DNA of 64,000 nucleotides from Affinirhizobium lemnae (GTDB taxonomy: Bacteria; Pseudomonadota; Alphaproteobacteria; Rhizobiales; Rhizobiaceae), in the NCBI RefSeq assembly GCF_022968395.1, contig NZ_JALJQZ010000005.1, forward strand, positions 62,001-126,000. The letters are read 5' to 3'. Positions 1-64,000 of this stretch are shown piece by piece. The notes beneath the pieces were generated by a model that was given only the letters and a program-made list of their open reading frames with translations, made no database searches and had not been told where the DNA came from. Every line of letters starts with the position of its first letter. Positions within the stretch are counted from its first letter, which is position 1. Position numbers and translations under genes: made by a program.

Positions 1-498
1 CAGCGAGATGCCACCCGTCGGGCAGAAGAGCGTCCCGGCCAAGGGCGAGGACAAAGCCTTCAGGTAAGCGGAACCACCAGCCTGCTCGGCCGGGAAGAAT
101 TTCAGGACATCATAACCGGCCTCGCGAAGCTTCATCACTTCGCTGGCCGTCGCAGCACCCGGCAGGAGCGGCACGGAACTGTCCTTTGCCGCAGACAGGA
201 CACCCGGCGCGACGCCAGGGCTGACGATGAAGGTTGATCCCGCCTTCACGGCAGCATCGAAATCACGACCGTTCAGAATGGTTCCGGCACCGACATTGGC
301 GCCTTCGACTTCTGCCGCAACTGCCTTCACCGCATCAAGAGCGGCGGGCGTGCGCATCGTGATCTCGATTGCACGCAGGCCACCGGCAACGAGCGCCCGC
401 GCAAGAGGAACAGCCGAGGCAACATCTTCCACGATCAGAACCGGCACGACCGGCTGGAGCTTGAGAATGGACAGAAGGCTTTCGGTTTTGCTGCTCAT
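1..498 (-). CDS. eda: KDPG aldolase (2-dehydro-3-deoxy-phosphogluconate aldolase), 3' end cut by window
   Basis: Cleaves 2-keto-3-deoxy-6-phosphogluconate to pyruvate and glyceraldehyde-3-phosphate in the Entner-Doudoroff pathway (cytoplasm). Translating the minus strand gives 166 codons that run open to base 1. They show the family motifs IEITMRTP (catalytic Glu), GAGTIL and VLKFFPAE, whose Lys forms the Schiff base with substrate. The family is about 210 residues long, so roughly 45 C-terminal residues lie outside the window. Two in-frame ATGs are adjacent at 501 and 498. The GGGAGG ribosome binding site sits 6 nt before the second and only 3 nt before the first, so 498 is preferred. Confidence 0.93.
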   Translation of the reverse strand, partial: MSSKTESLLSILKLQPVVPVLIVEDVASAVPLARALVAGGLRAIEITMRTPAALDAVKAVAAEVEGANVGAGTILNGRDFDAAVKAGSTFIVSPGVAPGVLSAAKDSSVPLLPGAATASEVMKLREAGYDVLKFFPAEQAGGSAYLKALSSPLAGTLFCPTGGISL

Positions 499-655
499 CA
501 TGGACCTCCCGGAGGGTGATTTTGAAACGATTGAAAAACCCTTAGTGCTCCTGCGGCGAGGTGTCGAGCGGAAAAACCGCCTGCTTTCCGTTCTCGCTCT
601 GGTTTGCGCGCGAAGTTTACAATAGGTTGTCGCAAGAGACGCGATAGGGAAGCTT

Positions 656-1153
656 ATGGCCAAGGAAATCGAGCGCAAGTTTCTGGTTCGGTCCGATGAT
701 TGGCGCACCAAATCGGTATCGAGGGCCAAACTGATGCAGGCCTACATCACCGTGAACGAGGACCGCAATGTCCGTGTCCGGTTGATCGAGGGGACGTCAG
801 CACGCCTGACCATCAAGGTCGGCAAAAGCGCGATGGTGCGCGATGAATTCGAGTATGAAATCCCCGTCAGGGATGCGGAAGAGCTGACCTCATCCGCCAT
901 TGGAATCGTCATCGAGAAGGTTCGCCACAGGGTTCCGGTCGCAGGCAAGACCTTCGAAATCGATGTCTATGAGGGCTTCTATTCCGGCCTTATCGTTGCG
1001 GAGGTTGAACTGGAAAGCGAACAGGACCATTTCGAGCGTCCATCCTGGCTCGGTGAGGAAGTAACCGGCGACCGCCGCTATTCGAACATGATGTTGGCCA
1101 CGAATGATCTGGCATCGGAGTTGATCCATGGCGTTTCGCATCAAGCCCTCTAG
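656..1153 (+). CDS. CYTH domain protein (inorganic triphosphatase-like)
   Basis: A 165-residue protein with the CYTH signature EIERK at residues 4-8 (ExExK), followed by alternating basic and acidic strands (RVRLIEG, RLTIKVG, EVELESE) typical of the triphosphate tunnel metalloenzyme fold. Bacterial members hydrolyse tripolyphosphate or related triphosphates with a divalent metal; the actual substrate cannot be read from sequence. The stop overlaps the start of the downstream CHAD gene by 26 nt, so the two are probably translationally coupled. CYTH and CHAD are often neighbours or fused, and this suggests a role in polyphosphate-related metabolism (inference). Confidence 0.85.
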   Translation: MAKEIERKFLVRSDDWRTKSVSRAKLMQAYITVNEDRNVRVRLIEGTSARLTIKVGKSAMVRDEFEYEIPVRDAEELTSSAIGIVIEKVRHRVPVAGKTFEIDVYEGFYSGLIVAEVELESEQDHFERPSWLGEEVTGDRRYSNMMLATNDLASELIHGVSHQAL

Positions 1154-2039
1154 ATCCTTCCCGCAGGAGTTTCGCCGCGTCACGCGCTCTCAGTTGAACG
1201 CGGCAATCGAAAAGCTGCAAAAGCGCGAGCATGGCGTTCATGAGGCTATTCACGCCGCACGCAAGCGCTTCAAGCGTGTGCGTGCGCTCTACCGGCTGGT
1301 CGAACCTGACGCAAAAGAGTTCCGCCATCGGGAGAATGCAAGCATCCGAGACATGGCGAGGAGCCTTTCCACGGTGCGGGATGCGACTGCACTGGTCGAG
1401 ACACTCGATTATCTCCAGTCGGTGACGGATCAACCGGACGAACTTCGATCGCTGGCAGAGGTTCAATCATGCTTGCGCGATCGCCGCGACCGGATCGCAA
1501 GCGAGGAAGAGCACGATCTGGAGCACAAGTTGAGCGACGCGGTTGTGACCTGTACCGATGCAGTAGCAGCGCTTGACGAGCTGGAGATTTCCGTAAGCAG
1601 GGCAAGAACCGCCCGGCGGCTGGAACGGGTGTGGGCGAAGCAGCTGCGAAAGGCTCAGCGTGCAATTGCTAACTGTCACGAAACACGCGCCGAGGATGCC
1701 TTTCACGAACTGCGCAAATGCGGCCAGATCTACTGGATGCATCTGGCAATCCTGAGAGATCTTTGGCCGACCGCCATGAAGGCAAAGGAAAGCGAGGCCC
1801 GCGCGCTCGTCGCGCTGCTCGGTCATGAGCATGATCTCAGCGTGTTGTTGCAGGTGATCAATGAAGACCCGGCGCTGGTGCCGGATAGTGACAGTCTCGC
1901 GCATCTTTATGCCGCCATTATCCGCAGCCAGCAATCTCTGCGGGAACAGGCGTTGGACCGTGCAAGCCATGTCTTTGCCGAGGATCCTGCCCGCGAAGCC
2001 AGCATTATCGCAACGCTCTGGAGCGAAGCATCGGACTGA
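1128..2039 (+). CDS. CHAD domain protein
   Basis: A 303-residue all-helical protein rich in Arg, Lys and His. The two CHAD half-repeats carry the conserved His/Arg clusters [16 protein letters not shown] (residues 42-57) and [15 protein letters not shown] in the second half. CHAD domains bind polyphosphate through these basic residues, and some localise to polyphosphate granules. It overlaps the upstream CYTH gene in another frame and is probably made from the same transcript. No enzyme activity is implied by the sequence. Confidence 0.85.
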
Positions 2040-2121
2040 AAAAGCGCCTGATTGTACCAGTTTAAGGCTGAATCTCGGAATTCCGTTGATTTGCGGGCTC
2101 CAAGGGATTATTTCGCCAGTC

Positions 2122-3066
2122 ATGACCGACATCACCAACTCCTCCGCAGGCGCGGAACCGGGCTCGTTCCTCGTTGCAGCGCTATATCATTTTGCCCGCT
2201 TCGAAGGCTTCGTGGATTTCCGCGAGCCGCTGCAAACCCTGTGTGATGAAACCGGCGTGAAAGGCACTCTGCTGCTGGCGCACGAAGGCATCAACGGCAC
2301 CATAGCCGGAACCGATACGGCTATTGCCAGCGTGCTTTCGTTCATTCGCACCCGACCGGAATTCGCAAATCTCGAGCACAAGGAAAGCCGCGCATCCAAG
2401 ATGCCGTTCCTGCGCATGAAGGTCAGGCTAAAGAAGGAAATCGTGACGATGGGCGTCGAGAATATCGACCCCAACCGGATCGTTGGAACCTATGTCGATC
2501 CGAAAGACTGGAATGCGCTGATCTCCGATCCGGAGACGATCCTGATCGATACACGCAACGACTATGAAACGGCGATCGGCATCTTCAAGGGTGCGGTCGA
2601 TCCGCAGACAAAGACCTTCCGCGAGTTTCCTGATTGGGTCCGCAACAATTCCGGCCTGCACAACAAGCCAAAGATTGCCATGTATTGCACAGGCGGCATT
2701 CGCTGCGAAAAAGCAACGGCCTTCATGAAAGAGCAAGGCTTCGACGAGGTCTATCACCTCAAGGGCGGCATCCTGAAATATCTGGAAGAAGTACCGGAAG
2801 AAGAAAGCCTCTGGGAAGGCGCCTGCTTTGTCTTCGATGAACGTGTCTCCGTGACGCACGGCCTGAAGGAAGGTAATCACAAGCTCTGCCATGCCTGCCG
2901 TGAGCCACTGACGCCCGAGCACCGCGCCTCACCTCTGTTCGAGGAAGGCGTCTGCTGCCCAAACTGCTATGACATGCGCACGGAAGCTGATCGTGACCGC
3001 TATCGTCAACGGCAAAAGCAAATCGCGCTTGCCAAAAAGCGCGGCGAAAAGCATCTGGGAAGCTGA
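2122..3066 (+). CDS. trhO: oxygen-dependent tRNA uridine(34) hydroxylase TrhO (rhodanese-like, UPF0176)
   Basis: A 314-residue protein. An N-terminal acylphosphatase-like region (residues 15-110) contains [11 protein letters not shown] rhodanese domain follows, with the active-site loop [10 protein letters not shown] at 188-197 (catalytic Cys189). The Cys-rich tail contains CHAC and CCPNC pairs that probably bind zinc. The family hydroxylates U34 of certain tRNAs to ho5U using molecular oxygen. The ATG at 2122 matches the family N-terminus; the frame is open upstream to 1861, but that part overlaps the CHAD gene. The gene converges on the c-di-GMP enzyme with only 22 bp between the stops. Confidence 0.92.
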
Positions 3067-3088
3067 ACGGACAGGAAGGAGTCAAAGC

Positions 3089-5296
3089 CTATTCGGCCGC
3101 TCGCATTTTTGGTAGAGAATCGTAGCTCTGGCGGACGATGCGCGTAATCTCTTCCGCTGGGCTTGGTCGTCCAAACAGATAGCCCTGCAGCAGTTCGCAC
3201 CCCGCAAGCCTGAGCGCATCCGCCTGTGCTCCAGTCTCCACACCCTCTGCCGTCACGGGCATATCCAGCGCGCGCGCGAGCGCAACTGTTGCATGGAGGA
3301 GTTCAGCAGAGCGCTGGTTTTCGGTAATATCCTGAACGAGCGTCTTGTCGATCTTGACCCGGTCGAACCCGAACTGGCGAAGATAACCCACGCTCGAAAA
3401 GCCCGCGCCAAAATCATCCAGAGCTACGCGAATGCCCATGCCGCGCAGCATTTCAAGCGTCTGACGGGCACGTGCCGGGTTCTGGATAAAATAGGTTTCG
3501 GTCAATTCAAGAGTGAGCCGCCTTGGTTCAATATCCGCCGCTTGCAGGATTTCTTCCACCCGACCGACGAAGGCAGGATCCCGGAACTGGCCGGGTGATA
3601 CGTTAACCGAGAGGGTGAGTTCAGGCCACTGGCGCAGTTCGAAACAGGCCGATCTCAGGACGCACATGCCAAGGAGATCGATCAGTCCCGTGCTTTCCGC
3701 GACCGGGATGAAGACATCCGGCGAAACGGGTCCATACCCTTCGCGCGTCCAGCGGGCCAACGCCTCCACACCGGCAATGCGGCCATTATTGGAACGCACG
3801 AAAGGCTGATAGGCAACGCCAATCTCCTGCCGCTCAATCGCCGCGCGCAGATCCAGTTCCAGCTGGTTGCGCATTTCGCGCTCATCATCCATCGAGGGGT
3901 CGTAGAGCGTCCAGCGCCCGCGACCGTCTTCCTTCGAGCGATACATGGCCATGTCGGCCCGCCGAATGAGTTCCTCGGTGACGACGAGTCCCTTGCGCGA
4001 TACGGAAAGCCCAATGCTGCAACCAATGACGGCGACGCGCTCACCAATCACCAGCGGCTCGCTCAGAAATTCGAGAATACGCTCAGAAAGCTCTGATGCC
4101 TTCTTGTGAACATCAAAGCCAGAAAATGCTATGGCAAATTCATCGCCGCCCACGCGGGCGAGAACCGTTCCTTCGTGGCAAAGCACTTTGAGGCCGGCAG
4201 AAACGCACCTGATCAGAAGATCACCGGTCGCATGACCATAAGCGTCGTTTACTTCCTTGAACCCGTCGAGATCGAGGTAGAGAAGTGCGACATCATGGTT
4301 TTCCTGCTGGGCATACGCCACCAATTGCTGCAAACCGCTAAACAGGCCGCCTCGATTGGCGAGTCCGCTGAGACGATCGGTCAGCGAGAGACGCACGGCA
4401 GCCGCCTCATCCGCACTCATCCGCTTCAACGCCTGGCTGCCACTCACGAACAGAAGTGCCATATAGATAGCGATCATAAGTACGGCGCACCATACAAGTG
4501 GCCGAACCAGCGCAAGACTGGCATCACCGGGATATCGTGGCACCCAGGATAATGCTGCCAACTGCTCTCCCTGCGGATTGAAAAGTTCGACGCGGTGGGA
4601 ACTCCGCTCGTGTCCAAGTTCCAGGGTCAGACCAGGAAGCACGTAGGCCTGTGAAAGGCGCGTGACCGTCGTATCTGTCAAATGACGCAGGAAGACGACA
4701 TAGCGGCTGTCTTCCAGCAGGCCGACGCGCTCACCGGATTTCTTGCGGATCAGGCCAACAGCAATCGCTGCAATGCCGGATTTTGTCCGGGCAAAGCCGG
4801 TCGCTTCCGGATAGTCAGTATGACGCGTTGCCCTTACCCGCTCAAACAGTGTGCGCACATCCACCGTCAAATAATCATCGAGCTTCTGCTTGATATCTTC
4901 GCCATTGGCATGAGCCGTCAATGCGTTACCTTGGTGATCGAGAATGATTGCCGCATCGAAAAGCTCGCTATTGAAGCTCATGTCGCCGAAGTTGCGCTTG
5001 AGCCAATCCAGATCCGGCTCGATGTAAGCGGACTGCACGGCATCATCCCAGGCTGCATAGTCGTGGAGGGTCGCGGCAAGCTGGTCCTGGAAGGTGCGAA
5101 CTGCGCCGGTCACTGCCTCGCGTGACCGGTCCTCGTCCAGCTGGTTCGCGTAATGGGCAACGCGGTCCAGAGCCGTAAAGACCATCGATGAAACGCAGAT
5201 CATCACAGCGCCAAAAATGAGCAGCATCGAGCGAACCGCCGATCGCCGATCGACCTTCGCTGCGGATTGCTTGAACTGGGATGAGACAAACCGCAT
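3089..5296 (-). CDS. membrane-bound CHASE4-GGDEF-EAL c-di-GMP enzyme
   Basis: A 735-residue inner-membrane protein. TM1 is at about residues 21-43 and TM2 at about 265-286. The periplasmic part between them has the CHASE4-like pattern HDYAAWDD...WLKRNFGDMSFNS. The GGDEF domain (about 305-465) has an intact GGDEF motif at 383-387. The EAL domain (about 490-725) has EAL at 511-513, LTLELTE, DDFGAG at 627-632 and KIDKTLV, all consistent with an active phosphodiesterase. The usual RxxD inhibitory site just before GGDEF is absent (the residues there are CHEGTVLA), so product feedback is probably missing. The net direction of activity cannot be predicted. Confidence 0.92.
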   Translation of the reverse strand: MRFVSSQFKQSAAKVDRRSAVRSMLLIFGAVMICVSSMVFTALDRVAHYANQLDEDRSREAVTGAVRTFQDQLAATLHDYAAWDDAVQSAYIEPDLDWLKRNFGDMSFNSELFDAAIILDHQGNALTAHANGEDIKQKLDDYLTVDVRTLFERVRATRHTDYPEATGFARTKSGIAAIAVGLIRKKSGERVGLLEDSRYVVFLRHLTDTTVTRLSQAYVLPGLTLELGHERSSHRVELFNPQGEQLAALSWVPRYPGDASLALVRPLVWCAVLMIAIYMALLFVSGSQALKRMSADEAAAVRLSLTDRLSGLANRGGLFSGLQQLVAYAQQENHDVALLYLDLDGFKEVNDAYGHATGDLLIRCVSAGLKVLCHEGTVLARVGGDEFAIAFSGFDVHKKASELSERILEFLSEPLVIGERVAVIGCSIGLSVSRKGLVVTEELIRRADMAMYRSKEDGRGRWTLYDPSMDDEREMRNQLELDLRAAIERQEIGVAYQPFVRSNNGRIAGVEALARWTREGYGPVSPDVFIPVAESTGLIDLLGMCVLRSACFELRQWPELTLSVNVSPGQFRDPAFVGRVEEILQAADIEPRRLTLELTETYFIQNPARARQTLEMLRGMGIRVALDDFGAGFSSVGYLRQFGFDRVKIDKTLVQDITENQRSAELLHATVALARALDMPVTAEGVETGAQADALRLAGCELLQGYLFGRPSPAEEITRIVRQSYDSLPKMRAAE

Positions 5297-5489
5297 TTAT
5301 ACGCCCCGATACATCAGGCGACTTTGAACGCTAACCGTTCGATTTTGGTTAAATTTCATCGCGTGATTCGGTGGAAATGCAAACTGAACCAAGCATCATA
5401 ATGCAATAGCTCGAAACGGTTCGCCGACTCCCGTTCCGTCAGCACTTGAAATATGAGCCAAGGCGCCCCCACTACAATCAAAGCGTGCA

Positions 5490-6239
5490 TCATGCAGCGA
5501 GATTGAAACCTCGCTCAAACCGTTCGAATGCCGGCTTGGCAAGCACGTAGCCCTGTATCAAGGACACTCCGAAATCCTGCAGAACCTGCAATTCTCCTGC
5601 GGTCTCAACTCCTTCACAGATGGGTTCGATGCCTAGATCGGCAAGCATGGCCAGGATATGTCGCACGACCTTGCGTTTGGCCTCATCAAGGTCAATATCG
5701 CGGATCAGTTCCATATCAAGCTTCACGAGATCCGGCTGAAAGCGCGCCAGGAGATTGAGACCCGAATAGCCGGCACCGAAGTCGTCGATCGCAGTCTTGA
5801 AACCCATGCTGCGATAGGCCTTCAGGATCTTCAAAAGATGTTCGGGATCGACCCGCTCGTTCTCGCAGAATTCGAATATGATACGTTCGAGCGGAAAGTT
5901 GTACTGCTCCGCAGTTGCCAGCGTCATACGGATGCATGCTCGCGGCTCGTAGACAGCGTTGGGCATGAAGTTGATCGACAGCATTTCTGAGGACCGTGGA
6001 TCATAGAGCTTTGCAGCCAGTTGAATGGCGGTGACCCTGCATTTCTGATCAAAGGCGTAGCGTGTCTTTTCGTCGACGCGCGAAAGAACGCTACCTGCTC
6101 CGGCACCGTCCACACCGCGAACCAGCGCTTCAAAGGCAAAGGGCTGCCAGGTGCGTGTGTTGACGATCGGCTGGAAAGCCATGGAAATATCGAAGTCCAG
6201 TCCTTGGCCGTCGCGGCAGCCTGCACATTGAGCCGACAT
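5490..6239 (-). CDS. stand-alone EAL domain c-di-GMP phosphodiesterase
   Basis: A 249-residue soluble protein consisting of one EAL domain. Visible motifs are FEALVRG (EAL at 37-39), LSINFMPN, FEFCENE, AIDDFGAGYSG (DDFGAG at 152-157), VKLDMELI and CEGVE, so the metal and catalytic positions look intact. The N-terminus carries a CxxC pair (C5, C8), and there are more Cys at 67, 102 and 125, which might give redox or metal sensitivity (inference). It lies on the same strand as the GGDEF-EAL gene with a 193-bp gap, so it is probably expressed separately. Confidence 0.88.
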   Translation of the reverse strand: MSAQCAGCRDGQGLDFDISMAFQPIVNTRTWQPFAFEALVRGVDGAGAGSVLSRVDEKTRYAFDQKCRVTAIQLAAKLYDPRSSEMLSINFMPNAVYEPRACIRMTLATAEQYNFPLERIIFEFCENERVDPEHLLKILKAYRSMGFKTAIDDFGAGYSGLNLLARFQPDLVKLDMELIRDIDLDEAKRKVVRHILAMLADLGIEPICEGVETAGELQVLQDFGVSLIQGYVLAKPAFERFERGFNLAA

Positions 6240-6296
6240 GATGAAACTCCCGTTTTCACGATCATTTCATAATTTTATTAAGTAAATCAAAAATAA

Positions 6297-7676
6297 TTAT
6301 ACATCAGACCTAATGTGATTTCCTTTCGGAAAATGAGCCGCAAGTGCTTGATACCATTCTCCACTCTTCTTGATCGTGCGAACTTGGGTGTCGTAATCGA
6401 CATGCACCAGACCGAAGCGCATGCGATAGCCCTCCGCCCATTCGAAATTGTCCATTAGACTCCACGCGAAGTAACCGCGAAGCGGAATGCCGTCTTGAAC
6501 AAGGTCGGCGGCCACAGCGAGATGGTCGCCATAATAGTCCAGGCGCATCTGGTCATCTATCGCGCCATCGACCACATCCGTATTGTCGCAGGCACCGTTT
6601 TCGGTGATGTACATCTCCGGCAGTTCGTAACGGTGGTAAAGCTGGGTGACCATGTCTGCCATGGCTGACGGATAGATCTCCCAACCGATATCCGTTTTGG
6701 CCTGGTTGACGAAAGGAGCGGGCTTTGCTGCTGGAAACTCTGCACCTTCCGCCGGATCGTCCGACACACGCATGGGCGTGTAGTAGTTCAGGCCCCACCA
6801 GTCTAGCTTCTGGCTGATGATCGCAAGATCTCCCTCTTCGATCACCGGCATACGATGACCCAGCGCCTGCATAAAGTCAGTAGGATACTCGCCCTTGAAG
6901 ACGGGATCGAAGAAGACGCCGTTGTGAAACTGGAAGGCGCGCTCCGCTGCCTGGCTGTCTGCTTGGCTCTCGGAGCCCGCAACAACAGCATGGGCGTTCA
7001 GGACCAGCCCCAGCGGTACATCCGGAGACACATGGCGGATCGATTCAACCGCCAGCCCATGCGCCAGGTTCGTATAGTGCAGCGCGTGGAGGGCTGCATC
7101 CATGCTACGTTCGCCGGGCGCGTGAACGCCATAAAGATGGCTGAGCCAGACCGAGCACCAGGGTTCGTTGAATGTCGCCACCGCATCGAGCCGGTCACCC
7201 AGCCGCGCCATGGCAACCTTGGCGTAACGTTGGAAGGCATAAGCGGTGGAGCGTGCCGTCCAGCCTCCGTCACCCATCAGGGCCAGCGGCAGATCCCAAT
7301 GATAAAGCGTCGCAAAGGTTTTGATGCCGCGGGCCTTGCAGCCATCGACAAGGCGGTCGTAGAAATCGAGACCCTTCTCGTTAATGCGGCCAACACCATC
7401 GGGAATGATCCGCGGCCAGGCAATGGAGAACCGGTAGCCCGAGACGCCCATTTCCTTGATAAGATCGAGATCTTCCTCAAGCCGGTTGTAGTGATCGCAG
7501 GCGACATCGCCATTGTGCCCTTGATAGACGCGGCCCGGCATGTTGGAAAACGCATCCCAGATTGACGCATTGCGACCATCCGCCTTTGTCGCACCCTCGA
7601 TCTGAAATGCAGCCGTTGCGACGCCAAACAGGAAATCGCCCGGAAAACGGTCGGCAAGGGTTTTCGGATCGATCAT
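6297..7676 (-). CDS. bglA: GH1 family beta-glucosidase
   Basis: A 459-residue cytoplasmic glycoside hydrolase family 1 enzyme. The general acid/base lies in TFNEPW (E171) and the nucleophile in YITENGA (E359). Other family blocks are FLFGVATAAFQIEGA near the N-terminus, YRFSIAWPRI and LNYYTPMRV. It should hydrolyse beta-glucosides or cellobiose-type disaccharides. The ATG at 7676 matches the family N-terminus; the frame is open further upstream. It follows the Gfo/Idh gene on the same strand after 143 bp, so it may be co-transcribed or have its own promoter. Confidence 0.93.
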   Translation of the reverse strand: MIDPKTLADRFPGDFLFGVATAAFQIEGATKADGRNASIWDAFSNMPGRVYQGHNGDVACDHYNRLEEDLDLIKEMGVSGYRFSIAWPRIIPDGVGRINEKGLDFYDRLVDGCKARGIKTFATLYHWDLPLALMGDGGWTARSTAYAFQRYAKVAMARLGDRLDAVATFNEPWCSVWLSHLYGVHAPGERSMDAALHALHYTNLAHGLAVESIRHVSPDVPLGLVLNAHAVVAGSESQADSQAAERAFQFHNGVFFDPVFKGEYPTDFMQALGHRMPVIEEGDLAIISQKLDWWGLNYYTPMRVSDDPAEGAEFPAAKPAPFVNQAKTDIGWEIYPSAMADMVTQLYHRYELPEMYITENGACDNTDVVDGAIDDQMRLDYYGDHLAVAADLVQDGIPLRGYFAWSLMDNFEWAEGYRMRFGLVHVDYDTQVRTIKKSGEWYQALAAHFPKGNHIRSDV

Positions 7677-7819
7677 GACATTGTCCTCGGTTTCGTGCGG
7701 ATGGCGCCTGTGCAATCATTGTCTTTGTCTGTTTAGACCATTGGCAGAAAGGCGTGAAGAGCTCGTACCGCAAGCGCAACAGCTTCAAAGGGATGTAAAC
7801 CGGATGATCCGGCGCTGTT

Positions 7820-8992
7820 CTATAATTTTACCCAAGCACCGTTCTTTCGGGAGCTTTCAATACAGGCCGTGACAAAGGCCACACCCTTCACCCCATCATC
7901 GACGGTTGGATAAACCACGGCGGGATCAACTGTTACGCCAGATCGCGCCGCCTGAATTGCAGCCGCCGCTTCCGAGTAGATTGTGGCGAAGGCTTCCAGA
8001 TAGCCTTCCGGGTGGCCTCCGGGAATACGGGTCACCCGCGAAGCTGCGGAACCCGCCCCCGCACCACCACGCGTGATCAACTGCTTCGGCTCGCCGAGTT
8101 TTGTGAACCACAGATAGTTTGGGTCGGCTTGCGTCCATTCGATACCAGCCTTCGTGCCGTAGATGCGGACCTTCAGGCCGTTCTCATTGCCTATCGCGAC
8201 CTGGCTGCACCACAGAAGCCCTTTTACGCCACCCTTGAAGCGCATCATCACATGCGCATTGTCATCCAGCCGCCGTCCTTCCACGAAGGTGTGCACATCG
8301 GCGGCCAGTTCCTCCAGTTCGAGGCCTGAAATGAACGAGCCGAGATTGTACGCATGCGTGCCGATATCGCCTGTCGAGCCGCCGACGCCGGATTGCGCCG
8401 GATCCGTGCGCCAGACCGCCTGTTTCGCACCAGTCTGCTCCACCGGCTCTGCCAGCCAGTCCTGCGGATATTCCATCTGGACGAGCCTGAGATCACCAAG
8501 TGCACCCGTTTGCACCAGTTCGCGCGCATGGCGCACCATGGGATAGCCGGTGTAGTTGTGCGTCAGGATGAACAGGGACTTCGAGTTATCCGCGACCTCT
8601 TTCAGTCTGTGGGCATCATCCAGATTGGATGTGAGCGGCTTGTCGCAAATGACATGGATGCCCCGCTCCAGAAAAGCCTTGGCTGCGGCGAAATGCACAT
8701 GGTTCGGCGTGACGATGGAGACCGCTTCGATCCCGTCCGGTCTGGCTGCTTCCTTTTCGGCCATCTCCGCAAACGATCCGTAGCAGCGATCGGGATCAAG
8801 CCCCAGAGCAGCGCCCGATACTTTCGATTTGTCCGGGGTGGAAGACAATGCTCCCGCCACAAGGTCATAGTGGTCGTCCAGTCGTGCAGCCATGCGATGC
8901 ACTGCGCCGATGAACGCGCCCTGCCCGCCGCCCACCATGCCGAGACGGATTTTGGCAGACACTGCGTCGGATTTACTCGCTTCGATAGTCAT
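7820..8992 (-). CDS. Gfo/Idh/MocA family NAD(P)-dependent oxidoreductase
   Basis: A 390-residue two-domain oxidoreductase. The N-terminal Rossmann fold carries GMVGGGQGAFIG (residues 18-29). CDKPLTSN matches the family's conserved EKP-type catalytic lysine motif, and GGVGGSTGDIGTHAYNLG-like sequence provides the substrate-side His. Members oxidise sugars, inositols or sugar acids at a ring hydroxyl. The start at 8992 was chosen because residues upstream do not resemble the family. It lies 25 bp downstream of the TIM-barrel isomerase gene and is almost certainly in the same operon. The substrate is unknown, but the context points to glucosides. Confidence 0.88.
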   Translation of the reverse strand: MTIEASKSDAVSAKIRLGMVGGGQGAFIGAVHRMAARLDDHYDLVAGALSSTPDKSKVSGAALGLDPDRCYGSFAEMAEKEAARPDGIEAVSIVTPNHVHFAAAKAFLERGIHVICDKPLTSNLDDAHRLKEVADNSKSLFILTHNYTGYPMVRHARELVQTGALGDLRLVQMEYPQDWLAEPVEQTGAKQAVWRTDPAQSGVGGSTGDIGTHAYNLGSFISGLELEELAADVHTFVEGRRLDDNAHVMMRFKGGVKGLLWCSQVAIGNENGLKVRIYGTKAGIEWTQADPNYLWFTKLGEPKQLITRGGAGAGSAASRVTRIPGGHPEGYLEAFATIYSEAAAAIQAARSGVTVDPAVVYPTVDDGVKGVAFVTACIESSRKNGAWVKL

Positions 8993-9017
8993 GAAGTTTC
9001 TCCTTGCCCGGCGCGCT

Positions 9018-10070
9018 CTAAAGACCCAGCATCCGCCGGTTTGCCGCATCATCCGTTCCGCCCGAGGCAAAGTCATCGAATGCTTTGTCGGTCACCTTGA
9101 TGATATGGGCCTTGACGAATTCGGCGCCTTCGCGCGCTCCATCTTCAGAGTTCTTGAGCGCACACTCCCACTCGACGACTGCCCAGCCATCGAAGTCATT
9201 GGCTGTGAGTTTTGAGAAGACGGCGCCGAAATCCACCTGTCCGTCGCCAAGAGAGCGGAAGCGACCGGCCCGTTCGACCCAGCCCTGATAACCGCCATAC
9301 ACGCCCTGGCGTCCGGTCGGATTGAACTCCGCATCCTTGACGTGGAACATCTTGATCCGGTCTTTGTAGATGTCGATGTTGTCAAGGTAGTCGAGGCACT
9401 GCAACACATAGTGCGACGGATCGTAGAGCATGTTGGCGCGCGCATGATTGCCGACGCGCTCCAGAAACATCTCGAAGGTCACCCCGTCATGAAGGTCTTC
9501 GCCGGGATGAATTTCGTAGCAGACATCCACGCCCTGCTCATCGGCGAAATCCAGAATGGGCTTCCAGCGGCGCGCAAGCTCGTCGAAAGCCGTCTCGACA
9601 AGACCTGCCGGACGCTGCGGCCAAGGATAGATGAACGGCCAGGCCAGTGCTCCGGAAAAGGTCGCATGCGCCTTGAGACCCAGATGGCACGAGGCTTTCA
9701 AGGCCATCTTGACCTGTTCCACCGCCCATTCCTGGCGCGCCTTGGGGTTGCCGCGAACCTCTGGTGCCGCAAATCCGTCGAAGGCTTCATCATAGGTTGG
9801 ATGCACGGCGACCAGTTGTCCCTGGAGGTGGGTGGAAAGCTCCGTGACCTCGATGCCGTTCTCCCGTGCAACACCCGCGAACTCGTCACAATAGTCCTTG
9901 GACTCGGACGCCTTCCTGAGATCGATCAACTGACCTGCCCAGCTTGGAACCTGAACGCCCACATAGCCCTTGTCTGCCGCCCATTTGGTGATACCGTCCC
10001 ACGAATTGAACGGTGCCTTATCTCCGGCGAATTGACCTAGAAAAATCGCAGGTCCCTTGATCGTTTTCAT
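9018..10070 (-). CDS. sugar phosphate isomerase/epimerase family TIM-barrel protein
   Basis: A 350-residue AP-endonuclease-2-type TIM barrel of the xylose-isomerase-like superfamily. Putative metal ligands are spread as expected: CYEIHPGED (Glu), MLYDPSHYVLQ (Asp/His), MFHVKDAEF (His) and AVVEWE (Glu). Such proteins isomerise or epimerise sugars or keto-sugars. The gene is the first of an operon with the Gfo/Idh oxidoreductase. A LacI-type operator lies 23 bp upstream of the start codon (10093-10108), so expression is probably sugar-controlled. The exact reaction cannot be read from sequence. Confidence 0.85.
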   Translation of the reverse strand: MKTIKGPAIFLGQFAGDKAPFNSWDGITKWAADKGYVGVQVPSWAGQLIDLRKASESKDYCDEFAGVARENGIEVTELSTHLQGQLVAVHPTYDEAFDGFAAPEVRGNPKARQEWAVEQVKMALKASCHLGLKAHATFSGALAWPFIYPWPQRPAGLVETAFDELARRWKPILDFADEQGVDVCYEIHPGEDLHDGVTFEMFLERVGNHARANMLYDPSHYVLQCLDYLDNIDIYKDRIKMFHVKDAEFNPTGRQGVYGGYQGWVERAGRFRSLGDGQVDFGAVFSKLTANDFDGWAVVEWECALKNSEDGAREGAEFVKAHIIKVTDKAFDDFASGGTDDAANRRMLGL

Positions 10071-10580
10071 GCTATCTCCTCCCTGAGATTATACTGAAAC
10101 GTTACAGTCACCGCTATCCGAGTCTGACGCATATGACAACCGGGGACTATTTGAATGGGTTGATGGGCTCGTTGCCCGAATGATCGATCTGGATCTTGGC
10201 CGGTTTTGCTTCTTGGCTGGGCTGGTTCCTCGCTCACCATACCGTTTTCAGAGCATGCTATTGTCGCTCGGAAAAAATTGCGATAGGTAATCAATGAAAT
10301 GTTCGCAATTGCATTTCTGACATGAAATGCGGAATTGCCATACTCATACAGTCAAACACGCATCCGAAGCTGTATATTTTCGCCACATCTTTCGATTCTT
10401 GCGGACTCCCGTCCTGAATGCTTCACGATATTTACTTTCGAGAAACATGAAGCTTGTCTGACAAAACCATAAAGTGTAGATGACACTCCAATCGATTAAA
10501 CTTCGTCTATATATTAGAATTTTCTAACTGAATCACTGGCGCTTTTGGGATTACGAGACATCAAGGCGGATAATCACAGG
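10071..10580. other. 510-bp intergenic region, divergent promoters of isomerase operon and VOC gene
   Basis: There is no convincing gene here. It holds the LacI-type operator at 10093-10108, an AT-rich stretch from about 10260, a hairpin-forming repeat around 10303-10340 (GCAATTGCATTTC against GAAATGCGGAATTGC), and a small inverted repeat TTAGAA-TT-TTCTAA at 10514-10527. The last lies just ahead of the VOC gene and could be a regulator site. A minus-strand open frame of 75 codons (10067-10294) has no recognisable features and is not called. Confidence 0.5.
10093..10108 (-). promoter_or_regulatory. LacI-family operator upstream of the isomerase gene
   Basis: The 16-bp sequence ACTGAAACGTTACAGT is an inverted repeat with a central CG and only one mismatched pair (positions 5 and 12). 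This is the form of LacI/GalR-type operators. It lies 23 bp before the start codon at 10070, where a bound repressor would block transcription. The nearest LacI-family gene is at 13808-14833; that it binds here is an inference. Confidence 0.7.
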
Positions 10581-10949
10581 ATGAATGCAGCCGGCGTTGG
10601 AAGGATTATTCTCTATGCGCATGATGTGGACGCCATGGTCGCCTTTTATGCGCACCATTTCGGCTTTCGGGCGCGAACGGCCTTCGACGAAGCAATGACC
10701 GAACTCACCCCGGTCGAAGGCGGTGCGGTTCTGTTAATCCAGAAGGCAGGTGCCAGTCTCACTTATGGACAATCGATTTTAGAACTGGTTTTCGATGTCG
10801 TCGACGTTGATGATTTCGTAAAACGCGCAACAGAGCGCGGACTCGTCTTCTCGCCGGTGGTCCAGGCGGAAGGTTATCGTTATGCTCGCACCACCGATCC
10901 GAATGGCAACACGATCTCCGTCTCCAGCCGCGCTTTCATGCCCCGCTGA
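10581..10949 (+). CDS. VOC (glyoxalase/bleomycin resistance) superfamily protein
   Basis: A 122-residue single-domain VOC protein. It has the characteristic opening IILYAHDVDAMVAFYAHHFGF, an internal GGAVLLIQ strand and the closing RYARTTDPNGNTISVS, in which the DPxGN motif is typical of the fold. The family includes lyases, dioxygenases and binding proteins, so no activity is assigned. The ATG at 10581 fits the family start; a TTG at 10545 in the same frame would add 12 residues. The gene converges on xylA with 46 bp between the stops. Confidence 0.8.
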   Translation: MNAAGVGRIILYAHDVDAMVAFYAHHFGFRARTAFDEAMTELTPVEGGAVLLIQKAGASLTYGQSILELVFDVVDVDDFVKRATERGLVFSPVVQAEGYRYARTTDPNGNTISVSSRAFMPR

Positions 10950-10957
10950 GACGAAGC

Positions 10958-10985
10958 GGGAGATCACCCTTGCGGATGATCCCCC
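10958..10985. terminator. weak hairpin between convergent VOC and xylA genes
   Basis: GGGAGATCA (10958-10966) can pair with TGATCCCCC (10977-10985) with one G-U wobble around a 10-nt loop. There is no T-run on either side, so it is at best a weak transcription end or an mRNA-stabilising hairpin. Confidence 0.35.
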
Positions 10986-10995
10986 TGATGCCTGA

Positions 10996-12306
10996 TCAGA
11001 CGTAACGGTTGACCACGTTTTCCAGAAGTTCCTGCTTGCCGGACTTGGGCTGCGGGTTCACGTTCTGGCTTTCCACGCGGGCGGCAATCGCCTCAAGGCT
11101 TTGCTCACCCCTCAACATGGCCTGATTCTCCGGCTTGTCCCAGCCGGCATAACGCGCGCTGAGCGGGCCAGACAGGGCCTTGTCCTCGATCATCTTGGCA
11201 GCAGCCTTCAAACCACGGGCGCAGCAGTCCATGCCACCGATATGGCCGATCAACAGGTCTTCCGCGTCGAGCGACTGACGGCGCAGCTTGGCGTCGAAGT
11301 TCGTGCCGCCCGTGGTAAAGCCGCCGCCCGCCAGAACTTGGTAATAGGCCAGCGCCATCTCCGGCACATTGTTCGGGAACTGGTCCGTATCCCAGCCGGA
11401 CTGGTAATCATTGCGGTTCATGTCGATGGAGCCGAAGATGCCAAGCGCATTGGCAAGCGCCAGTTCGTGCTCGAAGGAGTGGCCGGCGAGGATCGCATGG
11501 CCCTGCTCGATGTTGACCTTTACTTCCTTCTCAAGACCATAGTTCTTCAGGAAACCGTAGACGGTCGCCACATCGTAATCATACTGGTGCTTGGAAGGCT
11601 CCTGCGGCTTCGGCTCGATCAGGATCGCGCCCTTGAAGCCAATCTTGTGCTTGTATTCGACCACGAGATTCAGGAAGCGGCCCATCTGGTCCATTTCCTT
11701 CTTGAGATCCGTGTTGAGCAGCGTCTCATAGCCTTCGCGACCACCCCAGAGAACATAGTTCTCGCCGCCGAGCTTCTGCGTAGCGTCGATGCAGGTTTTG
11801 ACCGTTGCCGCGGCAAAGGCGAAGACATCGGGATCTGGGTTGGTGGCAGCACCGGACATGTAACGGCGATGCGAGAAGAGGTTCGCCGTACCCCAGAGCA
11901 GCTTGACGCCGGTCGCTACCTGCTTTTCGGCAAAGTAATCGACGATCTCGTTCAGGTTTTTCGTGTTCTCGGCAAAGCTGTTACCTTCCGGGCGCACATC
12001 GGCGTCATGGAAGCAATAATATGGCGTACCGAGAAGCTGGAAGAACTCGAATGCCACGTCGGCCTTCATCTTGGCAGCGTCCATCGTATCCTTGAACCAG
12101 GGACGCTCGAAGGTATTGCCACCGAACGGGTCCGTACCCGGCCAAACGAATGTATGCCAGTAGGCAACGGCAAAACGCAGCTGATCTTCCATGCGCTTGC
12201 CGAGAACCACCTCGTCCGGGTTGTAATGGCGGAAGGCAAGCGGATTGGTGCTTTCCGCGCCCTCATATTTGATCTTCTGGATATTGCCGAAAAAGCCGGT
12301 GCTCAT
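10996..12306 (-). CDS. xylA: xylose isomerase
   Basis: A 436-residue enzyme converting D-xylose to D-xylulose. The long bacterial (class II) form is recognised from the start [28 protein letters not shown], the metal-site block [27 protein letters not shown], and [19 protein letters not shown] near the second metal site. It is the last gene of the lacI-xylB-xylA cluster, 24 bp after xylB. Confidence 0.96.
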
Positions 12307-12330
12307 GGGTGTTTCCTCTTTGGATCGGTA

Positions 12331-13785
12331 TTAGTTCATTGTGGATTTGATAGCCGGATAAAGCGCGCGGTAGCGGCCATAGGCCTGTTCGTAACTTTGA
12401 GACAGCGCGCTCACCGGCTCGACCGTCTCTGCCGTTTGCGGCGCCGTACAGATCTCCAGAGGGTCGGCACCGGTCGAGGCAATCAGGCCAAGACGGGCGG
12501 CTCCAAAGGCTGCACCGAAGTCACCGTCCGCCGGAATGTCGACCGGCATGCCCAGCGCCGTCGCAATGGAGGCAAGCCAGTAGCGCGAACGCGAACCGCC
12601 ACCGATGGCGGTGACGCGCTGAATGCTGGTGCCCGCCGATTTCAGTGCCTCGAGACTGTCACGGATCGCGAAGGTAACACCTTCCATCACCGCTTGCGTC
12701 AAGACAGCGCGCGAGGTTTCATGTCCAAGGCCGATGAATGCACCGCGGATCTTCGCATCGTTGTGCGGTGTCCGCTCGCCCGAAAGATAGGGCAGGAAGG
12801 TCACGCCCGTCGGCGCCTGAAGCGCATCGCCCAGCTCTGCGGAAAGCTCGCCCGGCGTCTTGCCGGTGACATGCGAGTGCCAGTTCAGCGCGTCGGTCGC
12901 CGACAGAATGACACCCATCTGGTGCCACGTGTTTGGCAAGGCGTGGCAGAAGGCATGCACGGCGCTTTCCGGCTTCGGCAGGTAGCTCCCATTGGCGGCA
13001 AACAGCACGCCCGACGTTCCAAGCGAAACAAAAGCCTGCCCTTCGGATACGGTTCCCATGCCGCAGGCTGAGGCCGCGTTGTCTCCTGCCCCACCAGCCA
13101 CGATGACGCCGTAAGCCATGCCCCACTCGGAAGCAAGTTCACCACGAAGCGTGCCGCCAGCTTGCGTGCCTTCCACGAGGACAGGCATCTGCTCTTCGGA
13201 GAGATCGGTCGCAGCCAGAAGCTCGGAGGACCAACGCCGTTTTCCGGTATCGAGCCAGCTCGTGCCGGCCGAATCCGACATTTCGGAAATGTGCTCGCCC
13301 GTCAGCCACAGACGCAGATAGTCCTTGGGAAGCAGAACCTTGGCAACCTTGGCGAAGATCTCCGGTTCATTGTTCTTCACCCAAGCGAGTTTCGGAGCCG
13401 TGAAACCCGGAAACACAATGTTTCCGGTCAGCGCCCGAAAACGCGGATCCGCATCCAGTTTAGCCGCCTCGGCATAAGAACGGGTATCGTTCCAGAGGAT
13501 GCAGGGGCGAAGAACCTGATCCTCCGTGCCGATCAGGGTTGCGCCATGCATATGGCCGGACAGGCCGATACCTTTGACCGCGCTCAAAGCCTTGCCATGG
13601 CTTGCCTTCAGCGCAGCAACCGCTTCTTTCGTCGCGCTGATCCAGTGCGACGGATCCTGCTCGGACCAGCCGGGGTGAAGACGTGAGACATCGAGCGATG
13701 CATTGGCCGATGCAATCACTGCCTGGTCGGCATCGATCAACATGGCTTTTACGCCGGAGGTGCCGAGATCTAGACCAAGAAACAT
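12331..13785 (-). CDS. xylB: xylulokinase
   Basis: A 484-residue FGGY kinase that phosphorylates D-xylulose to xylulose-5-phosphate, feeding the pentose phosphate pathway. The N-terminal phosphate-binding loop is LGLDLGTSGVKAMLID and LSGHMHGATL lies about residue 75. The ATP-binding C-terminal part has SLGTSGVLFA and IGGGSRSRYWLASIA. It lies between the LacI regulator (22 bp upstream) and xylA, and is co-transcribed with both. Transaldolase (30007-30966) is encoded further along this window. Confidence 0.95.
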   Translation of the reverse strand: MFLGLDLGTSGVKAMLIDADQAVIASANASLDVSRLHPGWSEQDPSHWISATKEAVAALKASHGKALSAVKGIGLSGHMHGATLIGTEDQVLRPCILWNDTRSYAEAAKLDADPRFRALTGNIVFPGFTAPKLAWVKNNEPEIFAKVAKVLLPKDYLRLWLTGEHISEMSDSAGTSWLDTGKRRWSSELLAATDLSEEQMPVLVEGTQAGGTLRGELASEWGMAYGVIVAGGAGDNAASACGMGTVSEGQAFVSLGTSGVLFAANGSYLPKPESAVHAFCHALPNTWHQMGVILSATDALNWHSHVTGKTPGELSAELGDALQAPTGVTFLPYLSGERTPHNDAKIRGAFIGLGHETSRAVLTQAVMEGVTFAIRDSLEALKSAGTSIQRVTAIGGGSRSRYWLASIATALGMPVDIPADGDFGAAFGAARLGLIASTGADPLEICTAPQTAETVEPVSALSQSYEQAYGRYRALYPAIKSTMN

Positions 13786-13807
13786 GGTGAGCCCTTCCCT
13801 TCTGCCA

Positions 13808-14833
13808 TCACGGCAGATTTTCCTTCAAGAAAATGTCGATGCGGATACGTTCCTGCGCGACCACGACGCCAGCCCCATCCGCTTTCGCCTTCAGCACTCG
13901 AATGGCGCTGCGAACCTCGTGTCCGGCATCCTGATTGAGCACCGCGTCGATATGGCCTGCCAGCAGGGCAGCGCGTGTGACGGAGGTGAGTTCATGGGCG
14001 ATGGTGACGGGGTGTCGCCCTTGCGGGAAGGCTGCCAGCGCCCGGATCAAACCTCGATTACCGGCACCGAAACTATAGATGCCTGCCAGCTCCGGATGAT
14101 CGGCCGCTGCCTGTGAAACAAGCGCTTCGACACGAACCGGGTCATCGCCCCCTTCCACCACTGGCAGGAGAACACGCTCGGGAAACTGATCCTGGAGCAC
14201 GGACTGGAAGCCTTCCAGGCGCTCACGGTGATCCTGCACCTGCAACGAACCTGCCACTGGCAGGATAGGGCCGTCACGGCGCCCCAAAAAACGTCCCAGC
14301 AGTGTGGCCGCCGTTCGCCCTGCCGCCAGGTTGTCGATGCCCGCATAATGAGCACGGGAAGAATTCATGAGGTCGGAGACGACCGTAACCGCGGCCAGTC
14401 CGCTCTCGGTAAGTCTCTCAAGCGCCTCACGCACGAGGGGATGATCGATCGCCACGAAGGCAACGCCATCCATCTGCTCCGCGCGAACGGCATCAAGGGC
14501 CGAAGCCAGGGCCTCGGCATCAAAGGCAGGGACATCGATCAGCTGAATAGAAATTCGGTCCTGCGCGGCCCAGCGACGAACCGCTTCCAGTTCGCCACGC
14601 AGGCCGATCATGAAGGAATTGTCATTGGCAGGAATGATGAAGGCAAAGGTGTAAACCCGGCTCTTGGCAAGGTTTGCAGCGGCGACATCGCGGACGAAGC
14701 CAAGCTCGGCAACCGCCGCCTCAACCTTTTCGCGGGTGGGCGCACGAACACCCGGCCGACCGTTCAAAACACGGTCAACGGTCGCAAGGCTGACCCCCGC
14801 GCGTGCAGCGATATCGTGAACTGTCGGCTTCAT
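13808..14833 (-). CDS. LacI-family transcriptional regulator of the xyl operon
   Basis: A 341-residue repressor. The helix-turn-helix is at the N-terminus (TVHDIAARAGVSLATVDRVLNGRPGVR) and is followed by a periplasmic-binding-protein-like sensor domain. The start at 14833 has GGAGG four bases upstream; the frame continues seven codons higher without a better site. It heads the xylB-xylA operon, so xylose or a related sugar is the likely inducer. It may also act on the operator at 10093-10108. No LacI-type palindrome was seen directly upstream of this gene. Confidence 0.9.
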   Translation of the reverse strand: MKPTVHDIAARAGVSLATVDRVLNGRPGVRAPTREKVEAAVAELGFVRDVAAANLAKSRVYTFAFIIPANDNSFMIGLRGELEAVRRWAAQDRISIQLIDVPAFDAEALASALDAVRAEQMDGVAFVAIDHPLVREALERLTESGLAAVTVVSDLMNSSRAHYAGIDNLAAGRTAATLLGRFLGRRDGPILPVAGSLQVQDHRERLEGFQSVLQDQFPERVLLPVVEGGDDPVRVEALVSQAAADHPELAGIYSFGAGNRGLIRALAAFPQGRHPVTIAHELTSVTRAALLAGHIDAVLNQDAGHEVRSAIRVLKAKADGAGVVVAQERIRIDIFLKENLP

Positions 14834-14921
14834 GTTTCCTCCGCATAAAGGCATAGCGGAGGATTTGAGGTACGTAAATCAGAATTTTGAAAAGCTCTTG
14901 CTTTTTGGCGTGAGCGATCGT

Positions 14922-14966
14922 GGGGAAAAACGAAGCGGGGCTGCCGCTGGGAAAACGGCAGCCCCG
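14922..14966 (-). terminator. intrinsic terminator of the efflux operon
   Basis: A perfect 11-bp stem, CGGGGCTGCCG (14936-14946) with CGGCAGCCCCG (14956-14966), around a 9-nt loop. On the minus strand it is followed by CTTCG and five Ts. It lies 30 bp beyond the stop of the MFS gene. Confidence 0.85.
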
Positions 14967-14996
14967 GTGCTGACCATCCGGCAGGGGTCCGTAGGG

Positions 14997-16574
14997 TCAG
15001 TGGGCCGCATCTGGAGGCGGTGCGGCCTTGGGACGGGAGATCATCGATACGAGCAGGATCAGGCTTCCGAACAGAATGGTCAGCCCCATGAAGACGTCGA
15101 TGAAGGACATGATTGTTGCCTGTTGGCTGACCATGCCGGAAAGCTTCTTGAGCGCGGCGGTCGTGCCGTCCATGCCATAGGAATTGAAGTTACCAGCCAC
15201 ATTGTTCATCCACTCCAGCGCCGCCGGATTGCCGAAGTTCACATGTTCAGACAGACGGGCATAGTGGGCGTCTGAGCGCTGGGTCAGCATGGTGTTGATG
15301 ATGGCGAGCCCCACGGCCCCGCCCAGATTGCGGGTGAGGTTGTAGAGCCCGGAGGCGTTCTGGATGCGTTGCGGCGGCAGCGTTCCAAGCGCCACGTTGT
15401 TGATCGGCACCATGCAGAGCATCAGCGAGCAGCCGCGCAGGACCTGCGGCAGGAGGAGCTCATAGAACTCCCAGTCCGCCGTCAGGCCTGTCATGAGATA
15501 GGTGCCGCAGGCAAAGCCGAAGAAGCCGATGCCCATCATCACCCGCGGATCCATCTTGACCGACAGCCTGCCCGCGATTGGTGCCGTAAGAAACATGGCG
15601 AGGCCGGACACGAACATAGTCTCCCCGATCATCAGCGCATCATATCCGCGAATGCGCGCCAGATAGAGCGGGTAGATGTAGGTAAGGCCGTAAAGTCCCA
15701 CACCCATGATGAAGGAGAAGAGCGAGCCGAAGGCGAAGTTCCTGTTGGCAAACGCCTTCAGATCCACCACCGGAAACTCCACGGTAAAGGCACGCCAGAA
15801 AAAGACGACAGCGCCCACCGTCATGACGACAGCACCGATCACGATATGCTCGTCCGAGAACCAATCCTTGTTGTTGCCCTCTTCCAGCACATATTCGAGG
15901 CAGCCGAGGAAAAGCGCCATGGAGGCCAGCCCCCACCAGTCAAACCGCTTCATCAGTGAATGCTGCGGCTTGTCGAAATCGATGAAAGTCCAGGCAAGCA
16001 GCGTCACAAAGATACCGGGCACGATGTTGACCAGAAACAGCCAGTGCCAGGAAAATGCGTTGCTGAGATAGCCGCCTACCGTCGGTCCGATGGTGGGCGC
16101 AAGCGTCGCAATCAGGCCGATGATCGGCGACACCACGGAGCGCTTGGACGGCGGGAAGATGGTGAAGGCTGCGGCGAAGACAGAAGGGATCATGCCACCA
16201 CCGATGAAGCCCTGCAGGGCGCGGTAGATGATCATCTGCTCGATGTTCGTCGCCGTCGCGCAGAGCGCCGACGCCAGAGTGAAGCCTCCAGCGCAAACCG
16301 TAAACAGAACCCGTGTCGACAGGATTCGCGCCAAGGTTCCGGACAGCGGAATCATGATGACTTCCGCGATCAGATAGGATGTCTGGACCCAAGCGATCTC
16401 ATCGGAGCCGGCGGAAAGGCCCGCCTGGATCTCGGAGAGTGAGGCGGAAACGATCTGGATGTCGAGAATGGACATGAACATGCCGACAACCATCGCAAAG
16501 AAAGCGATCAGCTTTCTGCGGTCCATGGGAGGATCGGCGGGCATGGCGCCGGCAGTCGCGGTCATGGCGGCCAT
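14997..16574 (-). CDS. emrB: DHA2-family (EmrB/QacA-type) MFS multidrug efflux permease
   Basis: A 525-residue inner-membrane protein with about 14 hydrophobic segments, the size and topology of 14-TM DHA2 drug:proton antiporters. Seen motifs include MFMSILDIQIVSASL (TM1), IPLSGTLARILSTR (motif A loop), YRALQGFIGGGMIPS and the TM5 motif C block SPIIGLIATLAPTIGPTVGGY. The ATG at 16574 has AAGGAG five bases upstream; an upstream ATG at 16625 would add 17 unrelated residues. It is co-transcribed with the HlyD-family adaptor 105 bp upstream; together they form an EmrAB-type pump. Confidence 0.92.
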   Translation of the reverse strand: MAAMTATAGAMPADPPMDRRKLIAFFAMVVGMFMSILDIQIVSASLSEIQAGLSAGSDEIAWVQTSYLIAEVIMIPLSGTLARILSTRVLFTVCAGGFTLASALCATATNIEQMIIYRALQGFIGGGMIPSVFAAAFTIFPPSKRSVVSPIIGLIATLAPTIGPTVGGYLSNAFSWHWLFLVNIVPGIFVTLLAWTFIDFDKPQHSLMKRFDWWGLASMALFLGCLEYVLEEGNNKDWFSDEHIVIGAVVMTVGAVVFFWRAFTVEFPVVDLKAFANRNFAFGSLFSFIMGVGLYGLTYIYPLYLARIRGYDALMIGETMFVSGLAMFLTAPIAGRLSVKMDPRVMMGIGFFGFACGTYLMTGLTADWEFYELLLPQVLRGCSLMLCMVPINNVALGTLPPQRIQNASGLYNLTRNLGGAVGLAIINTMLTQRSDAHYARLSEHVNFGNPAALEWMNNVAGNFNSYGMDGTTAALKKLSGMVSQQATIMSFIDVFMGLTILFGSLILLVSMISRPKAAPPPDAAH

Positions 16575-16639
16575 GGGAGCTCCTTCACGCAGTCCGGGGC
16601 CCTGCCGGGCTGGAGACTGCATCAAACATTAGCTGGGTG

Positions 16640-16668
16640 CGATGCCCGCGAGCGGATCGTGGGCATCG
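16640..16668 (-). other. intercistronic hairpin between emrA and emrB
   Basis: CGATGCCC (16640-16647) and GGGCATCG (16661-16668) form a perfect 8-bp stem with a 13-nt loop between the two efflux genes. No T-run follows, so it is more likely an mRNA-stability element than a terminator. Confidence 0.45.
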
Positions 16669-16679
16669 GAAACGATAGC

Positions 16680-17912
16680 TTAGCGACTTGCCTGCGGTGC
16701 GGCGCCGGGGGCGGTGCGGACATCCACATCGGCAATGACGCTGAGGCCTGCCCGCAGACGTCCGCTGTCCAGAACGTCCTTCGGAACCTCGATGCGGACC
16801 GGAACACGCTGCACGACCTTGGTGAAGTTGCCGGTCGCGTTCTCGGGCGGCAGCAGGGAGAAAACGGAACCCGATGCCGGTGACAGCGAAACGACCGTCC
16901 CTTCAATCGGCTGGTCATCAAAGGCGTCGACATGGACGCGGACCTTCGAGCCCGGCACGATGTGGCCGATCTGCGTTTCCTTGAAGTTGGCGCTTATGTA
17001 GAGATCCGACATCGGCACCAGCGATGCAAGGCGCTTGCCGGCCGTTACGAAATCACCGGTCTGAACCGCGAGATTGCCGATCGTGCCGTCATAGGGGGCC
17101 TTCAGGACTGTGAAATCCAGATCGCGCTTCGCCTGATCGACCGCCAGTTGCTGAAGCTTCACCGTATTGGTGGCTTCGTTGCGCTGCGCCTTCAGGAGTT
17201 CGATATTGGCCTGCGCCGAGGTAACAGCCGCCTGCCCTGCCTTGAGGTTGGCCTGTGCCTGTTCAAGCGCGATCTGTGCATTGTCGAGCTCAGCCGTCGT
17301 GCCGACATTTTTGGATGCCAGTTCCGCAGCACGCTTCTGCGTGATTTCGGCGCCACGGACCGTCGCCTGAAGCGCACCCAGTTGCGCCTGCGCCTGCAGC
17401 ACACTTGCTTCGCCGCCTGCGATCTGCGCGTCGATGCGGCTGACCGCGAGGCGAGCGCTTTCGACGTTGGCCTGCGCCTTTTCCAGCGCCAGCAGGTAAT
17501 CGCCCTGGTCGAGGGTGACGAGAGGATCGCCAGCCTTCACCGTCTGGTTTTCGATGACGTTGACCTTCTGGACGTAACCGGAGACCTTCGGCGAGATCAC
17601 GGCAATATCGCCCTCGACATAGGCATCATCGGTGGAGATCAGGAACCGTCCGTCGGTCCACCAGTTATGTCCGTACCATCCGCCAGCGCCCAGAAGGGCA
17701 AGAACGAGAATCGGCAGCACAGGACTGCGTTTTTTCTTCCTGGCCTCGCCAGACTTCGTCGCTGCCTGCCCTGCATCTGGAGTGGGCTTTTCGGCAGCAG
17801 GACCATCCGGCTTCGGCTCAGAACGCTGTTCTATTTTGTCGTTGGTTTCGAGGTCTTCGGAACCGTTGGCGGACACGACGCGGAGAGGCCCGTTATTATT
17901 AGGCGAGGTCAT
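16680..17912 (-). CDS. emrA: HlyD/EmrA-family membrane fusion protein of the efflux pump
   Basis: A 410-residue periplasmic adaptor. A cytoplasmic N-terminus rich in Pro and Lys is followed by one transmembrane segment (SPVLPILVLALLGAGGWYG). Next come a lipoyl half-motif, a long Ala/Gln-rich coiled coil (two helices, about residues 150-290), the second lipoyl half (VLKAPYDGTIGN) and a beta-barrel. It links the EmrB permease to an outer-membrane channel, whose gene is not in this window. The ATG at 17912 is used; a GTG at 17921 is possible. It is divergent from the tetR gene, with two operators between. Confidence 0.92.
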   Translation of the reverse strand: MTSPNNNGPLRVVSANGSEDLETNDKIEQRSEPKPDGPAAEKPTPDAGQAATKSGEARKKKRSPVLPILVLALLGAGGWYGHNWWTDGRFLISTDDAYVEGDIAVISPKVSGYVQKVNVIENQTVKAGDPLVTLDQGDYLLALEKAQANVESARLAVSRIDAQIAGGEASVLQAQAQLGALQATVRGAEITQKRAAELASKNVGTTAELDNAQIALEQAQANLKAGQAAVTSAQANIELLKAQRNEATNTVKLQQLAVDQAKRDLDFTVLKAPYDGTIGNLAVQTGDFVTAGKRLASLVPMSDLYISANFKETQIGHIVPGSKVRVHVDAFDDQPIEGTVVSLSPASGSVFSLLPPENATGNFTKVVQRVPVRIEVPKDVLDSGRLRAGLSVIADVDVRTAPGAAPQASR

Positions 17913-17946
17913 TGCTATCACCGTAGCTGGATGAACGATCAGATCG

Positions 17947-17958
17947 AACCGATCGGTT
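17947..17958. promoter_or_regulatory. TetR operator 1 (efflux side)
   Basis: AACCGATCGGTT is a perfect 12-bp palindrome, 34 bp before the emrA start codon. The same core occurs at 18008-18019. It lies just downstream of the probable minus-strand promoter (TTGATA-N17-TATGTC, about 17998-17970), where a repressor would block emrAB transcription. Confidence 0.8.
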
Positions 17959-17967
17959 TAATGCAGC

Positions 17968-17996
17968 TTGACATAAATCGTTCCAACCGACATATC
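17968..17996. promoter_or_regulatory. overlapping divergent promoters of emrAB and tetR
   Basis: On the plus strand TTGACA (17968-17973) is followed after 17 bp by CATATC (17991-17996). On the minus strand TTGATA (17998-17993) is followed after 17 bp by TATGTC (17975-17970). The two promoters are nearly superimposed face to face, and each is followed by one copy of the TetR palindrome. Assignment is by consensus only. Confidence 0.55.
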
Positions 17997-18004
17997 AAGA
18001 GCAA

Positions 18005-18022
18005 TCGAACCGATCGGTTCGA
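18005..18022. promoter_or_regulatory. TetR operator 2 (tetR side)
   Basis: TCGAACCGATCGGTTCGA is a perfect 18-bp palindrome containing the same 12-bp core as operator 1, 61 bp (about six helical turns) away. It covers the likely start of transcription of the tetR gene, so autorepression is expected. Confidence 0.85.
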
Positions 18023-18046
18023 AAAGGTTAAGTTTTTGGATGATGC

Positions 18047-18715
18047 ATGTCTGATAAACCCTACGTGGCCTATGAAACGCCGGTTCAGTCTGGACGATTT
18101 GCCGCGGGAGAAGATCCGGCCAAGCGTGAACAGATCCTGGATGGCGCAAAGCGCGTCTTCATGACTGTCGGCTTCGACGCTGCCAGCATGAACGATATCA
18201 CCCGCGAAGCAGGTGTTTCCAAGGGCACGATATACGTCTACTTCGATGGCAAGGACGATCTGTTTCGCGCCCTTATGGAGAGAGAGCGCGGCAATATAGC
18301 CCGTTCCATGCAGGACGTTCTGGACGGCCAGACCGATGCGGCCGAAGGTCTTCAGCGCTTTGCGGCGGCCTTCGCCGCACGGATCATGCGCGAGGATACG
18401 ATTTCCGCCATGCGCACGATGATCGGTGTCGTTCCCCGCATGCCGAAGCTTTCGAAGCGTTTCTTCAACGCGGACAGCCTGAACGTACGCACTGTTCTGG
18501 AAGATTTCATTCGCCGACAGGTGGCGGAGGATAAGCTCGCCGTAGACGATGTCTCGATGGCGGCCCGCCAGTTCATCGACCTTTCGACGGGCACATTCTT
18601 CAAGCTACGTCTTTTCGGCGATCTGAGCGAAGCGCCGGATCAGCAGGAAATCGATGCCGTCGTATCTGCCGCCGTTCGAGTTTTCATGGCGGCCTACGGA
18701 AGAAAATCTCAATAG
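18047..18715 (+). CDS. TetR-family repressor of the adjacent efflux operon
   Basis: A 222-residue regulator. The N-terminal helix-turn-helix reads FDAASMNDITREAGVSKGTIYVYF, with GKDDLFRAL after it, as in the TetR family. The C-terminal ligand-binding part is all helical. Its divergent position opposite emrAB and the two shared palindromes at 17947-17958 and 18005-18022 indicate that it represses both itself and the pump. The ligand is unknown. Confidence 0.92.
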   Translation: MSDKPYVAYETPVQSGRFAAGEDPAKREQILDGAKRVFMTVGFDAASMNDITREAGVSKGTIYVYFDGKDDLFRALMERERGNIARSMQDVLDGQTDAAEGLQRFAAAFAARIMREDTISAMRTMIGVVPRMPKLSKRFFNADSLNVRTVLEDFIRRQVAEDKLAVDDVSMAARQFIDLSTGTFFKLRLFGDLSEAPDQQEIDAVVSAAVRVFMAAYGRKSQ

Positions 18716-18832
18716 AGATTGGAATAAGCGTCATACCCCTTGCGTAGACAGTGCTTCCGGCTTGATTAAGCCGATCGCTCTCCTACACTTCGTCAGCCGG
18801 CTCTCCGTTACGGCGCAAGGGAAAATCCATTC

Positions 18833-19573
18833 ATGCAAGACATAATGATGCTCGTACAGGACCCGGCTGCATGGGTCGCTCTGGTCACGCTCGTGGTCAT
18901 GGAGGTTGTACTCGGTATCGACAACCTCATTTTCATCTCGATCCTGACCAACAAGCTGCCACCGGAAAACCGAGACAAGGCTCGCAAGATTGGCATTGGC
19001 CTGGCCCTTGTCATGCGCCTCGGCCTGCTCGGCACCGTCGCCTGGATCGTACAGCTGACCAATCCAGTGTTTGAACTCTTTGGCCATGGCTTCTCCTGGA
19101 AGGATCTCATCCTGATTGCCGGTGGTCTGTTCCTGGTCTGGAAAGCAACGAAGGAAATTCACCACAATGTCGACCCGATCGATCACAAGGAAGATATGGT
19201 CGGCGGCGCCGCTGCCATGAGCTTCAGTGCAGCCATCGGCCAGATCCTTCTGCTCGACCTGGTCTTCTCCGTGGACAGCATCATCACCGCCGTCGGCATG
19301 ACCCCGCATCTGCCGATCATGGTCATCGCTGTTCTGGCAGCTGTCACGGTCATGCTGGTAGCGGCCAATCCGCTCGCCAACTTCATCGAGAAAAACCCCA
19401 CCATCGTCATGCTGGCACTGGCGTTCCTTCTGATGATCGGCACCACGCTGATTGCCGAAGGAATGGGCTTCCACGTGCCCAAGGGCTACATCTACGCGGC
19501 CATGGCCTTCTCGGCCCTGGTGGAAGTTCTCAACATGGTGGCGCGAAACGCCCGCCAGAGAAAGCGAGGGTGA
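18833..19573 (+). CDS. TerC-family integral membrane protein
   Basis: A 246-residue membrane protein with about seven TM segments. The two acidic signature motifs of the family are [15 protein letters not shown] (about residue 25) and [15 protein letters not shown] (about residue 140). TerC proteins are linked to tellurite resistance and, in several bacteria, to manganese export (known for the family; not shown here). No yybP-ykoY manganese riboswitch could be recognised in the 117-bp leader. The last two codons (GGG TGA) belong to a mobile element inserted at 19567; before insertion the reading frame would have ended CGA TAG. Confidence 0.88.
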
Positions 19574-19835
19574 GGACTTGGGTCATGTTATTGAAATGGC
19601 ACGATGAACGGCAAGAATATGCGAGGAGAGGTTCGATGGATGGGTCTCATACCTATTCGAGAGCCCCGACAAAGCAGATTGAAGCCGTTCGCGGGTCCTT
19701 CGGATGTGGCCGCGTCCCTCGATCTACGTCGTTGAAAAGCCTCGCCGATGCGGGAGCATCGCCTGCCTTTTTCGCCTCGTATCTCATCCGGATCGCCTCA
19801 CACCATTTCAACAAGATGACCCAAGTCCTCACCCT
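19567..19835. mobile_element. 269-bp MITE-like element with 33-bp terminal inverted repeats and 6-bp target duplication
   Basis: The left end (19567-19599) and right end (19803-19835) are inverted copies of each other with 2 mismatches in 33. Both begin AGGGTGAGGACTTGGGTCAT. The element is flanked on both sides by the direct repeat AAAGCG (19561-19566 and 19836-19841), as expected of a target-site duplication. It is too short for a transposase and the open frames inside it resemble nothing, so it is probably a non-autonomous miniature element moved in trans. Removing it and one AAAGCG restores a terC frame ending RQRKR-stop. Confidence 0.82.
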
Positions 19836-19966
19836 AAAGCGATAGTTCACAGCGTACGGACCGCCGGACGGTTGGAACTTTGATCAGCCCATTGTATTGA
19901 GGCACATCAAACTTCACCCCCGGCGGCCCTCATCTCATCGAGCCGCCCTCTCCCCTCCGGAGCGGC
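19836..19966. other. gene-free leader of the SLC13 permease
   Basis: 131 bp between the mobile element and the permease start. It contains a good ribosome binding site (CCGGAG) before 19967. No palindrome or clear promoter was recognised. Confidence 0.4.
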
Positions 19967-21739
19967 ATGACAACCGAACAGATCCTCTCCTTCTCCGTGA
20001 TCGCCGGCATGATGGCGGTCTTCATCTGGGATCGCTTTCGCTACGACGTTGTGGCCTGCTGCGCACTGGTCGTGGCCGTCGCGCTGGGCGTCGTGAAACC
20101 CGACCATGCCTTTTCCGGCTTTTCGGATGATATCGTCATCATCGTCGGCAGTGCCCTTGTGGTCAGTGCGGGCGTCGCGCGCTCAGGCATCGTGGACGTT
20201 GCAATCAAGAAGTTTTTTCCGAACCTGAATTCGGTTCGAACGCAGATGGCCCTGCTGATGATTGTCGTGGCGGTTCTTTCTGCCTTCATCAAGAACATCG
20301 GCGCACTCGCCATCATGATGCCCGTGGCATTCCAGTTCGCACGGCGAGCGGGCGTTTCTCCATCGCGCTACCTCATGCCCATGGCGTTCTCCGCGCTCCT
20401 CGGCGGTCTGATGACGCAGATCGGCACCTCGCCGAACATTGTCGTCTCGCGGCTGCGCGGCGAGATGACCGGAACACCCTTCACAATGTTCGACTTCACC
20501 CCCGTCGGAGGCATTCTGACGCTCGTCGGCGTGACCTTCCTGATGTTCTTCTACTGGCTGGTTCCGGAGCGGCAGAAGCAGTCGAACAGTATCGAAGAAG
20601 CAGTCGAGATTTCCAATTATGCTTCGGAGGCGACCGTTACAGGACAGTCCACGATGATGGGCAAGCCCTTAGCGGAACTCTTGAGACTTGGAGATGGCGA
20701 AGTGGTCGCAACGGCCGTCCTTCGTGGTCCATCGCGCATGTCGCCGTTTCCGGATATCATTCTGCGTGAGGATGACTCCGTGCTTCTGGAGGGTCGCTCG
20801 GCGGCGCTGGAACGCGTGGTTTCCAGCGCAAAGTTGCGCCTGTCCGGCAAGGCCCTGAATGGCCCCGGCAAGGTGGAGCAGGATCTCATTTCCATAGAGG
20901 CGGTCATTTCGCACCAATCGCCTCTGGCAGGCGTCTCGGCCCGCAATCTGGCTTTGTCCTACACGCGGGGCGTCAATCTTCTGGCTGTCAGCCGCCGTGG
21001 CGAGAGATTGCGCGAACGTCTGAGCGATCTCGTGCTCAAGGAAGGCGATGTGATCGTGCTGCAAGGCGCGCGTACCACGCTACCCGGCGTGCTTCAGGAT
21101 CTGGCGCTCTTGCCGCTGGCGCAGCAGGAGATCATGCTCGGAACGCAGCGCAAGGCGCTCATTCCTATCATCATCCTGGCCCTGGCCATGATTTCGACGG
21201 CCCTGGGCTTCGCACCGGTTGCAGTTGCCTTCTTCGCTGCAGCGCTCGGCATGGCCGTCTTCAAGGCGGTACCCTTGAACGATATCTACAAGGCCGTCGA
21301 CGGACCTATTCTCGTCATGCTGGGAGCTTTGATCCCCGTATCGGACTCGCTTCGAACGACGGGAGGAAGCGAGCTTATTGCAGGCTGGCTGGGACAGGTG
21401 GCACACAGCCTGCCACCCTATAGCGCCATCGCTCTCATCATGATCACCGCCATGGCGGTTACCCCGTTCCTCAACAATGCGGCAACCGTACTCGTCATGG
21501 GACCGATTGCCGTGAGCTTTGCGACGACCTTGGGTTTCAAGCCGGAAGCCTTCCTGATGGCGGTCGCCATTGGCGCGGGCTCCGACTTTCTGACGCCCGT
21601 CGGGCATCAATGCAACACGCTTGTCATGGGGCCTGGTGGCTATCGCTTCTCGGACTATCCAAGGCTCGGGCTCCCGCTATCGTTCCTGATCGTTCTGGTC
21701 AGCGTGCCTGCGCTTTTATGGTTCTGGCCTGTTCAATAA
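19967..21739 (+). CDS. SLC13/DASS-type permease with two TrkA-C (RCK_C) domains
   Basis: A 590-residue inner-membrane protein. About five TM segments come first, including FSGFSDDIVIIVGSALVVSA and MTQIGTSPNIVVS. Two cytosolic RCK_C-like domains (about residues 215-390) follow with LREDDSVLLEG and LKEGDVIVLQG, and then a second membrane half with FLNNAATVLVMGP and GSDFLTPVGHQCNTLV. The pseudo-repeat SNT/SPN hairpins are those of sodium- or proton-coupled anion transporters (sulfate, di- and tricarboxylates). The substrate cannot be assigned. Confidence 0.88.
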   Translation: MTTEQILSFSVIAGMMAVFIWDRFRYDVVACCALVVAVALGVVKPDHAFSGFSDDIVIIVGSALVVSAGVARSGIVDVAIKKFFPNLNSVRTQMALLMIVVAVLSAFIKNIGALAIMMPVAFQFARRAGVSPSRYLMPMAFSALLGGLMTQIGTSPNIVVSRLRGEMTGTPFTMFDFTPVGGILTLVGVTFLMFFYWLVPERQKQSNSIEEAVEISNYASEATVTGQSTMMGKPLAELLRLGDGEVVATAVLRGPSRMSPFPDIILREDDSVLLEGRSAALERVVSSAKLRLSGKALNGPGKVEQDLISIEAVISHQSPLAGVSARNLALSYTRGVNLLAVSRRGERLRERLSDLVLKEGDVIVLQGARTTLPGVLQDLALLPLAQQEIMLGTQRKALIPIIILALAMISTALGFAPVAVAFFAAALGMAVFKAVPLNDIYKAVDGPILVMLGALIPVSDSLRTTGGSELIAGWLGQVAHSLPPYSAIALIMITAMAVTPFLNNAATVLVMGPIAVSFATTLGFKPEAFLMAVAIGAGSDFLTPVGHQCNTLVMGPGGYRFSDYPRLGLPLSFLIVLVSVPALLWFWPVQ

Positions 21740-21858
21740 GGGTCGGATTTGCCAAAAATCTTGACGCTTGCGGCGGAATATGCGCTAAGGCCAGCCAATC
21801 CGATTAGTGAGGCTTGCGTCCTTCCGACGCGCCATTTCCTTTTTTTGAGCAGGCACAA

Positions 21859-23316
21859 ATGAGCACTTCCGGCGTCCGCGTCCGCATCGCACCTTCTCCA
21901 ACCGGCGAGCCGCATGTCGGCACGGCCTATATCGCGCTGTTCAACTACCTCTTCGCCAAGAAGCATGGCGGCGAATTCATTCTGCGCATCGAGGACACCG
22001 ATGCCACACGCTCCACCCGCGAATTCGAGCAGAAGGTGCTGGATGCACTGCGCTGGTGCGGTCTTGAGTGGAAGGAAGGCCCGGATGTCGGCGGCCCCTA
22101 TGGTCCCTACCGCCAGTCCGACCGCAAGGACATGTATCAGCCCTTCGCGCAGGAACTGCTGGACAAGGGCCATGCCTTCCGCTGTTTCTGCACGCCGGAG
22201 CGTCTGGAGAAGATGCGCGAAGAGCAGCGCGCCAACGGCAAGCCTCCGGGCTATGACGGTCTGTGCCTGCGCTACTCCGCCGAAGAAGTGACGGCCAAGA
22301 TGGACGCGGGCGAAGCCTCGGTCATCCGCATGAAGATCCCGACAGAAGGCGCCTGCGAATTCAACGACGGCGTCTATGGCGATGTGTCGATTCCGTGGTC
22401 TTCGGTGGACATGCAGGTTCTCATCAAGGCCGATGGTATGCCGACCTACCATATGGCTAACGTCATCGACGACCATCTGATGAAGATCACGCATGTGGCA
22501 CGCGGCGAGGAATGGCTGGCATCTGTGCCAAAGCACATCCTTCTGTATCGCTATTTCGGCTGGGACGAGCCGAAGTTCATGCATCTGTCTCTGATGCGCA
22601 ATGCCGACAAGTCCAAGCTCTCCAAGCGCAAGAACCCGACGTCGATCTCCTATTATTCGGCACTCGGCTATCTTCCGGAAGCGCTGATGAACTTCCTTGG
22701 GCTGTTCTTCATCCAGATCGCGGAAGGCGAAGAGCTTCTGTCGATGGAAGAACTGGCGGACAAGTTCGACCCGGACAATCTTTCCAAGGCGGGCGCGATT
22801 TTCGACATCCAGAAGCTTGACTGGCTGAACGGCCGCTGGCTGCGCGAAAAGCTGACCCCTGAAGAGTTCATTGCCCGCACCATCGAATGGGCTTCGGAAA
22901 ATGGTCGTCTGACCGAAGGTCTGAAGCTCGCCCAGAGCCGCATTTCGAAGCTCGGCGAACTGCCGAACCTCGGTGGCTTCCTGCTGTCATCGGATGTGGG
23001 CCTGACACCTGCCTCCTTCGGTGGCCTGAAAACCTCGCCCGCTGAGACGCTGGAGATCATCAATACCGTTCAGGCCGATTTCGAAAAGATGCCGGAATGG
23101 ACGACGGAATCCATCGATCAGGAATTGCGCGCTGTGGCCGACAAGCTGGGCAAGAAGCTGCGTGTGGTCACCCCGCCGCTCTTCATCGCCATGTCGGGCA
23201 GCCAGCGTTCCCTGCCACTGTTTGACTCGATGGCGCTCCTTGGCCGCTCCGTGGTGCGCCAGCGCCTGAAGATCGCCGCAACTGTCGTCGCCTCCATGGT
23301 GGGTGCAGAGAAGTAA
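21859..23316 (+). CDS. gltX: glutamyl-tRNA synthetase
   Basis: A 485-residue class I aminoacyl-tRNA synthetase. The HIGH-type motif is PSPTGEPHVGTAY and the KMSKS-type loop is KLSKRKNPTS. RIEDTDATRS and ARGEEWLASVPKH are other GluRS blocks. It charges tRNA-Glu; many alphaproteobacteria have two GluRS copies, one of which may prefer tRNA-Gln for the amidotransferase route. The ATG at 21859 fits the family; the frame is open upstream to 21814. It lies 175 bp upstream of lysS, separated by a palindromic repeat. Confidence 0.94.
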   Translation: MSTSGVRVRIAPSPTGEPHVGTAYIALFNYLFAKKHGGEFILRIEDTDATRSTREFEQKVLDALRWCGLEWKEGPDVGGPYGPYRQSDRKDMYQPFAQELLDKGHAFRCFCTPERLEKMREEQRANGKPPGYDGLCLRYSAEEVTAKMDAGEASVIRMKIPTEGACEFNDGVYGDVSIPWSSVDMQVLIKADGMPTYHMANVIDDHLMKITHVARGEEWLASVPKHILLYRYFGWDEPKFMHLSLMRNADKSKLSKRKNPTSISYYSALGYLPEALMNFLGLFFIQIAEGEELLSMEELADKFDPDNLSKAGAIFDIQKLDWLNGRWLREKLTPEEFIARTIEWASENGRLTEGLKLAQSRISKLGELPNLGGFLLSSDVGLTPASFGGLKTSPAETLEIINTVQADFEKMPEWTTESIDQELRAVADKLGKKLRVVTPPLFIAMSGSQRSLPLFDSMALLGRSVVRQRLKIAATVVASMVGAEK

Positions 23317-23334
23317 TAGCCAACGCGGCGAGTT

Positions 23335-23434
23335 CCCTCCCCCTTGTGGGGAGGGTTAGGGAGGGGTCTTTGCCCAGAGCAAGATGCTTCCCCTCCCCGT
23401 CGCTCCGCTCCGACCCTCCCCACAAGGGGGAGGG
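23335..23434. repeat. interspersed palindromic repeat, copy A (gltX-lysS)
   Basis: A 100-bp element bounded by a perfect 22-bp inverted repeat (23335-23356 and 23413-23434). Each arm is itself a hairpin, CCTCCCC-CTTGT-GGGGAGG. Related C/G-rich palindromes with CAAGGGGGGAG cores occur at 39605-39783 and 43375-43558, so this is a dispersed family, probably of the REP/RIME kind known in rhizobia. It may act as an attenuator or mRNA stabiliser between gltX and lysS. Confidence 0.85.
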
Positions 23435-23491
23435 TTAGTCGAGCAAGGCGTACCGGCAGAGCAAAACAACCAGCCCCAAGAGGCAAGCCCA

Positions 23492-24988
23492 ATGACCGAA
23501 CAGAAGACCGAAACCGCCCTCTCCTCCGACGCGACCGCAGTGCGGCGCCAGAAACTGGCGCTGCTGCGCGACAAGATTGGCGATGTCTATCCCGCGCACT
23601 TCCACCGCACCATGACGAATGCGGAACTCGCAGCGAAATACGAAAGCCTTGAGCCTGACGTGGAGACGCAGGATATCGTCACCGTCGCAGGCCGCGTCTA
23701 TTCCTCGCGCAATTCCGGCATGTTCATGGACATCCGCGATGCGTCGGGCAAGGTCCAGATCTTCAGCCACAAGGATACGACGCCTGAAGCCGCGCGCGAC
23801 ATGCTGTCGATGATCGATATCGGCGATATCATTGGCGTGACAGGCGTGGTGCGTCGTACCAAGCGCGGCGAGCTGACGATCAACGCGCATGAGATCACCA
23901 TGCTGACGAAGTCGCTGCTGCCAATGCCCGAAAAGTGGAACGGTATTGCCGACGTCGAAATTCGCTACCGCAAGCGTCACCTCGACATCCTATCGAACGA
24001 GGAAAGCAAGCTGCGTTTCCAGCAACGCTCGAAGATCGTTTCCGGCTTCCGTCACTTCCTCGAAGGCGAAGGCTTCCTCGAAGTCGAAACCCCCATGCTG
24101 CAGACGGTTTACGGCGGCGCGACAGCTGATCCGTTCAAGACCTTCCATAACACGCTGAAGATGGACATGTATCTGCGTATCGCGCCGGAACTGTTCCTCA
24201 AGCGCACGCTGGTTTCCGGTCTCTCGGACAAGGTGTTCGAGATCAACCGCAACTTCCGCAACGAAGGCGTTTCCACCCGGCACAATCCAGAATTCACCAT
24301 GATGGAATGCTACTGGGCTTACGCGGACTACGAAGACATGATGGCGCTGGTCGAGCGCCTGTTCGAGCATCTGGCAACCTCCGTCCACGGCACGACCGAT
24401 GTGGTCTTCGGTGACAAGACGCTCTCCTTCAAGGGGCCGTTCAAGCGCGTTCCAATGCCGGATGCGGTGAAGGAAGCGACCGGTATCGACTTCCTCTCCA
24501 TCAAGACGGATGAAGAAGCACGCGCCGCCGCCAAGGCCGCCGGTTTTGAAGTCGAAAAGGACTGGACCTGGGGTGAATGCCTGGCCTTCATTTTTGAGGA
24601 AAAGGTGGAAGGCACGCTGATCCAGCCATCTCACGTCACGCATTTCCCGAAGGACATTTCGCCCTTCGCCAAGGAGGTTCCAGGCGAGCCGCGTCTGGTC
24701 GAGCGGTTTGAGACCTATTGCAACGCCTGGGAAGTGGGCAACGCCTTCTCCGAACTCAACGACCCGGAAGAACAGCGTCGCCGTATGGAAGAGCAGCTGG
24801 AGCAGGCGCATGCCCGCGGCGAAAAGGACAAGCAACTGGACGACGAGTTCCTCGATGCCATCGATCAGGGCATGCCGCCCGCTGGCGGTCTCGGCATCGG
24901 TGTGGACCGCCTGATCATGCTGTTGACGAATGCGCCGTCGATCCGCGACGTGATCCTCTTCCCGGCCCGCCGCAACAAGGCCGACTGA
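23492..24988 (+). CDS. lysS: lysyl-tRNA synthetase, class II
   Basis: A 498-residue class II synthetase. The N-terminal OB-fold anticodon-binding domain (VAGRVYSSRNSGMFMDIRD) is followed by the catalytic core with motif 2 (NRNFRNEGVSTRHNPEFTMM) and motif 3 (GLGIGVDRLIMLL). It charges tRNA-Lys. The ATG at 23492 is preferred; the frame extends upstream through the palindromic repeat to 23384, which cannot be coding in its present form. A terminator follows at 25015. Confidence 0.95.
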   Translation: MTEQKTETALSSDATAVRRQKLALLRDKIGDVYPAHFHRTMTNAELAAKYESLEPDVETQDIVTVAGRVYSSRNSGMFMDIRDASGKVQIFSHKDTTPEAARDMLSMIDIGDIIGVTGVVRRTKRGELTINAHEITMLTKSLLPMPEKWNGIADVEIRYRKRHLDILSNEESKLRFQQRSKIVSGFRHFLEGEGFLEVETPMLQTVYGGATADPFKTFHNTLKMDMYLRIAPELFLKRTLVSGLSDKVFEINRNFRNEGVSTRHNPEFTMMECYWAYADYEDMMALVERLFEHLATSVHGTTDVVFGDKTLSFKGPFKRVPMPDAVKEATGIDFLSIKTDEEARAAAKAAGFEVEKDWTWGECLAFIFEEKVEGTLIQPSHVTHFPKDISPFAKEVPGEPRLVERFETYCNAWEVGNAFSELNDPEEQRRRMEEQLEQAHARGEKDKQLDDEFLDAIDQGMPPAGGLGIGVDRLIMLLTNAPSIRDVILFPARRNKAD

Positions 24989-25014
24989 TCACGCCGTTCG
25001 AAATGCAATGAAGC

Positions 25015-25039
25015 AAGGCCCGCCGCATGGTGGGCCTTT
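25015..25039 (+). terminator. intrinsic terminator after lysS
   Basis: AAGGCCCGCC (25015-25024) pairs with GGTGGGCCTT (25029-25038) with one G-U wobble around a 4-nt loop and is followed by a short T stretch. It lies 26 bp after the lysS stop. Confidence 0.75.
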
Positions 25040-25055
25040 CGCATTCTGATACTGT

Positions 25056-26216
25056 TCAGTGCGAGGGCTTGGGTGCCGGCGCAGCCTTCGGCGCATCCGT
25101 GGGAGCTGCCACCTTCATCGGGTCGATGCCATCGCCTTTGCCGCTCGCCTTGCCCGCTGCTTCATGAGGCTCCGGCTTGCCATCCGCGGATGCAGTTGGC
25201 GCAGGCGAGACAGGCTTTTCGGTCACGGTCGGTTTATCGCTACCGAAGATCATGCCCTTGATACGGTCCAGGAAACCGGGCTGTTCTGCCGCAGCCGTAT
25301 GTTCGGGGCTCGGCGTCGTGTGATCACCCGCGACCTCGGTCTTCTGTTCTGCCTGGCTGGCATTTGCAGGCTCAGCCCCGTGCTGGGCCGCAGCTTCCGC
25401 CGCCTGCGATTTGTTGCCGAAAATCATGTTGGTCAGAGAGCTTACGAGACCTTCGCTCTTGGGCGCCTCTTCATGAGCCGCACCTTCAGCCGCAGGAGCA
25501 TGTCCGTCCGGGGCCTTCTCACCATGGCCCTTGTCAGCCGCAGGCTTGTCGTGTCCGGAGGCTTCCCCGTGACCCGATTTTGCACCGTGGTCTGCGCCCT
25601 TCGCACCCTTCGCGCCCTTGGCGGGCTTTGCACCATGCGGATCGGCTGCCTCGGGAATGATCGGCGAGACGCAGTCTTCGAAATCCTTGAGGGCGGCAGC
25701 CATCACCTCAAGATCCTCCAGCGGTGGAGAGATCTTCAGGCCGAAAAATTCGCCGTGATTGGCTGCCCCTTCGACATAAAAGCCGGAAAGAACCGGATCA
25801 CTCGGATCGGGCGCTTTGGTCGTGTCGGGAATGTAAATGACCTGGGCACCGATCGCCCGGCCGCGCATGGCTGCCCGTTGCGTCGGTCCGTTCTTGTCAA
25901 GAACAGTCACCTGAACCAGATCGGCCTTTTCCGACTTCTGGACCGCTTTTGCGACCCGGACCGCGGTCTTCAACCGCTGCGGACCATCCCCGCCTTCGGC
26001 AAAGACAAACCGGCGGACCCAGGAATGTCCTTCCTGCTTGAGCTTGATTTCCTGAAGCGTCGTGCATTTGAGGCCGTTCACCTCTTCCCAGGAGGGACCA
26101 AGCAGCTTGTCGGCACCCACATACAGGGCCGCTGCTCCGCTTCCACCGATAAGAAGCAGTCCTCCTCCCAGAATCATGACGAGAGTGCGTGACAGTCGTA
26201 TTTTTACGCCTTTCAC
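25056..26216 (-). CDS. membrane-anchored protein with His/Ala/Lys-rich region, function unknown
   Basis: A 386-residue protein starting at a GTG with GGAG eight bases upstream; an ATG at 26276 in the same frame would add 20 residues. One N-terminal TM segment (LVMILGGGLLLIGGSGAAALYVG) is followed by a folded, presumably periplasmic domain (about residues 50-190) with paired Cys. The tail is low-complexity, rich in Ala, Lys, Glu, Pro and at least 15 His (GHGEASGHDKPAADKGHGEK). Two short segments repeat, LTNMIFGNKS and IKGMIFGSDK. It is divergent from the sitABCD importer, so the His-rich tail may bind metal (inference). No family is recognised. Confidence 0.7.
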   Translation of the reverse strand: MKGVKIRLSRTLVMILGGGLLLIGGSGAAALYVGADKLLGPSWEEVNGLKCTTLQEIKLKQEGHSWVRRFVFAEGGDGPQRLKTAVRVAKAVQKSEKADLVQVTVLDKNGPTQRAAMRGRAIGAQVIYIPDTTKAPDPSDPVLSGFYVEGAANHGEFFGLKISPPLEDLEVMAAALKDFEDCVSPIIPEAADPHGAKPAKGAKGAKGADHGAKSGHGEASGHDKPAADKGHGEKAPDGHAPAAEGAAHEEAPKSEGLVSSLTNMIFGNKSQAAEAAAQHGAEPANASQAEQKTEVAGDHTTPSPEHTAAAEQPGFLDRIKGMIFGSDKPTVTEKPVSPAPTASADGKPEPHEAAGKASGKGDGIDPMKVAAPTDAPKAAPAPKPSH

Positions 26217-26375
26217 GCCCGGCACTCCGGCATGCTTAACTCCAATCGACGCAATACAAATCTCGAGACGAGGCATCCTCCATCATTACTCTTGAAGAAG
26301 CTTTAATACGGCACCGCAATCCACAGCCTGACGATGCATCAATTCGAGACAGAACACGCGGACTGACGCATCTAA

Positions 26376-26390
26376 TGCAAGTGATTTGCA
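26376..26390 (+). promoter_or_regulatory. Mur/Fur-like operator 1 upstream of sitA
   Basis: TGCAA-GTGAT-TTGCA is an inverted repeat with perfect 5-bp arms, located just upstream of the -35 box of the sit promoter. In rhizobia the Fur-family manganese regulator Mur binds TGCAA-type palindromes in front of sitABCD; assignment here rests on that analogy. Confidence 0.65.
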
Positions 26391-26396
26391 ATAGCA

Positions 26397-26424
26397 TTGA
26401 CAGTTCAACTTCTGCCGCTACATT
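26397..26424 (+). promoter_or_regulatory. sigma-70 type promoter of sitABCD
   Basis: TTGACA (26397-26402), a 16-bp spacer and TACATT (26419-26424) match the housekeeping promoter form. Transcription would start near 26431, inside the second Mur-like site. Confidence 0.6.
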
Positions 26425-26428
26425 GTAA

Positions 26429-26443
26429 TGCGAACCATTTGCA
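26429..26443 (+). promoter_or_regulatory. Mur/Fur-like operator 2 upstream of sitA
   Basis: TGCGA-ACCAT-TTGCA resembles operator 1 (one arm mismatch), 53 bp downstream of it and covering the likely transcription start. Two such sites bracketing the promoter suit metal-dependent repression. Confidence 0.62.
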
Positions 26444-26459
26444 ATAAGGATCCGATACC

Positions 26460-27350
26460 GTGTCTCTGTTCCGCCTTGCCGTGCCGCTTTGCCTTGTTTT
26501 CTCGATGCTTTGGACCAGCAGCCACGCTGCCGAAAAGCCAAAAGTGGTGACGACCTTCACCATCATCGCGGATATGGCCCGCAACGTTGCAGGGGATGCA
26601 GCCGACGTCGAAAGCATCACCAAGCCCGGCGCGGAGATCCATAATTACCAGCCGACCCCCCGCGACATTTTGCGCGCAAGAGATGCAAACCTGGTTCTGC
26701 GCAACGGCCTCAATCTGGAACAATGGTTCGAAAAATTCCTGGTTAATCTCGGCAAGGTACCAAGTGTCACCGTATCGGACGGGGTCACTCCCATGGCGAT
26801 TGCTGGCGGAGCCTATCAGGGCAAGCCAAACCCGCATGCCTGGATGTCGCCGGAAAATGCGCTGATCTATGTGGAGAATATTCGCAAGGCTCTGGTTGGC
26901 ATCGACCCTACGAATACCGAGACCTACAACAGGAACGCCAAGACCTATAGCGATAAGATCCGCGCTGCTGTCCAACCCATGCGCGATGCCTTGTCGAAGC
27001 TGCCGGAAACCAACCGCTGGCTGGTCACAAGCGAAGGCGCATTCTCCTATCTGGCCCGCGATTTCGGCATGAAGGAACTTTACCTCTGGCCGGTCAATGC
27101 CGACAGCCAGGGCACGCCGCAGCAGGTCAAGGCGGTCATCGATGCGGTCAGGGCCAACAAGATCGGCGTCGTCTTCTCGGAAAGTACGGTTTCACCCGAT
27201 CCCGCAAAGCAGGTCGCCCGCGAAACGGGTGCCCGTTATGGCGGCGTCCTTTACGTCGATTCGCTCAGTGAGGCGAACGGCCCGGTTCCGACCTATCTCG
27301 ATCTCTTGAAGGTCACCACCAGCACCATCGTGAAAGGGCTTGCACCATGA
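26460..27350 (+). CDS. sitA: Mn/Fe (or Zn) ABC transporter periplasmic binding protein
   Basis: A 296-residue cluster A-I solute-binding protein with a Sec signal peptide cleaved after SHA-A. Expected metal ligands are seen in [10 protein letters not shown] (His), [10 protein letters not shown] (His), the Glu of [11 protein letters not shown] and its following Asp. The two-His/Glu/Asp set is typical of manganese/iron SitA-MntA proteins rather than His-rich zinc ZnuA. It starts at a GTG with AAGGA nine bases upstream. It is the first gene of sitABCD; the stop overlaps sitB by 4 nt. Confidence 0.9.
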
Positions 27351-28279
27351 TGATGGGTAAATCGAAGCGCTTCAGTTCGGGGCTCTCTGTCAGCCATGTA
27401 ACGGTCGCCTACAAGAACGGCCATGTGGCGCTGCGCGATGCAAGCTTTACCATTCCGAAGGGCACCATCACAGCGCTGGTCGGCGTGAACGGTGCCGGAA
27501 AATCCACTCTTTTCAAGGCGATCATGGGCTTTGTCGGTCTGGCGGAAGGCCATGTGGACATGCTGGGCATGCCCGCCAGGCAGGCACTGAAGCAGAACCT
27601 TGTTGCCTATGTTCCGCAGGCAGAAGAGGTGGATTGGAACTTCCCGGTTCTTGTGGAAGACGTGGTGATGATGGGACGCTACGGCCACATGAATTTTCTG
27701 CGCATTCCCTCTCGCCGCGACAAGGAGATGGTGACGCAGGCGCTGCGGCGGGTGAACATGGAGGCCTTTCGCAAACGCCAGATCGGCGAACTGTCCGGCG
27801 GTCAGCGCAAACGCGTTTTCCTTGCCCGCGCACTGGCTCAGGAAGGTCAGGTCATTCTGCTGGATGAGCCCTTTACGGGCGTGGATGTCACCACCGAAGA
27901 GCAGATCATATCGCTCCTGAAATCCTTGCGCGATGAAGGCCGCATCATGCTGGTCTCTACTCATAACCTCGGCAGCGTTCCGGATTTTTGCGACCGCACG
28001 GTCTTCGTGAAAGGCACTGTCATCGCCTATGGACGGACCGAGGAGACCTTCAACGAAACCAATCTGGAAAAGGCGTTTGGCGGGGTCTTGCGGCATTTCA
28101 TTCTTGGCGGCGCAGACCTGCATGACGACGACGACGCGCGGCATGTCCGCGTCATTACCGACGATGAGCGGCCATACGTGACCTATGGCAAGGACGGCGG
28201 CAAGCTTGTCGCCAAACCGCAGGCCAGCCCGGATCATCAGGCAGAGCAGGAGGCGGCCGATGCTCCAGACGCTTCTTGA
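27347..28279 (+). CDS. sitB: Mn/Fe ABC transporter ATP-binding protein
   Basis: A 310-residue ABC ATPase with Walker A GVNGAGKS (46-53), signature LSGGQRKRV (about 149-157) and Walker B VILLDEPF (169-176). The tail beyond the nucleotide-binding domain carries HDDDDARH, a charged His/Asp run that could touch metal (inference). It powers import through SitC/SitD. The stop overlaps sitC by 20 nt, showing tight coupling. Confidence 0.92.
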
Positions 28280-29120
28280 GCCCTTCTCCTACGGCTACAT
28301 GCTGGATGCCATCTGGGTCAGTGCGCTGGTCGGCGGGGTGTGCGGCTTTCTCTCCGCCTACCTCATGCTCAAAGGCTGGTCGCTGATCGGCGATGCCCTG
28401 TCCCATGCCATCGTGCCGGGCGTTGCAGGGGCCTATATGCTGGGCCTGCCCTTCGCGCTGGGCGCCTTTATGTCCGGCGGACTGGCGGCGGGGGCCATGC
28501 TGTTTCTCAACCAACGCACGCGCCTAAAGGAAGATGCGATCATCGGCCTGATCTTCACATCCTTCTTCGGGCTTGGCCTGTTCATGGTGTCGCTCTCGCC
28601 CACCTCGGTGAACATCCAGACCATCGTGCTCGGCAATATTCTGGCCATCACCCCGGAAGACAAGCTGCAATTGCTGCTGATCGGCGGCATCAGCCTCTTG
28701 ATTCTGAGCCTGAAGTGGAAGGATCTGATGGTGGCCTTCTTCGATGAGAACCATGCCCGCACCATCGGTTTGAGGCCGGATCTGCTGAAGGTTCTGTTCT
28801 TCACTCTGCTGGCCGCATCAACAGTTGCGGCGCTTCAAACAGTGGGCGCCTTTCTCGTCGTTGCCATGGTGGTAACGCCCGGTGCGACCGCCTATCTGCT
28901 GACCGACCGCTTCGAGAAACTCATCGCCATGGCCGCTGGGATCGGCGCCGTCACAAGCTTCGTGGGCGCCTATGCGAGCTATTTCCTCAACGGTGCCACC
29001 GGCGGCATCATCGTCGTGCTGCAAACGCTGATCTTCCTCACAGCCTTCGTGTTTGCGCCCAAACATGGCGTGCTGGCGGCCCGTCGGCGCCGCAGACTAA
29101 CACTGCAGGAGACGGCATGA
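28260..29120 (+). CDS. sitC: Mn/Fe ABC transporter permease
   Basis: A 286-residue membrane protein of the ABC-3 family with about eight TM segments. It has the conserved early block [22 protein letters not shown] that is also present in SitD. The ATG at 28260 matches the family start; an upstream in-frame start at 28185 would extend it through sitB. It overlaps sitB by 20 nt and sitD by 4 nt. Confidence 0.92.
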
Positions 29121-29956
29121 GCGCGTTCCTCGAATGGGTCATCCTGCCCTTCCAGCTTCCTTTCATGCAGAACGCCTTTCTGGTGACACTGATGATCTGC
29201 ATTCCCATGGCCATGCTCTCCTGCTTTCTGGTGTTGAAGGGCTGGTCACTGATGGGGGATGCGGTCTCTCACGCCGTACTTCCGGGTGTAGTGCTGGCCT
29301 ACATGCTCTCTTTGCCATTGGCATTGGGCGCCTTCGTTGCCGGGCTCGTCTGCGCCATCGGCACCGGCTTCATCAAGGAAAACAGCCGCATCAAGGAAGA
29401 TACCGTTCTCGGCATCGTCTTTTCCGGTATGTTCGGTCTCGGCCTCGTGATGTTTGTTGCCGTGAAAAGCGACGTGCATCTCGATCACATCCTGTTTGGC
29501 GACATGCTGGGAATCGGGCCTGCCGACCTGCTGCAGTCTGGATTGATCGCTCTGGCCGCAACACTCTTTCTGGTGATCTTGCGAAAAGACCTGCTGCTGC
29601 ACGCCTTCGATGCCCAGCATGCCAAAGCGATCGGCCTTCCAGTCACAATACTGCATTATGGCTTGCTAACGGTCCTGTCTCTGACAGTTGTGGGCGCGCT
29701 GACAGCGGTTGGCATCATTCTCGCGGTCGCATTTCTGGTGGCGCCGGGTGCAATCGCCTATCTGCTGGCCCGTCGCTTCCACGCCATGCTTCTGACGTCC
29801 GTTGCCGTTGCAGTCGGCTGCTCGTTCGTGGGCATCTATGCGAGCTTCTTCATCGATAGTGCGCCAGCCCCCACCATCGTTCTATTGATGACGGTAGTGT
29901 TCATCCTGGCCTTCCTTCGCAACAGTTTTCAGGCACGAACGCTCTCCAAGGCATAA
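29117..29956 (+). CDS. sitD: Mn/Fe ABC transporter permease
   Basis: A 279-residue ABC-3 family permease paralogous to SitC, with LKGWSLMGDAVSHAVLPGV and AVAFLVAPGAIAYLLA. Two separate permease genes (SitC, SitD) distinguish this system from ZnuABC, which has one. Last gene of the operon; it ends at the bidirectional terminator shared with transaldolase. Confidence 0.92.
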   Translation: MSAFLEWVILPFQLPFMQNAFLVTLMICIPMAMLSCFLVLKGWSLMGDAVSHAVLPGVVLAYMLSLPLALGAFVAGLVCAIGTGFIKENSRIKEDTVLGIVFSGMFGLGLVMFVAVKSDVHLDHILFGDMLGIGPADLLQSGLIALAATLFLVILRKDLLLHAFDAQHAKAIGLPVTILHYGLLTVLSLTVVGALTAVGIILAVAFLVAPGAIAYLLARRFHAMLLTSVAVAVGCSFVGIYASFFIDSAPAPTIVLLMTVVFILAFLRNSFQARTLSKA

Positions 29957-29986
29957 AAAACGGCCCGTTCGAAACAGGCCGCTTTA
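29955..29986. terminator. bidirectional terminator between sitD and tal
   Basis: CGGCC (29961-29965) and GGCCG (29977-29981), with an inner GTT/AAC pairing, form a hairpin. Six As lie on one side, which read as TTTTTT for minus-strand tal, and CTTTATT lies on the other. Confidence 0.75.
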
Positions 29987-30006
29987 TTCGTCTCAACGTG
30001 AGGGCA

Positions 30007-30966
30007 TCAGGCGGCAGCCAGTTCTTTCTTCACCATCTCGCGCAGGGCCACGAGATCCTTCGCAAACAGGCGAATGCCTTCCGACAGCTTTTCCGTCGCC
30101 ATCGCGTCCTCGTTCAGCATCCAGCGGAACTTCTTCTCGTCGATCGGCTGGAATGCATCTTCGGTGATGTTGTCCGGCGAAAGCTTCCGTTCAAGCGTGC
30201 CTTCAGCCTTGTCCAGCTCGTCCAGCAGCGCAGGGCTGATCGTCAGGCGGTCGCAACCTGCCAGCGCCTCGATTTCGCCAGCATTGCGGAAAGACGCACC
30301 CATGACGATCGTCTTAATATCATTGGCCTTGTAGTAATTGTAGATCTGGCGCACGGAAACGACGCCCGGATCGGTCTCTGCCGTGTAATCCTGACCTGTC
30401 GATTTCTTGTACCAGTCGAGAATACGACCGACGAACGGCGAAATGAGGAACACCTTCGCATCGGCACAGGCGATGGCCTGAGCCTTGGAGAACAGAAGTG
30501 TCAGGTTGCAGTCGATGCCTTCCGTCTGCAGAACTTCGGCCGCCTTGATGCCTTCCCAGGTGGAGGCGAGCTTGATCAGGATACGATCCCGCTCGATGCC
30601 GCGCTCCTTGTAGGCGGCAATGATGCCCTGCGCCTTTGCAATCGAGGCCTCTGTGTCGAAGGAGAGGTCTGCATCCACTTCCGTGGAAACGCGACCGGGC
30701 ACCAGTTCTGCCAGAGCTGCACCAACAGAAATTGCCAGACGATCGGCAACGGCAGCCACCACAGCATCGGACGATCCGTTCTGGCTCTTTCCCCAGGTAA
30801 TCGCTTCCTTGACCTTGTCGGCGAAAGCCGGGGTGCCCAGCGCCTTGAGTACGATCGTGGGATTGGTGGTGCAATCCACCGGCTTCAGACGCGCAACCGC
30901 CTCGATATCGCCCGTATCGGCGACCACCGTGGTCATGGCGCGGAGTTGTTCAAGTTTGGATGCCAT
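30007..30966 (-). CDS. tal: transaldolase
   Basis: A 319-residue TalB-type enzyme of the pentose phosphate pathway that transfers dihydroxyacetone units between sugar phosphates. Recognised from the N-terminal [20 protein letters not shown], the Schiff-base Lys in [21 protein letters not shown] and FISPFVGRI-type sequence ([14 protein letters not shown]). It would handle xylulose-5-phosphate products from xylAB. Single gene, divergent from a SorC regulator. Confidence 0.95.
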
Positions 30967-31134
30967 CCGATGTTCCTAACGCTTTCATTTGCGGTCGGAG
31001 AGTCTGCTCTCCCATGAGTCTACTATGTGCGCGCTCACACGCTGAAGTCAAGACATTTGCTGAATGGATTTGACATTTGTTTCATCTCAACAGATAGTTC
31101 CGACGAAACATATCAACGGATAACAGCAGGCGCA
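30967..31134. promoter_or_regulatory. tal-sorC divergent regulatory region
   Basis: 168 bp with two visible signals. A hairpin/palindrome GGAGAG-TCTG-CTCTCC lies at 30997-31012 on the tal side. Two direct repeats GACATTTGCT and GACATTTGTT (starting at 31052 and 31072, exactly 20 bp or two helical turns apart) lie on the regulator side. The second repeat overlaps TTGACA, a possible -35 box. They are candidate binding sites for the SorC protein. Confidence 0.45.
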
Positions 31135-32109
31135 GTGGCAAAGCTCAGACGCGAAACGCATCAGGCCTATTCGGAAGCCGCATCCCTTCGGTTGCGCGCC
31201 GCATGGCTCTATTACAATCAGGGCCTGACGCAAAAGGATGTCGCAGAAAAGCTCGGCATCAGCCGCTCCACCGTCATTCGCATGCTGGACGAGGCCTTGA
31301 AGCGGTCCGAGGTTCAGATCTGGATTAGCGAGGGGATCGATGATTGCGTCGAACTCGCCGTCAAGCTCGAAAAGGCCTACGGGCTGGATGAGGCCATCGT
31401 CGTACCGGCACCGGATCGATCCAATGCGGGTGGCATTGCAAAGGCGGTCGGTCTAGCGCTTGGCCATTTCCTGACGGAAGTGGTGGCCGATGATATGACA
31501 ATCGGCGTCGGCTGGGGCCGAACCATGACCGCCTCGCTTTCCGGCTTTCGCCCGCCGCGGCGGGAGAACTGCAAGGTGGTTTCCCTGCTCGGTGGCATTG
31601 TTGCCGTGCACCAAACCAACCCTATCGACTACACCTGGCGCCTTGCCAGCCAGTTGGGGGCGGAGTGTTATATGTTCCTTGCGCCGCTCCTGGTGGATTC
31701 CGTTCAGACCAAACGGGCGCTTATCGAACAATGCGGTCTGAAAACCATCTACGATCTTGCCGAAAATCTCGATCTTGCCATCGTTTCCTGCGGCGATATC
31801 GGCCCGCACTCGACTTCGCTGTCAGAGGGCTTCATCTCGAAGACTGAGCTTCAGGATCTGATTGAGGCGGGCTGCGTCTGCGACACCATGTTCAATTTCC
31901 TGGACGCCGAAGGCCGCACGATCGATCATCCCATCAACGAGCGGGTCATGTCCGTCGATCTGGATACTCTGAAGAAGGCAAAGCACATCGTGCTATCCTC
32001 GGGCGGGGCCCACCGCGCCCATGCCATTCTCGCCACCATCCGCCGCATCGGCTGCAATACGCTGATTACCGATGAGGGCGCCGCGCGGGCATTGCTCGCT
32101 AAAGGCTAA
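31135..32109 (+). CDS. SorC-family (sugar-binding) transcriptional regulator
   Basis: A 324-residue regulator. An N-terminal helix-turn-helix (YYNQGLTQKDVAEKLGISRS) is followed by the SorC sugar/phosphosugar-binding domain, with IGVGWGRTMTASLSGF, VVSLLGGI and the end block INERVMSVDLDTLK. SorC proteins control polyol and sugar operons (erythritol, sorbitol, deoxyribose). The GTG at 31135 is chosen because the 36 residues upstream are not homologous; an ATG at 31027 is possible. Its target is unclear; the divergent tal gene is a candidate. Confidence 0.85.
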   Translation: MAKLRRETHQAYSEAASLRLRAAWLYYNQGLTQKDVAEKLGISRSTVIRMLDEALKRSEVQIWISEGIDDCVELAVKLEKAYGLDEAIVVPAPDRSNAGGIAKAVGLALGHFLTEVVADDMTIGVGWGRTMTASLSGFRPPRRENCKVVSLLGGIVAVHQTNPIDYTWRLASQLGAECYMFLAPLLVDSVQTKRALIEQCGLKTIYDLAENLDLAIVSCGDIGPHSTSLSEGFISKTELQDLIEAGCVCDTMFNFLDAEGRTIDHPINERVMSVDLDTLKKAKHIVLSSGGAHRAHAILATIRRIGCNTLITDEGAARALLAKG

Positions 32110-32393
32110 ACCTCATCTGGCCACGCCTTGGCGCCATGTTGAACAAACAATATTTCGACCGCTTCCTCGTTAACACGGTAAGCGACGATATAAGACGTTC
32201 CGCTTATGACGAGTTCCCTCGTTCCCGGAATCTATCCGATACGACCAGCAAATGGATTGTCGGACAGCAGCTGTTCGATCCGCGAGTGGATCACTCGAAC
32301 GAGCTGCGCGGCAGCACGGGGATTGCGCTCAGCCACAAAATCACCGATCGCCTCAAGCTCGCGAAGGTAACGCCGCGTCCAGACGATTTTCAC
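32106..32393 (-). pseudogene. ParE/RelE-superfamily toxin interrupted by an in-frame amber codon
   Basis: Reading from the GTG at 32393 gives VKIVWTRRYLRELEAIG..., then RIEQLLSDNPFAGRIG, and then a TAG stop at 32234-32232 (54 codons). The same frame continues without another stop as IPGTRELVISGTSYIVAYRV...VEILFVQHGAKAW to a TAG at 32108-32106. The joined 95-codon product has the normal length and the conserved RxPGTRELVxSGTxYIVAYRV block of ParE toxins. The toxin therefore appears inactivated by a nonsense mutation at the Arg/Gln position before IPGTRE. It starts 2 nt after the antitoxin stop, and its true stop overlaps the end of the convergent sorC gene. Confidence 0.82.
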
Positions 32394-32395
32394 GC

Positions 32396-32632
32396 TCAAA
32401 CCGGATCATACTTGGTCAGTACACGAGAAATCTCATCCTCGGATGCGAACTCTCCACTGTCCGCCTCGTCAAGGCCAGATTGAACTCCCGCGATCCAACG
32501 CTCCTGCCAGGCAAGAGACCGGCCATTGGCGAGAGCGTCTTCAATGATTTGACTTCTGGTAAGCCGCGAGCGCTCCGCCAAGAGATCGATGCGGCGGCTG
32601 ATATCGTCAGAAAGTTCAATACTACTTTTCAT
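32396..32632 (-). CDS. ParD/CopG-type (ribbon-helix-helix) antitoxin
   Basis: A 78-residue protein with an N-terminal ribbon-helix-helix pattern (SSIELSDDISRRIDLLAERS...TRSQIIEDAL). Its acidic C-terminal tail (DEADSGEFASEDEISRVL) would wrap the toxin. It is intact, unlike the toxin gene that follows 2 nt later. With a disabled partner it may survive as a solitary antitoxin or as a regulator of its own promoter. Confidence 0.82.
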   Translation of the reverse strand: MKSSIELSDDISRRIDLLAERSRLTRSQIIEDALANGRSLAWQERWIAGVQSGLDEADSGEFASEDEISRVLTKYDPV

Positions 32633-32673
32633 CGTCGAATGATCTCACAAGAGAACCGCTGCATCAAGTTCCC

Positions 32674-33558
32674 TCACCCCTTCCCCGCTTCCCAGCCGAG
32701 AATGGCGCGCTTGCGCGTAAGGCCCCAGTGATAGCCGGTCAGAGCGCCGCTTTTGCCGAGCGCCCGATGGCATGGAACCACGAAGGAGATCGGGTTGCGC
32801 CCGATGGCAGCTCCCACTGCGCGGCTGGCTGTCGGCTGACCTATATCGCGCGCCACATCGGAATAGGTCACAGCCTTGCCGAAGGGTATTTTCAACAGAC
32901 TTTGCCAGACCCGGATCTGGAAATCCGACCCAATGAGAACCACGCGCAACGGCTCTTCGCAGGCCCACCTTCGAGCGTCGAAAACACGGGAGACATAGGG
33001 CGCGGTCGTCTCTGGCTCCTCGACGTAAAGGGCATTCGGCCAGCGCCGTGCCATGTCGTGAAAACAGGCATCGCGTCCACCCTCGTCATCCGTAAAGGCC
33101 AGTCCCGCAAGCCCTCGATCTGTAACCATCACCAGCGCCAGCCCGAAGGGTGACGGATGGAAACCATAGCGCATGGTCAGTCCACCGCCTTTTGCCTTCC
33201 ACTCTCCCGGGCTCATGGCTTCGTGCGTCACGAAAAGATCATGCAACCGGCTGGGGCCGGACAGGCCAACCTCCAGCGAGGTTTCCAGAAGCGGAAGCTC
33301 CTCCTGATGCAGCAACCGTTTGGCGTGGTCCAGCGTCACCGCCTGCAGAAAGGCCTTCGGTGAAAGCCCCGCCCAACGCGTGAACACCTTTTGCAATTGC
33401 GTAGGCGATTGGCCGAGTTCTGCTGCGATCGCGCCCAGCGATGGCTGCTCGCGATAATCAAGAGTGATCAGCTCGATGACCTGCTTGACGATGGCATAGT
33501 CTTCGCCAGAGGGCGTAATGTCGTTAACCGTTTCGGGCGCGGGCGAGAATGCGTTCAT
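32674..33558 (-). CDS. AraC-type HTH fused to methylated-DNA-protein-cysteine methyltransferase
   Basis: A 294-residue protein. An AraC-like DNA-binding domain (about 20-125; LGAIAAELGQSPTQLQKVFTRW) is followed by the Ogt/MGMT domain, with TYSDVARDIGQPTASRAVG and the acceptor-cysteine motif VVPCHRAL. It transfers the methyl group from O6-methylguanine to its own Cys. Compared with E. coli Ada, the N-terminal zinc/methylphosphotriester domain is missing, so it can repair O6-methylguanine but should not use the classical Ada switch. Confidence 0.9.
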   Translation of the reverse strand: MNAFSPAPETVNDITPSGEDYAIVKQVIELITLDYREQPSLGAIAAELGQSPTQLQKVFTRWAGLSPKAFLQAVTLDHAKRLLHQEELPLLETSLEVGLSGPSRLHDLFVTHEAMSPGEWKAKGGGLTMRYGFHPSPFGLALVMVTDRGLAGLAFTDDEGGRDACFHDMARRWPNALYVEEPETTAPYVSRVFDARRWACEEPLRVVLIGSDFQIRVWQSLLKIPFGKAVTYSDVARDIGQPTASRAVGAAIGRNPISFVVPCHRALGKSGALTGYHWGLTRKRAILGWEAGKG

Positions 33559-33644
33559 AGCAGAGTTCCTATTCGTCGGCGCAATTCATCACGCCGGCGC
33601 GCGACACGCCACCCGTTTCTTGCTTAACGAGAAACAGGTAAATA

Positions 33645-34139
33645 TCAGATCCGCTGCTTCACCGTCGCCAGTGCGGAACGAAAGGCCTTTGCAAAGCTTT
33701 CCCGATCATCAGGGTTCAGGAAGGATCCGATATCCGTATGCCGCCCCTCTCCCGTCACATGCATGGAGGTAATGCCGAACTCGTGGTGACGGCGTACTCT
33801 GAATCTCGCCCAGAAGGGGTTGAAGCTGTGCTCGACCACGCGCCCGGCAGGCGAAAATTTGCGGACGGAAACACTGGTCCGCGAGACGGTCACCTCTTCG
33901 CGCGCCCGCCCTGAGCGATAGTTCAGCAGGAAAGCACCCCATAGCAAAAGGAAATCCAGGCCGAAGAAAAGCCCGATCGGCCAAGCCCCTGTCGCGAGGA
34001 AGAAGATCGCATGCAGCATGCAAATGGCGCCGCTGATGGCCAGCATGATGCGGAAACCGCGTGACCCAAGGGAGCGATACGGAGTGAGTTCCGCGGAAAA
34101 AACCGGTTGTTCTTCTGTCGCCTGCACGTTGCCTTCCAT
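33645..34139 (-). CDS. DUF2244 membrane protein
   Basis: A 164-residue protein with two closely spaced hydrophobic segments near residues 25-70 (MLAISGAICMLHAIFFLATG and a following LFFGLDFLLLWGAFLLNY) and a cytosolic beta-rich C-terminus. This is the layout of the DUF2244 family common in alphaproteobacteria. It is divergent from nth, a frequent arrangement. The start at 34139 gives the family length; the frame is open upstream. Function unknown. Confidence 0.78.
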   Translation of the reverse strand: MEGNVQATEEQPVFSAELTPYRSLGSRGFRIMLAISGAICMLHAIFFLATGAWPIGLFFGLDFLLLWGAFLLNYRSGRAREEVTVSRTSVSVRKFSPAGRVVEHSFNPFWARFRVRRHHEFGITSMHVTGEGRHTDIGSFLNPDDRESFAKAFRSALATVKQRI

Positions 34140-34189
34140 CCTCTGCCTTGCGATACAAGCCATATGGCAACTCTTGAAACCTAATCCAC

Positions 34190-34954
34190 ATGCAAACCAG
34201 ACAAAAGTCAAATGGCGCGGCGAGAAGCCGCAGACATGCCCGCACCGCCTATAACAAGGCAGAACTGGAAGAAATCTTCCGTAGGTTCTCGATCCAGAGA
34301 CCGGAACCGAAGGGCGAACTGGAACATGTGAACCCGTTTACACTCGTGGTGGCGGTGGCTCTATCCGCCCAGGCAACCGATGTCGGGGTCAATCGCGCCA
34401 CGCGCAAACTGTTCCAGATTGCCGATACGCCGGAAAAAATGCTGGCGCTCGGCGAAGACGGAGTCATAGAGCACATCAAGACCATTGGGCTTTATCGCAA
34501 CAAGGCAAAAAACGTCATCGCGCTCTGTCGAATGCTGATTGATGAATTCGGCAGTGAAGTGCCAAAGACGCGCGAAGAACTGATGCGTTTGCCGGGCGTA
34601 GGTCGCAAGACGGCCAACGTCGTTATGTCGATGGCCTTCGGCATTCCAACATTGGCCGTCGATACCCATGTTTTCCGTATAGCCAACCGCATCAAGCTGG
34701 CTCCGGGCACGACCCCGGATGCAGTGGAGGAAAACCTGCTGCGGGTGATCCCGAAGGATTATCTCTTACACGCGCACCACTGGCTGATCCTGCATGGACG
34801 CTACACCTGCAAGGCGCGCAAGCCGGAATGCGAAACTTGCGTCATTGCCGATCTCTGCCGCTATCCCGCCAAGACGAACGATATTCCGGCTGTCCTTGAG
34901 GAATTACCCGCGCAGATGATTGGCGCTTCCAGTCTGGCCGACGAGAGTGAATGA
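34190..34954 (+). CDS. nth: endonuclease III (DNA glycosylase/AP lyase)
   Basis: A 254-residue base-excision repair enzyme. The helix-hairpin-helix with catalytic Lys reads LPGVGRKTANVV, and the catalytic Asp is in AVDTHVFRIANR. A 4Fe-4S cluster loop C-x6-C-x2-C-x5-C is seen in CKARKPECETCVIADLC. It removes oxidised pyrimidines. The N-terminus is basic and slightly longer than in E. coli. The 3' end overlaps the convergent EI24 gene by 51 nt. Confidence 0.95.
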   Translation: MQTRQKSNGAARSRRHARTAYNKAELEEIFRRFSIQRPEPKGELEHVNPFTLVVAVALSAQATDVGVNRATRKLFQIADTPEKMLALGEDGVIEHIKTIGLYRNKAKNVIALCRMLIDEFGSEVPKTREELMRLPGVGRKTANVVMSMAFGIPTLAVDTHVFRIANRIKLAPGTTPDAVEENLLRVIPKDYLLHAHHWLILHGRYTCKARKPECETCVIADLCRYPAKTNDIPAVLEELPAQMIGASSLADESE

Positions 34955-35653
34955 CGGATCGCGGCGGCTGATCGCCTTGTGAAGGTGCACCATCAGCCCC
35001 GCCGCAAACAGGGGCGTCAGCAGATTGACGAATGGGATAGCCAGGAATGCCGCGATCAGAAGGCCCGCCAGAAACACCGTCCCCTTATGTTTCTGGCGAA
35101 AGGCCTTGGCTTCCGGCGGTGTGCGAAAGCGCATGGCGGCGAATTCGAAGAATTCACGCCCCAGCAGGTAACCGTTCACGAGGAAGAAGGCGAGAAGATT
35201 GACGCCTGGAATGAACAGCAGAAACAGGGCGATGATATTGCCGACGATGACAACTCCGAGAAATTGCACGGATTCCAGAATGGCGCGGCCAAGCGGTAGG
35301 GCCATACCGGGTGCATCTAAGGCATAGTCCCGCTTCTCGACCACCTCCGCCACATCATCCAGAAACAGACCGGCAATCAGCGCTGTGATGGGCGCAATCA
35401 GAAGCGCTAGCCCGAGTGCCAGTCCGATCCCGGCCAGGATGGCGAATAGGAAAGTCAGCCAGCCTGCCCAGTCCGGCACGGTCGGCATCAACTGCGCAAA
35501 ATACGGCCAGATATAAAGGGCGAAGACCTCCCGCAGGGCAAACCACAGGCCGATCAGCACCAGGATGGTCAAGCCCAGGACTTTCCAGAACACGGAGCGT
35601 GTTTCCTGCGCAAATAGGTTGATCAGCGATAGTCGCGCGGCATCGAAAAGCAT
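34904..35653 (-). CDS. EI24/CysZ-family membrane protein
   Basis: A 249-residue integral membrane protein with about four to five TM segments. It has the family layout: N-terminal RLSLINLFAQETRS, a long amphipathic middle, and FNFAAMRF/GREFFEFAAMRFRTPPEA near the C-terminal third. CysZ members take up sulfate; many alphaproteobacterial homologues are simply EI24-domain proteins of unknown role. The last 51 bp overlap the end of nth on the other strand. Confidence 0.78.
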   Translation of the reverse strand: MLFDAARLSLINLFAQETRSVFWKVLGLTILVLIGLWFALREVFALYIWPYFAQLMPTVPDWAGWLTFLFAILAGIGLALGLALLIAPITALIAGLFLDDVAEVVEKRDYALDAPGMALPLGRAILESVQFLGVVIVGNIIALFLLFIPGVNLLAFFLVNGYLLGREFFEFAAMRFRTPPEAKAFRQKHKGTVFLAGLLIAAFLAIPFVNLLTPLFAAGLMVHLHKAISRRDPSFTLVGQTGSANHLRG

Positions 35654-35726
35654 GGGTCGCGGCTCCTTTTGTTACCACCCATGTAGGAGGGGGAGATTTT
35701 TCAAACAAGCGGTGAGGCCGACTGAT

Positions 35727-37307
35727 TCAAATTCGTTCCAGTTCGGCCCGATGACGATGCATGACCAGGAAGCGCCTGTAGTCGCGGTCGTAAAGCTCCT
35801 TGCGCGCCGGATCGCACCGACGGATCGTTCCACCCTGATCCATCGTTCTGCCGGCATCCGCCATCGTTGCATTCATCCCGGCCGCCACGGATGCCGCCAT
35901 TGCGGAGCCCAGAAGCACCGCATCTGGCGCATGGGGGATACGGATGGCACGCCCCGTCACATCCGCATAAAGCTCCACAAGCAGTGGGTTATTAATGTGA
36001 CCTCCCCCGGCATGCAGCATGTCGAAACGATACCCGATCTCTTCCATCGCATCGAGAATATGCCGCAGGCCGAGAACCAGCGCAACACAGGTGCGCCAGT
36101 AGATCCGGCACAGACCGTCGAAACTTGTATCGAGCGTCAGCCCGCTCAGCACGCCAGTTGCACGCGGATTGGCAAGAGGAGAACGATTTCCGTGGAAGTC
36201 CGGAAGAATATGCAGGCCTTCTCCAAAACGCTCACCTTCTTGGGCCCGCAGAACGGTGATTCGATCAATGATTGACTGATGGCGCGCCGCGTCAGGCTCG
36301 CCGCCACTGGCATGCATTCGCACAATATGATCGAGAAGCGCTCCTGTGGCGGATTGACTACCCTCCATCAACCAGAAGTGATCGAGCGCCGCTTCGAAAA
36401 ATGGTCCCCAAAGCGACGCACCGTGACGTTGCGTCCTTGAAAAGGCGACCAGACAGCTGGATGTTCCGCCAATCAGTGCGGCGTTCCTTTCAAGTGCCTC
36501 ATCATTGTCCAGAACACCGGCGAGAAGGCCAAGCCCACCGGCATAGGCATCGATCAATCCCGCCGAAACAACGCATGCTTCATCAAGGCCAAGCTCTTGC
36601 GCAGCCTTTGCGTTGAGATTTCCGATGGCAGCTCCGGGCCCCGCACTATGGTCCGTAAGGCCGCCTCTTTCGCGAAAATCCTCCAGCCCGGCCCGAGCAA
36701 GAAAATCGAGATTCCAACCCTGTTGCTCGTGAGCAAGATAGTTCCATTTGGCGGTCAGCGTGCTGCGCGAACGAGTGGGAGATCCTGTCGCACGCCAGGT
36801 CATGAAATCGGCAAGATCGAAGAAGAAGCCAGACTTTTGCCACTGCTTCGGCATGTACCGCTTGAACCACATGAGTTTCGGGATCTGCATCTCGGGTGAA
36901 AGCGAGCCGCCGACATGATCGAGAACCGGATGGCCTGTCGCGTTCATTTCCTCGGCTTCAGCCACGGCACGGTGATCGAGCCAGACAATCGTATCGAAAC
37001 GCGGATCGCCCGTTTCTGAAACGCAGAGCGGCGCGCCTTGGCTATCGCGGATGACGAGAGAACAGGTCGCATCGAACCCCAGGCCAGCGATCTGCGAGGC
37101 TTTCAGTCCGGATAATGACAGGGCCTGGCGTACGGCATGGCAAGTCGCACGCCATATGTCTTCCGAATCGTGTTCGGCAAAATCGCCTGGTCCCCGCCGC
37201 ATTTCAATCGGGTGAAGGGCCTTTGCCAACATTCGACCGTCACGACTGAAAATGCCTGCGCGCGCACTGGTCGTCCCTATATCGACCGCGACCAGATACT
37301 CCCGCAT
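35727..37307 (-). CDS. FGGY-family carbohydrate kinase (ribulokinase-like)
   Basis: A 526-residue sugar kinase. The N-terminal phosphate loop is YLVAVDIGTTSARAGIFS; LGFDATCSLV, TVWLDHRA-like IVWLDHRAVAEA and the C-terminal HAGGGHINNPLLVELYADV are of the YpCarbK/D-ribulokinase type of FGGY kinases. It sits last in the polyol operon and probably phosphorylates the ketose made from the polyol. The ATG at 37307 matches the family; the frame is open for 28 further codons. It follows the HAD phosphatase gene by 52 bp. Confidence 0.88.
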   Translation of the reverse strand: MREYLVAVDIGTTSARAGIFSRDGRMLAKALHPIEMRRGPGDFAEHDSEDIWRATCHAVRQALSLSGLKASQIAGLGFDATCSLVIRDSQGAPLCVSETGDPRFDTIVWLDHRAVAEAEEMNATGHPVLDHVGGSLSPEMQIPKLMWFKRYMPKQWQKSGFFFDLADFMTWRATGSPTRSRSTLTAKWNYLAHEQQGWNLDFLARAGLEDFRERGGLTDHSAGPGAAIGNLNAKAAQELGLDEACVVSAGLIDAYAGGLGLLAGVLDNDEALERNAALIGGTSSCLVAFSRTQRHGASLWGPFFEAALDHFWLMEGSQSATGALLDHIVRMHASGGEPDAARHQSIIDRITVLRAQEGERFGEGLHILPDFHGNRSPLANPRATGVLSGLTLDTSFDGLCRIYWRTCVALVLGLRHILDAMEEIGYRFDMLHAGGGHINNPLLVELYADVTGRAIRIPHAPDAVLLGSAMAASVAAGMNATMADAGRTMDQGGTIRRCDPARKELYDRDYRRFLVMHRHRAELERI

Positions 37308-37359
37308 TAGGCTCTGCTTTCCATCCCGTTGGGCCCCCACCCTTGCATCAACGCCGATC

Positions 37360-38046
37360 TCAGGCTGGAGACTCACACTCTTTTGCGACAAGGTGGATCA
37401 AATCAGCCATGTCGTCAAATGTGACGGTCGGCTTAAGTGCGGAAATCTCGGTACGATAGTCTTCCCGGTCCGCATGCGATCCGCCAGTGAAGGCAAAGAC
37501 TTTCATACCTGCTCGTTGAGCCGCCAGAATACCTGCCGGACTATCCTCGACCACAATACAAGAGTGGGGGTCTACGCCCATTTCTTTTGCCGCATGAAGA
37601 AAAAGATCGGGCGCAGGCTTACCGTTTTTCACCATCGTGGCGCTGAAGATATACGGCTCTAGAAAGTCCCTCAATCCCGTCAGGCCAAGCGAGAGACGAA
37701 TGCGTTCGGGCTGACTTGAGGATGCAACGCATTTACGCCAGGGAAAATGGGCCAGAATCTCCGCCATACCTGCAATCGGCTGTAACTCCTGCTCGAACCG
37801 GCTGTAGAGAGCCCGCCGCATCCGCTCCAGGAACGCGGCATCAGCACGGATGTCGAAGTCCGTGTCCAGTACCGAGACAAGCGTTGCCATGCTGCGCCCC
37901 AGAAATCGTTGATAGGCTTCGGCCTCGGTCAGATGGCCACCATGCGCAGCCACCGTATCCAGCAGCACACGGATGGAGAGCGGTTCGCTATCCACCAGCA
38001 CACCGTCGCAATCAAAGATCAACAGGGGTTCGCGTACGTTCAACAT
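37360..38046 (-). CDS. HAD-superfamily (subfamily IA) phosphatase
   Basis: A 228-residue phosphatase with all four HAD motifs: DCDGVLVDSE (nucleophile Asp), VASSSQPERI, the Lys of KNGKPAPDLF, and VVEDSPAG. The helical cap between motifs 1 and 2 is of the beta-phosphoglucomutase/sugar phosphatase type. It is in the polyol operon 9 bp after mtlK and may remove phosphate from a sugar phosphate by-product. Confidence 0.87.
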   Translation of the reverse strand: MLNVREPLLIFDCDGVLVDSEPLSIRVLLDTVAAHGGHLTEAEAYQRFLGRSMATLVSVLDTDFDIRADAAFLERMRRALYSRFEQELQPIAGMAEILAHFPWRKCVASSSQPERIRLSLGLTGLRDFLEPYIFSATMVKNGKPAPDLFLHAAKEMGVDPHSCIVVEDSPAGILAAQRAGMKVFAFTGGSHADREDYRTEISALKPTVTFDDMADLIHLVAKECESPA

Positions 38047-38055
38047 GGAGCAAAC

Positions 38056-39537
38056 TTAGCCGATCAGACGATCATCAAGATAGAGCCGAAGTGTCTCAGA
38101 CGTCCCCTTCGTCCACAGGGTCTTCAAGGCATGCGCAAAACGGCTGCGGAAATGCTCGGAACCGGATACGGCACCAAATATTTCAGCGAAGACCAGAAAG
38201 GCATCCGGATTGTCTTTCGCCTGAAGAGCGGCAGCTTGAAGTTTTTCCGCGCTCGCATCGTTGAAGACGATTGGCTTGCCACTGTCCGTCGTTCCGGCAA
38301 AATATCGGCACCAGAGGGCTGAAACCAATGACAGCCCAACGATATCCTGCCCCTGCCTCAAACGGTCTACGGTCGAGGGCAGGATGAATTTTGGCTGGCG
38401 GTTGGAGCCATCCTGAGCGAGGCGCGGAATAGTGTCGCCGATCTTCGGGTTGAGAAAACGCCGCTCGATCAGTTGGTAATAGTCGTTGAGATCCGTATCC
38501 GGCACTGGTGGCACGATGGGAATGATCTCCTCGCGTTCCAGCTTGGCAAGGAAGGCCCGGATCAGCGGATGCTCCATCGCCTCATGCACGAAATGAATGT
38601 CGAGAAGCGCTGCCGGATAGGCAATCGCCGCATGCCCACCATTCAGGATACGGATCTTCATCAGCTCGTAGGGGGCAACGTCGGCCACAAATTGCACACC
38701 CACTTTTTCCAGCGCTGGACGGCCAGCAGAAAAATTGTCTTCCATCACCCACTGCTTGAATTCCTCGCAGAAGACAGGCCAGTTGTCGTCAATGCCGAAT
38801 TCGTGGTTGAGCAGGTCGATCTCGCGCTTGCCGGTCGCAGGCGTAATCCGGTCTACCATGGAGTTTGGAAACGCCACGTTCTCATGGATCCAGTTAGCAA
38901 AGGCCGGATCGGAGAGACGGGCCAGACCGCAGACGGTATTTTCCGTCACGTGGCCATTGCCGGGAATATTGTCACAAGACATGACCGTGAAGGGAGCGAT
39001 GCCCTTCTCCCGCCGCAGCTTCAAACCGGCGATGATCAGCCCGAACACCGTCTTCGGCTGAGCGGGGGTCTGGCTGTCCGCAACAATGGCTGGATGGGCC
39101 GGATTGAAATGGCCCTCGGCATCAATGAAGTATCCGCCTTCGGTAATGGTCATTGAAACGATCCGGATTTTCGGATCGGCCAGGGCCGCGACAATGGCGC
39201 CAGAATCTCCGACCGGCAGGATATCGACCATCGGCGCCGTAATCCGTGCACCAGTCTTGTTATTGTCCTGCTCGACGACGGTGGTCAGGAAATCCTGAAC
39301 CGCAAGCTTTTCACGCATGGCTTGGTCGGACGGCAGGACGCCTGCTCCAAGGATGGCCCAGTCATGGTCCCGGCCAAGATTGAACAGATCGTCCAGATAG
39401 ACCGCCTGATGGGCACGATGGAAGTTTCCGACACCGAAATGCAGAATACCCGCAGAGAGATGACCCGGATCATAGCCCGGAACAGTGGCGGTTTTGCCGG
39501 CATCGGCAAGCGTGGATAGAGAGAGTTTGATGGTCAT
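38056..39537 (-). CDS. mtlK: mannitol 2-dehydrogenase family polyol dehydrogenase
   Basis: A 493-residue long-chain NAD-dependent polyol dehydrogenase that oxidises D-mannitol to fructose (and often D-arabitol to xylulose). Conserved blocks are LHFGVGNFHRAHQAVYLDDL, VSMTITEGGYF, the catalytic Lys/Asn/His region MKIRILNGGHAA, and FPNSMVDRITP. The ATG at 39537 fits family N-termini. It follows smoS but is separated by 287 bp of palindromic repeat. Confidence 0.93.
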   Translation of the reverse strand: MTIKLSLSTLADAGKTATVPGYDPGHLSAGILHFGVGNFHRAHQAVYLDDLFNLGRDHDWAILGAGVLPSDQAMREKLAVQDFLTTVVEQDNNKTGARITAPMVDILPVGDSGAIVAALADPKIRIVSMTITEGGYFIDAEGHFNPAHPAIVADSQTPAQPKTVFGLIIAGLKLRREKGIAPFTVMSCDNIPGNGHVTENTVCGLARLSDPAFANWIHENVAFPNSMVDRITPATGKREIDLLNHEFGIDDNWPVFCEEFKQWVMEDNFSAGRPALEKVGVQFVADVAPYELMKIRILNGGHAAIAYPAALLDIHFVHEAMEHPLIRAFLAKLEREEIIPIVPPVPDTDLNDYYQLIERRFLNPKIGDTIPRLAQDGSNRQPKFILPSTVDRLRQGQDIVGLSLVSALWCRYFAGTTDSGKPIVFNDASAEKLQAAALQAKDNPDAFLVFAEIFGAVSGSEHFRSRFAHALKTLWTKGTSETLRLYLDDRLIG

Positions 39538-39604
39538 GACGTCACGTCCTGGGAAGGGAAAAAATGATTGAAACGTTCGCCTCAAGATCTCGACAGGTTG
39601 CACT

Positions 39605-39783
39605 ACCCCCCTCTGTCCTGCCGGACATCTCCCCCTCAAGGGGGGAGATCGACCCGTGGCGCACCTCCAGCCCCGATGAGAGCCAACCACTTTCGGCAGA
39701 TTCAGTGAGAGTATCTGTCGAGCGTGTGCTTCTTGCTGATCTCCCCCCTTGAGGGGGAGATGCCTGGCAAGGCAGAGGGGGGT
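39605..39783. repeat. interspersed palindromic repeat, copy B (smoS-mtlK)
   Basis: Two 46-bp arms (39605-39650 and 39738-39783) are inverted copies of each other with a few mismatches, around an 87-bp centre. Each arm contains ATCTCCCCCTCAAGGGGGGA, itself a hairpin. It shares the CCCCCTCTG...GCC end and the CAAGGGGGGAG core with the copy at 43375-43558. Lying inside the polyol operon, it can form a long stem in the mRNA and may lower or protect downstream expression. Confidence 0.85.
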
Positions 39784-39824
39784 GCATTGAAACCTTGGGC
39801 GTTCTCATGGTGACCGGCCCCGTC

Positions 39825-40601
39825 TCAACTCATCCAGTTGCCGCCGTCGACATTGTATGTCTGGGCGACGATGTAATCTGCCTCGGGAGAAGCCAGGAAA
39901 ATGGCCATGCCGGTCAGGTCTTCGGCGCGGCCCATGCGACCGAAGGGCACCGACTCTCCCACAAGCCGCTTCTTTTCGCCGAGGGGCCGGTTTTCATATC
40001 TGGCGAAATGCGCGTCGACGCCGTCCCAATGCTCGCCATCGACCACGCCCGGGGCAATCGCGTTGACATTGATGCCATGCTTGATCAGATCGAGCCCTGC
40101 CGATTGCGTCAGAGAAATGATTGCCGCCTTGGTGGCACAATAGACACCGACCAGCGCTTCGCCCCGTCGGCCTGCCTGACTGGCCATGTTTATGATCTTG
40201 CCGCCCTGCCCGCGGGCGACCATGCTTCTGGCAACTGCCTGCAGCATGAACAGCGAACCGGCGACATTGATCGAAAACAGCGTCTCGTAGCTCTGCCGGG
40301 TGATCTCGACGATGGGCGCCAGATCAAACAGCGCCGCATTGTTGATGAGAATATCGACGCCGCCCGTTTTCGCCTCGACCGCCTTTACGGCTTCGTCGAT
40401 GCTGTCCTGACGCGTGACATCAAGATGCACCGCATAGGCTTGAGCGCCGATTTCGTTGGCCGTCTCGGTCGCGCGCTCCAGATTGATATCGGCGATCGCA
40501 ACCGTTGCACCCTCGCGCACATAGGCTTCCGCGAAAGCACGCCCGATGCCCCGTGCCGAGCCGGTGATGATGGCAGATTTCCCCTGAAGACGACCCGTCA
40601 T
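39825..40601 (-). CDS. smoS: SDR-family sorbitol (L-iditol 2-) dehydrogenase
   Basis: A 258-residue classical short-chain dehydrogenase. The cofactor motif is [20 protein letters not shown] follows, and the catalytic Ser-Tyr-Lys are in NMASQAG and YCATKAA. It closely resembles the Rhodobacter sorbitol dehydrogenase (SmoS) including the tail [10 protein letters not shown]. It oxidises D-sorbitol to fructose or galactitol to tagatose. Its ATG overlaps the smoK stop (ATGA). Confidence 0.9.
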
Positions 40602-41596
40602 AGCGCAAGCCCCCTGTCGTTGAAGCGATGCAGCTTGGTTTCATCCGGCGTCAGGTAGACTCGGTCGCCGTGGCGAACGCCAAACTCGCCACCGGCACGG
40701 GCCGTAACGGTTCCGACGTCGGGAACCTCGATATGCATGAACGTGTCCGAACCCAGATGCTCGGCAATCGTGACCGTGCCTTCCCAGAGACCGCTGTCAC
40801 GGGAGAGACCTATATGCTCCGGGCGGATGCCAACCGTCTTCGCACCATTAGCCTCAGCAAACTTACCTTCAATGAGGTTCATGCGCGGAGACCCGATGAA
40901 GCCTGCGACGAACAGATTGGCTGGCTTGCGGTAGAGCTCCAGGGGAGAGCCGACCTGTTCGATATTGCCGCGATTGAGCACGACGATCTTGTCGGCCATG
41001 GTCATGGCTTCCACCTGGTCGTGCGTCACGTAGATCATCGTGGTCTTGAGCTGCTGGTGCAGCTCACTGATCTCGAGACGCATGTTGACGCGCAGCGCCG
41101 CATCGAGGTTCGACAGCGGCTCATCGAACAGGAAGGCCTTCGGCTGACGCACAATGGCGCGACCGATCGCGACACGCTGGCGCTGCCCGCCAGACAGCTG
41201 ACGCGGCTTGCGCTCCAGATAATCGGTAAGGTTCAGAACACGCGCCGCATCGGACACCTTGCGGTCGATCTCGCCCTTGTCCATGCCCGCCATCTTCAGC
41301 GGGAAGGCGATGTTGGAACGCACGCTCATATGCGGGTAAAGCGCATAGGACTGGAATACCATGGCAAGACCGCGCTTTGCCGGTGGCAGTTCCGTCGCGT
41401 TCTGCCCATCGATGACAATCTCGCCGCCGGACACATCTTCCAGACCGGCAATCAGGCGCAACAGGGTGGACTTGCCGCAGCCGGAAGGGCCGACGAACAC
41501 CACGAACTCGCCCTCGTTGATCTGAAGATCGATGGACGGAATAACCTTGGCTTCGCCAAAGACCTTGGAGACGCTGCGAAGAGTAATGGAACCCAT
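40598..41596 (-). CDS. smoK: polyol ABC transporter ATP-binding protein
   Basis: A 332-residue MalK/UgpC-type ATPase. Walker A is GPSGCGKS (36-43), the signature is [15 protein letters not shown], Walker B is [11 protein letters not shown], and the switch His is in YVTHDQ. A C-terminal TOBE/OB regulatory domain includes [10 protein letters not shown]. It energises SmoE-F-G uptake of sorbitol/mannitol. The ATG at 41596 is the family start; the stop overlaps smoS. Confidence 0.93.
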
Positions 41597-41622
41597 CTTC
41601 GTTTTCCTTGAATAACGGCCGA

Positions 41623-42453
41623 CTACTTCACGGCGCCGAAGGTCAGGCCGCGCACGAGCTGCTTCTGGCTGAACCATCCGAGGATGACGATCGGTGCGAT
41701 CGCCATGGTCGAGGCAGCAGAGAGCTTTGCGTAGAAAAGACCTTCGGGGCTGGAATAGGAGGCGATGAATGTGGTGAGCGGAGCCGCGTTCGAGGTTGTC
41801 AGGTTCAACGTCCAGAAGGCTTCGTTCCAGGCCAGAATGATGTTGAGCAACAAGGTGGAGGCAATGCCGGGAACCGCCATCGGTGTCAGGACATAGATGA
41901 CTTCCTTCATGAGGGAGGCACCATCCATGCGGGCAGCTTCCAGAATCTCGCCCGGGATTTCCTTGAAGTAGGTGTAGAGCATCCAGACGATGATCGGCAG
42001 GTTGATCAAGGTCAGCACCACCACGAGTCCGATGCGGCTATCCAAGAGACCGCCATCCCGGAAGATCAGATAGATCGGGATCAGCGCGCCAACCGGCGGC
42101 ATCATCTTGGTGGAGAGCATCCACATCAGCACATCCTTGGTGCGCTTGGTCGGCGAAAACGCCATGGCCCAGGCCGCAGGAATGGCAATGAGGAGGCCCA
42201 GCAGCGTCGAGCCGAACGAGATAACCACCGAATTCCAGAAATGGCTGAAGTAGTCCGACCGACTCTGCACCTCGTGGTAGTTTTCCATCGTCCAGTTGAA
42301 GAAGAGGAAGACGGGAGGGGAAGCGATGGCATCGCCTTCCGACTTGAAGCTGGTGAGGAAGGTCCACAGGATCGGAAAGAACATCAGGAACCCGATGGTC
42401 CAGGCCATCACCGTGAAGGCGACTTTTCGTTGAGTAGAGACTTTGCGTGCCAT
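41623..42453 (-). CDS. smoG: polyol ABC transporter permease (MalG-like)
   Basis: A 276-residue inner-membrane permease with about six TM segments. The cytoplasmic EAA loop ([21 protein letters not shown]) contacts SmoK. It starts 3 bp after the smoF stop. Confidence 0.92.
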
Positions 42454-42456
42454 GGA

Positions 42457-43329
42457 TCAAGCCTCCAGATTCTTGCCGATCATGCGGATCAGGAAGATCG
42501 CAACGATATTGGCCAGCACGACCGCGACAATGCCACCGGCAGAGGCTCCGCCCACATCGAACTGCAGAAGCGCCTGGGTGTAGACGAGATAGGTGATATT
42601 CGTGCTCTGCGTGCCCGGCCCGCCATTGGTGGTGACGAGGATTTCGGCAAAGACCGACAGAAGGAAAATCGTCTCGATCAGTACCACCACCGTAATGGCG
42701 CGGGCCATGTGTGGGAGCGTGATGTAGATGAATTTGGAAATGGGACCGGCACCGTCCATTTCGGCGGCTTCTTTCTGCTCTTCGTCAAGCGATTGAAGCG
42801 CCGTCAGCAGGATCAGCGTTGCAAAGGGCAGCCACTGCCACGCCACGATGATGACGACGGAGGTCAGCGGTGCCACAGCCAGCCAGTCCAGCGGTTCCGC
42901 GCCGAGCAGGCGGAAGAGCCATGCAAACAGTCCGTTGACCGGGTTCATGAACATGTTCTTCCACACCAGCGCCGCAACCGTTGGCATGATGAAGAAGGGC
43001 GCAATGACCAGGATGCGCACAATGCCCTGGCCGAACATCGGCTGGTCGAGCAGAAGCGCCATCAGAATTCCGCCGATCACCGATATGGCAAGCACGCCGC
43101 CAACCAGGAGAAGCGTGTTCTTCAACGCATCGAAGAAAGCCGGATCGGTCAGGAAGAACTCGTAGTTCAGCAGACCGGTGAATTCTTCCGTGCCGGGCAT
43201 CAGCAGGTTGTAGCGCAGCAGGGAGAAATAGATCGTCATGCCAAGGGGCACGATCATCCAGGCAAACAGCAGGATGACGGACGGAGCCATCATCAACCGC
43301 GCAGCCGAACGCGTATGGGTCGTCGCCAT
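42457..43329 (-). CDS. smoF: polyol ABC transporter permease (MalF-like)
   Basis: A 290-residue permease with about six TM segments and an EAA loop (EAAEMDGAGPISKFIYITLP). The ATG at 43329 fits the family; the frame upstream runs through a palindromic repeat and is not coding. It is separated from smoE by 262 bp of repeat DNA. Confidence 0.92.
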   Translation of the reverse strand: MATTHTRSAARLMMAPSVILLFAWMIVPLGMTIYFSLLRYNLLMPGTEEFTGLLNYEFFLTDPAFFDALKNTLLLVGGVLAISVIGGILMALLLDQPMFGQGIVRILVIAPFFIMPTVAALVWKNMFMNPVNGLFAWLFRLLGAEPLDWLAVAPLTSVVIIVAWQWLPFATLILLTALQSLDEEQKEAAEMDGAGPISKFIYITLPHMARAITVVVLIETIFLLSVFAEILVTTNGGPGTQSTNITYLVYTQALLQFDVGGASAGGIVAVVLANIVAIFLIRMIGKNLEA

Positions 43330-43374
43330 TTTGGCCGCCTCCGGGAAAGGGTTTAAGTTCGCATTAGCATCCCG

Positions 43375-43558
43375 CCCCCTCTGGCTGCCGCCATCTCCCC
43401 CACAAGGGGGGAGAAACCTCGCGGCACTGTTCTGCTCGAAAAGAAAGGCAGATCGGTGCGGCAGCTTAAGCCCCTCCCCTTGTGGGGAGGGGTTGGGGAG
43501 GGGTTTTGAATGCAACACCAGGATCTTGCAGATCCCCGCCCGGCAGGGCAGAGGGGGT
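43375..43558. repeat. interspersed palindromic repeat, copy C (smoE-smoF)
   Basis: A mosaic of palindromes. CTCCCCCACAAGGGGGGAG lies at about 43395-43413, CCCCTCCCCTTGTGGGGAGG at about 43471-43490, and the ends CCCCCTCTG and CAGAGGGGG (about 43376 and 43550) are inverted. It combines elements of copies A and B. Its position right after the binding-protein gene is where many ABC operons have an attenuating hairpin. Confidence 0.8.
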
Positions 43559-43591
43559 ATCGTTATTCAAGCGCCGAAGTTGCAGGGCAAA

Positions 43592-44911
43592 TTACTTCTT
43601 CGGATAACCGGCCTTCTTCATTTCACGCTCGGTCAACTGCTGTGCGCTGGCTAGGGCCTGATCGACCGTCACCTGACCGGCAAGAGCCGCAGAGAACTGC
43701 TGCCCAACAGCGGTTCCGATCGCCTGAAATTCGGGGATCGCCACATACTGAACGCCTTCATAAGGAACCGGCTTGACGGTCGGCTTCTTCGGGTCGGCCG
43801 CGTTGATGCTGTCGAGCGTCATCTTCGCGAAAGGAGCCGCCTTCTGGTACTCGGCGTTCTGGTAGAGCGATGTGCGCGTGCCCGGAGGAACGTTTGCCCA
43901 GCCTTCCTTCTCGGCCACGAGGTTGAGATAGTCCTTGCTGGTTGCCCAGGCGATGAACTTCTCTGCCGCTTCAACCTTCTTGGAGCCGGCAGGGATTGCG
44001 AGATTCCAGGACCACAACCAGTTGCCACGCTTGCCAAGACCCGTATCTGGAGCCAAAGCGAAGCCAACCTTGTCGGCGACCTTGCTTTCCTTCGGGTTCG
44101 TCACGAAGGAGGCGGCAACCGTTGCATCAATCCACATGCCGCACTTGCCGGTCTGGAAGAGCGCCAGGTTTTCGTTGAAGCCGTTCGAAGAAGCGCCCGG
44201 AGGGCCAGCGTCCTTCATGAGCTTGACGTAGAAGTCGAGTGTCTTCTTCCACTCAGGCTGATCGAACTGCGGCTTCCAGTTCTCGTCGAACCAGCGGGCA
44301 CCGAAAGCGTTCGAGGTGGCGGTCAGGAAGGCCATGTTCTCGCCCCAACCGGCTTTGCCGCGAAGGCAGATACCATAGGTCTCGGATCCCTTGTCGGTGA
44401 TCTTGCGGGCCGCATCGGCAATGAAGTCCCAGGTCGGGGCATCCGGCATCTTCAGCCCGGCCTTGTCGAACAGGTCCTTGCGGTACATGACCATCGAGCT
44501 TTCGCCGTAGAAGGGCGCGGCATAGAGCTTGCCATCGACGGTGAGACCGGAACGGATCGGCGGCAGCAGATCGTTCGCATCGTAGGCGGCATCCTTGGAA
44601 AGCTTGTCGAGCGGCGCAAGCCAGCCCTGCTTGCCCCAGATCGGGGCCTCATAGATGCCGATGGTCATCACGTCATACTGGCCACCCTTGGTCGCCACAT
44701 CCGTCGTCACCTTCTGACGCAGAATATTTTCCTCAAGGGTTACCCATTTGACGTCGATGCCGGGGTTTTTCTTGGTGAACTCATCCGTCAGCTTCTGCAT
44801 GCGGATCATGTCGCCGTTGTTGACGGTCGCGATCGTCAGCGTTTCTGCAGATGCAACACCGGAGAATGCCAGCGCAGAGACCGCGCCAAGCAGAATGGTC
44901 TTCAATGTCAT
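43592..44911 (-). CDS. smoE: polyol ABC transporter periplasmic binding protein
   Basis: A 439-residue extracellular solute-binding protein family 1 member with a Sec signal peptide (AVSALAFSGVASA, cleaved before ETLTIATV). Typical blocks are YDVMTIGIYEAPIWGKQGWL, the MDP-like GKLYAAPFYGESSMVMYRKD and LWSWNLAIPAGSKK. It captures sorbitol/mannitol for SmoFGK. It heads the transporter genes, 147 bp after the SorC regulator. Confidence 0.93.
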   Translation of the reverse strand: MTLKTILLGAVSALAFSGVASAETLTIATVNNGDMIRMQKLTDEFTKKNPGIDVKWVTLEENILRQKVTTDVATKGGQYDVMTIGIYEAPIWGKQGWLAPLDKLSKDAAYDANDLLPPIRSGLTVDGKLYAAPFYGESSMVMYRKDLFDKAGLKMPDAPTWDFIADAARKITDKGSETYGICLRGKAGWGENMAFLTATSNAFGARWFDENWKPQFDQPEWKKTLDFYVKLMKDAGPPGASSNGFNENLALFQTGKCGMWIDATVAASFVTNPKESKVADKVGFALAPDTGLGKRGNWLWSWNLAIPAGSKKVEAAEKFIAWATSKDYLNLVAEKEGWANVPPGTRTSLYQNAEYQKAAPFAKMTLDSINAADPKKPTVKPVPYEGVQYVAIPEFQAIGTAVGQQFSAALAGQVTVDQALASAQQLTEREMKKAGYPKK

Positions 44912-44935
44912 GTCTTCCTCCCAGAAGAACGAAAA

Positions 44936-44981
44936 CGAGCATTCGCTTTGCTCGTGGGCAATTACTCACTTTTGGAGCAAA
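44936..44981. promoter_or_regulatory. putative SorC operator region before smoE
   Basis: Two overlapping inverted repeats: CGAGCA-N7-TGCTCG (44936-44954), and TTTGCTC (44947-44953) facing GAGCAAA (44975-44981) with a 21-bp spacer. They lie 25-70 bp upstream of the smoE start, a fitting place for the polyol regulator to act. Confidence 0.55.
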
Positions 44982-45058
44982 AATGTCAAGCAGCTATCGT
45001 CGCTGCATTGCAGCGAAGACACCTCAACTCTCTGATTTTACGAATGAAAAATTTTAGA

Positions 45059-46012
45059 TCAACGCTTGAGCAAATGCTCAGCAGTTCGCTCATCTGTAAT
45101 GAGACCGTTGATCATTCCGCCCTTCAGCGCCGCAGCGATAGCCTGCTCCTTGCGCTTTCCGAGACCGACACCAATGACGATCGACCGGTCCCTTGGTGGG
45201 ATTGGAACGCTGGCCACACGCTCGTTGAGCGGATGATCGAGAAGCAAACCGTCGTGTCCGAACACCCAGCCACAGATTTCGCCAACAGCACCGGACTGCA
45301 TCAAGGCAGTCATTTCGTCGGGCGCCAGAAAGCCATCGACACACAGCGGCGCATCGACACCCAGTTCGCCAACGCCAACAAAGGTGACATCGGCTTCCGC
45401 ACCGATATTGATTGTAGATTGAATAATGCTCTGCTGATGGAGCGCATCACGCTCCTCGGGGGAAGAGCAGAGAACGGGCAAGGGCATTGGAAAATGACGC
45501 GCCTTGATCGCATCCGCCATGGAGAAGATGACGTTGTAATAGGCCGCAGACCCATCAGGTCCGATATTACCGGTCAGCGAGACCACGCGATGCTGCGGGC
45601 ATTCCATCGGCTCGAGTTGATCAACGGCAGCTTTGAGGGTCCGTCCTGTGCCGATCGCAAGAACAATCGGATCTGCCTTCTTCAGCCATCGCTCGATTTC
45701 CGCTGCCGCAGCTTCGGCTATGCCGACCGTCGTGGACGTAGCGGCCGGATCGCTTGGAACGACTTCGATGTGCTGCAGACCATATCGCTTTTGAAGGGCA
45801 GCGCCATATTCGAGGCATATACCGATCGGATGGTCGACACGAACCTTGATGAGACGTTCAGCGACCGCCAGAGACACAAGGCGCTGAGCCGATTGCCGGG
45901 AAATTCCCATGGTGGCGGCAATCTCGTCCTGCGTTCTGCCCGCGACGTAGTAGAGCCAACCTGCTCTTGCTGCATCATCGAGCCGCCCTTGCGTATCGGA
46001 TTTCCTGGCCAT
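45059..46012 (-). CDS. SorC-family regulator of the polyol operon
   Basis: A 317-residue SorC/DeoR-type regulator. The N-terminal HTH is YYVAGRTQDEIAATMGISRQSAQR and the sugar-binding domain carries IGTGRTLKAAVDQL, VVSLTGNIGPDG and the closing LNERVASVPIPP. It lies directly upstream of smoE on the same strand and probably senses the polyol or its product, as its counterparts do in other polyol operons. A palindrome at 46052-46071 in its own promoter suggests autoregulation. Confidence 0.88.
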   Translation of the reverse strand: MARKSDTQGRLDDAARAGWLYYVAGRTQDEIAATMGISRQSAQRLVSLAVAERLIKVRVDHPIGICLEYGAALQKRYGLQHIEVVPSDPAATSTTVGIAEAAAAEIERWLKKADPIVLAIGTGRTLKAAVDQLEPMECPQHRVVSLTGNIGPDGSAAYYNVIFSMADAIKARHFPMPLPVLCSSPEERDALHQQSIIQSTINIGAEADVTFVGVGELGVDAPLCVDGFLAPDEMTALMQSGAVGEICGWVFGHDGLLLDHPLNERVASVPIPPRDRSIVIGVGLGKRKEQAIAAALKGGMINGLITDERTAEHLLKR

Positions 46013-46051
46013 GTGTGAGGTCTCGCCCTGATCTCAGGCACTGCTGGCATG

Positions 46052-46071
46052 TTTGACAATGGAATGTCAAA
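46052..46071. promoter_or_regulatory. palindrome upstream of the polyol regulator gene
   Basis: TTTGACA-ATGGAA-TGTCAAA is a perfect inverted repeat with 7-bp arms, 40 bp before the regulator start codon. On either strand it also offers a TTGACA -35 box. Candidate autoregulatory SorC site. Confidence 0.55.
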
Positions 46072-46091
46072 TGCCATGCATCGAATTGCAA

Positions 46092-46120
46092 CAAGGCCGC
46101 ACCATAACGGCGCGGCCTTG
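46092..46120 (-). terminator. hairpin after the peptide ABC ATPase gene
   Basis: CAAGGCCGC (46092-46100) and GCGGCCTTG (46112-46120) form a perfect 9-bp stem with an 11-nt loop, 22 bp past the stop. The T-run is weak (TTGTTGC). Confidence 0.6.
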
Positions 46121-46141
46121 CATCATTCTGAACGAGACGGA

Positions 46142-47986
46142 TCAGTCGACTTGAACCAGATGCCCCTCGGAAATCTCGCGATACTGGCGCACGGGCGGAA
46201 CATATCCGGCCGGACGCACGGGGCTCTTGATCTCATCCGTGGACAGGTTGCGCTTGATTCTTCTGCGGGACGGATCCGGAACCGGAACCGCCGCCATGAG
46301 CTTTTTCGTGTAGGGGTGCTGGGGATTTTCAAAGACTGCCGCGCGCGGCCCGATCTCGACGATTTCACCCAGATACATCACCGCCACCCGGTGGCTGACC
46401 CGCTCCACGACTGCCATGTCGTGGCTGATGAACAGATAGGCCAGATTGAGGCTTTGCTGAAGATCAAGCAACAGGTTGCAGACCTGCGCCTTGATCGAGA
46501 CATCGAGCGCCGACACCGCTTCATCGGCAACGATGACCTTCGGATCGAGCATCAGCGCACGAGCAATCGCGATGCGCTGCCGCTGGCCACCGGAAAACTC
46601 GTGCGGATAACGCCGCATCATGTCCGGTGAAAGCCCGACCTTGGCAAGAAGATCAGCAGCCTTGTCGCGTGCCTGCGCGGTTGTGCCAAGGCTATGCTCG
46701 ATATACGGCTCCATGACCGCCGAACCAATGCTCATGCGCGGATTGAGGCTGGCGAACGGATCCTGGAAAACCATCTGGATCGAGCGGCGCATGGTGCGAA
46801 GCGTCGTGCGGTCGAGGCCCATGACATTGTAGCCATCGACCATCACCTGTCCGGCTGTCGGCTCGACGAGACGGGTGACCGACCGACCTGTTGTGGACTT
46901 GCCGCAGCCCGATTCGCCCACTAGCGAGAGTGTCTCGCCCTCGAACAACTGGAACGAAACCTTCTCAACCGCGTGGACCGCACCGGTCTGACGGCCGAAG
47001 ATCCCGGAGCGGATGGCAAAGCGGGTGGTCAGATCCCGAACTTCGAGGATCGGGGTCTTCGTCTTGGCGACAGTATCCGTCACTTCGGCCAGTGGCTGGG
47101 CCTCGCCGGACTTCACGTCGATGATGGGGAAACGCAGCGGCAACTGCCGATCCTTCATCGAGCCGAGACGTGGAACAGCTGCCAGAAGCGCGCGGGTGTA
47201 GGGATGCTGGCCACGATGGAAGATGTCGTCCGTGGCGCCGGTTTCCACTTGTTCGCCGCGGAACATGACAATGGTGCGGTCAGCGATTTCTGCAACGACC
47301 CCCATGTCATGCGTGATGAAGAGAACGGACATGCCCTCCTCATCCTGCAATTCCTTGATCAGATCCAGAATCTGACCCTGGATCGTCACGTCGAGTGCGG
47401 TCGTCGGTTCGTCGGCGATCAGAAGCTTCGGCTTCGAGGCGAGCGCCATGGCAATCATCACGCGTTGGCGCATGCCGCCGGAAAACTGATGCGGATATTC
47501 GTCGAAGCGGCCTTTCGCATTCGGAATTCGGACCTTTTCCAGAAGCCGGATGACCTCCGCCTTTGCATCCGCCGCCGAGATATCCTGATGCACCGTCAGG
47601 GCTTCGGCGATCTGCTTTCCGATTGGAAAGATCGGATTGAGGCTCGTCATCGGCTCCTGAAAGATCATCGAGATGTCATTGCCGCGAACCTGACGTATCT
47701 CCTCTTCCGGCAGCGACAGCAATTCCTTGCCACCGAGCACGACGCGGCCCTCGATCTTGCTGGAAACCTTGGGCAGCAGGCGCATGATGGAAAGAGACGT
47801 CACGCTCTTGCCGGAGCCGGACTCACCAACGATCGCGACCGTTTCGCGCGGCGCAATCGAAAAGCTCATATTGCGCACAACCGACTTCCATTCGCCATTG
47901 ACGCGAAAGGATGTGGTCAGGTTTTCGACAGTCAGGACCGGCTTTGCCACGCCGTTCTGCTGGGAACTTTCGGTAGAATAAGCCAT
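46142..47986 (-). CDS. dipeptide/oligopeptide ABC transporter, fused double ATPase
   Basis: A 614-residue protein that joins a DppD-like and a DppF-like ATPase. Walker A motifs are GESGSGKS (about residue 54) and GESGCGKS (about 355), each with its own signature ([18 protein letters not shown]) and Walker B ([24 protein letters not shown]). Both halves have the C-terminal HPYT-type oligopeptide-domain ending. It probably powers the permeases at 53258-55181, encoded on the other strand past the binding proteins. It is co-transcribed with the M20 hydrolase, whose stop lies 28 bp upstream of this start. Confidence 0.92.
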
Positions 47987-48013
47987 GGAGTTTTCCTTGT
48001 GGTCTACCGCAGA

Positions 48014-49177
48014 TCAGGCAGCGAGCTTGGTTTCGGCCAGCGTCACCCAATAGCTTATGCCATAGGGAATGGCCTCGTCATTGAAGTCGTAGGCCGGGTG
48101 ATGAAGATTGGCTCCCTCGCCTATTCCAAGGAAAATGAAGGCGCCCGGTCGGGCCTCCAGCATGTAGGAAAAATCCTCGGCGCCCATCTTTGGCGCCATT
48201 TCTGTTTCGACGCTCTTTTCGCCCGAAACATTGGCCGCGACAGATGCGGCAAAATCCGTTTCTTCCGCATGATTGACGGTGACCGGATAGCCCCGCACAT
48301 AGTTGACCTCTGCAACCGCGCCATGGGCGAGTGCGGTTCCCTGCGCCACCTCGACCACGCGCTTGGCCGCAAGTTCGCGAACCTCTGGATCAAGCGTACG
48401 CACGGTTCCCGTCAGCTTCACATCCATCGGGATCACGTTATAGGCGTCTCCGCCGTGGACGGTCGTGACGGACACGACAACGGACTTCAGCGGATCCGTT
48501 TCGCGCGATGCGATCGATTGAAGTGCAACGATGACATAGGCCGAGGTCAGCACTGGATCGATGGAGAAATGCGGCTGTGCCGCGTGGCTTCCCTTGCCCT
48601 TGATGGTGATCTCGAAGGTATCGGCGGCCGCCATCACGCCGCCCTTGCGAATGGCGAAATCACCCAGCGGAATACCCGGCGTATTGTGCAGGCCATAGAC
48701 TTCCTTGATGCCGAATTTCTCCATCATACCATCCTGCACCATAGCAAGACCGCCGCCGCCACCTTCTTCCGCCGGCTGGAAGATCACAGCGACGGAACCG
48801 GCAAATCGGCGTGTCTCGCACAGATACTGCGCCGCTCCGAGAAGCATTGCCGTATGACCGTCATGTCCGCAGGAATGCGCCTTGCCGGGGACCTTGGAGG
48901 CCCATGGCTTGCCGGAACTTTCCAGAATGGGCAGTGCATCCATGTCCGCACGCATGCCGATGGTCGGCCCGTCGCCGAGCGTTCCCTTGATGATGCCCAC
49001 GACCCCGGTCTTGCCGATACCGGTTTCCACAAGGTCGCAACCGAAGGCCTTCAGCTTCTCCGCAACGAAGGCGGACGTCTTGAAAACATCATATAAAAGC
49101 TCCGGATTTTCATGAAGATGACGACGCCAGCCGGCGACTTCTTCCTGCATTTCAGCGGCGCGATTGAGAACTGGCAT
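48014..49177 (-). CDS. M20-family metallo-amidohydrolase (hippurate/N-acyl-amino-acid hydrolase type)
   Basis: A 387-residue M20D peptidase-like enzyme. Metal-site residues are seen in MRADMDALPI, HSCGHDGHTAML (Cys/His), IFQPAEEGGGG and HNTPG, with the dimerisation domain around KGSHAAQPH and the late MGAEDFSYML. Family members remove acyl groups from amino acids or open short peptides. It is first in an operon with the peptide ABC ATPase and is divergent from the first binding protein, suggesting uptake followed by hydrolysis of N-acylated amino acids or dipeptides (inference). Confidence 0.9.
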   Translation of the reverse strand: MPVLNRAAEMQEEVAGWRRHLHENPELLYDVFKTSAFVAEKLKAFGCDLVETGIGKTGVVGIIKGTLGDGPTIGMRADMDALPILESSGKPWASKVPGKAHSCGHDGHTAMLLGAAQYLCETRRFAGSVAVIFQPAEEGGGGGLAMVQDGMMEKFGIKEVYGLHNTPGIPLGDFAIRKGGVMAAADTFEITIKGKGSHAAQPHFSIDPVLTSAYVIVALQSIASRETDPLKSVVVSVTTVHGGDAYNVIPMDVKLTGTVRTLDPEVRELAAKRVVEVAQGTALAHGAVAEVNYVRGYPVTVNHAEETDFAASVAANVSGEKSVETEMAPKMGAEDFSYMLEARPGAFIFLGIGEGANLHHPAYDFNDEAIPYGISYWVTLAETKLAA

Positions 49178-49446
49178 AAGTGCAACCTTATATAATTTCA
49201 GCTGTTTCCCTTATTGTTGCCGGGGATATTGCGATGTAACTGATAATAAATGCAAGCTTCAAATTTCATTCTTGAACTGCATTTTATCGTGTGAATATAT
49301 AGACAAAGTTCCAGCTTCATCCATCACGGGCTAAGGAAACGACATCAACGCATCAGTCCATTCGCCATCTTGGGCATTGAGCATTTATCCGGACTCAAAG
49401 ACTTGCCCGGCCCTTACAAATGTAAGCCCTCCCTCACATAAAGAGT
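49178..49446. promoter_or_regulatory. divergent promoter region, hydrolase / binding protein 1
   Basis: 269 bp of AT-rich DNA with no gene. On the plus strand TTGAAC (49272-49277), an 18-bp spacer and TATATA (49296-49301) look like a promoter for the binding-protein gene. A similar TTGAAC-type promoter precedes the second copy at 51259. Confidence 0.5.
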
Positions 49447-51150
49447 ATGTCAATGAGATCAGTTCTAGCAACGGCCCTGACCATTTTGAGCCTTTCGACA
49501 GCCCCTGCATGGGCTGCCCGCGCGACTGACGGTGAGGCCAAAATTCTCTTCTGGCAGGCCGTTTCCAGCATGAATCCCTACCTGTCTGGCGGCAGCAAGG
49601 AGGTTTATGCGGCCTCAATCGTCATCGAGCCTTTGGCCGGTTTCGATGAGAACGGGAAGATGTTTCCTCGCCTAGCGGCAGACATTCCGACGCTCGAAAA
49701 TGGCGGGGTGTCGGCGGACAGGCTGTCGGTGACATGGAAGGTCAAAGATGGCTTGAAGTGGTCGGATGGAAGCGATGTAACCGCAGAGGATGTTGCTTTC
49801 ACCTGGCGCTATTGCACGGCCCCCGGCGGCGGCTGCGCCCAGAGGGCAAAATTCGACGGGGTGGCAAAGGTCGAGGCAGTCGACCGGCTAACAGTCAAGA
49901 TCACGTTCGATAAGCCAACGTCCTATGTATACGGTCCTTTCGTCGGCGCACTCTCGCCGATCATTCAGATGGCACAATTCAAGGATTGCATTGGCGAGAA
50001 GGCACAACAGTGCACGGCAGCCAACTTTGCGCCCATTGGTACCGGGCCATTCGTGGTGAAAGATTTTAAAGCTAACGACGTGGTTAGCTTTATAGCGAAC
50101 CAGCATTATCGCGATCCTGCGAAACCTGCCTTCGCAACGCTGACGTTGAAGGGCGGAGGCGATGCGGCAGCCGCAGCGCGTGCCGTGCTGGAAACCGGCG
50201 AATTTGATTTTGCCTGGAATACGGTTATCGAGCCGGAAGTCATGGATTTAATGCTCAAGGCCGGAAAGGGACGCGTCGCCAGCGCTTTCAGTACGACAGT
50301 CGAGCGCATTCACCTCAATCCATTCGCAGTTGATCCGTCACTGGGCGCAAAGCGCTCAACGAGGGAAGCAGGCCCGCATCCTTCGCTTTCCGACCCTGCT
50401 GTGCGGCGTGCCCTATCGTTGGCAATTGATCGCGATATCCTGGTCGAGGCCGGATATGGCGCCGGCGGCAAGGCGACCTGCAACGTGATCCCCTCACCAG
50501 ATGATTTTGCATCAAACGGCGTCGACTGGTGCCTTAAGCAGGATATCCCGGGAGCAAACAAGCTACTGGACGAGGCAGGCTGGGAAATGGGTGGTGATGG
50601 CATTCGCGCCAAAAATGGCGTCCGACTTGCCTATCTTTTCCAGACATCCACGAACTCTGTCCGTCAGGGCACACAGCAATTGGTGAAGGATTGGTGGAAG
50701 GAAATAGGTGTAGAGACTGAGCTGCGGAATGTACCCGCAACAGTTTATTTCGGAAGTGACCCCGCTAGCCCCGACACCTACAAGAAGTTCTATGCAGACA
50801 TCGAGATGTATGCATCGGGCTTCGAGACAACCGATCCGGCCAAATTCCTGGCCGATTTCCGCTGCGACAAAATTCCATCGCCAAATGACGGCTGGCAAGG
50901 CGGAAACGTCGCTCGTTTCTGCGATCCCGCGTACGATACATTGATCGGCGATCTGAATAATGCATCTGGTCGCGCCGAGCGCGCAGTGATCATCAAGAAA
51001 CTCAACGACATGCTTGTTAATAGCGGCTACGTCTTGCCAATCGTCAACCGCGGTGAACCTTCGACCATTGCCAACACCTTAGTCGACGCGAAAATAAACC
51101 CTTGGGATACGCAGCTGTGGAACGTCGAGAACTGGAAACGTGGCCGGTAG
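49447..51150 (+). CDS. peptide ABC transporter substrate-binding protein, copy 1
   Basis: A 567-residue family 5 (DppA/OppA-type) binding protein with a Sec signal peptide (LSLSTAPAWA, cleaved before ARATDGE). Typical blocks are VTWKVKDGLKWSDGSDVTAED and RRALSLAIDRDILVEAGYG. It has four to five Cys pairs (RYCTAPGGGC and WCLKQD-type) shared with copy 2. It has exactly the same length as copy 2 (51480-53183) and is similar throughout, so the two are tandem paralogues. It carries its own promoter and terminator, and may accept a different ligand range. Confidence 0.92.
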   Translation: MSMRSVLATALTILSLSTAPAWAARATDGEAKILFWQAVSSMNPYLSGGSKEVYAASIVIEPLAGFDENGKMFPRLAADIPTLENGGVSADRLSVTWKVKDGLKWSDGSDVTAEDVAFTWRYCTAPGGGCAQRAKFDGVAKVEAVDRLTVKITFDKPTSYVYGPFVGALSPIIQMAQFKDCIGEKAQQCTAANFAPIGTGPFVVKDFKANDVVSFIANQHYRDPAKPAFATLTLKGGGDAAAAARAVLETGEFDFAWNTVIEPEVMDLMLKAGKGRVASAFSTTVERIHLNPFAVDPSLGAKRSTREAGPHPSLSDPAVRRALSLAIDRDILVEAGYGAGGKATCNVIPSPDDFASNGVDWCLKQDIPGANKLLDEAGWEMGGDGIRAKNGVRLAYLFQTSTNSVRQGTQQLVKDWWKEIGVETELRNVPATVYFGSDPASPDTYKKFYADIEMYASGFETTDPAKFLADFRCDKIPSPNDGWQGGNVARFCDPAYDTLIGDLNNASGRAERAVIIKKLNDMLVNSGYVLPIVNRGEPSTIANTLVDAKINPWDTQLWNVENWKRGR

Positions 51151-51189
51151 ACGTGCAGGCTCAAGACATATAAAATTATCTTTATCAGT

Positions 51190-51225
51190 AACTTACCGAA
51201 GCCGAATGCAGCTTCGGTAAGTTTT
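51190..51225 (+). terminator. intrinsic terminator after binding protein 1
   Basis: AACTTACCGAAGC (51190-51202) and GCTTCGGTAAGTT (51211-51223) form a perfect 13-bp stem with an 8-nt loop followed by TTTT. It lies 40 bp after the stop. Confidence 0.88.
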
Positions 51226-51479
51226 CAACGCATGTCCTGTATGTTCGAAAATTCTATCTTGAACGAAAAATGTGCCTATGTTTAGATGGCTCAAATTTTG
51301 GTCATATAGATATTCGGGATGACGAAAACGTCGACCGGATAAAGGTCAAGGCGACGGGAGAAACACGAGGATTCATCATTCGGCTGGGAGGAAACAGCAG
51401 GATGGGAATGCGCGCAGCCGATGAGGCTCGCGCCGAGGCTATTTCAGCCAAAATCATTTTAATCTTCAAGGGGAAAACA
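51226..51479. promoter_or_regulatory. leader of binding protein 2
   Basis: 254 bp without a gene. TTGAAC (51259-51264), a 17-bp spacer and TTAGAT (51282-51287) form a likely promoter resembling the one before copy 1. A strong ribosome binding site (AAGGGG) precedes the ATG at 51480. The frame of copy 2 is open back to 51270, but no good start or homology supports that extension. Confidence 0.5.
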
Positions 51480-53183
51480 ATGAAGAGAACAAAGATCCTG
51501 TTGGCAGGTACGGTGGCCGCATTGGCCTTTGCCAATGTCGCACATGCCCAGCGCGGGACGGACGGGGACTTGAAGATCCTGTTCTGGCAGGCTGTTTCCA
51601 CCCTCAATCCATATCTTTCCGGTGGCACGAAGGAAATTTACAGCGCCTCGCTCACGATTGAGCCTCTGGCGCGCTACGATGAAACCGGCAAGCTGACGCC
51701 GTGGCTGGTCACCGAAATTCCGACAGTCGACAATGGCGGCGTCGCCAAGGATATGAAGAGCATCACCTGGAAGCTGAAGCCAGGCGTGAAGTGGTCGGAT
51801 GGCTCCGCCTTCACGGCAGAGGATGTGGTCTTCACCTGGCAGTACTGCACGGCCCCTGATGGCGGTTGCGCACAGAAAGCACAGTTCGAAGGCATTACCA
51901 ACGTCGAGGCGGTGGATCCTCTGACGGTCAAGGTGTCTTTTGCAGAACCGAAATACTATCCCTATGGTGCTTTTGTTGGCGCGCAGCAGCCGATTATCCA
52001 GAAGGCTCAGTTCAAGGATTGCGTCGGCGCAAAGGCTCCGGGCTGCACATCCGCCAACTTCGGCCCCATCGGCACCGGCCCCTTCGTCGTCAAGGAATTC
52101 AAGCCGAACGACGTCATCACCTTCACCGCCAACGCCAACTATCGCGATGCAGCCAAGCCTGCCTTTGCGTCTGTCACCCTGAAGGGCGGCGGCGATGCGG
52201 CATCTGCGGCCCGCGCGGTTCTGGAAACCGGCGAATATGACTACGCCTGGAACATGCAGGTTGAGCCGGAAGTCCTGGCGACCATGCTGAAGGCTGGCAA
52301 GGGCACACTGGTGACGGCGTTCGGAACGCAGGTCGAGCGTATCAACCTGAATTGGACAAACCCTGATCCGAAGCTCGGCGACAAGCGCTCGACTGTCGAG
52401 GGCGGCAAGCATCCCGCACTCTCCGATCCGGCGGTTCGCAAGGCGCTCTCAATCGCCATCGACCGTGACATCATCGATGAAGCCGGTTATGGCGAAGCTG
52501 GCAAGCCGACCTGCAACATCGTTCCGGCTCCCGATGCCTACGTCTCGACCGCCAACGACTGGTGCCTGAAGCAGGACATCGAAGGCGCAAACAAACTTCT
52601 CGATCAGGCTGGCTGGAAGAAGGGCGCAGACGGCATTCGTGCCAAGGACGGCGTGAAGCTTTCCTTCCTCTACCAGACCTCTACCAACTCGGTCCGCCAG
52701 GGCACCCAGGCGCTCGTCAAGGATTGGTGGCAGCAGATCGGCGTTGCATCAGAACTGCGCAATGTCTCGGCCTCCGTCTTCTTCGGCGGCGACCCGGCAA
52801 GCCCGGATACCTTCCAGAAGTTCTATGCCGACGTGGAAATGTACACGAACAATTTCGATGGAACTGATCCGGAGAAGTATCTGGCAGAGTGGCTCTGCAA
52901 CAAGATCCCGTCTCCGGCCAACGGCTGGCAGGGCCAGAACATTCCGCGTTACTGCAACCCGGAATACGACAAAATCATTGCCGAGCTTTCCAAGACGGCT
53001 GATCTCGGCAAGCGCGCCGAACTTGCCAAGAAGGCCAACGACATGCTGACCGCCGAGGGCGCCCATATTCCGCTCATCCATCGCGGCCAGATTTCGTCCC
53101 ACTCGGTCAAATTGAGCGGCGTGAAGATGAATGCTTGGGATTCCGAACTCTGGAATGCCGCAGACTGGTCTCGCAAGAAGTAA
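51480..53183 (+). CDS. peptide ABC transporter substrate-binding protein, copy 2
   Basis: A 567-residue family 5 periplasmic binding protein with signal peptide (ALAFANVAHA, cleaved before QRGTDGD). It aligns with copy 1 end to end: the openings read KILFWQAVS, SGGTKEIYSAS against SGGSKEVYAAS, and the tails WDSELWNAADWSRKK against WDTQLWNVENWKRGR. The ATG at 51480 has AAGGGG seven bases upstream. It precedes the permease genes but is separated from them by a strong terminator. Confidence 0.93.
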   Translation: MKRTKILLAGTVAALAFANVAHAQRGTDGDLKILFWQAVSTLNPYLSGGTKEIYSASLTIEPLARYDETGKLTPWLVTEIPTVDNGGVAKDMKSITWKLKPGVKWSDGSAFTAEDVVFTWQYCTAPDGGCAQKAQFEGITNVEAVDPLTVKVSFAEPKYYPYGAFVGAQQPIIQKAQFKDCVGAKAPGCTSANFGPIGTGPFVVKEFKPNDVITFTANANYRDAAKPAFASVTLKGGGDAASAARAVLETGEYDYAWNMQVEPEVLATMLKAGKGTLVTAFGTQVERINLNWTNPDPKLGDKRSTVEGGKHPALSDPAVRKALSIAIDRDIIDEAGYGEAGKPTCNIVPAPDAYVSTANDWCLKQDIEGANKLLDQAGWKKGADGIRAKDGVKLSFLYQTSTNSVRQGTQALVKDWWQQIGVASELRNVSASVFFGGDPASPDTFQKFYADVEMYTNNFDGTDPEKYLAEWLCNKIPSPANGWQGQNIPRYCNPEYDKIIAELSKTADLGKRAELAKKANDMLTAEGAHIPLIHRGQISSHSVKLSGVKMNAWDSELWNAADWSRKK

Positions 53184-53190
53184 CTGAGTG

Positions 53191-53226
53191 AAAGCGGGCC
53201 TCCCCCAAATGGCGAGGCCCGCTTTT
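53191..53226 (+). terminator. intrinsic terminator/attenuator between binding protein 2 and permeases
   Basis: AAAGCGGGCCTC (53191-53202) and GAGGCCCGCTTT (53214-53225) form a perfect 12-bp stem with an 11-nt loop and a TTTT tail. Partial read-through would give much binding protein and little permease. Confidence 0.88.
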
Positions 53227-53257
53227 CCTTGCTCCAAAAGCGTCTGGAGACCGCCAT

Positions 53258-54268
53258 ATGTTTACCTATACGATCCGGCGACTTATGTTTGCCGTGCCGA
53301 CGCTGCTTGTCATAAGTTTCGTCATTTTTGCGCTGCTTGATCTTGCGCCCAATGATCCGCTCGGCGACCTGCCGCTCACCATACCGCCGGAAGTGCGCGA
53401 GCAGATCCGCGCCTCGATGGGTCTCGATCAGCCTTTCCTCATCCGCTATCTCTTGTGGTTGAAGCAGTTCTTCATCAACGAGCCGCTCAACATCTTCGAA
53501 CAGATGACCGGCATCACCGTTGGCGATGGCGAGCGGATGCGCGTGCTCTCCTGGGCGACCCGCAGCCCGGTCGTCGACCTCATCGTACAACGCATGCCGC
53601 AAACCCTCTGGGTCGTCGGCATGGCCTATCTGTTCGGTGTGCTGATAGCGATACCAGTCGGCGTCATTTCCGCCTATCGCCAGTATTCGATCTTTGACCA
53701 GATCGGCACCTTCGTAACCATGGTCGGCTATTCGGTGCCAACCTTCTTTACCGGCGTCGTGCTGATCGTCATCTTCTCGTCCTACCTGCAATGGTTTCCG
53801 TCGATCTACGACACCAATCTGGTCGTCAACGACTGGTCGAGCTTCGTCCAGCAGGTCAAGCAGATGGTTCTGCCGGTCACGGTTCTGGCGCTCTATAACG
53901 CCTCCCAGATTGCTCGCTTCGTTCGCGCCTCCATGCTGGACAATCTCAGCCAGGATTACGTGCGCACGGCGCGTGCGAAAGGCGTGAAGGAAAAGGCGGT
54001 CCTTCTTGTGCACGTCCTGCGCAACAGCTTGATCCCGGTGGTTACGGTCATTGCGCTGGGTGTCCCGACAATTTTCTCCGGCGCCATCATCACCGAGCAG
54101 ATCTTCCGTGTGAACGGGCTCGGACAACTGCTGATCACGGCAGTTCAGGGCGCCGATATTCCGCTCGTACAAACCCTGACGTTCATCTTTGCGGTCCTGA
54201 TCGTCCTCTTTAACCTGATTGCCGATGTTCTTTACGGCATCCTTGATCCGAGGATCCGCTATGACTGA
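53258..54268 (+). CDS. peptide ABC transporter permease (DppB-type)
   Basis: A 336-residue inner-membrane permease with six TM segments. The N-terminal TYTIRRLMFAVPTLLVIS, the long periplasmic loop after TM1, and the EAA loop DYVRTARAKGVKEKAVLLVH are typical of the DppB family. The stop overlaps the next permease start by 8 nt. Confidence 0.93.
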   Translation: MFTYTIRRLMFAVPTLLVISFVIFALLDLAPNDPLGDLPLTIPPEVREQIRASMGLDQPFLIRYLLWLKQFFINEPLNIFEQMTGITVGDGERMRVLSWATRSPVVDLIVQRMPQTLWVVGMAYLFGVLIAIPVGVISAYRQYSIFDQIGTFVTMVGYSVPTFFTGVVLIVIFSSYLQWFPSIYDTNLVVNDWSSFVQQVKQMVLPVTVLALYNASQIARFVRASMLDNLSQDYVRTARAKGVKEKAVLLVHVLRNSLIPVVTVIALGVPTIFSGAIITEQIFRVNGLGQLLITAVQGADIPLVQTLTFIFAVLIVLFNLIADVLYGILDPRIRYD

Positions 54269-55181
54269 TGCCGTCATTGACCAGCCTGTAACCGCCAAGC
54301 CGGAGATCGAAACGCCCTCGATCCTGTTCTGGAGAAAGTTTCGCAAGCATAAAGGTGGCGTCGCAGGGCTGGTGGTCTTCGCCCTCATCGTCCTGATCGT
54401 CTATGTCGGTCCATTCATCCACACGATTGATCCGAACAAGATCGACATCCGCGCGAAGAATCAGGGCCCTTCCTGGAAGCACCCGTTCGGCACTGACAAC
54501 CTTGGCCATGATATGCTGGCACAGGTCATGGCTGGTGGACAGATCTCGCTGGCCGTGGGCTTGACCGCCATGTTGCTGGCCCTGCTGCTTGGCACTTTGG
54601 TCGGCGTGCTGTCGGGTTATTTCCGCAAGCTCGATGGCCCCTTGATGCGCCTGACGGACCTGTTCCTGGCGCTGCCGCTACTGCCGCTCCTGCTCGTCAT
54701 CATCATGCTGTTTCGCGATACTCTTCGTGCAGCATTCGGTCCGGAGACCGGCATTTTCATCTTGATCGTCTTCGTCATCGGCGTCACAAGCTGGATGCAC
54801 ACTGCCCGTATCGTTCGCGGCGATGTTCTGGCGGTGAAGAGCCAGGAGTTCATCGTGGCGGCGAAAAGCAGTGGCATGAGGGAACATCGCATCGTGCTGC
54901 GTCACATCCTGCCAAATGTGCTCAGCTCGATCATGGTGTCGGCAACGCTTGGGATCGCGGCTGCGATCATCACAGAGTCTGCTCTGTCGTTCCTCGGTCT
55001 CGGATTTCCATCGGACTTCCCGACATGGGGCCGTCTTCTGTTTGACGGGGCGAACTTCCTGCAGCTGACGCCGTCGCGCGTCTTCTGGCCGGGGCTCGCG
55101 ATCTCACTGACCGTTCTTAGCGTCAACTACATTGGCGACGCTGTACGGGACGCACTCGATCCCAGAACCCAGGCCCGCTGA
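54261..55181 (+). CDS. peptide ABC transporter permease (DppC-type)
   Basis: A 306-residue permease with six TM segments. It has GTDNLGHDMLAQVMAGGQIS, the EAA loop QEFIVAAKSSGMREHRIVLR and the C-terminal VNYIGDAVRDALDPR typical of DppC. The start at 54261 overlaps the upstream permease. It works with the double ATPase at 46142-47986. Confidence 0.93.
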   Translation: MTDAVIDQPVTAKPEIETPSILFWRKFRKHKGGVAGLVVFALIVLIVYVGPFIHTIDPNKIDIRAKNQGPSWKHPFGTDNLGHDMLAQVMAGGQISLAVGLTAMLLALLLGTLVGVLSGYFRKLDGPLMRLTDLFLALPLLPLLLVIIMLFRDTLRAAFGPETGIFILIVFVIGVTSWMHTARIVRGDVLAVKSQEFIVAAKSSGMREHRIVLRHILPNVLSSIMVSATLGIAAAIITESALSFLGLGFPSDFPTWGRLLFDGANFLQLTPSRVFWPGLAISLTVLSVNYIGDAVRDALDPRTQAR

Positions 55182-55192
55182 TATAGAGCCAA

Positions 55193-55220
55193 ACGATGCC
55201 CTGATCATCCGGGGCATCGT
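55193..55220 (+). terminator. hairpin after the permease operon
   Basis: ACGATGCCC (55193-55201) and GGGCATCGT (55212-55220) form a perfect 9-bp stem with a 10-nt loop, 12 bp after the stop. It has no immediate T-run, but two T tracts follow 20-35 bp later. Confidence 0.65.
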
Positions 55221-55265
55221 CCATCCAGCACACAGAAATCTTTTTTGATTTTTTTTGGAACGGGC

Positions 55266-55290
55266 GGAACCTTGCGGAGGCTGATCCGTT
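55266..55290 (+). promoter_or_regulatory. EcfG-type promoter of a small RNA
   Basis: GGAAC (55266-55270), exactly 16 bp, then CGTT (55287-55290) matches the consensus of the alphaproteobacterial general stress sigma factor EcfG. No coding gene follows before the terminator at 55368. A second GGAAC at 55257 has no CGTT at the right spacing. Confidence 0.78.
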
Positions 55291-55296
55291 GTTGGT

Positions 55297-55412
55297 GTAT
55301 CTGGAAGCGCCCCCGTCCCCCGCCCTTCAAGCTTCCGGATATCTCTTCATCCCCCTCGAAGAGACCCAACGGTCTTGGCTTCTGTAAAAGGAAACCAAGA
55401 CCGTTTCTTTTT
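55297..55412 (+). ncRNA. candidate stress-induced small RNA with C-rich hairpin loops
   Basis: This gene-free stretch begins just after an EcfG-type promoter and ends at an intrinsic terminator, giving a transcript of about 116 nt. It folds into three consecutive hairpins. Hairpin 1 pairs TATCTGGAAGC (55298-55308) with GCTTCCGGATA (55331-55341) around a 22-nt, strongly C-rich loop. Hairpin 2 pairs TCTCTTC (55342-55348) with GAAGAGA (55358-55364) around ATCCCCCTC. Hairpin 3 is the terminator. C-rich loops that can pair with Shine-Dalgarno sequences, and control by the stress sigma factor, recall Caulobacter GsrN and rhizobial anti-SD RNAs. Sequence identity to those was not tested. No ORF of note lies inside. 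Confidence 0.72.
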
Positions 55413-55413
55413 G
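55368..55413 (+). terminator. intrinsic terminator of the small RNA candidate
   Basis: AACGGTCTTGG (55368-55378) and CCAAGACCGTT (55395-55405) form a perfect 11-bp stem, followed by TCTTTTTG. On the opposite strand the stem lies only 70 bp beyond the kinase gene, but there is no T-run in that direction. Confidence 0.88.
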
Positions 55414-55482
55414 TGCGGAATGCAAAACCGACAGTGATACCAAAGGCGCCACGCCTGCGGTGTCTCGATAACGATCGGGAAA

Positions 55483-56493
55483 TTATTCCGACGCGTGTTC
55501 CAATGGAAAAACGAGGCTGTAGCTGATACGATCCAGCGTGATAGCATAGCGCGCCTTGCCGTTGACGGAAGCAGGCACGACGCGCTCCAGAACGGTACTG
55601 CCGAAATTCGCCTTCAGGCTGCCGCCGTCCCTGCCCTCGATATGACGAACCGAATTGGGCAGTCCTTCCTCCCAGCGTATTTCAAGTGAATCCTGACCAT
55701 TCGCCTGCACACGCTGACAGGTCACCTGAATGGCTTGGCCGCTCTTCGAAAAGGATCCATGACTAACCGCATTGACGATCAGTTCATGCAGGGCCAGACC
55801 AAGGTGCAGGGATGCATTCGGACTCAAGAGGACATTATCGCCACTAACCTTGATCAGATGCGCGTTCTCAGGAAGGTATTTCTCAGTCTGCTGCTGCACC
55901 AGTTCATAGAAAAATGCGCCTCGCCAGCTCGAATCCGTAATGAGATCCTGCGACTGCGAAAGCGAATAGAGCCGCCCCCGAAACTTGTTGAGAAATACAT
56001 CCAACGTTACGGAATAGCGTGCCGTCTGCAACGCGATGCTTTGAATAATCGCCAGCAGGTTTTTCGAGCGATGACTGACTTCGCGCAGCAGCGCCCGCAG
56101 AAGTCGCTCCCGATGGCGCTCCTCCGAACGATCAATAATCGTGGTTACGAGATGCATGCCACCCCGTGGCCTGAACACTGCCTGAACCCTGAACTCGTAA
56201 ACTTCGTCGGAGTTCACGGTGAACTCCATATGCCCCTTCTGGCCATGTTCAGTGATGCCATCTTTCAGCAGCTTCAACTTCGCAGCAATTTCCTCACCAA
56301 ACAAACTGGTATCGGTTGGTGTATCGGTCAGCGCCTGCGACCAGGCATCCGGCAGGTTGGTGACAAAAATGTAACGACGCTGGAGATCCTGGATCGTGAC
56401 GCTCGCACCGAGATCCAGGAGAGCGGGCATGAAAAAATCGCGTAACGCCTCACCGCTTTCACCAGCCTGTTGCCATGTCAGCTGATGCGACAA
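55483..56493 (-). CDS. PAS-like sensor histidine kinase of the HWE/HisKA_2 type
   Basis: A 336-residue soluble kinase. An N-terminal PAS-like domain (about residues 20-125) precedes the phosphoacceptor block LREVSHRSKNLLAIIQSIAL (His141), typical of HisKA_2/HWE kinases. ALHELIVNAVSHGSF is the N-box of the ATPase domain. There are no TM segments, so it is cytoplasmic. Kinases of this type control PhyR in the general stress response, and this one lies 312 bp from phyR behind an EcfG-type promoter, giving feedback control. Confidence 0.87.
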   Translation of the reverse strand: MSHQLTWQQAGESGEALRDFFMPALLDLGASVTIQDLQRRYIFVTNLPDAWSQALTDTPTDTSLFGEEIAAKLKLLKDGITEHGQKGHMEFTVNSDEVYEFRVQAVFRPRGGMHLVTTIIDRSEERHRERLLRALLREVSHRSKNLLAIIQSIALQTARYSVTLDVFLNKFRGRLYSLSQSQDLITDSSWRGAFFYELVQQQTEKYLPENAHLIKVSGDNVLLSPNASLHLGLALHELIVNAVSHGSFSKSGQAIQVTCQRVQANGQDSLEIRWEEGLPNSVRHIEGRDGGSLKANFGSTVLERVVPASVNGKARYAITLDRISYSLVFPLEHASE

Positions 56494-56805
56494 TTACGTG
56501 CTCCGCTCTTATCTGCGATACCTGACATATACGCACTCTTGCATATTCGGCCGTGCTGTGCCCCTTATAGGCGGCAACACGGCCGGTCTCAAGCCGATAC
56601 GCAATTAATTTCTGCTCTCTTAAACCGAACGGTCGGACGGCTATCCGGGCCAGACCACTCAGCAATCTGTAGTCGAAGTCTAAAGCTTGGCCCAAGTCAC
56701 AACTGCCGAAGGCATCCGTTTAGGGGTCGACGGCTGAACGCTCAACCATCGCCTTGGTTCCAAACAGAACAGTCATATCAGTGCTATGTATCAATGGCCG
56801 TCTGT
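56494..56805. other. 312-bp gap between phyR and the kinase gene, kinase leader
   Basis: No supported gene. An EcfG-type promoter lies at 56737-56761 (minus strand), leaving a leader of about 235 nt before the kinase start. The leader contains a strong hairpin CGGCCGTG (56548-56555) / CACGGCCG (56578-56585). An open frame of 78 codons on the minus strand (56459-56695) has no recognisable features and overlaps the kinase start, so it is not called. Confidence 0.5.
56737..56761 (-). promoter_or_regulatory. EcfG-type promoter of the stress kinase gene
   Basis: On the minus strand GGAAC (56761-56757), 16 bp, then CGTT (56740-56737). It points to the kinase gene at 56493, so the kinase would be induced by the sigma factor it ultimately controls. 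Confidence 0.75.
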
Positions 56806-57600
56806 TCAAGCAGCAGCCTTGACAGCCTCATTGAAGAAGAGCGCTTGGCTGATCAAAGCTTTGACCATGTCAGGGTTGAACGGCTTCGTCACCAAGAAGG
56901 CGGGCTCCGGCCGCTCGCCTGTCAGCAGGCGCTCCGGAAACGCGGTAATAAAGATGACTGGGACGCTGGAGGATTTCAGAATTTCATTCACGGCATCGAT
57001 ACCAGAACTGCCGTCTGCCAGCTGAATGTCGGCCAAAACCATTTTCGGGCTCGAACTCTGGAAAAGAGCAACGGCTTCCTTGTGCGTGCGGGCAATGCCA
57101 GTCACGCGGTGGCCAAGATCCTGCACCATCTGCTCGATATCGAGAGCAATGAGCGGCTCGTCTTCGATGATCATAATATCGGTCGCAACCTGACGCGAGA
57201 TCTCGCGCGATGCCTCATCCAGCAGGCGCGTAACCTCATTGACGTCGACGTCCAATATTTCCGCCGTTTCCTCCAAGGTGAAACCCTCGACAGAAATTAG
57301 GAGGAAGGCGTGTCGCGCCTGCGATGGAAGCGACGCAAGATTGGCAACGGCACGCTGCTCCCACGCGAAGGGCGACTCGATTGGACGGATCTCGATTGCA
57401 GTGGAACCAAAGATTGCGACGAAAAGTTTATACAGCGAAACGCGGTCCTTTGAACTTTCCGGAAAGATGGAAATATCGGCAATCAAAGCTTCCAGGACCG
57501 CCGCGACATATGCGTCTCCCGAGGTCTGCGAGCCTGTTACGGCGCGGGCGTAACGGCGCAGATAAGGAAGGTGGGACGCAACGCGAGTGGTAAGTGACAT
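56806..57600 (-). CDS. phyR: PhyR general stress response anti-anti-sigma regulator
   Basis: A 264-residue protein with the diagnostic PhyR architecture. An N-terminal sigma-factor-like domain (about 1-135; HLPYLRRYARAVTGSQ and LPSQARHAFLLISVEGFTLE) is followed by a C-terminal receiver domain with E146/D147, phosphoacceptor D191 (VLADIQLADG), T219 and K239 (TKPF). When phosphorylated it binds NepR and frees EcfG. It is divergent from nepR-ecfG, and an EcfG-type promoter precedes it. Confidence 0.96.
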   Translation of the reverse strand: MSLTTRVASHLPYLRRYARAVTGSQTSGDAYVAAVLEALIADISIFPESSKDRVSLYKLFVAIFGSTAIEIRPIESPFAWEQRAVANLASLPSQARHAFLLISVEGFTLEETAEILDVDVNEVTRLLDEASREISRQVATDIMIIEDEPLIALDIEQMVQDLGHRVTGIARTHKEAVALFQSSSPKMVLADIQLADGSSGIDAVNEILKSSSVPVIFITAFPERLLTGERPEPAFLVTKPFNPDMVKALISQALFFNEAVKAAA

Positions 57601-57643
57601 TCAGAATCTCCCCTGATGCCCAGTGGGCAATGAACGTGGTATC

Positions 57644-57668
57644 AACGGTAACCTAGAAAAAAAGTTCC
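57644..57668 (-). promoter_or_regulatory. EcfG-type promoter of phyR
   Basis: On the minus strand GGAAC (57668-57664), 16 bp, then CGTT (57647-57644), 44 bp before the phyR start. Its -35 element forms one arm of the inverted repeat at 57657-57688. Confidence 0.82.
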
Positions 57669-57676
57669 GTCTTCAG

Positions 57677-57701
57677 GGAACTTTTTTTATTCGAGCGCAT
57701 T
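57677..57701 (+). promoter_or_regulatory. EcfG-type promoter of nepR-ecfG
   Basis: GGAAC (57677-57681), 16 bp, then CATT (57698-57701), one base from the CGTT consensus, 35 bp before nepR. This gives autoregulation of the sigma factor, perhaps weaker than the phyR promoter because of the -10 mismatch. Confidence 0.65.
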
Positions 57702-57736
57702 CTCAATTGACGATACTGCAATAGGCTGCCTGCGTG

Positions 57737-57952
57737 ATGAGTGAAGACGAAACCAGAAACAAAGAAAAGATGAACACACCACAATCGAGCAACTTCCGGC
57801 CGGGCGCCATGCTACCGAACGCTTCGATTTCGCGCAAATTGCGGGAATTTTATGATGCGGTTCAGGAAGAAGGCATTCCGGATCGCTTTCTCGATCTCTT
57901 GGAACGTCTCGAAGAGGCTGAAAAGAGTGCAAAATCGGTGAATGCGAAATGA
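57737..57952 (+). CDS. nepR: NepR anti-sigma factor
   Basis: A 71-residue protein with the NepR core ISRKLREFYDAVQEEGIPDR followed by FLDLLERL, two short helices that grip either EcfG or the sigma-like domain of PhyR. The N-terminus is disordered-looking and polar. The ATG at 57737 is used (a GTG precedes it directly). The stop overlaps the ecfG start (ATGA), fixing their stoichiometry. Confidence 0.93.
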   Translation: MSEDETRNKEKMNTPQSSNFRPGAMLPNASISRKLREFYDAVQEEGIPDRFLDLLERLEEAEKSAKSVNAK

Positions 57953-58515
57953 TCACGGATCAAGAAAATGACGATCGCGCTTTTAAGCGAGACCTTTTGG
58001 CATCCTTGCCAAATCTTCGTGCTTTTGCGGTCTCACTGACGGGCCGTCACGACAAGGCTGATGACCTGGTGCAAGATACTATCATGAAGGCCTGGGGAAA
58101 CCAGAAGAGTTTCACGGCGGGCACAAACATGCGCGCCTGGCTGTTCACGATACTTCGCAACGAATTTTACAGCCAGATGCGCAAGCGTGGACGTGAAGTT
58201 CAGGATAGCGACGGCCTGTTCAGCGAGCGGTTCTCAGTGCATCCTGAACAGTATGGCCGTCTGGATCTGCAGGACTTCCGCAAGGCGCTGGATACTTTGC
58301 CCGACGATCAGCGTGAAGCCATCATTCTGGTGGGTGCTGCAGGCTTTGCCTATGAAGAAGCGGCGACGATCTGCGGCTGTGCCGTCGGCACGATCAAAAG
58401 CCGCGTTTCTCGTGCCCGCGCAAGGCTTCAGGAAATTCTGGGTGTTTCCGGCGAAGGCGATTTCGGTCCCGATCCCGGCGATGCCGCAATCACAGCAAGA
58501 GCTTTCGGAAGCTAG
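57949..58515 (+). CDS. ecfG: ECF sigma factor EcfG (general stress response)
   Basis: A 188-residue ECF15-type sigma factor. Region 2 reads RAFAVSLTGRHDKADDLVQDT and NMRAWLFTILRNEFYSQMRK. Region 4 reads LPDDQREAIILVGAAGFAYE and CAVGTIKSRVSRARARL. It directs RNA polymerase to GGAAC-N16/17-CGTT promoters, five candidates of which lie in this window. In rhizobia the gene is also called rpoE2. It is co-transcribed with nepR and converges on a response regulator gene, overlapping its stop by 4 nt. Confidence 0.95.
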   Translation: MITDQENDDRAFKRDLLASLPNLRAFAVSLTGRHDKADDLVQDTIMKAWGNQKSFTAGTNMRAWLFTILRNEFYSQMRKRGREVQDSDGLFSERFSVHPEQYGRLDLQDFRKALDTLPDDQREAIILVGAAGFAYEEAATICGCAVGTIKSRVSRARARLQEILGVSGEGDFGPDPGDAAITARAFGS

Positions 58516-58904
58516 AACCGCTTCGCGGCAGCATAAACGTCCTGCACCACCGCTACCAATCTCTCATCATCGAACGGTTTCAACATAACAGGAATTCCTT
58601 GAAATCCCGGAACTCCTGAACGGTGACGGCTGTCCACGGACGTAAAAACAAATCCAGCGCCCGCCTCCCGCAGGCGCTGGATTCTCCCCCATAGAACCTC
58701 CGTTACGAAATCGATGTCAATCAACATGACATCGAACGCCCCTTCCTTAAGCAAGGTGTCGACATCGCGCGGCATGGCAATCGTGACGCAGCACCCGAAT
58801 GCCTCTCCTAGAACCTGCTCGGCTTCCATAGCCACCAGATAGTGTGTATCGATGACCAGAAGGCGCACGCGAATGTCCCGGATGGTGAAACCAAGGAAAG
58901 CCAT
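58512..58904 (-). CDS. single-domain receiver protein near the stress locus
   Basis: A 130-residue protein that is little more than a receiver domain. LLVIDTHYLVAMEAE replaces the usual acidic pair with only one Asp, the phosphoacceptor Asp is in VMLIDIDFVTE, a Ser/Thr is in FVFTSVDS, and the conserved Lys is in MLKPFD. It lacks an output domain. Its position converging on ecfG suggests it works in the same phosphorelay, as a phosphate sink or shuttle (inference). The start at 58904 covers the domain; an ATG at 58943 would add 13 residues. Confidence 0.75.
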   Translation of the reverse strand: MAFLGFTIRDIRVRLLVIDTHYLVAMEAEQVLGEAFGCCVTIAMPRDVDTLLKEGAFDVMLIDIDFVTEVLWGRIQRLREAGAGFVFTSVDSRHRSGVPGFQGIPVMLKPFDDERLVAVVQDVYAAAKRF

Positions 58905-58999
58905 AGAACATTCATGGAACGGTGGGTCATTTAAAAAAGACATAGCAGCACTCAGTTTTTCTTCTATTGTCTTTTTCCCATGCCAAAAATCGGTCCGCC

Positions 59000-59758
59000 A
59001 TGGCTCAAAGCAAATCATTCGCTGCTGTCCGCATCCCCTGTGAACTCTGTCCGTTACGTGCTCGGGAGACATTCCGTGATTTTGATTCGACCGAACTTGG
59101 GTTCGTGTCCTCCTTCAAGATTGCGGAACTTCTCCTCGAACCGGGAACGACAATCATTGACGAAGGCCAGCGCCACCCACAACTCTACACGGCTCTCGCA
59201 GGATGGGGCTTCCGTTACAAGATCCTGGAGGATGGGCGTCGGCAGGTCCTGAACTACGTGCTGCCCGGGGACCTGATTGGCCTGCAAGGCAATCTGATGT
59301 CGGAAATGCTGCATTCGGTCGAGGCGCTGACGAAGATGACCCTTTGTGTCTTCGAGCGCGAACGTCTGACCGCTCTCTTCCAGAACCATCCGTCGCTGGC
59401 CTATGACCTCACCTGGATTGCCTCGCGCGAGGAATCCATACTGGATGAACATCTTCTCTCCGTCGGGCGCCGCACGGCTCTGGAGCGCGCGGCCTATCTT
59501 CTCGCCTTCCTGGATCACCGGGCTCAGGCCACCGGCGTTTTCCCCGAAGAAGGGCCGAAGGTTCTGCCCCTGACCCAGCAGCATGTTGCCGATACACTGG
59601 GACTGTCGCTCGTCCACACGAACAAGACATTGAGGCGTCTGTCGGATGCGGGTGTCGTGCGCTGGCTGGATCGCGGTTCGGAGGTTCTGGAGCGCGGCAA
59701 GCTCTTCGATATTGCAGGCTGGCAACCATCTGTCGAAGGCATGCGCCCATTCATCTGA
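59000..59758 (+). CDS. Crp/Fnr-family transcriptional regulator
   Basis: A 252-residue regulator. A cyclic-nucleotide-binding-like beta roll (about 30-140; IIDEGQRHPQLYTALAGWG, VLPGDLIGLQGN) is followed by a winged helix at about 170-230 (LPLTQQHVADTLGLSLVHTNKTLRRL). The N-terminus has C-x2-C (IPCELCPLR), as in Fnr/FixK relatives, but the additional Cys needed for a 4Fe-4S cluster are not evident. It is divergent from the receiver gene. Target genes unknown. Confidence 0.88.
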   Translation: MAQSKSFAAVRIPCELCPLRARETFRDFDSTELGFVSSFKIAELLLEPGTTIIDEGQRHPQLYTALAGWGFRYKILEDGRRQVLNYVLPGDLIGLQGNLMSEMLHSVEALTKMTLCVFERERLTALFQNHPSLAYDLTWIASREESILDEHLLSVGRRTALERAAYLLAFLDHRAQATGVFPEEGPKVLPLTQQHVADTLGLSLVHTNKTLRRLSDAGVVRWLDRGSEVLERGKLFDIAGWQPSVEGMRPFI

Positions 59759-59787
59759 CTTGCTTCATCAGACAGACTTCCCAAACG

Positions 59788-59810
59788 AAAAACGCCCCGA
59801 AACCGGGGCG
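59788..59810 (-). terminator. intrinsic terminator of the dps operon
   Basis: CGCCCCG (59793-59799) and CGGGGCG (59804-59810) form a 7-bp GC stem with a 4-nt loop. On the minus strand it is followed by TTTTT. It lies 24 bp after the dps stop. Confidence 0.8.
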
Positions 59811-59833
59811 CCTTCGAATCAAGGAATATCGCG

Positions 59834-60346
59834 TTATTCCGCGACGATTGCCCGCAGCATCCAGAGTGCTTTTTCATGGAATGTCAGGCGGTCGGTCAGC
59901 ATGTCTGCGGTCACCACATCGCCGGCTTCGTCAGCCTTTTCCGCCGTGTCACGCATGACCTTGACGGCAGCCTCATGGTCGGCGACGAGGTCGTTGACCA
60001 TGTCCACGGCCGTCAGCTTGCCAACTTCGTTCGCCTTTGGCGCAAACTGGGCTGCTTCGCCCAGCGTTGCCGGAGCAAGGTGTCCAAGCGCGCGGATCCG
60101 TTCCGCGATGATGTCCGAAGCCTTGAACAGCGCGTTATAGTGCTCTTCCGTCAATTCGTGCAGCGGCTTGAACAGAGGGCCAACAACGTTCCAGTGGTAA
60201 ACATGGCTCTTGATCGTCAGCCGATAGGTAGCAGCCAGAATATCGGACAGGCTCTTTGCAGCCTGCGCCCGGTATTTCGACTCGAGCCCAATATTGATCT
60301 CTTCGTCGTGGGACTTGGGTTTAAGAACTGCAGATGCGTTTGCCAT
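59834..60346 (-). CDS. dps: Dps-family DNA-protecting ferritin
   Basis: A 170-residue Dps protein with the ferroxidase-site pattern SHVYHWNVVGPLFKPLHELTEEHY (His, His and Asp/Glu from adjacent subunits) and the four-helix bundle TERLTFHEKALWMLR-like end (DRLTFHEKALWML). It oxidises and stores iron with peroxide, protecting DNA in stress. It is the last of a three-gene operon with a membrane protein and a DUF883 protein, under an EcfG-type promoter at 61250-61274. Confidence 0.93.
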   Translation of the reverse strand: MANASAVLKPKSHDEEINIGLESKYRAQAAKSLSDILAATYRLTIKSHVYHWNVVGPLFKPLHELTEEHYNALFKASDIIAERIRALGHLAPATLGEAAQFAPKANEVGKLTAVDMVNDLVADHEAAVKVMRDTAEKADEAGDVVTADMLTDRLTFHEKALWMLRAIVAE

Positions 60347-60372
60347 GTCATGGCTCCTCTGTTTGAGCTTGT

Positions 60373-60816
60373 TTAAGCGCTTGGGTTCGATGGATCGTTT
60401 CCACCGCCCAGAAGCTTCAATGCGATGAGGCCCACACCGCCCGATATGGCGGCGGCCATAAGCGGTTTCGATTTCACCAGCAGCGGCAGCGCTGAGACCG
60501 CCGCTGTCAACATCATGGCCCGGCTGCCTGCGGCTGCCTCGCGACGACGCTTTTCATCGGCCTTGTTCTTGATGGACACCGCCAGAAGAATAATCAGGAC
60601 GATGAGCAGTGCCCCACCTGCAACCGATGCAAGGGCAGTTACCGGGCCGACCTTGCGAGAGAGATAAACTGCAAGCGCTGCAATGCCGGTTCCATAGGCC
60701 GTCAGTGCAAAGAGCGCAGCAATGGCATAGAGAATGACATTGCGCTTGGTCCGCTGGGCGAAACCTCGCACATCCGACGTCAACAGCGAGGCCAGAAGAG
60801 GCGCAAGTGCACCCAT
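60373..60816 (-). CDS. small membrane protein (phage-holin/superfamily III-like), stress operon
   Basis: A 147-residue protein with two long hydrophobic segments in the first half (VILYAIAALFALTAYGTGIA and GGALLIVLIILLAV). A basic, Lys/Arg-rich middle (KNKADEKRRREAAAGSR) is followed by a further Gly-rich hydrophobic stretch. It starts 1 bp after the DUF883 gene stops and ends 26 bp before dps. Genes like this accompany DUF883 proteins in many proteobacteria as envelope-associated stress proteins. No function is known. Confidence 0.7.
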   Translation of the reverse strand: MGALAPLLASLLTSDVRGFAQRTKRNVILYAIAALFALTAYGTGIAALAVYLSRKVGPVTALASVAGGALLIVLIILLAVSIKNKADEKRRREAAAGSRAMMLTAAVSALPLLVKSKPLMAAAISGGVGLIALKLLGGGNDPSNPSA

Positions 60817-60817
60817 G

Positions 60818-61144
60818 TTAGCGACGCGACAGAAGCGCGAACAGGAAGCCGATGCCGGCAGCGATTGCCACAGACTGAAGCGGCTTTGTGCGGATCTGGC
60901 GCTCGATATCCTTTTCGATCGACTGAAACTGCGCACGGGCAGAATCAAGAGCCTGTGCCGAAGCATCCATGGCCTCATTCGAGGCACGACGCGCCTTGTA
61001 CTTCAGGTCATCAGCCTTGTTGGATCCGGCAGCGGCCACGGAACGGGCAAGGGCCGCAAGGTCTTCGCGAAGTTGCTGGAGCTGCTTTTCGATATCGCCT
61101 TCAGAACCGGTACGCGTGAAATCATTCGGTGAATTCATGGACAT
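60818..61144 (-). CDS. DUF883/ElaB-YqjD-like membrane-tail protein
   Basis: A 108-residue protein made of one long amphipathic coiled coil (IEKQLQQLREDLAALARSVA, then KYKARRASNEAMD) and a C-terminal glycine-zipper TM helix (SVAIAAGIGFLFALLSRR). E. coli ElaB/YqjD relatives are stationary-phase proteins that tether ribosomes to the inner membrane. Four ATGs occur in a row; the one at 61144 has AGGAG exactly 6 nt upstream. It is first in the operon driven by the EcfG-type promoter at 61250. Confidence 0.8.
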   Translation of the reverse strand: MSMNSPNDFTRTGSEGDIEKQLQQLREDLAALARSVAAAGSNKADDLKYKARRASNEAMDASAQALDSARAQFQSIEKDIERQIRTKPLQSVAIAAGIGFLFALLSRR

Positions 61145-61249
61145 CATCATCTCCTGATAATTGAATAAGACCCGGAAAGCAGATCGGCTCTGGCGCCAAT
61201 CGTCCCCCACTGCGACGAGCACCCCGCAGGCTCTCGTTTTCATGCCGTC

Positions 61250-61274
61250 AACGCCGATCTCTGCAATTTGTTCC
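61250..61274 (-). promoter_or_regulatory. EcfG-type promoter of the DUF883-membrane protein-dps operon
   Basis: On the minus strand GGAAC (61274-61270), 16 bp, then CGTT (61253-61250), about 106 bp before the DUF883 start. It places dps and its two partners in the general stress regulon. Confidence 0.78.
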
Positions 61275-61290
61275 TTAACCGACCGGGAAC

Positions 61291-61326
61291 AAAAAAGCCT
61301 TGAGCGATGTCAATCGCTCAAGGCTT
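61291..61326 (-). terminator. intrinsic terminator of the amidase gene
   Basis: AAGCCTTGAGCGAT (61295-61308) and ATCGCTCAAGGCTT (61313-61326) form a perfect 14-bp stem with a 4-nt loop. On the minus strand it ends in TTTTTT. It insulates the dps operon promoter, which begins 17 bp further on. Confidence 0.9.
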
Positions 61327-61350
61327 ATGATCTTCGCAGATGGAAGACTG

Positions 61351-62745
61351 TCAGGCGGCGGGCGGCTCTGGCCAACGGGTGACACCCCCACTCATGATCT
61401 CGAACGCCTTCGACAAACGAAGAACAAACTGATCGGCGAAACGTGGGCCGACGATCTGCATTCCGATTGGCATGCCGCTCCTGGAGAAACCGCAATTGAT
61501 AGAGGATGCCGGCTGCTCGGACATGTTCCATGGCACGGTAAAGGCGATATGCTCGAACGGCAGCGCCGGATCATTGGTGGGTGACGCCCATTCCGCCGGA
61601 TAGGAGACGATCGGGTTTGTCGGCGAGATTACGGCGTCGACAGTGGTAAACAGACGCCCGCAGGTCTTGCGCATTTCCATGGTCTGGTTGAAACCGCGCA
61701 CGGCCTCCACACCGGATACCGCGGCGCCGCCCTTCGCCCATTCAAAAATGTAGGGCAGGATCTCGGCGTGCTTTTCCGCACTCATGGTCTCGATATCGCC
61801 CCAGAAGCGGGAACGCCAGAATTTGTCCAGGCCGTCCAGCATGGCCCGCGTCAGGACAGGACTGACCGGTATGATCTCCGCGCCTGTCTGCTCGAACAGG
61901 CGTGCGGCAGCAATGATGGCATCCTTCACCTCTTCTTCCACACCAATCCCGGTGCCGGCATCCAGCATCAGGCCGATCTTCAGGCCCTTGAGATCGATGT
62001 CGAAATCCAGCCAGTTGAAATCATTGGGCGGAAGGGATGTACCGTCGCGCCAGTCGGGGCGCGAAAGCGGCTCCATCGCAATGGCGGAATCTTCAACGCA
62101 ACGGGTCATCGGCCCCGCACAACGCCCGACATAATAGGGATCGACCGGAATACGGCCATGGCTAGGCTTGAAGCCGAAAAGACCTGTCCAGCCCGCAGGC
62201 AAGCGTACCGATCCACCTATATCGGTCCCGATATGCAAAGGACCGAAGGAGGCGGCACCGGCAGAGGCCGCACCGGCGCTGGATCCGCCGGGGTTCTTCG
62301 ACAGATCCCAGGGATTTCGGCTCAAGGGATGAAAGCTGGAAAGGCCCGAAGACAGCATTCCATAATCCGGACACGTGGTCTTGGCGAAAATCACCGCGCC
62401 ATCTTCCCGGCAGCGGGCAGCAATTGGCGCGTCTTCCGCTGCCGGAACGAGATCGACTGCCTTTGTGCCAAGCGGAACCGGATCGCCTTTCGTGGCAATC
62501 AACTCCTTCAATGTGACCGGAATTCCGTCCAGTACACCGAGGGTCTCGCCGCTCGCCCAACGCTGCGTGGCGGCAGAAGCCTGCGCCCGCGCACTCTCGG
62601 GATTATAGAGATAAAGCGCCTGAACATGGGGCTCGAAGGCTTCGATGCGCTCTTCCACCGCCTGCCAGTATTCCAGCGGAGAGAGTTTCCTGGCGGCATA
62701 GAGCTCGCGGATCTGCCGGATGGTCAGGCTCAGCAATTCATTCAT
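61351..62745 (-). CDS. amidase (amidase signature family)
   Basis: A 464-residue amidase signature enzyme with the Ser-cisSer-Lys triad. The Lys is in PVTLKELIATKG (about 80), the cis-Ser in NPGGSSAGAASAG and the nucleophile Ser in GTDIGGSVRLPAG. The family hydrolyses amides, carbamates or peptide amides; the substrate cannot be told. It follows two peptide-permease genes on the same strand with a 23-bp gap, so it probably acts on an imported amide or peptide. Confidence 0.92.
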   Translation of the reverse strand: MNELLSLTIRQIRELYAARKLSPLEYWQAVEERIEAFEPHVQALYLYNPESARAQASAATQRWASGETLGVLDGIPVTLKELIATKGDPVPLGTKAVDLVPAAEDAPIAARCREDGAVIFAKTTCPDYGMLSSGLSSFHPLSRNPWDLSKNPGGSSAGAASAGAASFGPLHIGTDIGGSVRLPAGWTGLFGFKPSHGRIPVDPYYVGRCAGPMTRCVEDSAIAMEPLSRPDWRDGTSLPPNDFNWLDFDIDLKGLKIGLMLDAGTGIGVEEEVKDAIIAAARLFEQTGAEIIPVSPVLTRAMLDGLDKFWRSRFWGDIETMSAEKHAEILPYIFEWAKGGAAVSGVEAVRGFNQTMEMRKTCGRLFTTVDAVISPTNPIVSYPAEWASPTNDPALPFEHIAFTVPWNMSEQPASSINCGFSRSGMPIGMQIVGPRFADQFVLRLSKAFEIMSGGVTRWPEPPAA

Positions 62746-62768
62746 GGCATTGTCTTTTCACTGTTTCG

Positions 62769-63587
62769 TCAAACATTGTCGCGCGGGTCGAGAAGATCAC
62801 GAAGGCCATCGCCCAGCATGTTGAGGCCGAGCACCGCCAGCGCAATGGCGCTACCGGGAAGAAGCGCAAGCCATGGCGCCTGCCCCATGAAGGTCTGCGA
62901 ATCCGAAAGCATGCGGCCCCAGGTGGGCGTCGGTGGCGGCATACCCAGACCCAGAAAACTGAGGCCCGCTTCCGTCAGGATCGCAAGACCGAGCTGGATG
63001 GTGACTTGAACCAGGATCTGGTTGGTGATGTTCGGCAGCACATGCACATAGGTGATCTTGGCGCGATTGCGCCCCATGCTGACGGCGGCCATGACATAGT
63101 CACGCGTCCAGATCTGCCGCGCAGCGCTCAAGGTGACACGGGCAAACACGGGAACCATGAAGACCGCAATCGCAATGATCGCCGTGAACCGCCCTGCCCC
63201 GATGAAGGCACCGAACAGCATGGCTGAAAGAATCGGCGGAATGGAAAAGATGATGTCGCAGGCGCGCATCACCACCGTTTCCGTCAGCCCCCGGATCGCA
63301 GCGACCGTAACCCCCACCAGGGTGCCGAGCGTCGCTCCGATCGCCACTGCAAGGAACGAGGTCGAAAGCGAGTTCCAGGCTCCCACCATCAGCATGGATG
63401 CCATGTCGCGCCCGAACTGGTCCGTGCCCAAAAGACCGTGCGCCAGCGGCGGCTTCAGTTTGTGCACGATCTGCATCTTCGTGGGCGCAAACGGCGTCCA
63501 GACAAGTGACAGCAGTGCGATAAAGACGAGCAAAGCCGTGATAATGAGACCGGCGAGAAGCGTCGGGCGGCGCAGGATCTGTCGCAT
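62769..63587 (-). CDS. peptide ABC transporter permease (DppC-type), second system
   Basis: A 272-residue permease with about six TM segments. It shows GTDQFGRDMASMLMVGAWNS, the EAA loop DYVMAAVSMGRNRAKITYVH and the ending LNMLGDGLRDLLDPR, all of the DppC family. Its start overlaps the upstream permease stop (ATGA). It is distinct from the permease at 54261-55181. Confidence 0.92.
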   Translation of the reverse strand: MRQILRRPTLLAGLIITALLVFIALLSLVWTPFAPTKMQIVHKLKPPLAHGLLGTDQFGRDMASMLMVGAWNSLSTSFLAVAIGATLGTLVGVTVAAIRGLTETVVMRACDIIFSIPPILSAMLFGAFIGAGRFTAIIAIAVFMVPVFARVTLSAARQIWTRDYVMAAVSMGRNRAKITYVHVLPNITNQILVQVTIQLGLAILTEAGLSFLGLGMPPPTPTWGRMLSDSQTFMGQAPWLALLPGSAIALAVLGLNMLGDGLRDLLDPRDNV

Positions 63588-64000
63588 CAGCGCGCTCCTG
63601 CCCGCAATCGCGGGTCGATGAAGAGATAGAGCATGTCGACGAGGAAGTTCATGACGATCACCAGACCGGCGAAGAACAGGATCACATTCTGCATCACCAC
63701 CACGTCTCGCTGGGAAAGCGCCTGATAGGCAAGCCGCCCAAGACCCGGCAGGTTGAACACGTTTTCCACCAGCACGGCCCCCGCAATGAGAAAGGTGAAT
63801 TGCAGTCCCAGAATGGTGACGACAGGCACCATGGCGTTCGGCACTGCATGCAGCCAGAGCGCAGTCCTTTCCGACAAGCCTTTGGAGCGGGCAGTGCGAA
63901 CATAATCCTCGGACATGACCTCAAGAACGGAGGTGCGGGTAACCCGTGTCAGCACGCCCGCCTGCGGCAGAGCGAGCGCGATGGCAGGCAACAGAAGCGC
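63587..64000 (-). CDS. peptide ABC transporter permease (DppB-type), 5' part cut by window
   Basis: 137 C-terminal residues of a DppB-type permease. It has the EAA loop DYVRTARSKGLSERTALWLH, FTFLIAGAVLVENVFNLPGLG and the closing VDMLYLFIDPRLRAG. The frame is open to base 64000, so roughly the first 180 residues lie outside. Its stop overlaps the next permease start. Confidence 0.9.
   Translation of the reverse strand, partial: ALLLPAIALALPQAGVLTRVTRTSVLEVMSEDYVRTARSKGLSERTALWLHAVPNAMVPVVTILGLQFTFLIAGAVLVENVFNLPGLGRLAYQALSQRDVVVMQNVILFFAGLVIVMNFLVDMLYLFIDPRLRAGAR

Follow-up and report, generated by a model that had tools for sequence, protein, structure and literature searches.

In alphaproteobacteria, the general stress response (GSR) has been understood chiefly as a switch of transcription. 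Among rhizobial RNAs, ar14 (Rfam RF02344), also called NfeR1, carries C-rich loops of the CUCCUCCC type. In the literature searched, the worked-out RNA arm of the GSR is GsrN of Caulobacter, which is under EcfG-class control, carries a C-rich 5' loop, typically lies near the GSR locus in Caulobacteraceae and is stabilised by Hfq (PMC5869019). Its BLASTn matches were confined to Caulobacteraceae, and counterparts in Rhizobium etli, Sinorhizobium meliloti, Brucella abortus, Agrobacterium radiobacter and others were predicted from place, promoter and C-rich loop (PMC5869019).

A rhizobial RNA studied by experiment is ReC64 of R. etli CFN42. It lies downstream of tcrY-phyR in the ecfG1 region behind the EcfG consensus GGAAC-N16-CGTT, its start was mapped by 5' RACE, and its length was reported as 88 nt (PMC3892343). 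Its promoter fusion lost its activity in ecfG1 mutants, and in E. coli EcfG switched it on (PMC3892343). On a Northern blot it gave a band plus an unexplained larger band (PMC2881028); it was detected in both exponential and stationary phase (PMC2881028, PMC3892343), and salt shock increased its level (PMC4167512). The further carriers named are R. etli CIAT 652 and R. leguminosarum 3841. Eight sRNA-bearing intergenic regions of S. meliloti are responsive to RpoE2 (PMC3616915). PmaR of Agrobacterium has a long stem with an open C-rich, target-pairing loop and is highest in stationary phase; unlike the RNA described below, it forms a single spoon-like structure and lies between two hypothetical genes, and the accessible text makes no mention of EcfG control (PMC6234868).

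We analyzed a window of 64,000 nucleotides of Affinirhizobium lemnae DNA. On its plus strand, GGAAC at 55266-55270 and CGTT at 55287-55290, separated by 16 bases, form an exact EcfG-type promoter motif (55266-55290), as the earlier note had claimed; the window holds four GGAAC-N16-CGTT sites, against 0.40 expected by chance. The transcript is predicted to start at about 55297, seven bases beyond CGTT, and to end at 55413, with a length of about 117 nt. The three consecutive hairpins that the note had seen behind the promoter were borne out, since the sequence from 55296 to 55413 folds at -44.9 kcal/mol (z = -7.1) and none of 200 shuffles equalled it. Hairpin 1 (55297-55342) has 12 pairs and a large, C-rich loop, GCCCCCGUCCCCCGCCCUUCAA, at 55309-55330, so that a C-rich loop in the 5' hairpin, as in GsrN, is present. 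Hairpin 2 (55343-55363) reads CUCUUC-AUCCCCCUC-GAAGAG, with its loop at 55349-55357. Hairpin 3 with its U-rich tail (55368-55413, hairpin proper 55368-55405) is a predicted intrinsic terminator. To call it a textbook one, as had been done, was slightly generous: hairpin and tail are there, and a strict terminator scan reported no terminator at hairpin 3, probably because its stem has one mismatch, which is missing in many relatives in the alignment.

The RNA is flanked on one side by an oligopeptide permease gene (54219-55181) and on the other by a convergent gene for an HWE histidine kinase (55483-56493, minus strand; Pfam HWE_HK, E 2.7e-22), which occupies the place of tcrY in R. etli. Further along lie phyR, encoding the anti-sigma factor antagonist (56806-57600, minus strand; Pfam PhyR_sigma2 and Response_reg), and a plus-strand reading frame (57737-57952, start at 57737 or 57770) that we take, from its position and with no profile match, to be probably the anti-sigma factor gene nepR. 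This frame overlaps the gene of a sigma factor with Pfam Sigma70_r2 and Sigma70_r4_2 domains (57949-58515, plus strand), which adjoins phyR and nepR and is, to judge from these neighbours, probably the general stress sigma factor gene ecfG. The earlier note was also right that no coding gene follows the RNA on its strand: the annotated cluster has none until nepR at 57737, the adjacent kinase gene being convergent.

Like the window RNA, ReC64 is intergenic, lies on the phyR-kinase side of the ecfG region and has an EcfG promoter directly upstream. The window RNA is thus its positional counterpart, an equivalence that rests on place and promoter; the reported length of ReC64 is 88 nt and that predicted here about 117 nt. 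It shares a C-rich 5' loop and, very probably, EcfG-class control with GsrN, and differs in having two C-rich hairpins before the terminator and in that pairing with the katG leader found no support here. With ar14 it shares C-rich loops, but it does not match that Rfam family: the ar14 model gave no hit in the window at its gathering threshold, nor any up to E 10. The ar7 model (RF02342) scored 14.6 bits (E 1.3), below its gathering cut-off of 60 bits; in the covariance search no Rfam family fitted the window RNA, and the plasmid collection gave no match to it. The exact loop string was not found in the running text of papers, and among the openly accessible papers on ReC64, GsrN and rhizobial EcfG with sRNA there was no target study of this RNA. 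The element had been described as unannotated, which is true of Rfam; as a kind it had already been published, as ReC64 and as GsrN-like predictions. The additions made here are its sequence type, called type A below and absent from Rfam, the recognition of a second type, B, and the extent of the position-locked family.

To assess conservation, we searched 100 genomes at the DNA level and found matches in 62, comprising all 57 of the genus that were among the 100, the window's own included (worst E 1.5e-7), and marginal matches (E 9e-4 to 0.1) in 5 of the 43 genomes outside it. The exact two-loop pattern occurs in 49 named stretches, which come from Neorhizobium, Pseudorhizobium, Endobacterium, Xaviernesmea, Aliirhizobium, strains labelled Rhizobium, one strain labelled Shinella and other Rhizobiales; the named carriers of ReC64 are not among these named carriers. 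We retrieved 60 copies, 57 primary and three extra, and used 57 distinct sequences for pair counts. GGAAC-N16-CGTT, with identical spacing and a varying spacer sequence, stands upstream of 60/60 copies (58 listed directly; all 60 were required to carry the motif in a later step).

On the alignment, 92.7% of the cells under the proposed structure are paired, against at most 52% in slid controls. Changes on both sides of a pair were found in 21 of 33 pairs, above each slid control and above the shuffle mean of 12.1, with 0/500 shuffles as high; the number of further pair types, one of five covariation measures, did not exceed the shuffles (76/500 reach the observed value). Hairpin 1 contributes two-sided changes in 8 of 12 pairs, its two outermost pairs being poorly kept, and hairpin 3 in 13 of 15, with some terminator pairs poorly kept. 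All six pairs of hairpin 2 are invariant across the 57 distinct sequences, so this hairpin yields no evidence from covariation. G-U cells outnumber A-C cells by 76 to 37 over the 33 pairs and, once four ragged pairs are removed, by 58 to 4, a bias in favour of the plus strand. As for the loops, CCCCCUC in loop 2 is present in 60/60 copies, with four loop variants overall, and loop 1 keeps its C-GU-C-runs with slightly variable run lengths. Single-sequence folds leave GUCCCC of loop 1 entirely unpaired in 38/60 copies and CCCCCUC of loop 2 in 55/60. Conservation of the stems and C-rich loops in related genomes, on which the earlier note had staked its proposal, was found: there is covariation in stems 1 and 3, no variation in the pairs of hairpin 2, and the C-runs are kept.

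A mechanical 93-aa frame opening with TTG (55245-55526) overlaps the element, and in principle this could be the coding sequence of a small stress protein and not a regulatory RNA. We regard this as extremely improbable, as the frame is not kept in relatives and has no Pfam match, and the sequence changes follow the stems. Further, the distance between the loop anchors is spread over three frames (26, 26 and 6 of 58), in line with a noncoding element. The promoter motif, the fold with its conservation, the genomic place and the strand bias are established here, and comparison of the sequences identifies the element as a genuine small RNA gene that reads from the plus strand behind an EcfG promoter.

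The primary copies adjoin the histidine kinase, PhyR and EcfG genes in 57/57 loci, and a related permease gene lies on the opposite flank in 56 of them; the remaining locus, L049, has just a distant one (35% identical). With the kinase gene next to the RNA throughout and convergent with it in 53 loci, one might suppose that the RNA acts in cis, as an antisense or 3' partner that tunes the kinase mRNA. We consider this very unlikely: the predicted end at 55413 falls 70 bases short of the end of the kinase gene, the RNA is flipped and no longer antisense in 4/57 loci (L049-L052), the extra copies in L095-L097 lie away from GSR genes and keep promoter and C-runs, and S. meliloti has no histidine kinase gene between the RNA and rsiB1. 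Retention of the promoter in the four flipped loci is as expected of an independent gene.

In L049-L052, the RNA gene and its promoter are turned together relative to the kinase gene, which amounts to a small natural inversion. The three extra copies, L095:8248-8361, L096:8324-8436 and L097:8391-8503, retain the EcfG promoter and both C-rich loops, and beside each of them stands a divergent ar14 RNA (L095:8498-8619, L096:8060-8181 and L097:8643-8763), so that two C-loop RNAs are arranged head to head.

Some other sigma factor might read the promoter match, or the RNA might not be under stress control; overlapping motifs for SigA and RpoH were given for ReC64 in an RNA-seq study (PMC4167512). 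This too has a low probability, about as low as action in cis, given that GGAAC-N16-CGTT is kept in 60/60 copies despite a changing spacer and that the ReC64 fusion, as reported, needs ecfG1 and is activated by EcfG in E. coli (PMC3892343). The start site, the transcript and EcfG dependence have been established by others for this R. etli counterpart; for the window strain, EcfG dependence, like loop pairing and any target, is what we infer. The earlier proposal that the general stress sigma factor drives a small RNA here is strongly supported by promoter conservation, synteny, covariation and the EcfG1 dependence of ReC64.

Taking these data together, our preferred reading, to which we give a probability of roughly three in four, is a free-standing EcfG-driven sRNA gene of about 117 nt whose C-rich loops most likely pair in trans with G-rich stretches of mRNAs. 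Under stress, PhyR would pull NepR off the sigma factor and so free EcfG, and RNA polymerase with EcfG would transcribe the RNA rightward until its own terminator ends the transcript. The two exposed C-rich loops would then pair in trans with G-rich parts of several mRNAs, above all in their Shine-Dalgarno regions, and this pairing would alter the translation or stability of the targets during general stress. The loops are likely to be the working parts of the RNA. Their pairing with Shine-Dalgarno sequences may be suspected from the strongly kept C-runs, with katG being without support.

To extend the comparison to other genera, we built a covariance model, R1, from the genus. Against 297 family genomes at E 0.01 it gave nine matches, five in the genus and four at 29 to 44 bits; one of these four, L157, adjoins PhyR and EcfG genes and has a promoter one letter off (GCAAC-N16-CGTT), and the other three do not adjoin them. 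Searched order-wide at E 0.1, it matched 12/297 genomes, two of the genus and ten at 22 to 32 bits. Eight weak loci (L158-L165, three from the family-wide search and five of the ten from the order-wide search) had no GSR genes within the 17 kb retrieved and were treated as chance. The earlier note had suggested a covariance search in Rhizobiales; R1 matches did turn up at the expected spot and strand in other genera, but strong scores were confined to the genus.

We also collected GSR loci from 60 of 126 genomes with an EcfG match, taken mostly from the top of the list and mostly one per genus; with L157 these made 61 loci, a few of them truncated at the edge of a contig, from 55 genera. They contain 329 GGAAN-N15-17-CGTT sites, 30 of which lie beyond the kinase or PhyR gene on the RNA strand. 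At least one unpaired run of four C followed the site in 16 of the 30 at this expected spot and in 11 of the 299 elsewhere (Fisher 2e-12), figures that are descriptive because the zone was set after a first look at the data. Two or more unpaired C-runs followed 12/30 against 1/299 sites, and 14 of the 30 sites at the expected spot had none. R1 matched 15 times up to E 1 in the 61 non-genus loci, 12 times at the expected place and strand; three type B RNAs were among its matches with weak scores, type B scoring 16 to 22 bits under R1. Combining the promoter rule with R1 and the type B model R2 placed a C-loop RNA at the spot in 29/61 loci and 25/55 genera, again a descriptive count, since the place rule was likewise set after a look at the data; by the same three means, 32/61 GSR loci had no C-loop RNA. 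In one locus, a promoter-led C-loop RNA with three C-runs (L195:7434-7566) sits near EcfG on the opposite strand and away from the kinase and PhyR genes, as if moved.

Type B comprises eight RNAs, from seven genera plus S. meliloti Ak57, at the same spot as type A. Its first hairpin is small, with a loop like CGCCCCCA, and often lies within an outer stem in single folds; the second is ACUCAC - C-run - GUGAGU, and the terminator is CAGCCAGUGC...GCACUGGCUG. The consensus fold keeps the three hairpins and not the outer stem, and two-sided changes occur in 5/23 pairs, a thin covariation signal. Seven type B RNAs could be measured of twelve tried: from the start to the end of hairpin 2 they span 77-89 nt, and to the end of the terminator stem 115-125 nt. 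In S. meliloti, the promoter reads GGAAC-N16-CATT and lies downstream of rsiB1.

At E 0.001, R2, which was built from S. meliloti and the seven genera, matched 36/199 family genomes, 23 of them at 51 bits or more (13 genera; seven of these 23 supplied the model), including Shinella sp. PSBB067 with 63.8 bits. Wherever the EcfG position was known (17 of the 23), the strong match lay within 3 kb of it, which also holds for 10/10 once the model's own seven are excluded; the weaker matches (<51 bits) were away from EcfG in all 11 weak-only genomes with EcfG listed. The window copy was missed by R2 both in the genome search (E 0.001) and in a search of that copy's locus (E 0.1). Both R1 and R2 have matches in L157 and L166, and on the type A copy L056 R2 scores 18.6 bits at the RNA's place; R2 also scores the opposite strand of its own RNAs weakly, so values near 20 bits mean little. 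Types A and B are likely of common descent, for which alignment gives no proof.

Loop 2 of the window RNA, AUCCCCCUC, recurs in S. meliloti as AUCCCCCCUC, carried there by another stem. As far as these sequences go, place, promoter and C-run loops outlast the stems across genera, which favours base-pairing by the loops. This bears on the view that the RNA is mainly protein-binding or a decoy, its C-rich loops being protein sites and not anti-Shine-Dalgarno elements. Hairpin 2 is frozen within the genus down to the six invariant pairs of its stem, more than plain loop pairing needs, and GsrN is stabilised by Hfq (PMC5869019). However, other genera replace the hairpin 2 stem and retain the C-run loop, which points to the loop; we therefore judge protein binding unlikely, though less so than either action in cis or use of another sigma factor.

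Beyond pairing in trans by the window RNA, we tentatively propose, at somewhat less than even odds, that Rhizobiaceae keep an EcfG-driven RNA at a fixed GSR spot, with stems rebuilt from one genus to the next and two or three C-run loops persisting, which would serve as a broad translational arm that masks many Shine-Dalgarno sites at once. As a corollary, the larger ReC64 band would be the whole RNA, at about 125 nt, and the smaller one a stable 5' product of cleavage behind hairpin 2, much as GsrN is processed, since the type B span from start to hairpin 2 (77-89 nt) suits the 88-nt band. That many rhizobial genera have an RNA with C-run loops behind an EcfG promoter at this one spot makes the question of an RNA arm testable in laboratory strains of Neorhizobium and Sinorhizobium, and our alignments and the models R1 and R2 fill a place where Rfam has none.

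In the search for targets, leader G-run counts did not support katG, the target of GsrN, while stopping short of excluding it. Of 23 katG loci, five (L256-L260) were left out of the leader count because the start used lay within the gene; among the 18 leaders with a readable start, a run of at least four G within the 90 bases before ATG, the stretch covered, was found in two, neither of which belongs to the window genome or to one of the two relatives closest to it. PF00141 is absent from 6/30 genomes of the genus. In the window's own genome, Shine-Dalgarno-anchored GAGGGGGA sites number 12, against five for the reversed pattern; three of the 12 open frames of more than 100 aa, and the set gave no convincing conserved target. 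Three genes, which we presume from their sequences, and not from a profile search, to be of EamA, DUF72 and DUF1304 type, were followed in relatives. The EamA-type gene was set aside because its site apparently falls within upstream coding sequence in 29 of the 30 loci printed. The DUF72-type gene was also dropped: two of the three nearest genomes have its site, but it could not be made out in the remaining 17 of the 20 loci printed (30 returned), in several of which the start is not well placed. The DUF1304-type gene may at most be a weak lead: a run of at least four G lies within 20 bases of its start in 12/13 relatives, and the gene had no match in 17/30 genomes.

Several other features of the locus were observed. 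A palindrome, AAAAAAAGTTCC...GGAACTTTTTTT, lies at 57644-57688 between phyR and nepR-ecfG and contains the EcfG-type promoter of phyR (57644-57668, minus strand). Exact EcfG-type promoters on the minus strand are also found upstream of the kinase gene (56737-56761) and upstream of two small frames (61250-61274; frames 60818-61243 and 60373-60987), the products of which presumably resemble ElaB/YqjD-type membrane stress proteins. A minus-strand frame adjoining ecfG (58512-59072) looks receiver-domain-like by eye with no Pfam match, and has 31-56% identity where found beyond the two nearest relatives. Among the S. meliloti sequences, CP090106.1 (L341) is titled plasmid pSymB, but it is 3.7 Mb long and contains rsiA1, rsiB1 and an ecfG-type sigma gene; the record is probably a mislabelled chromosome.
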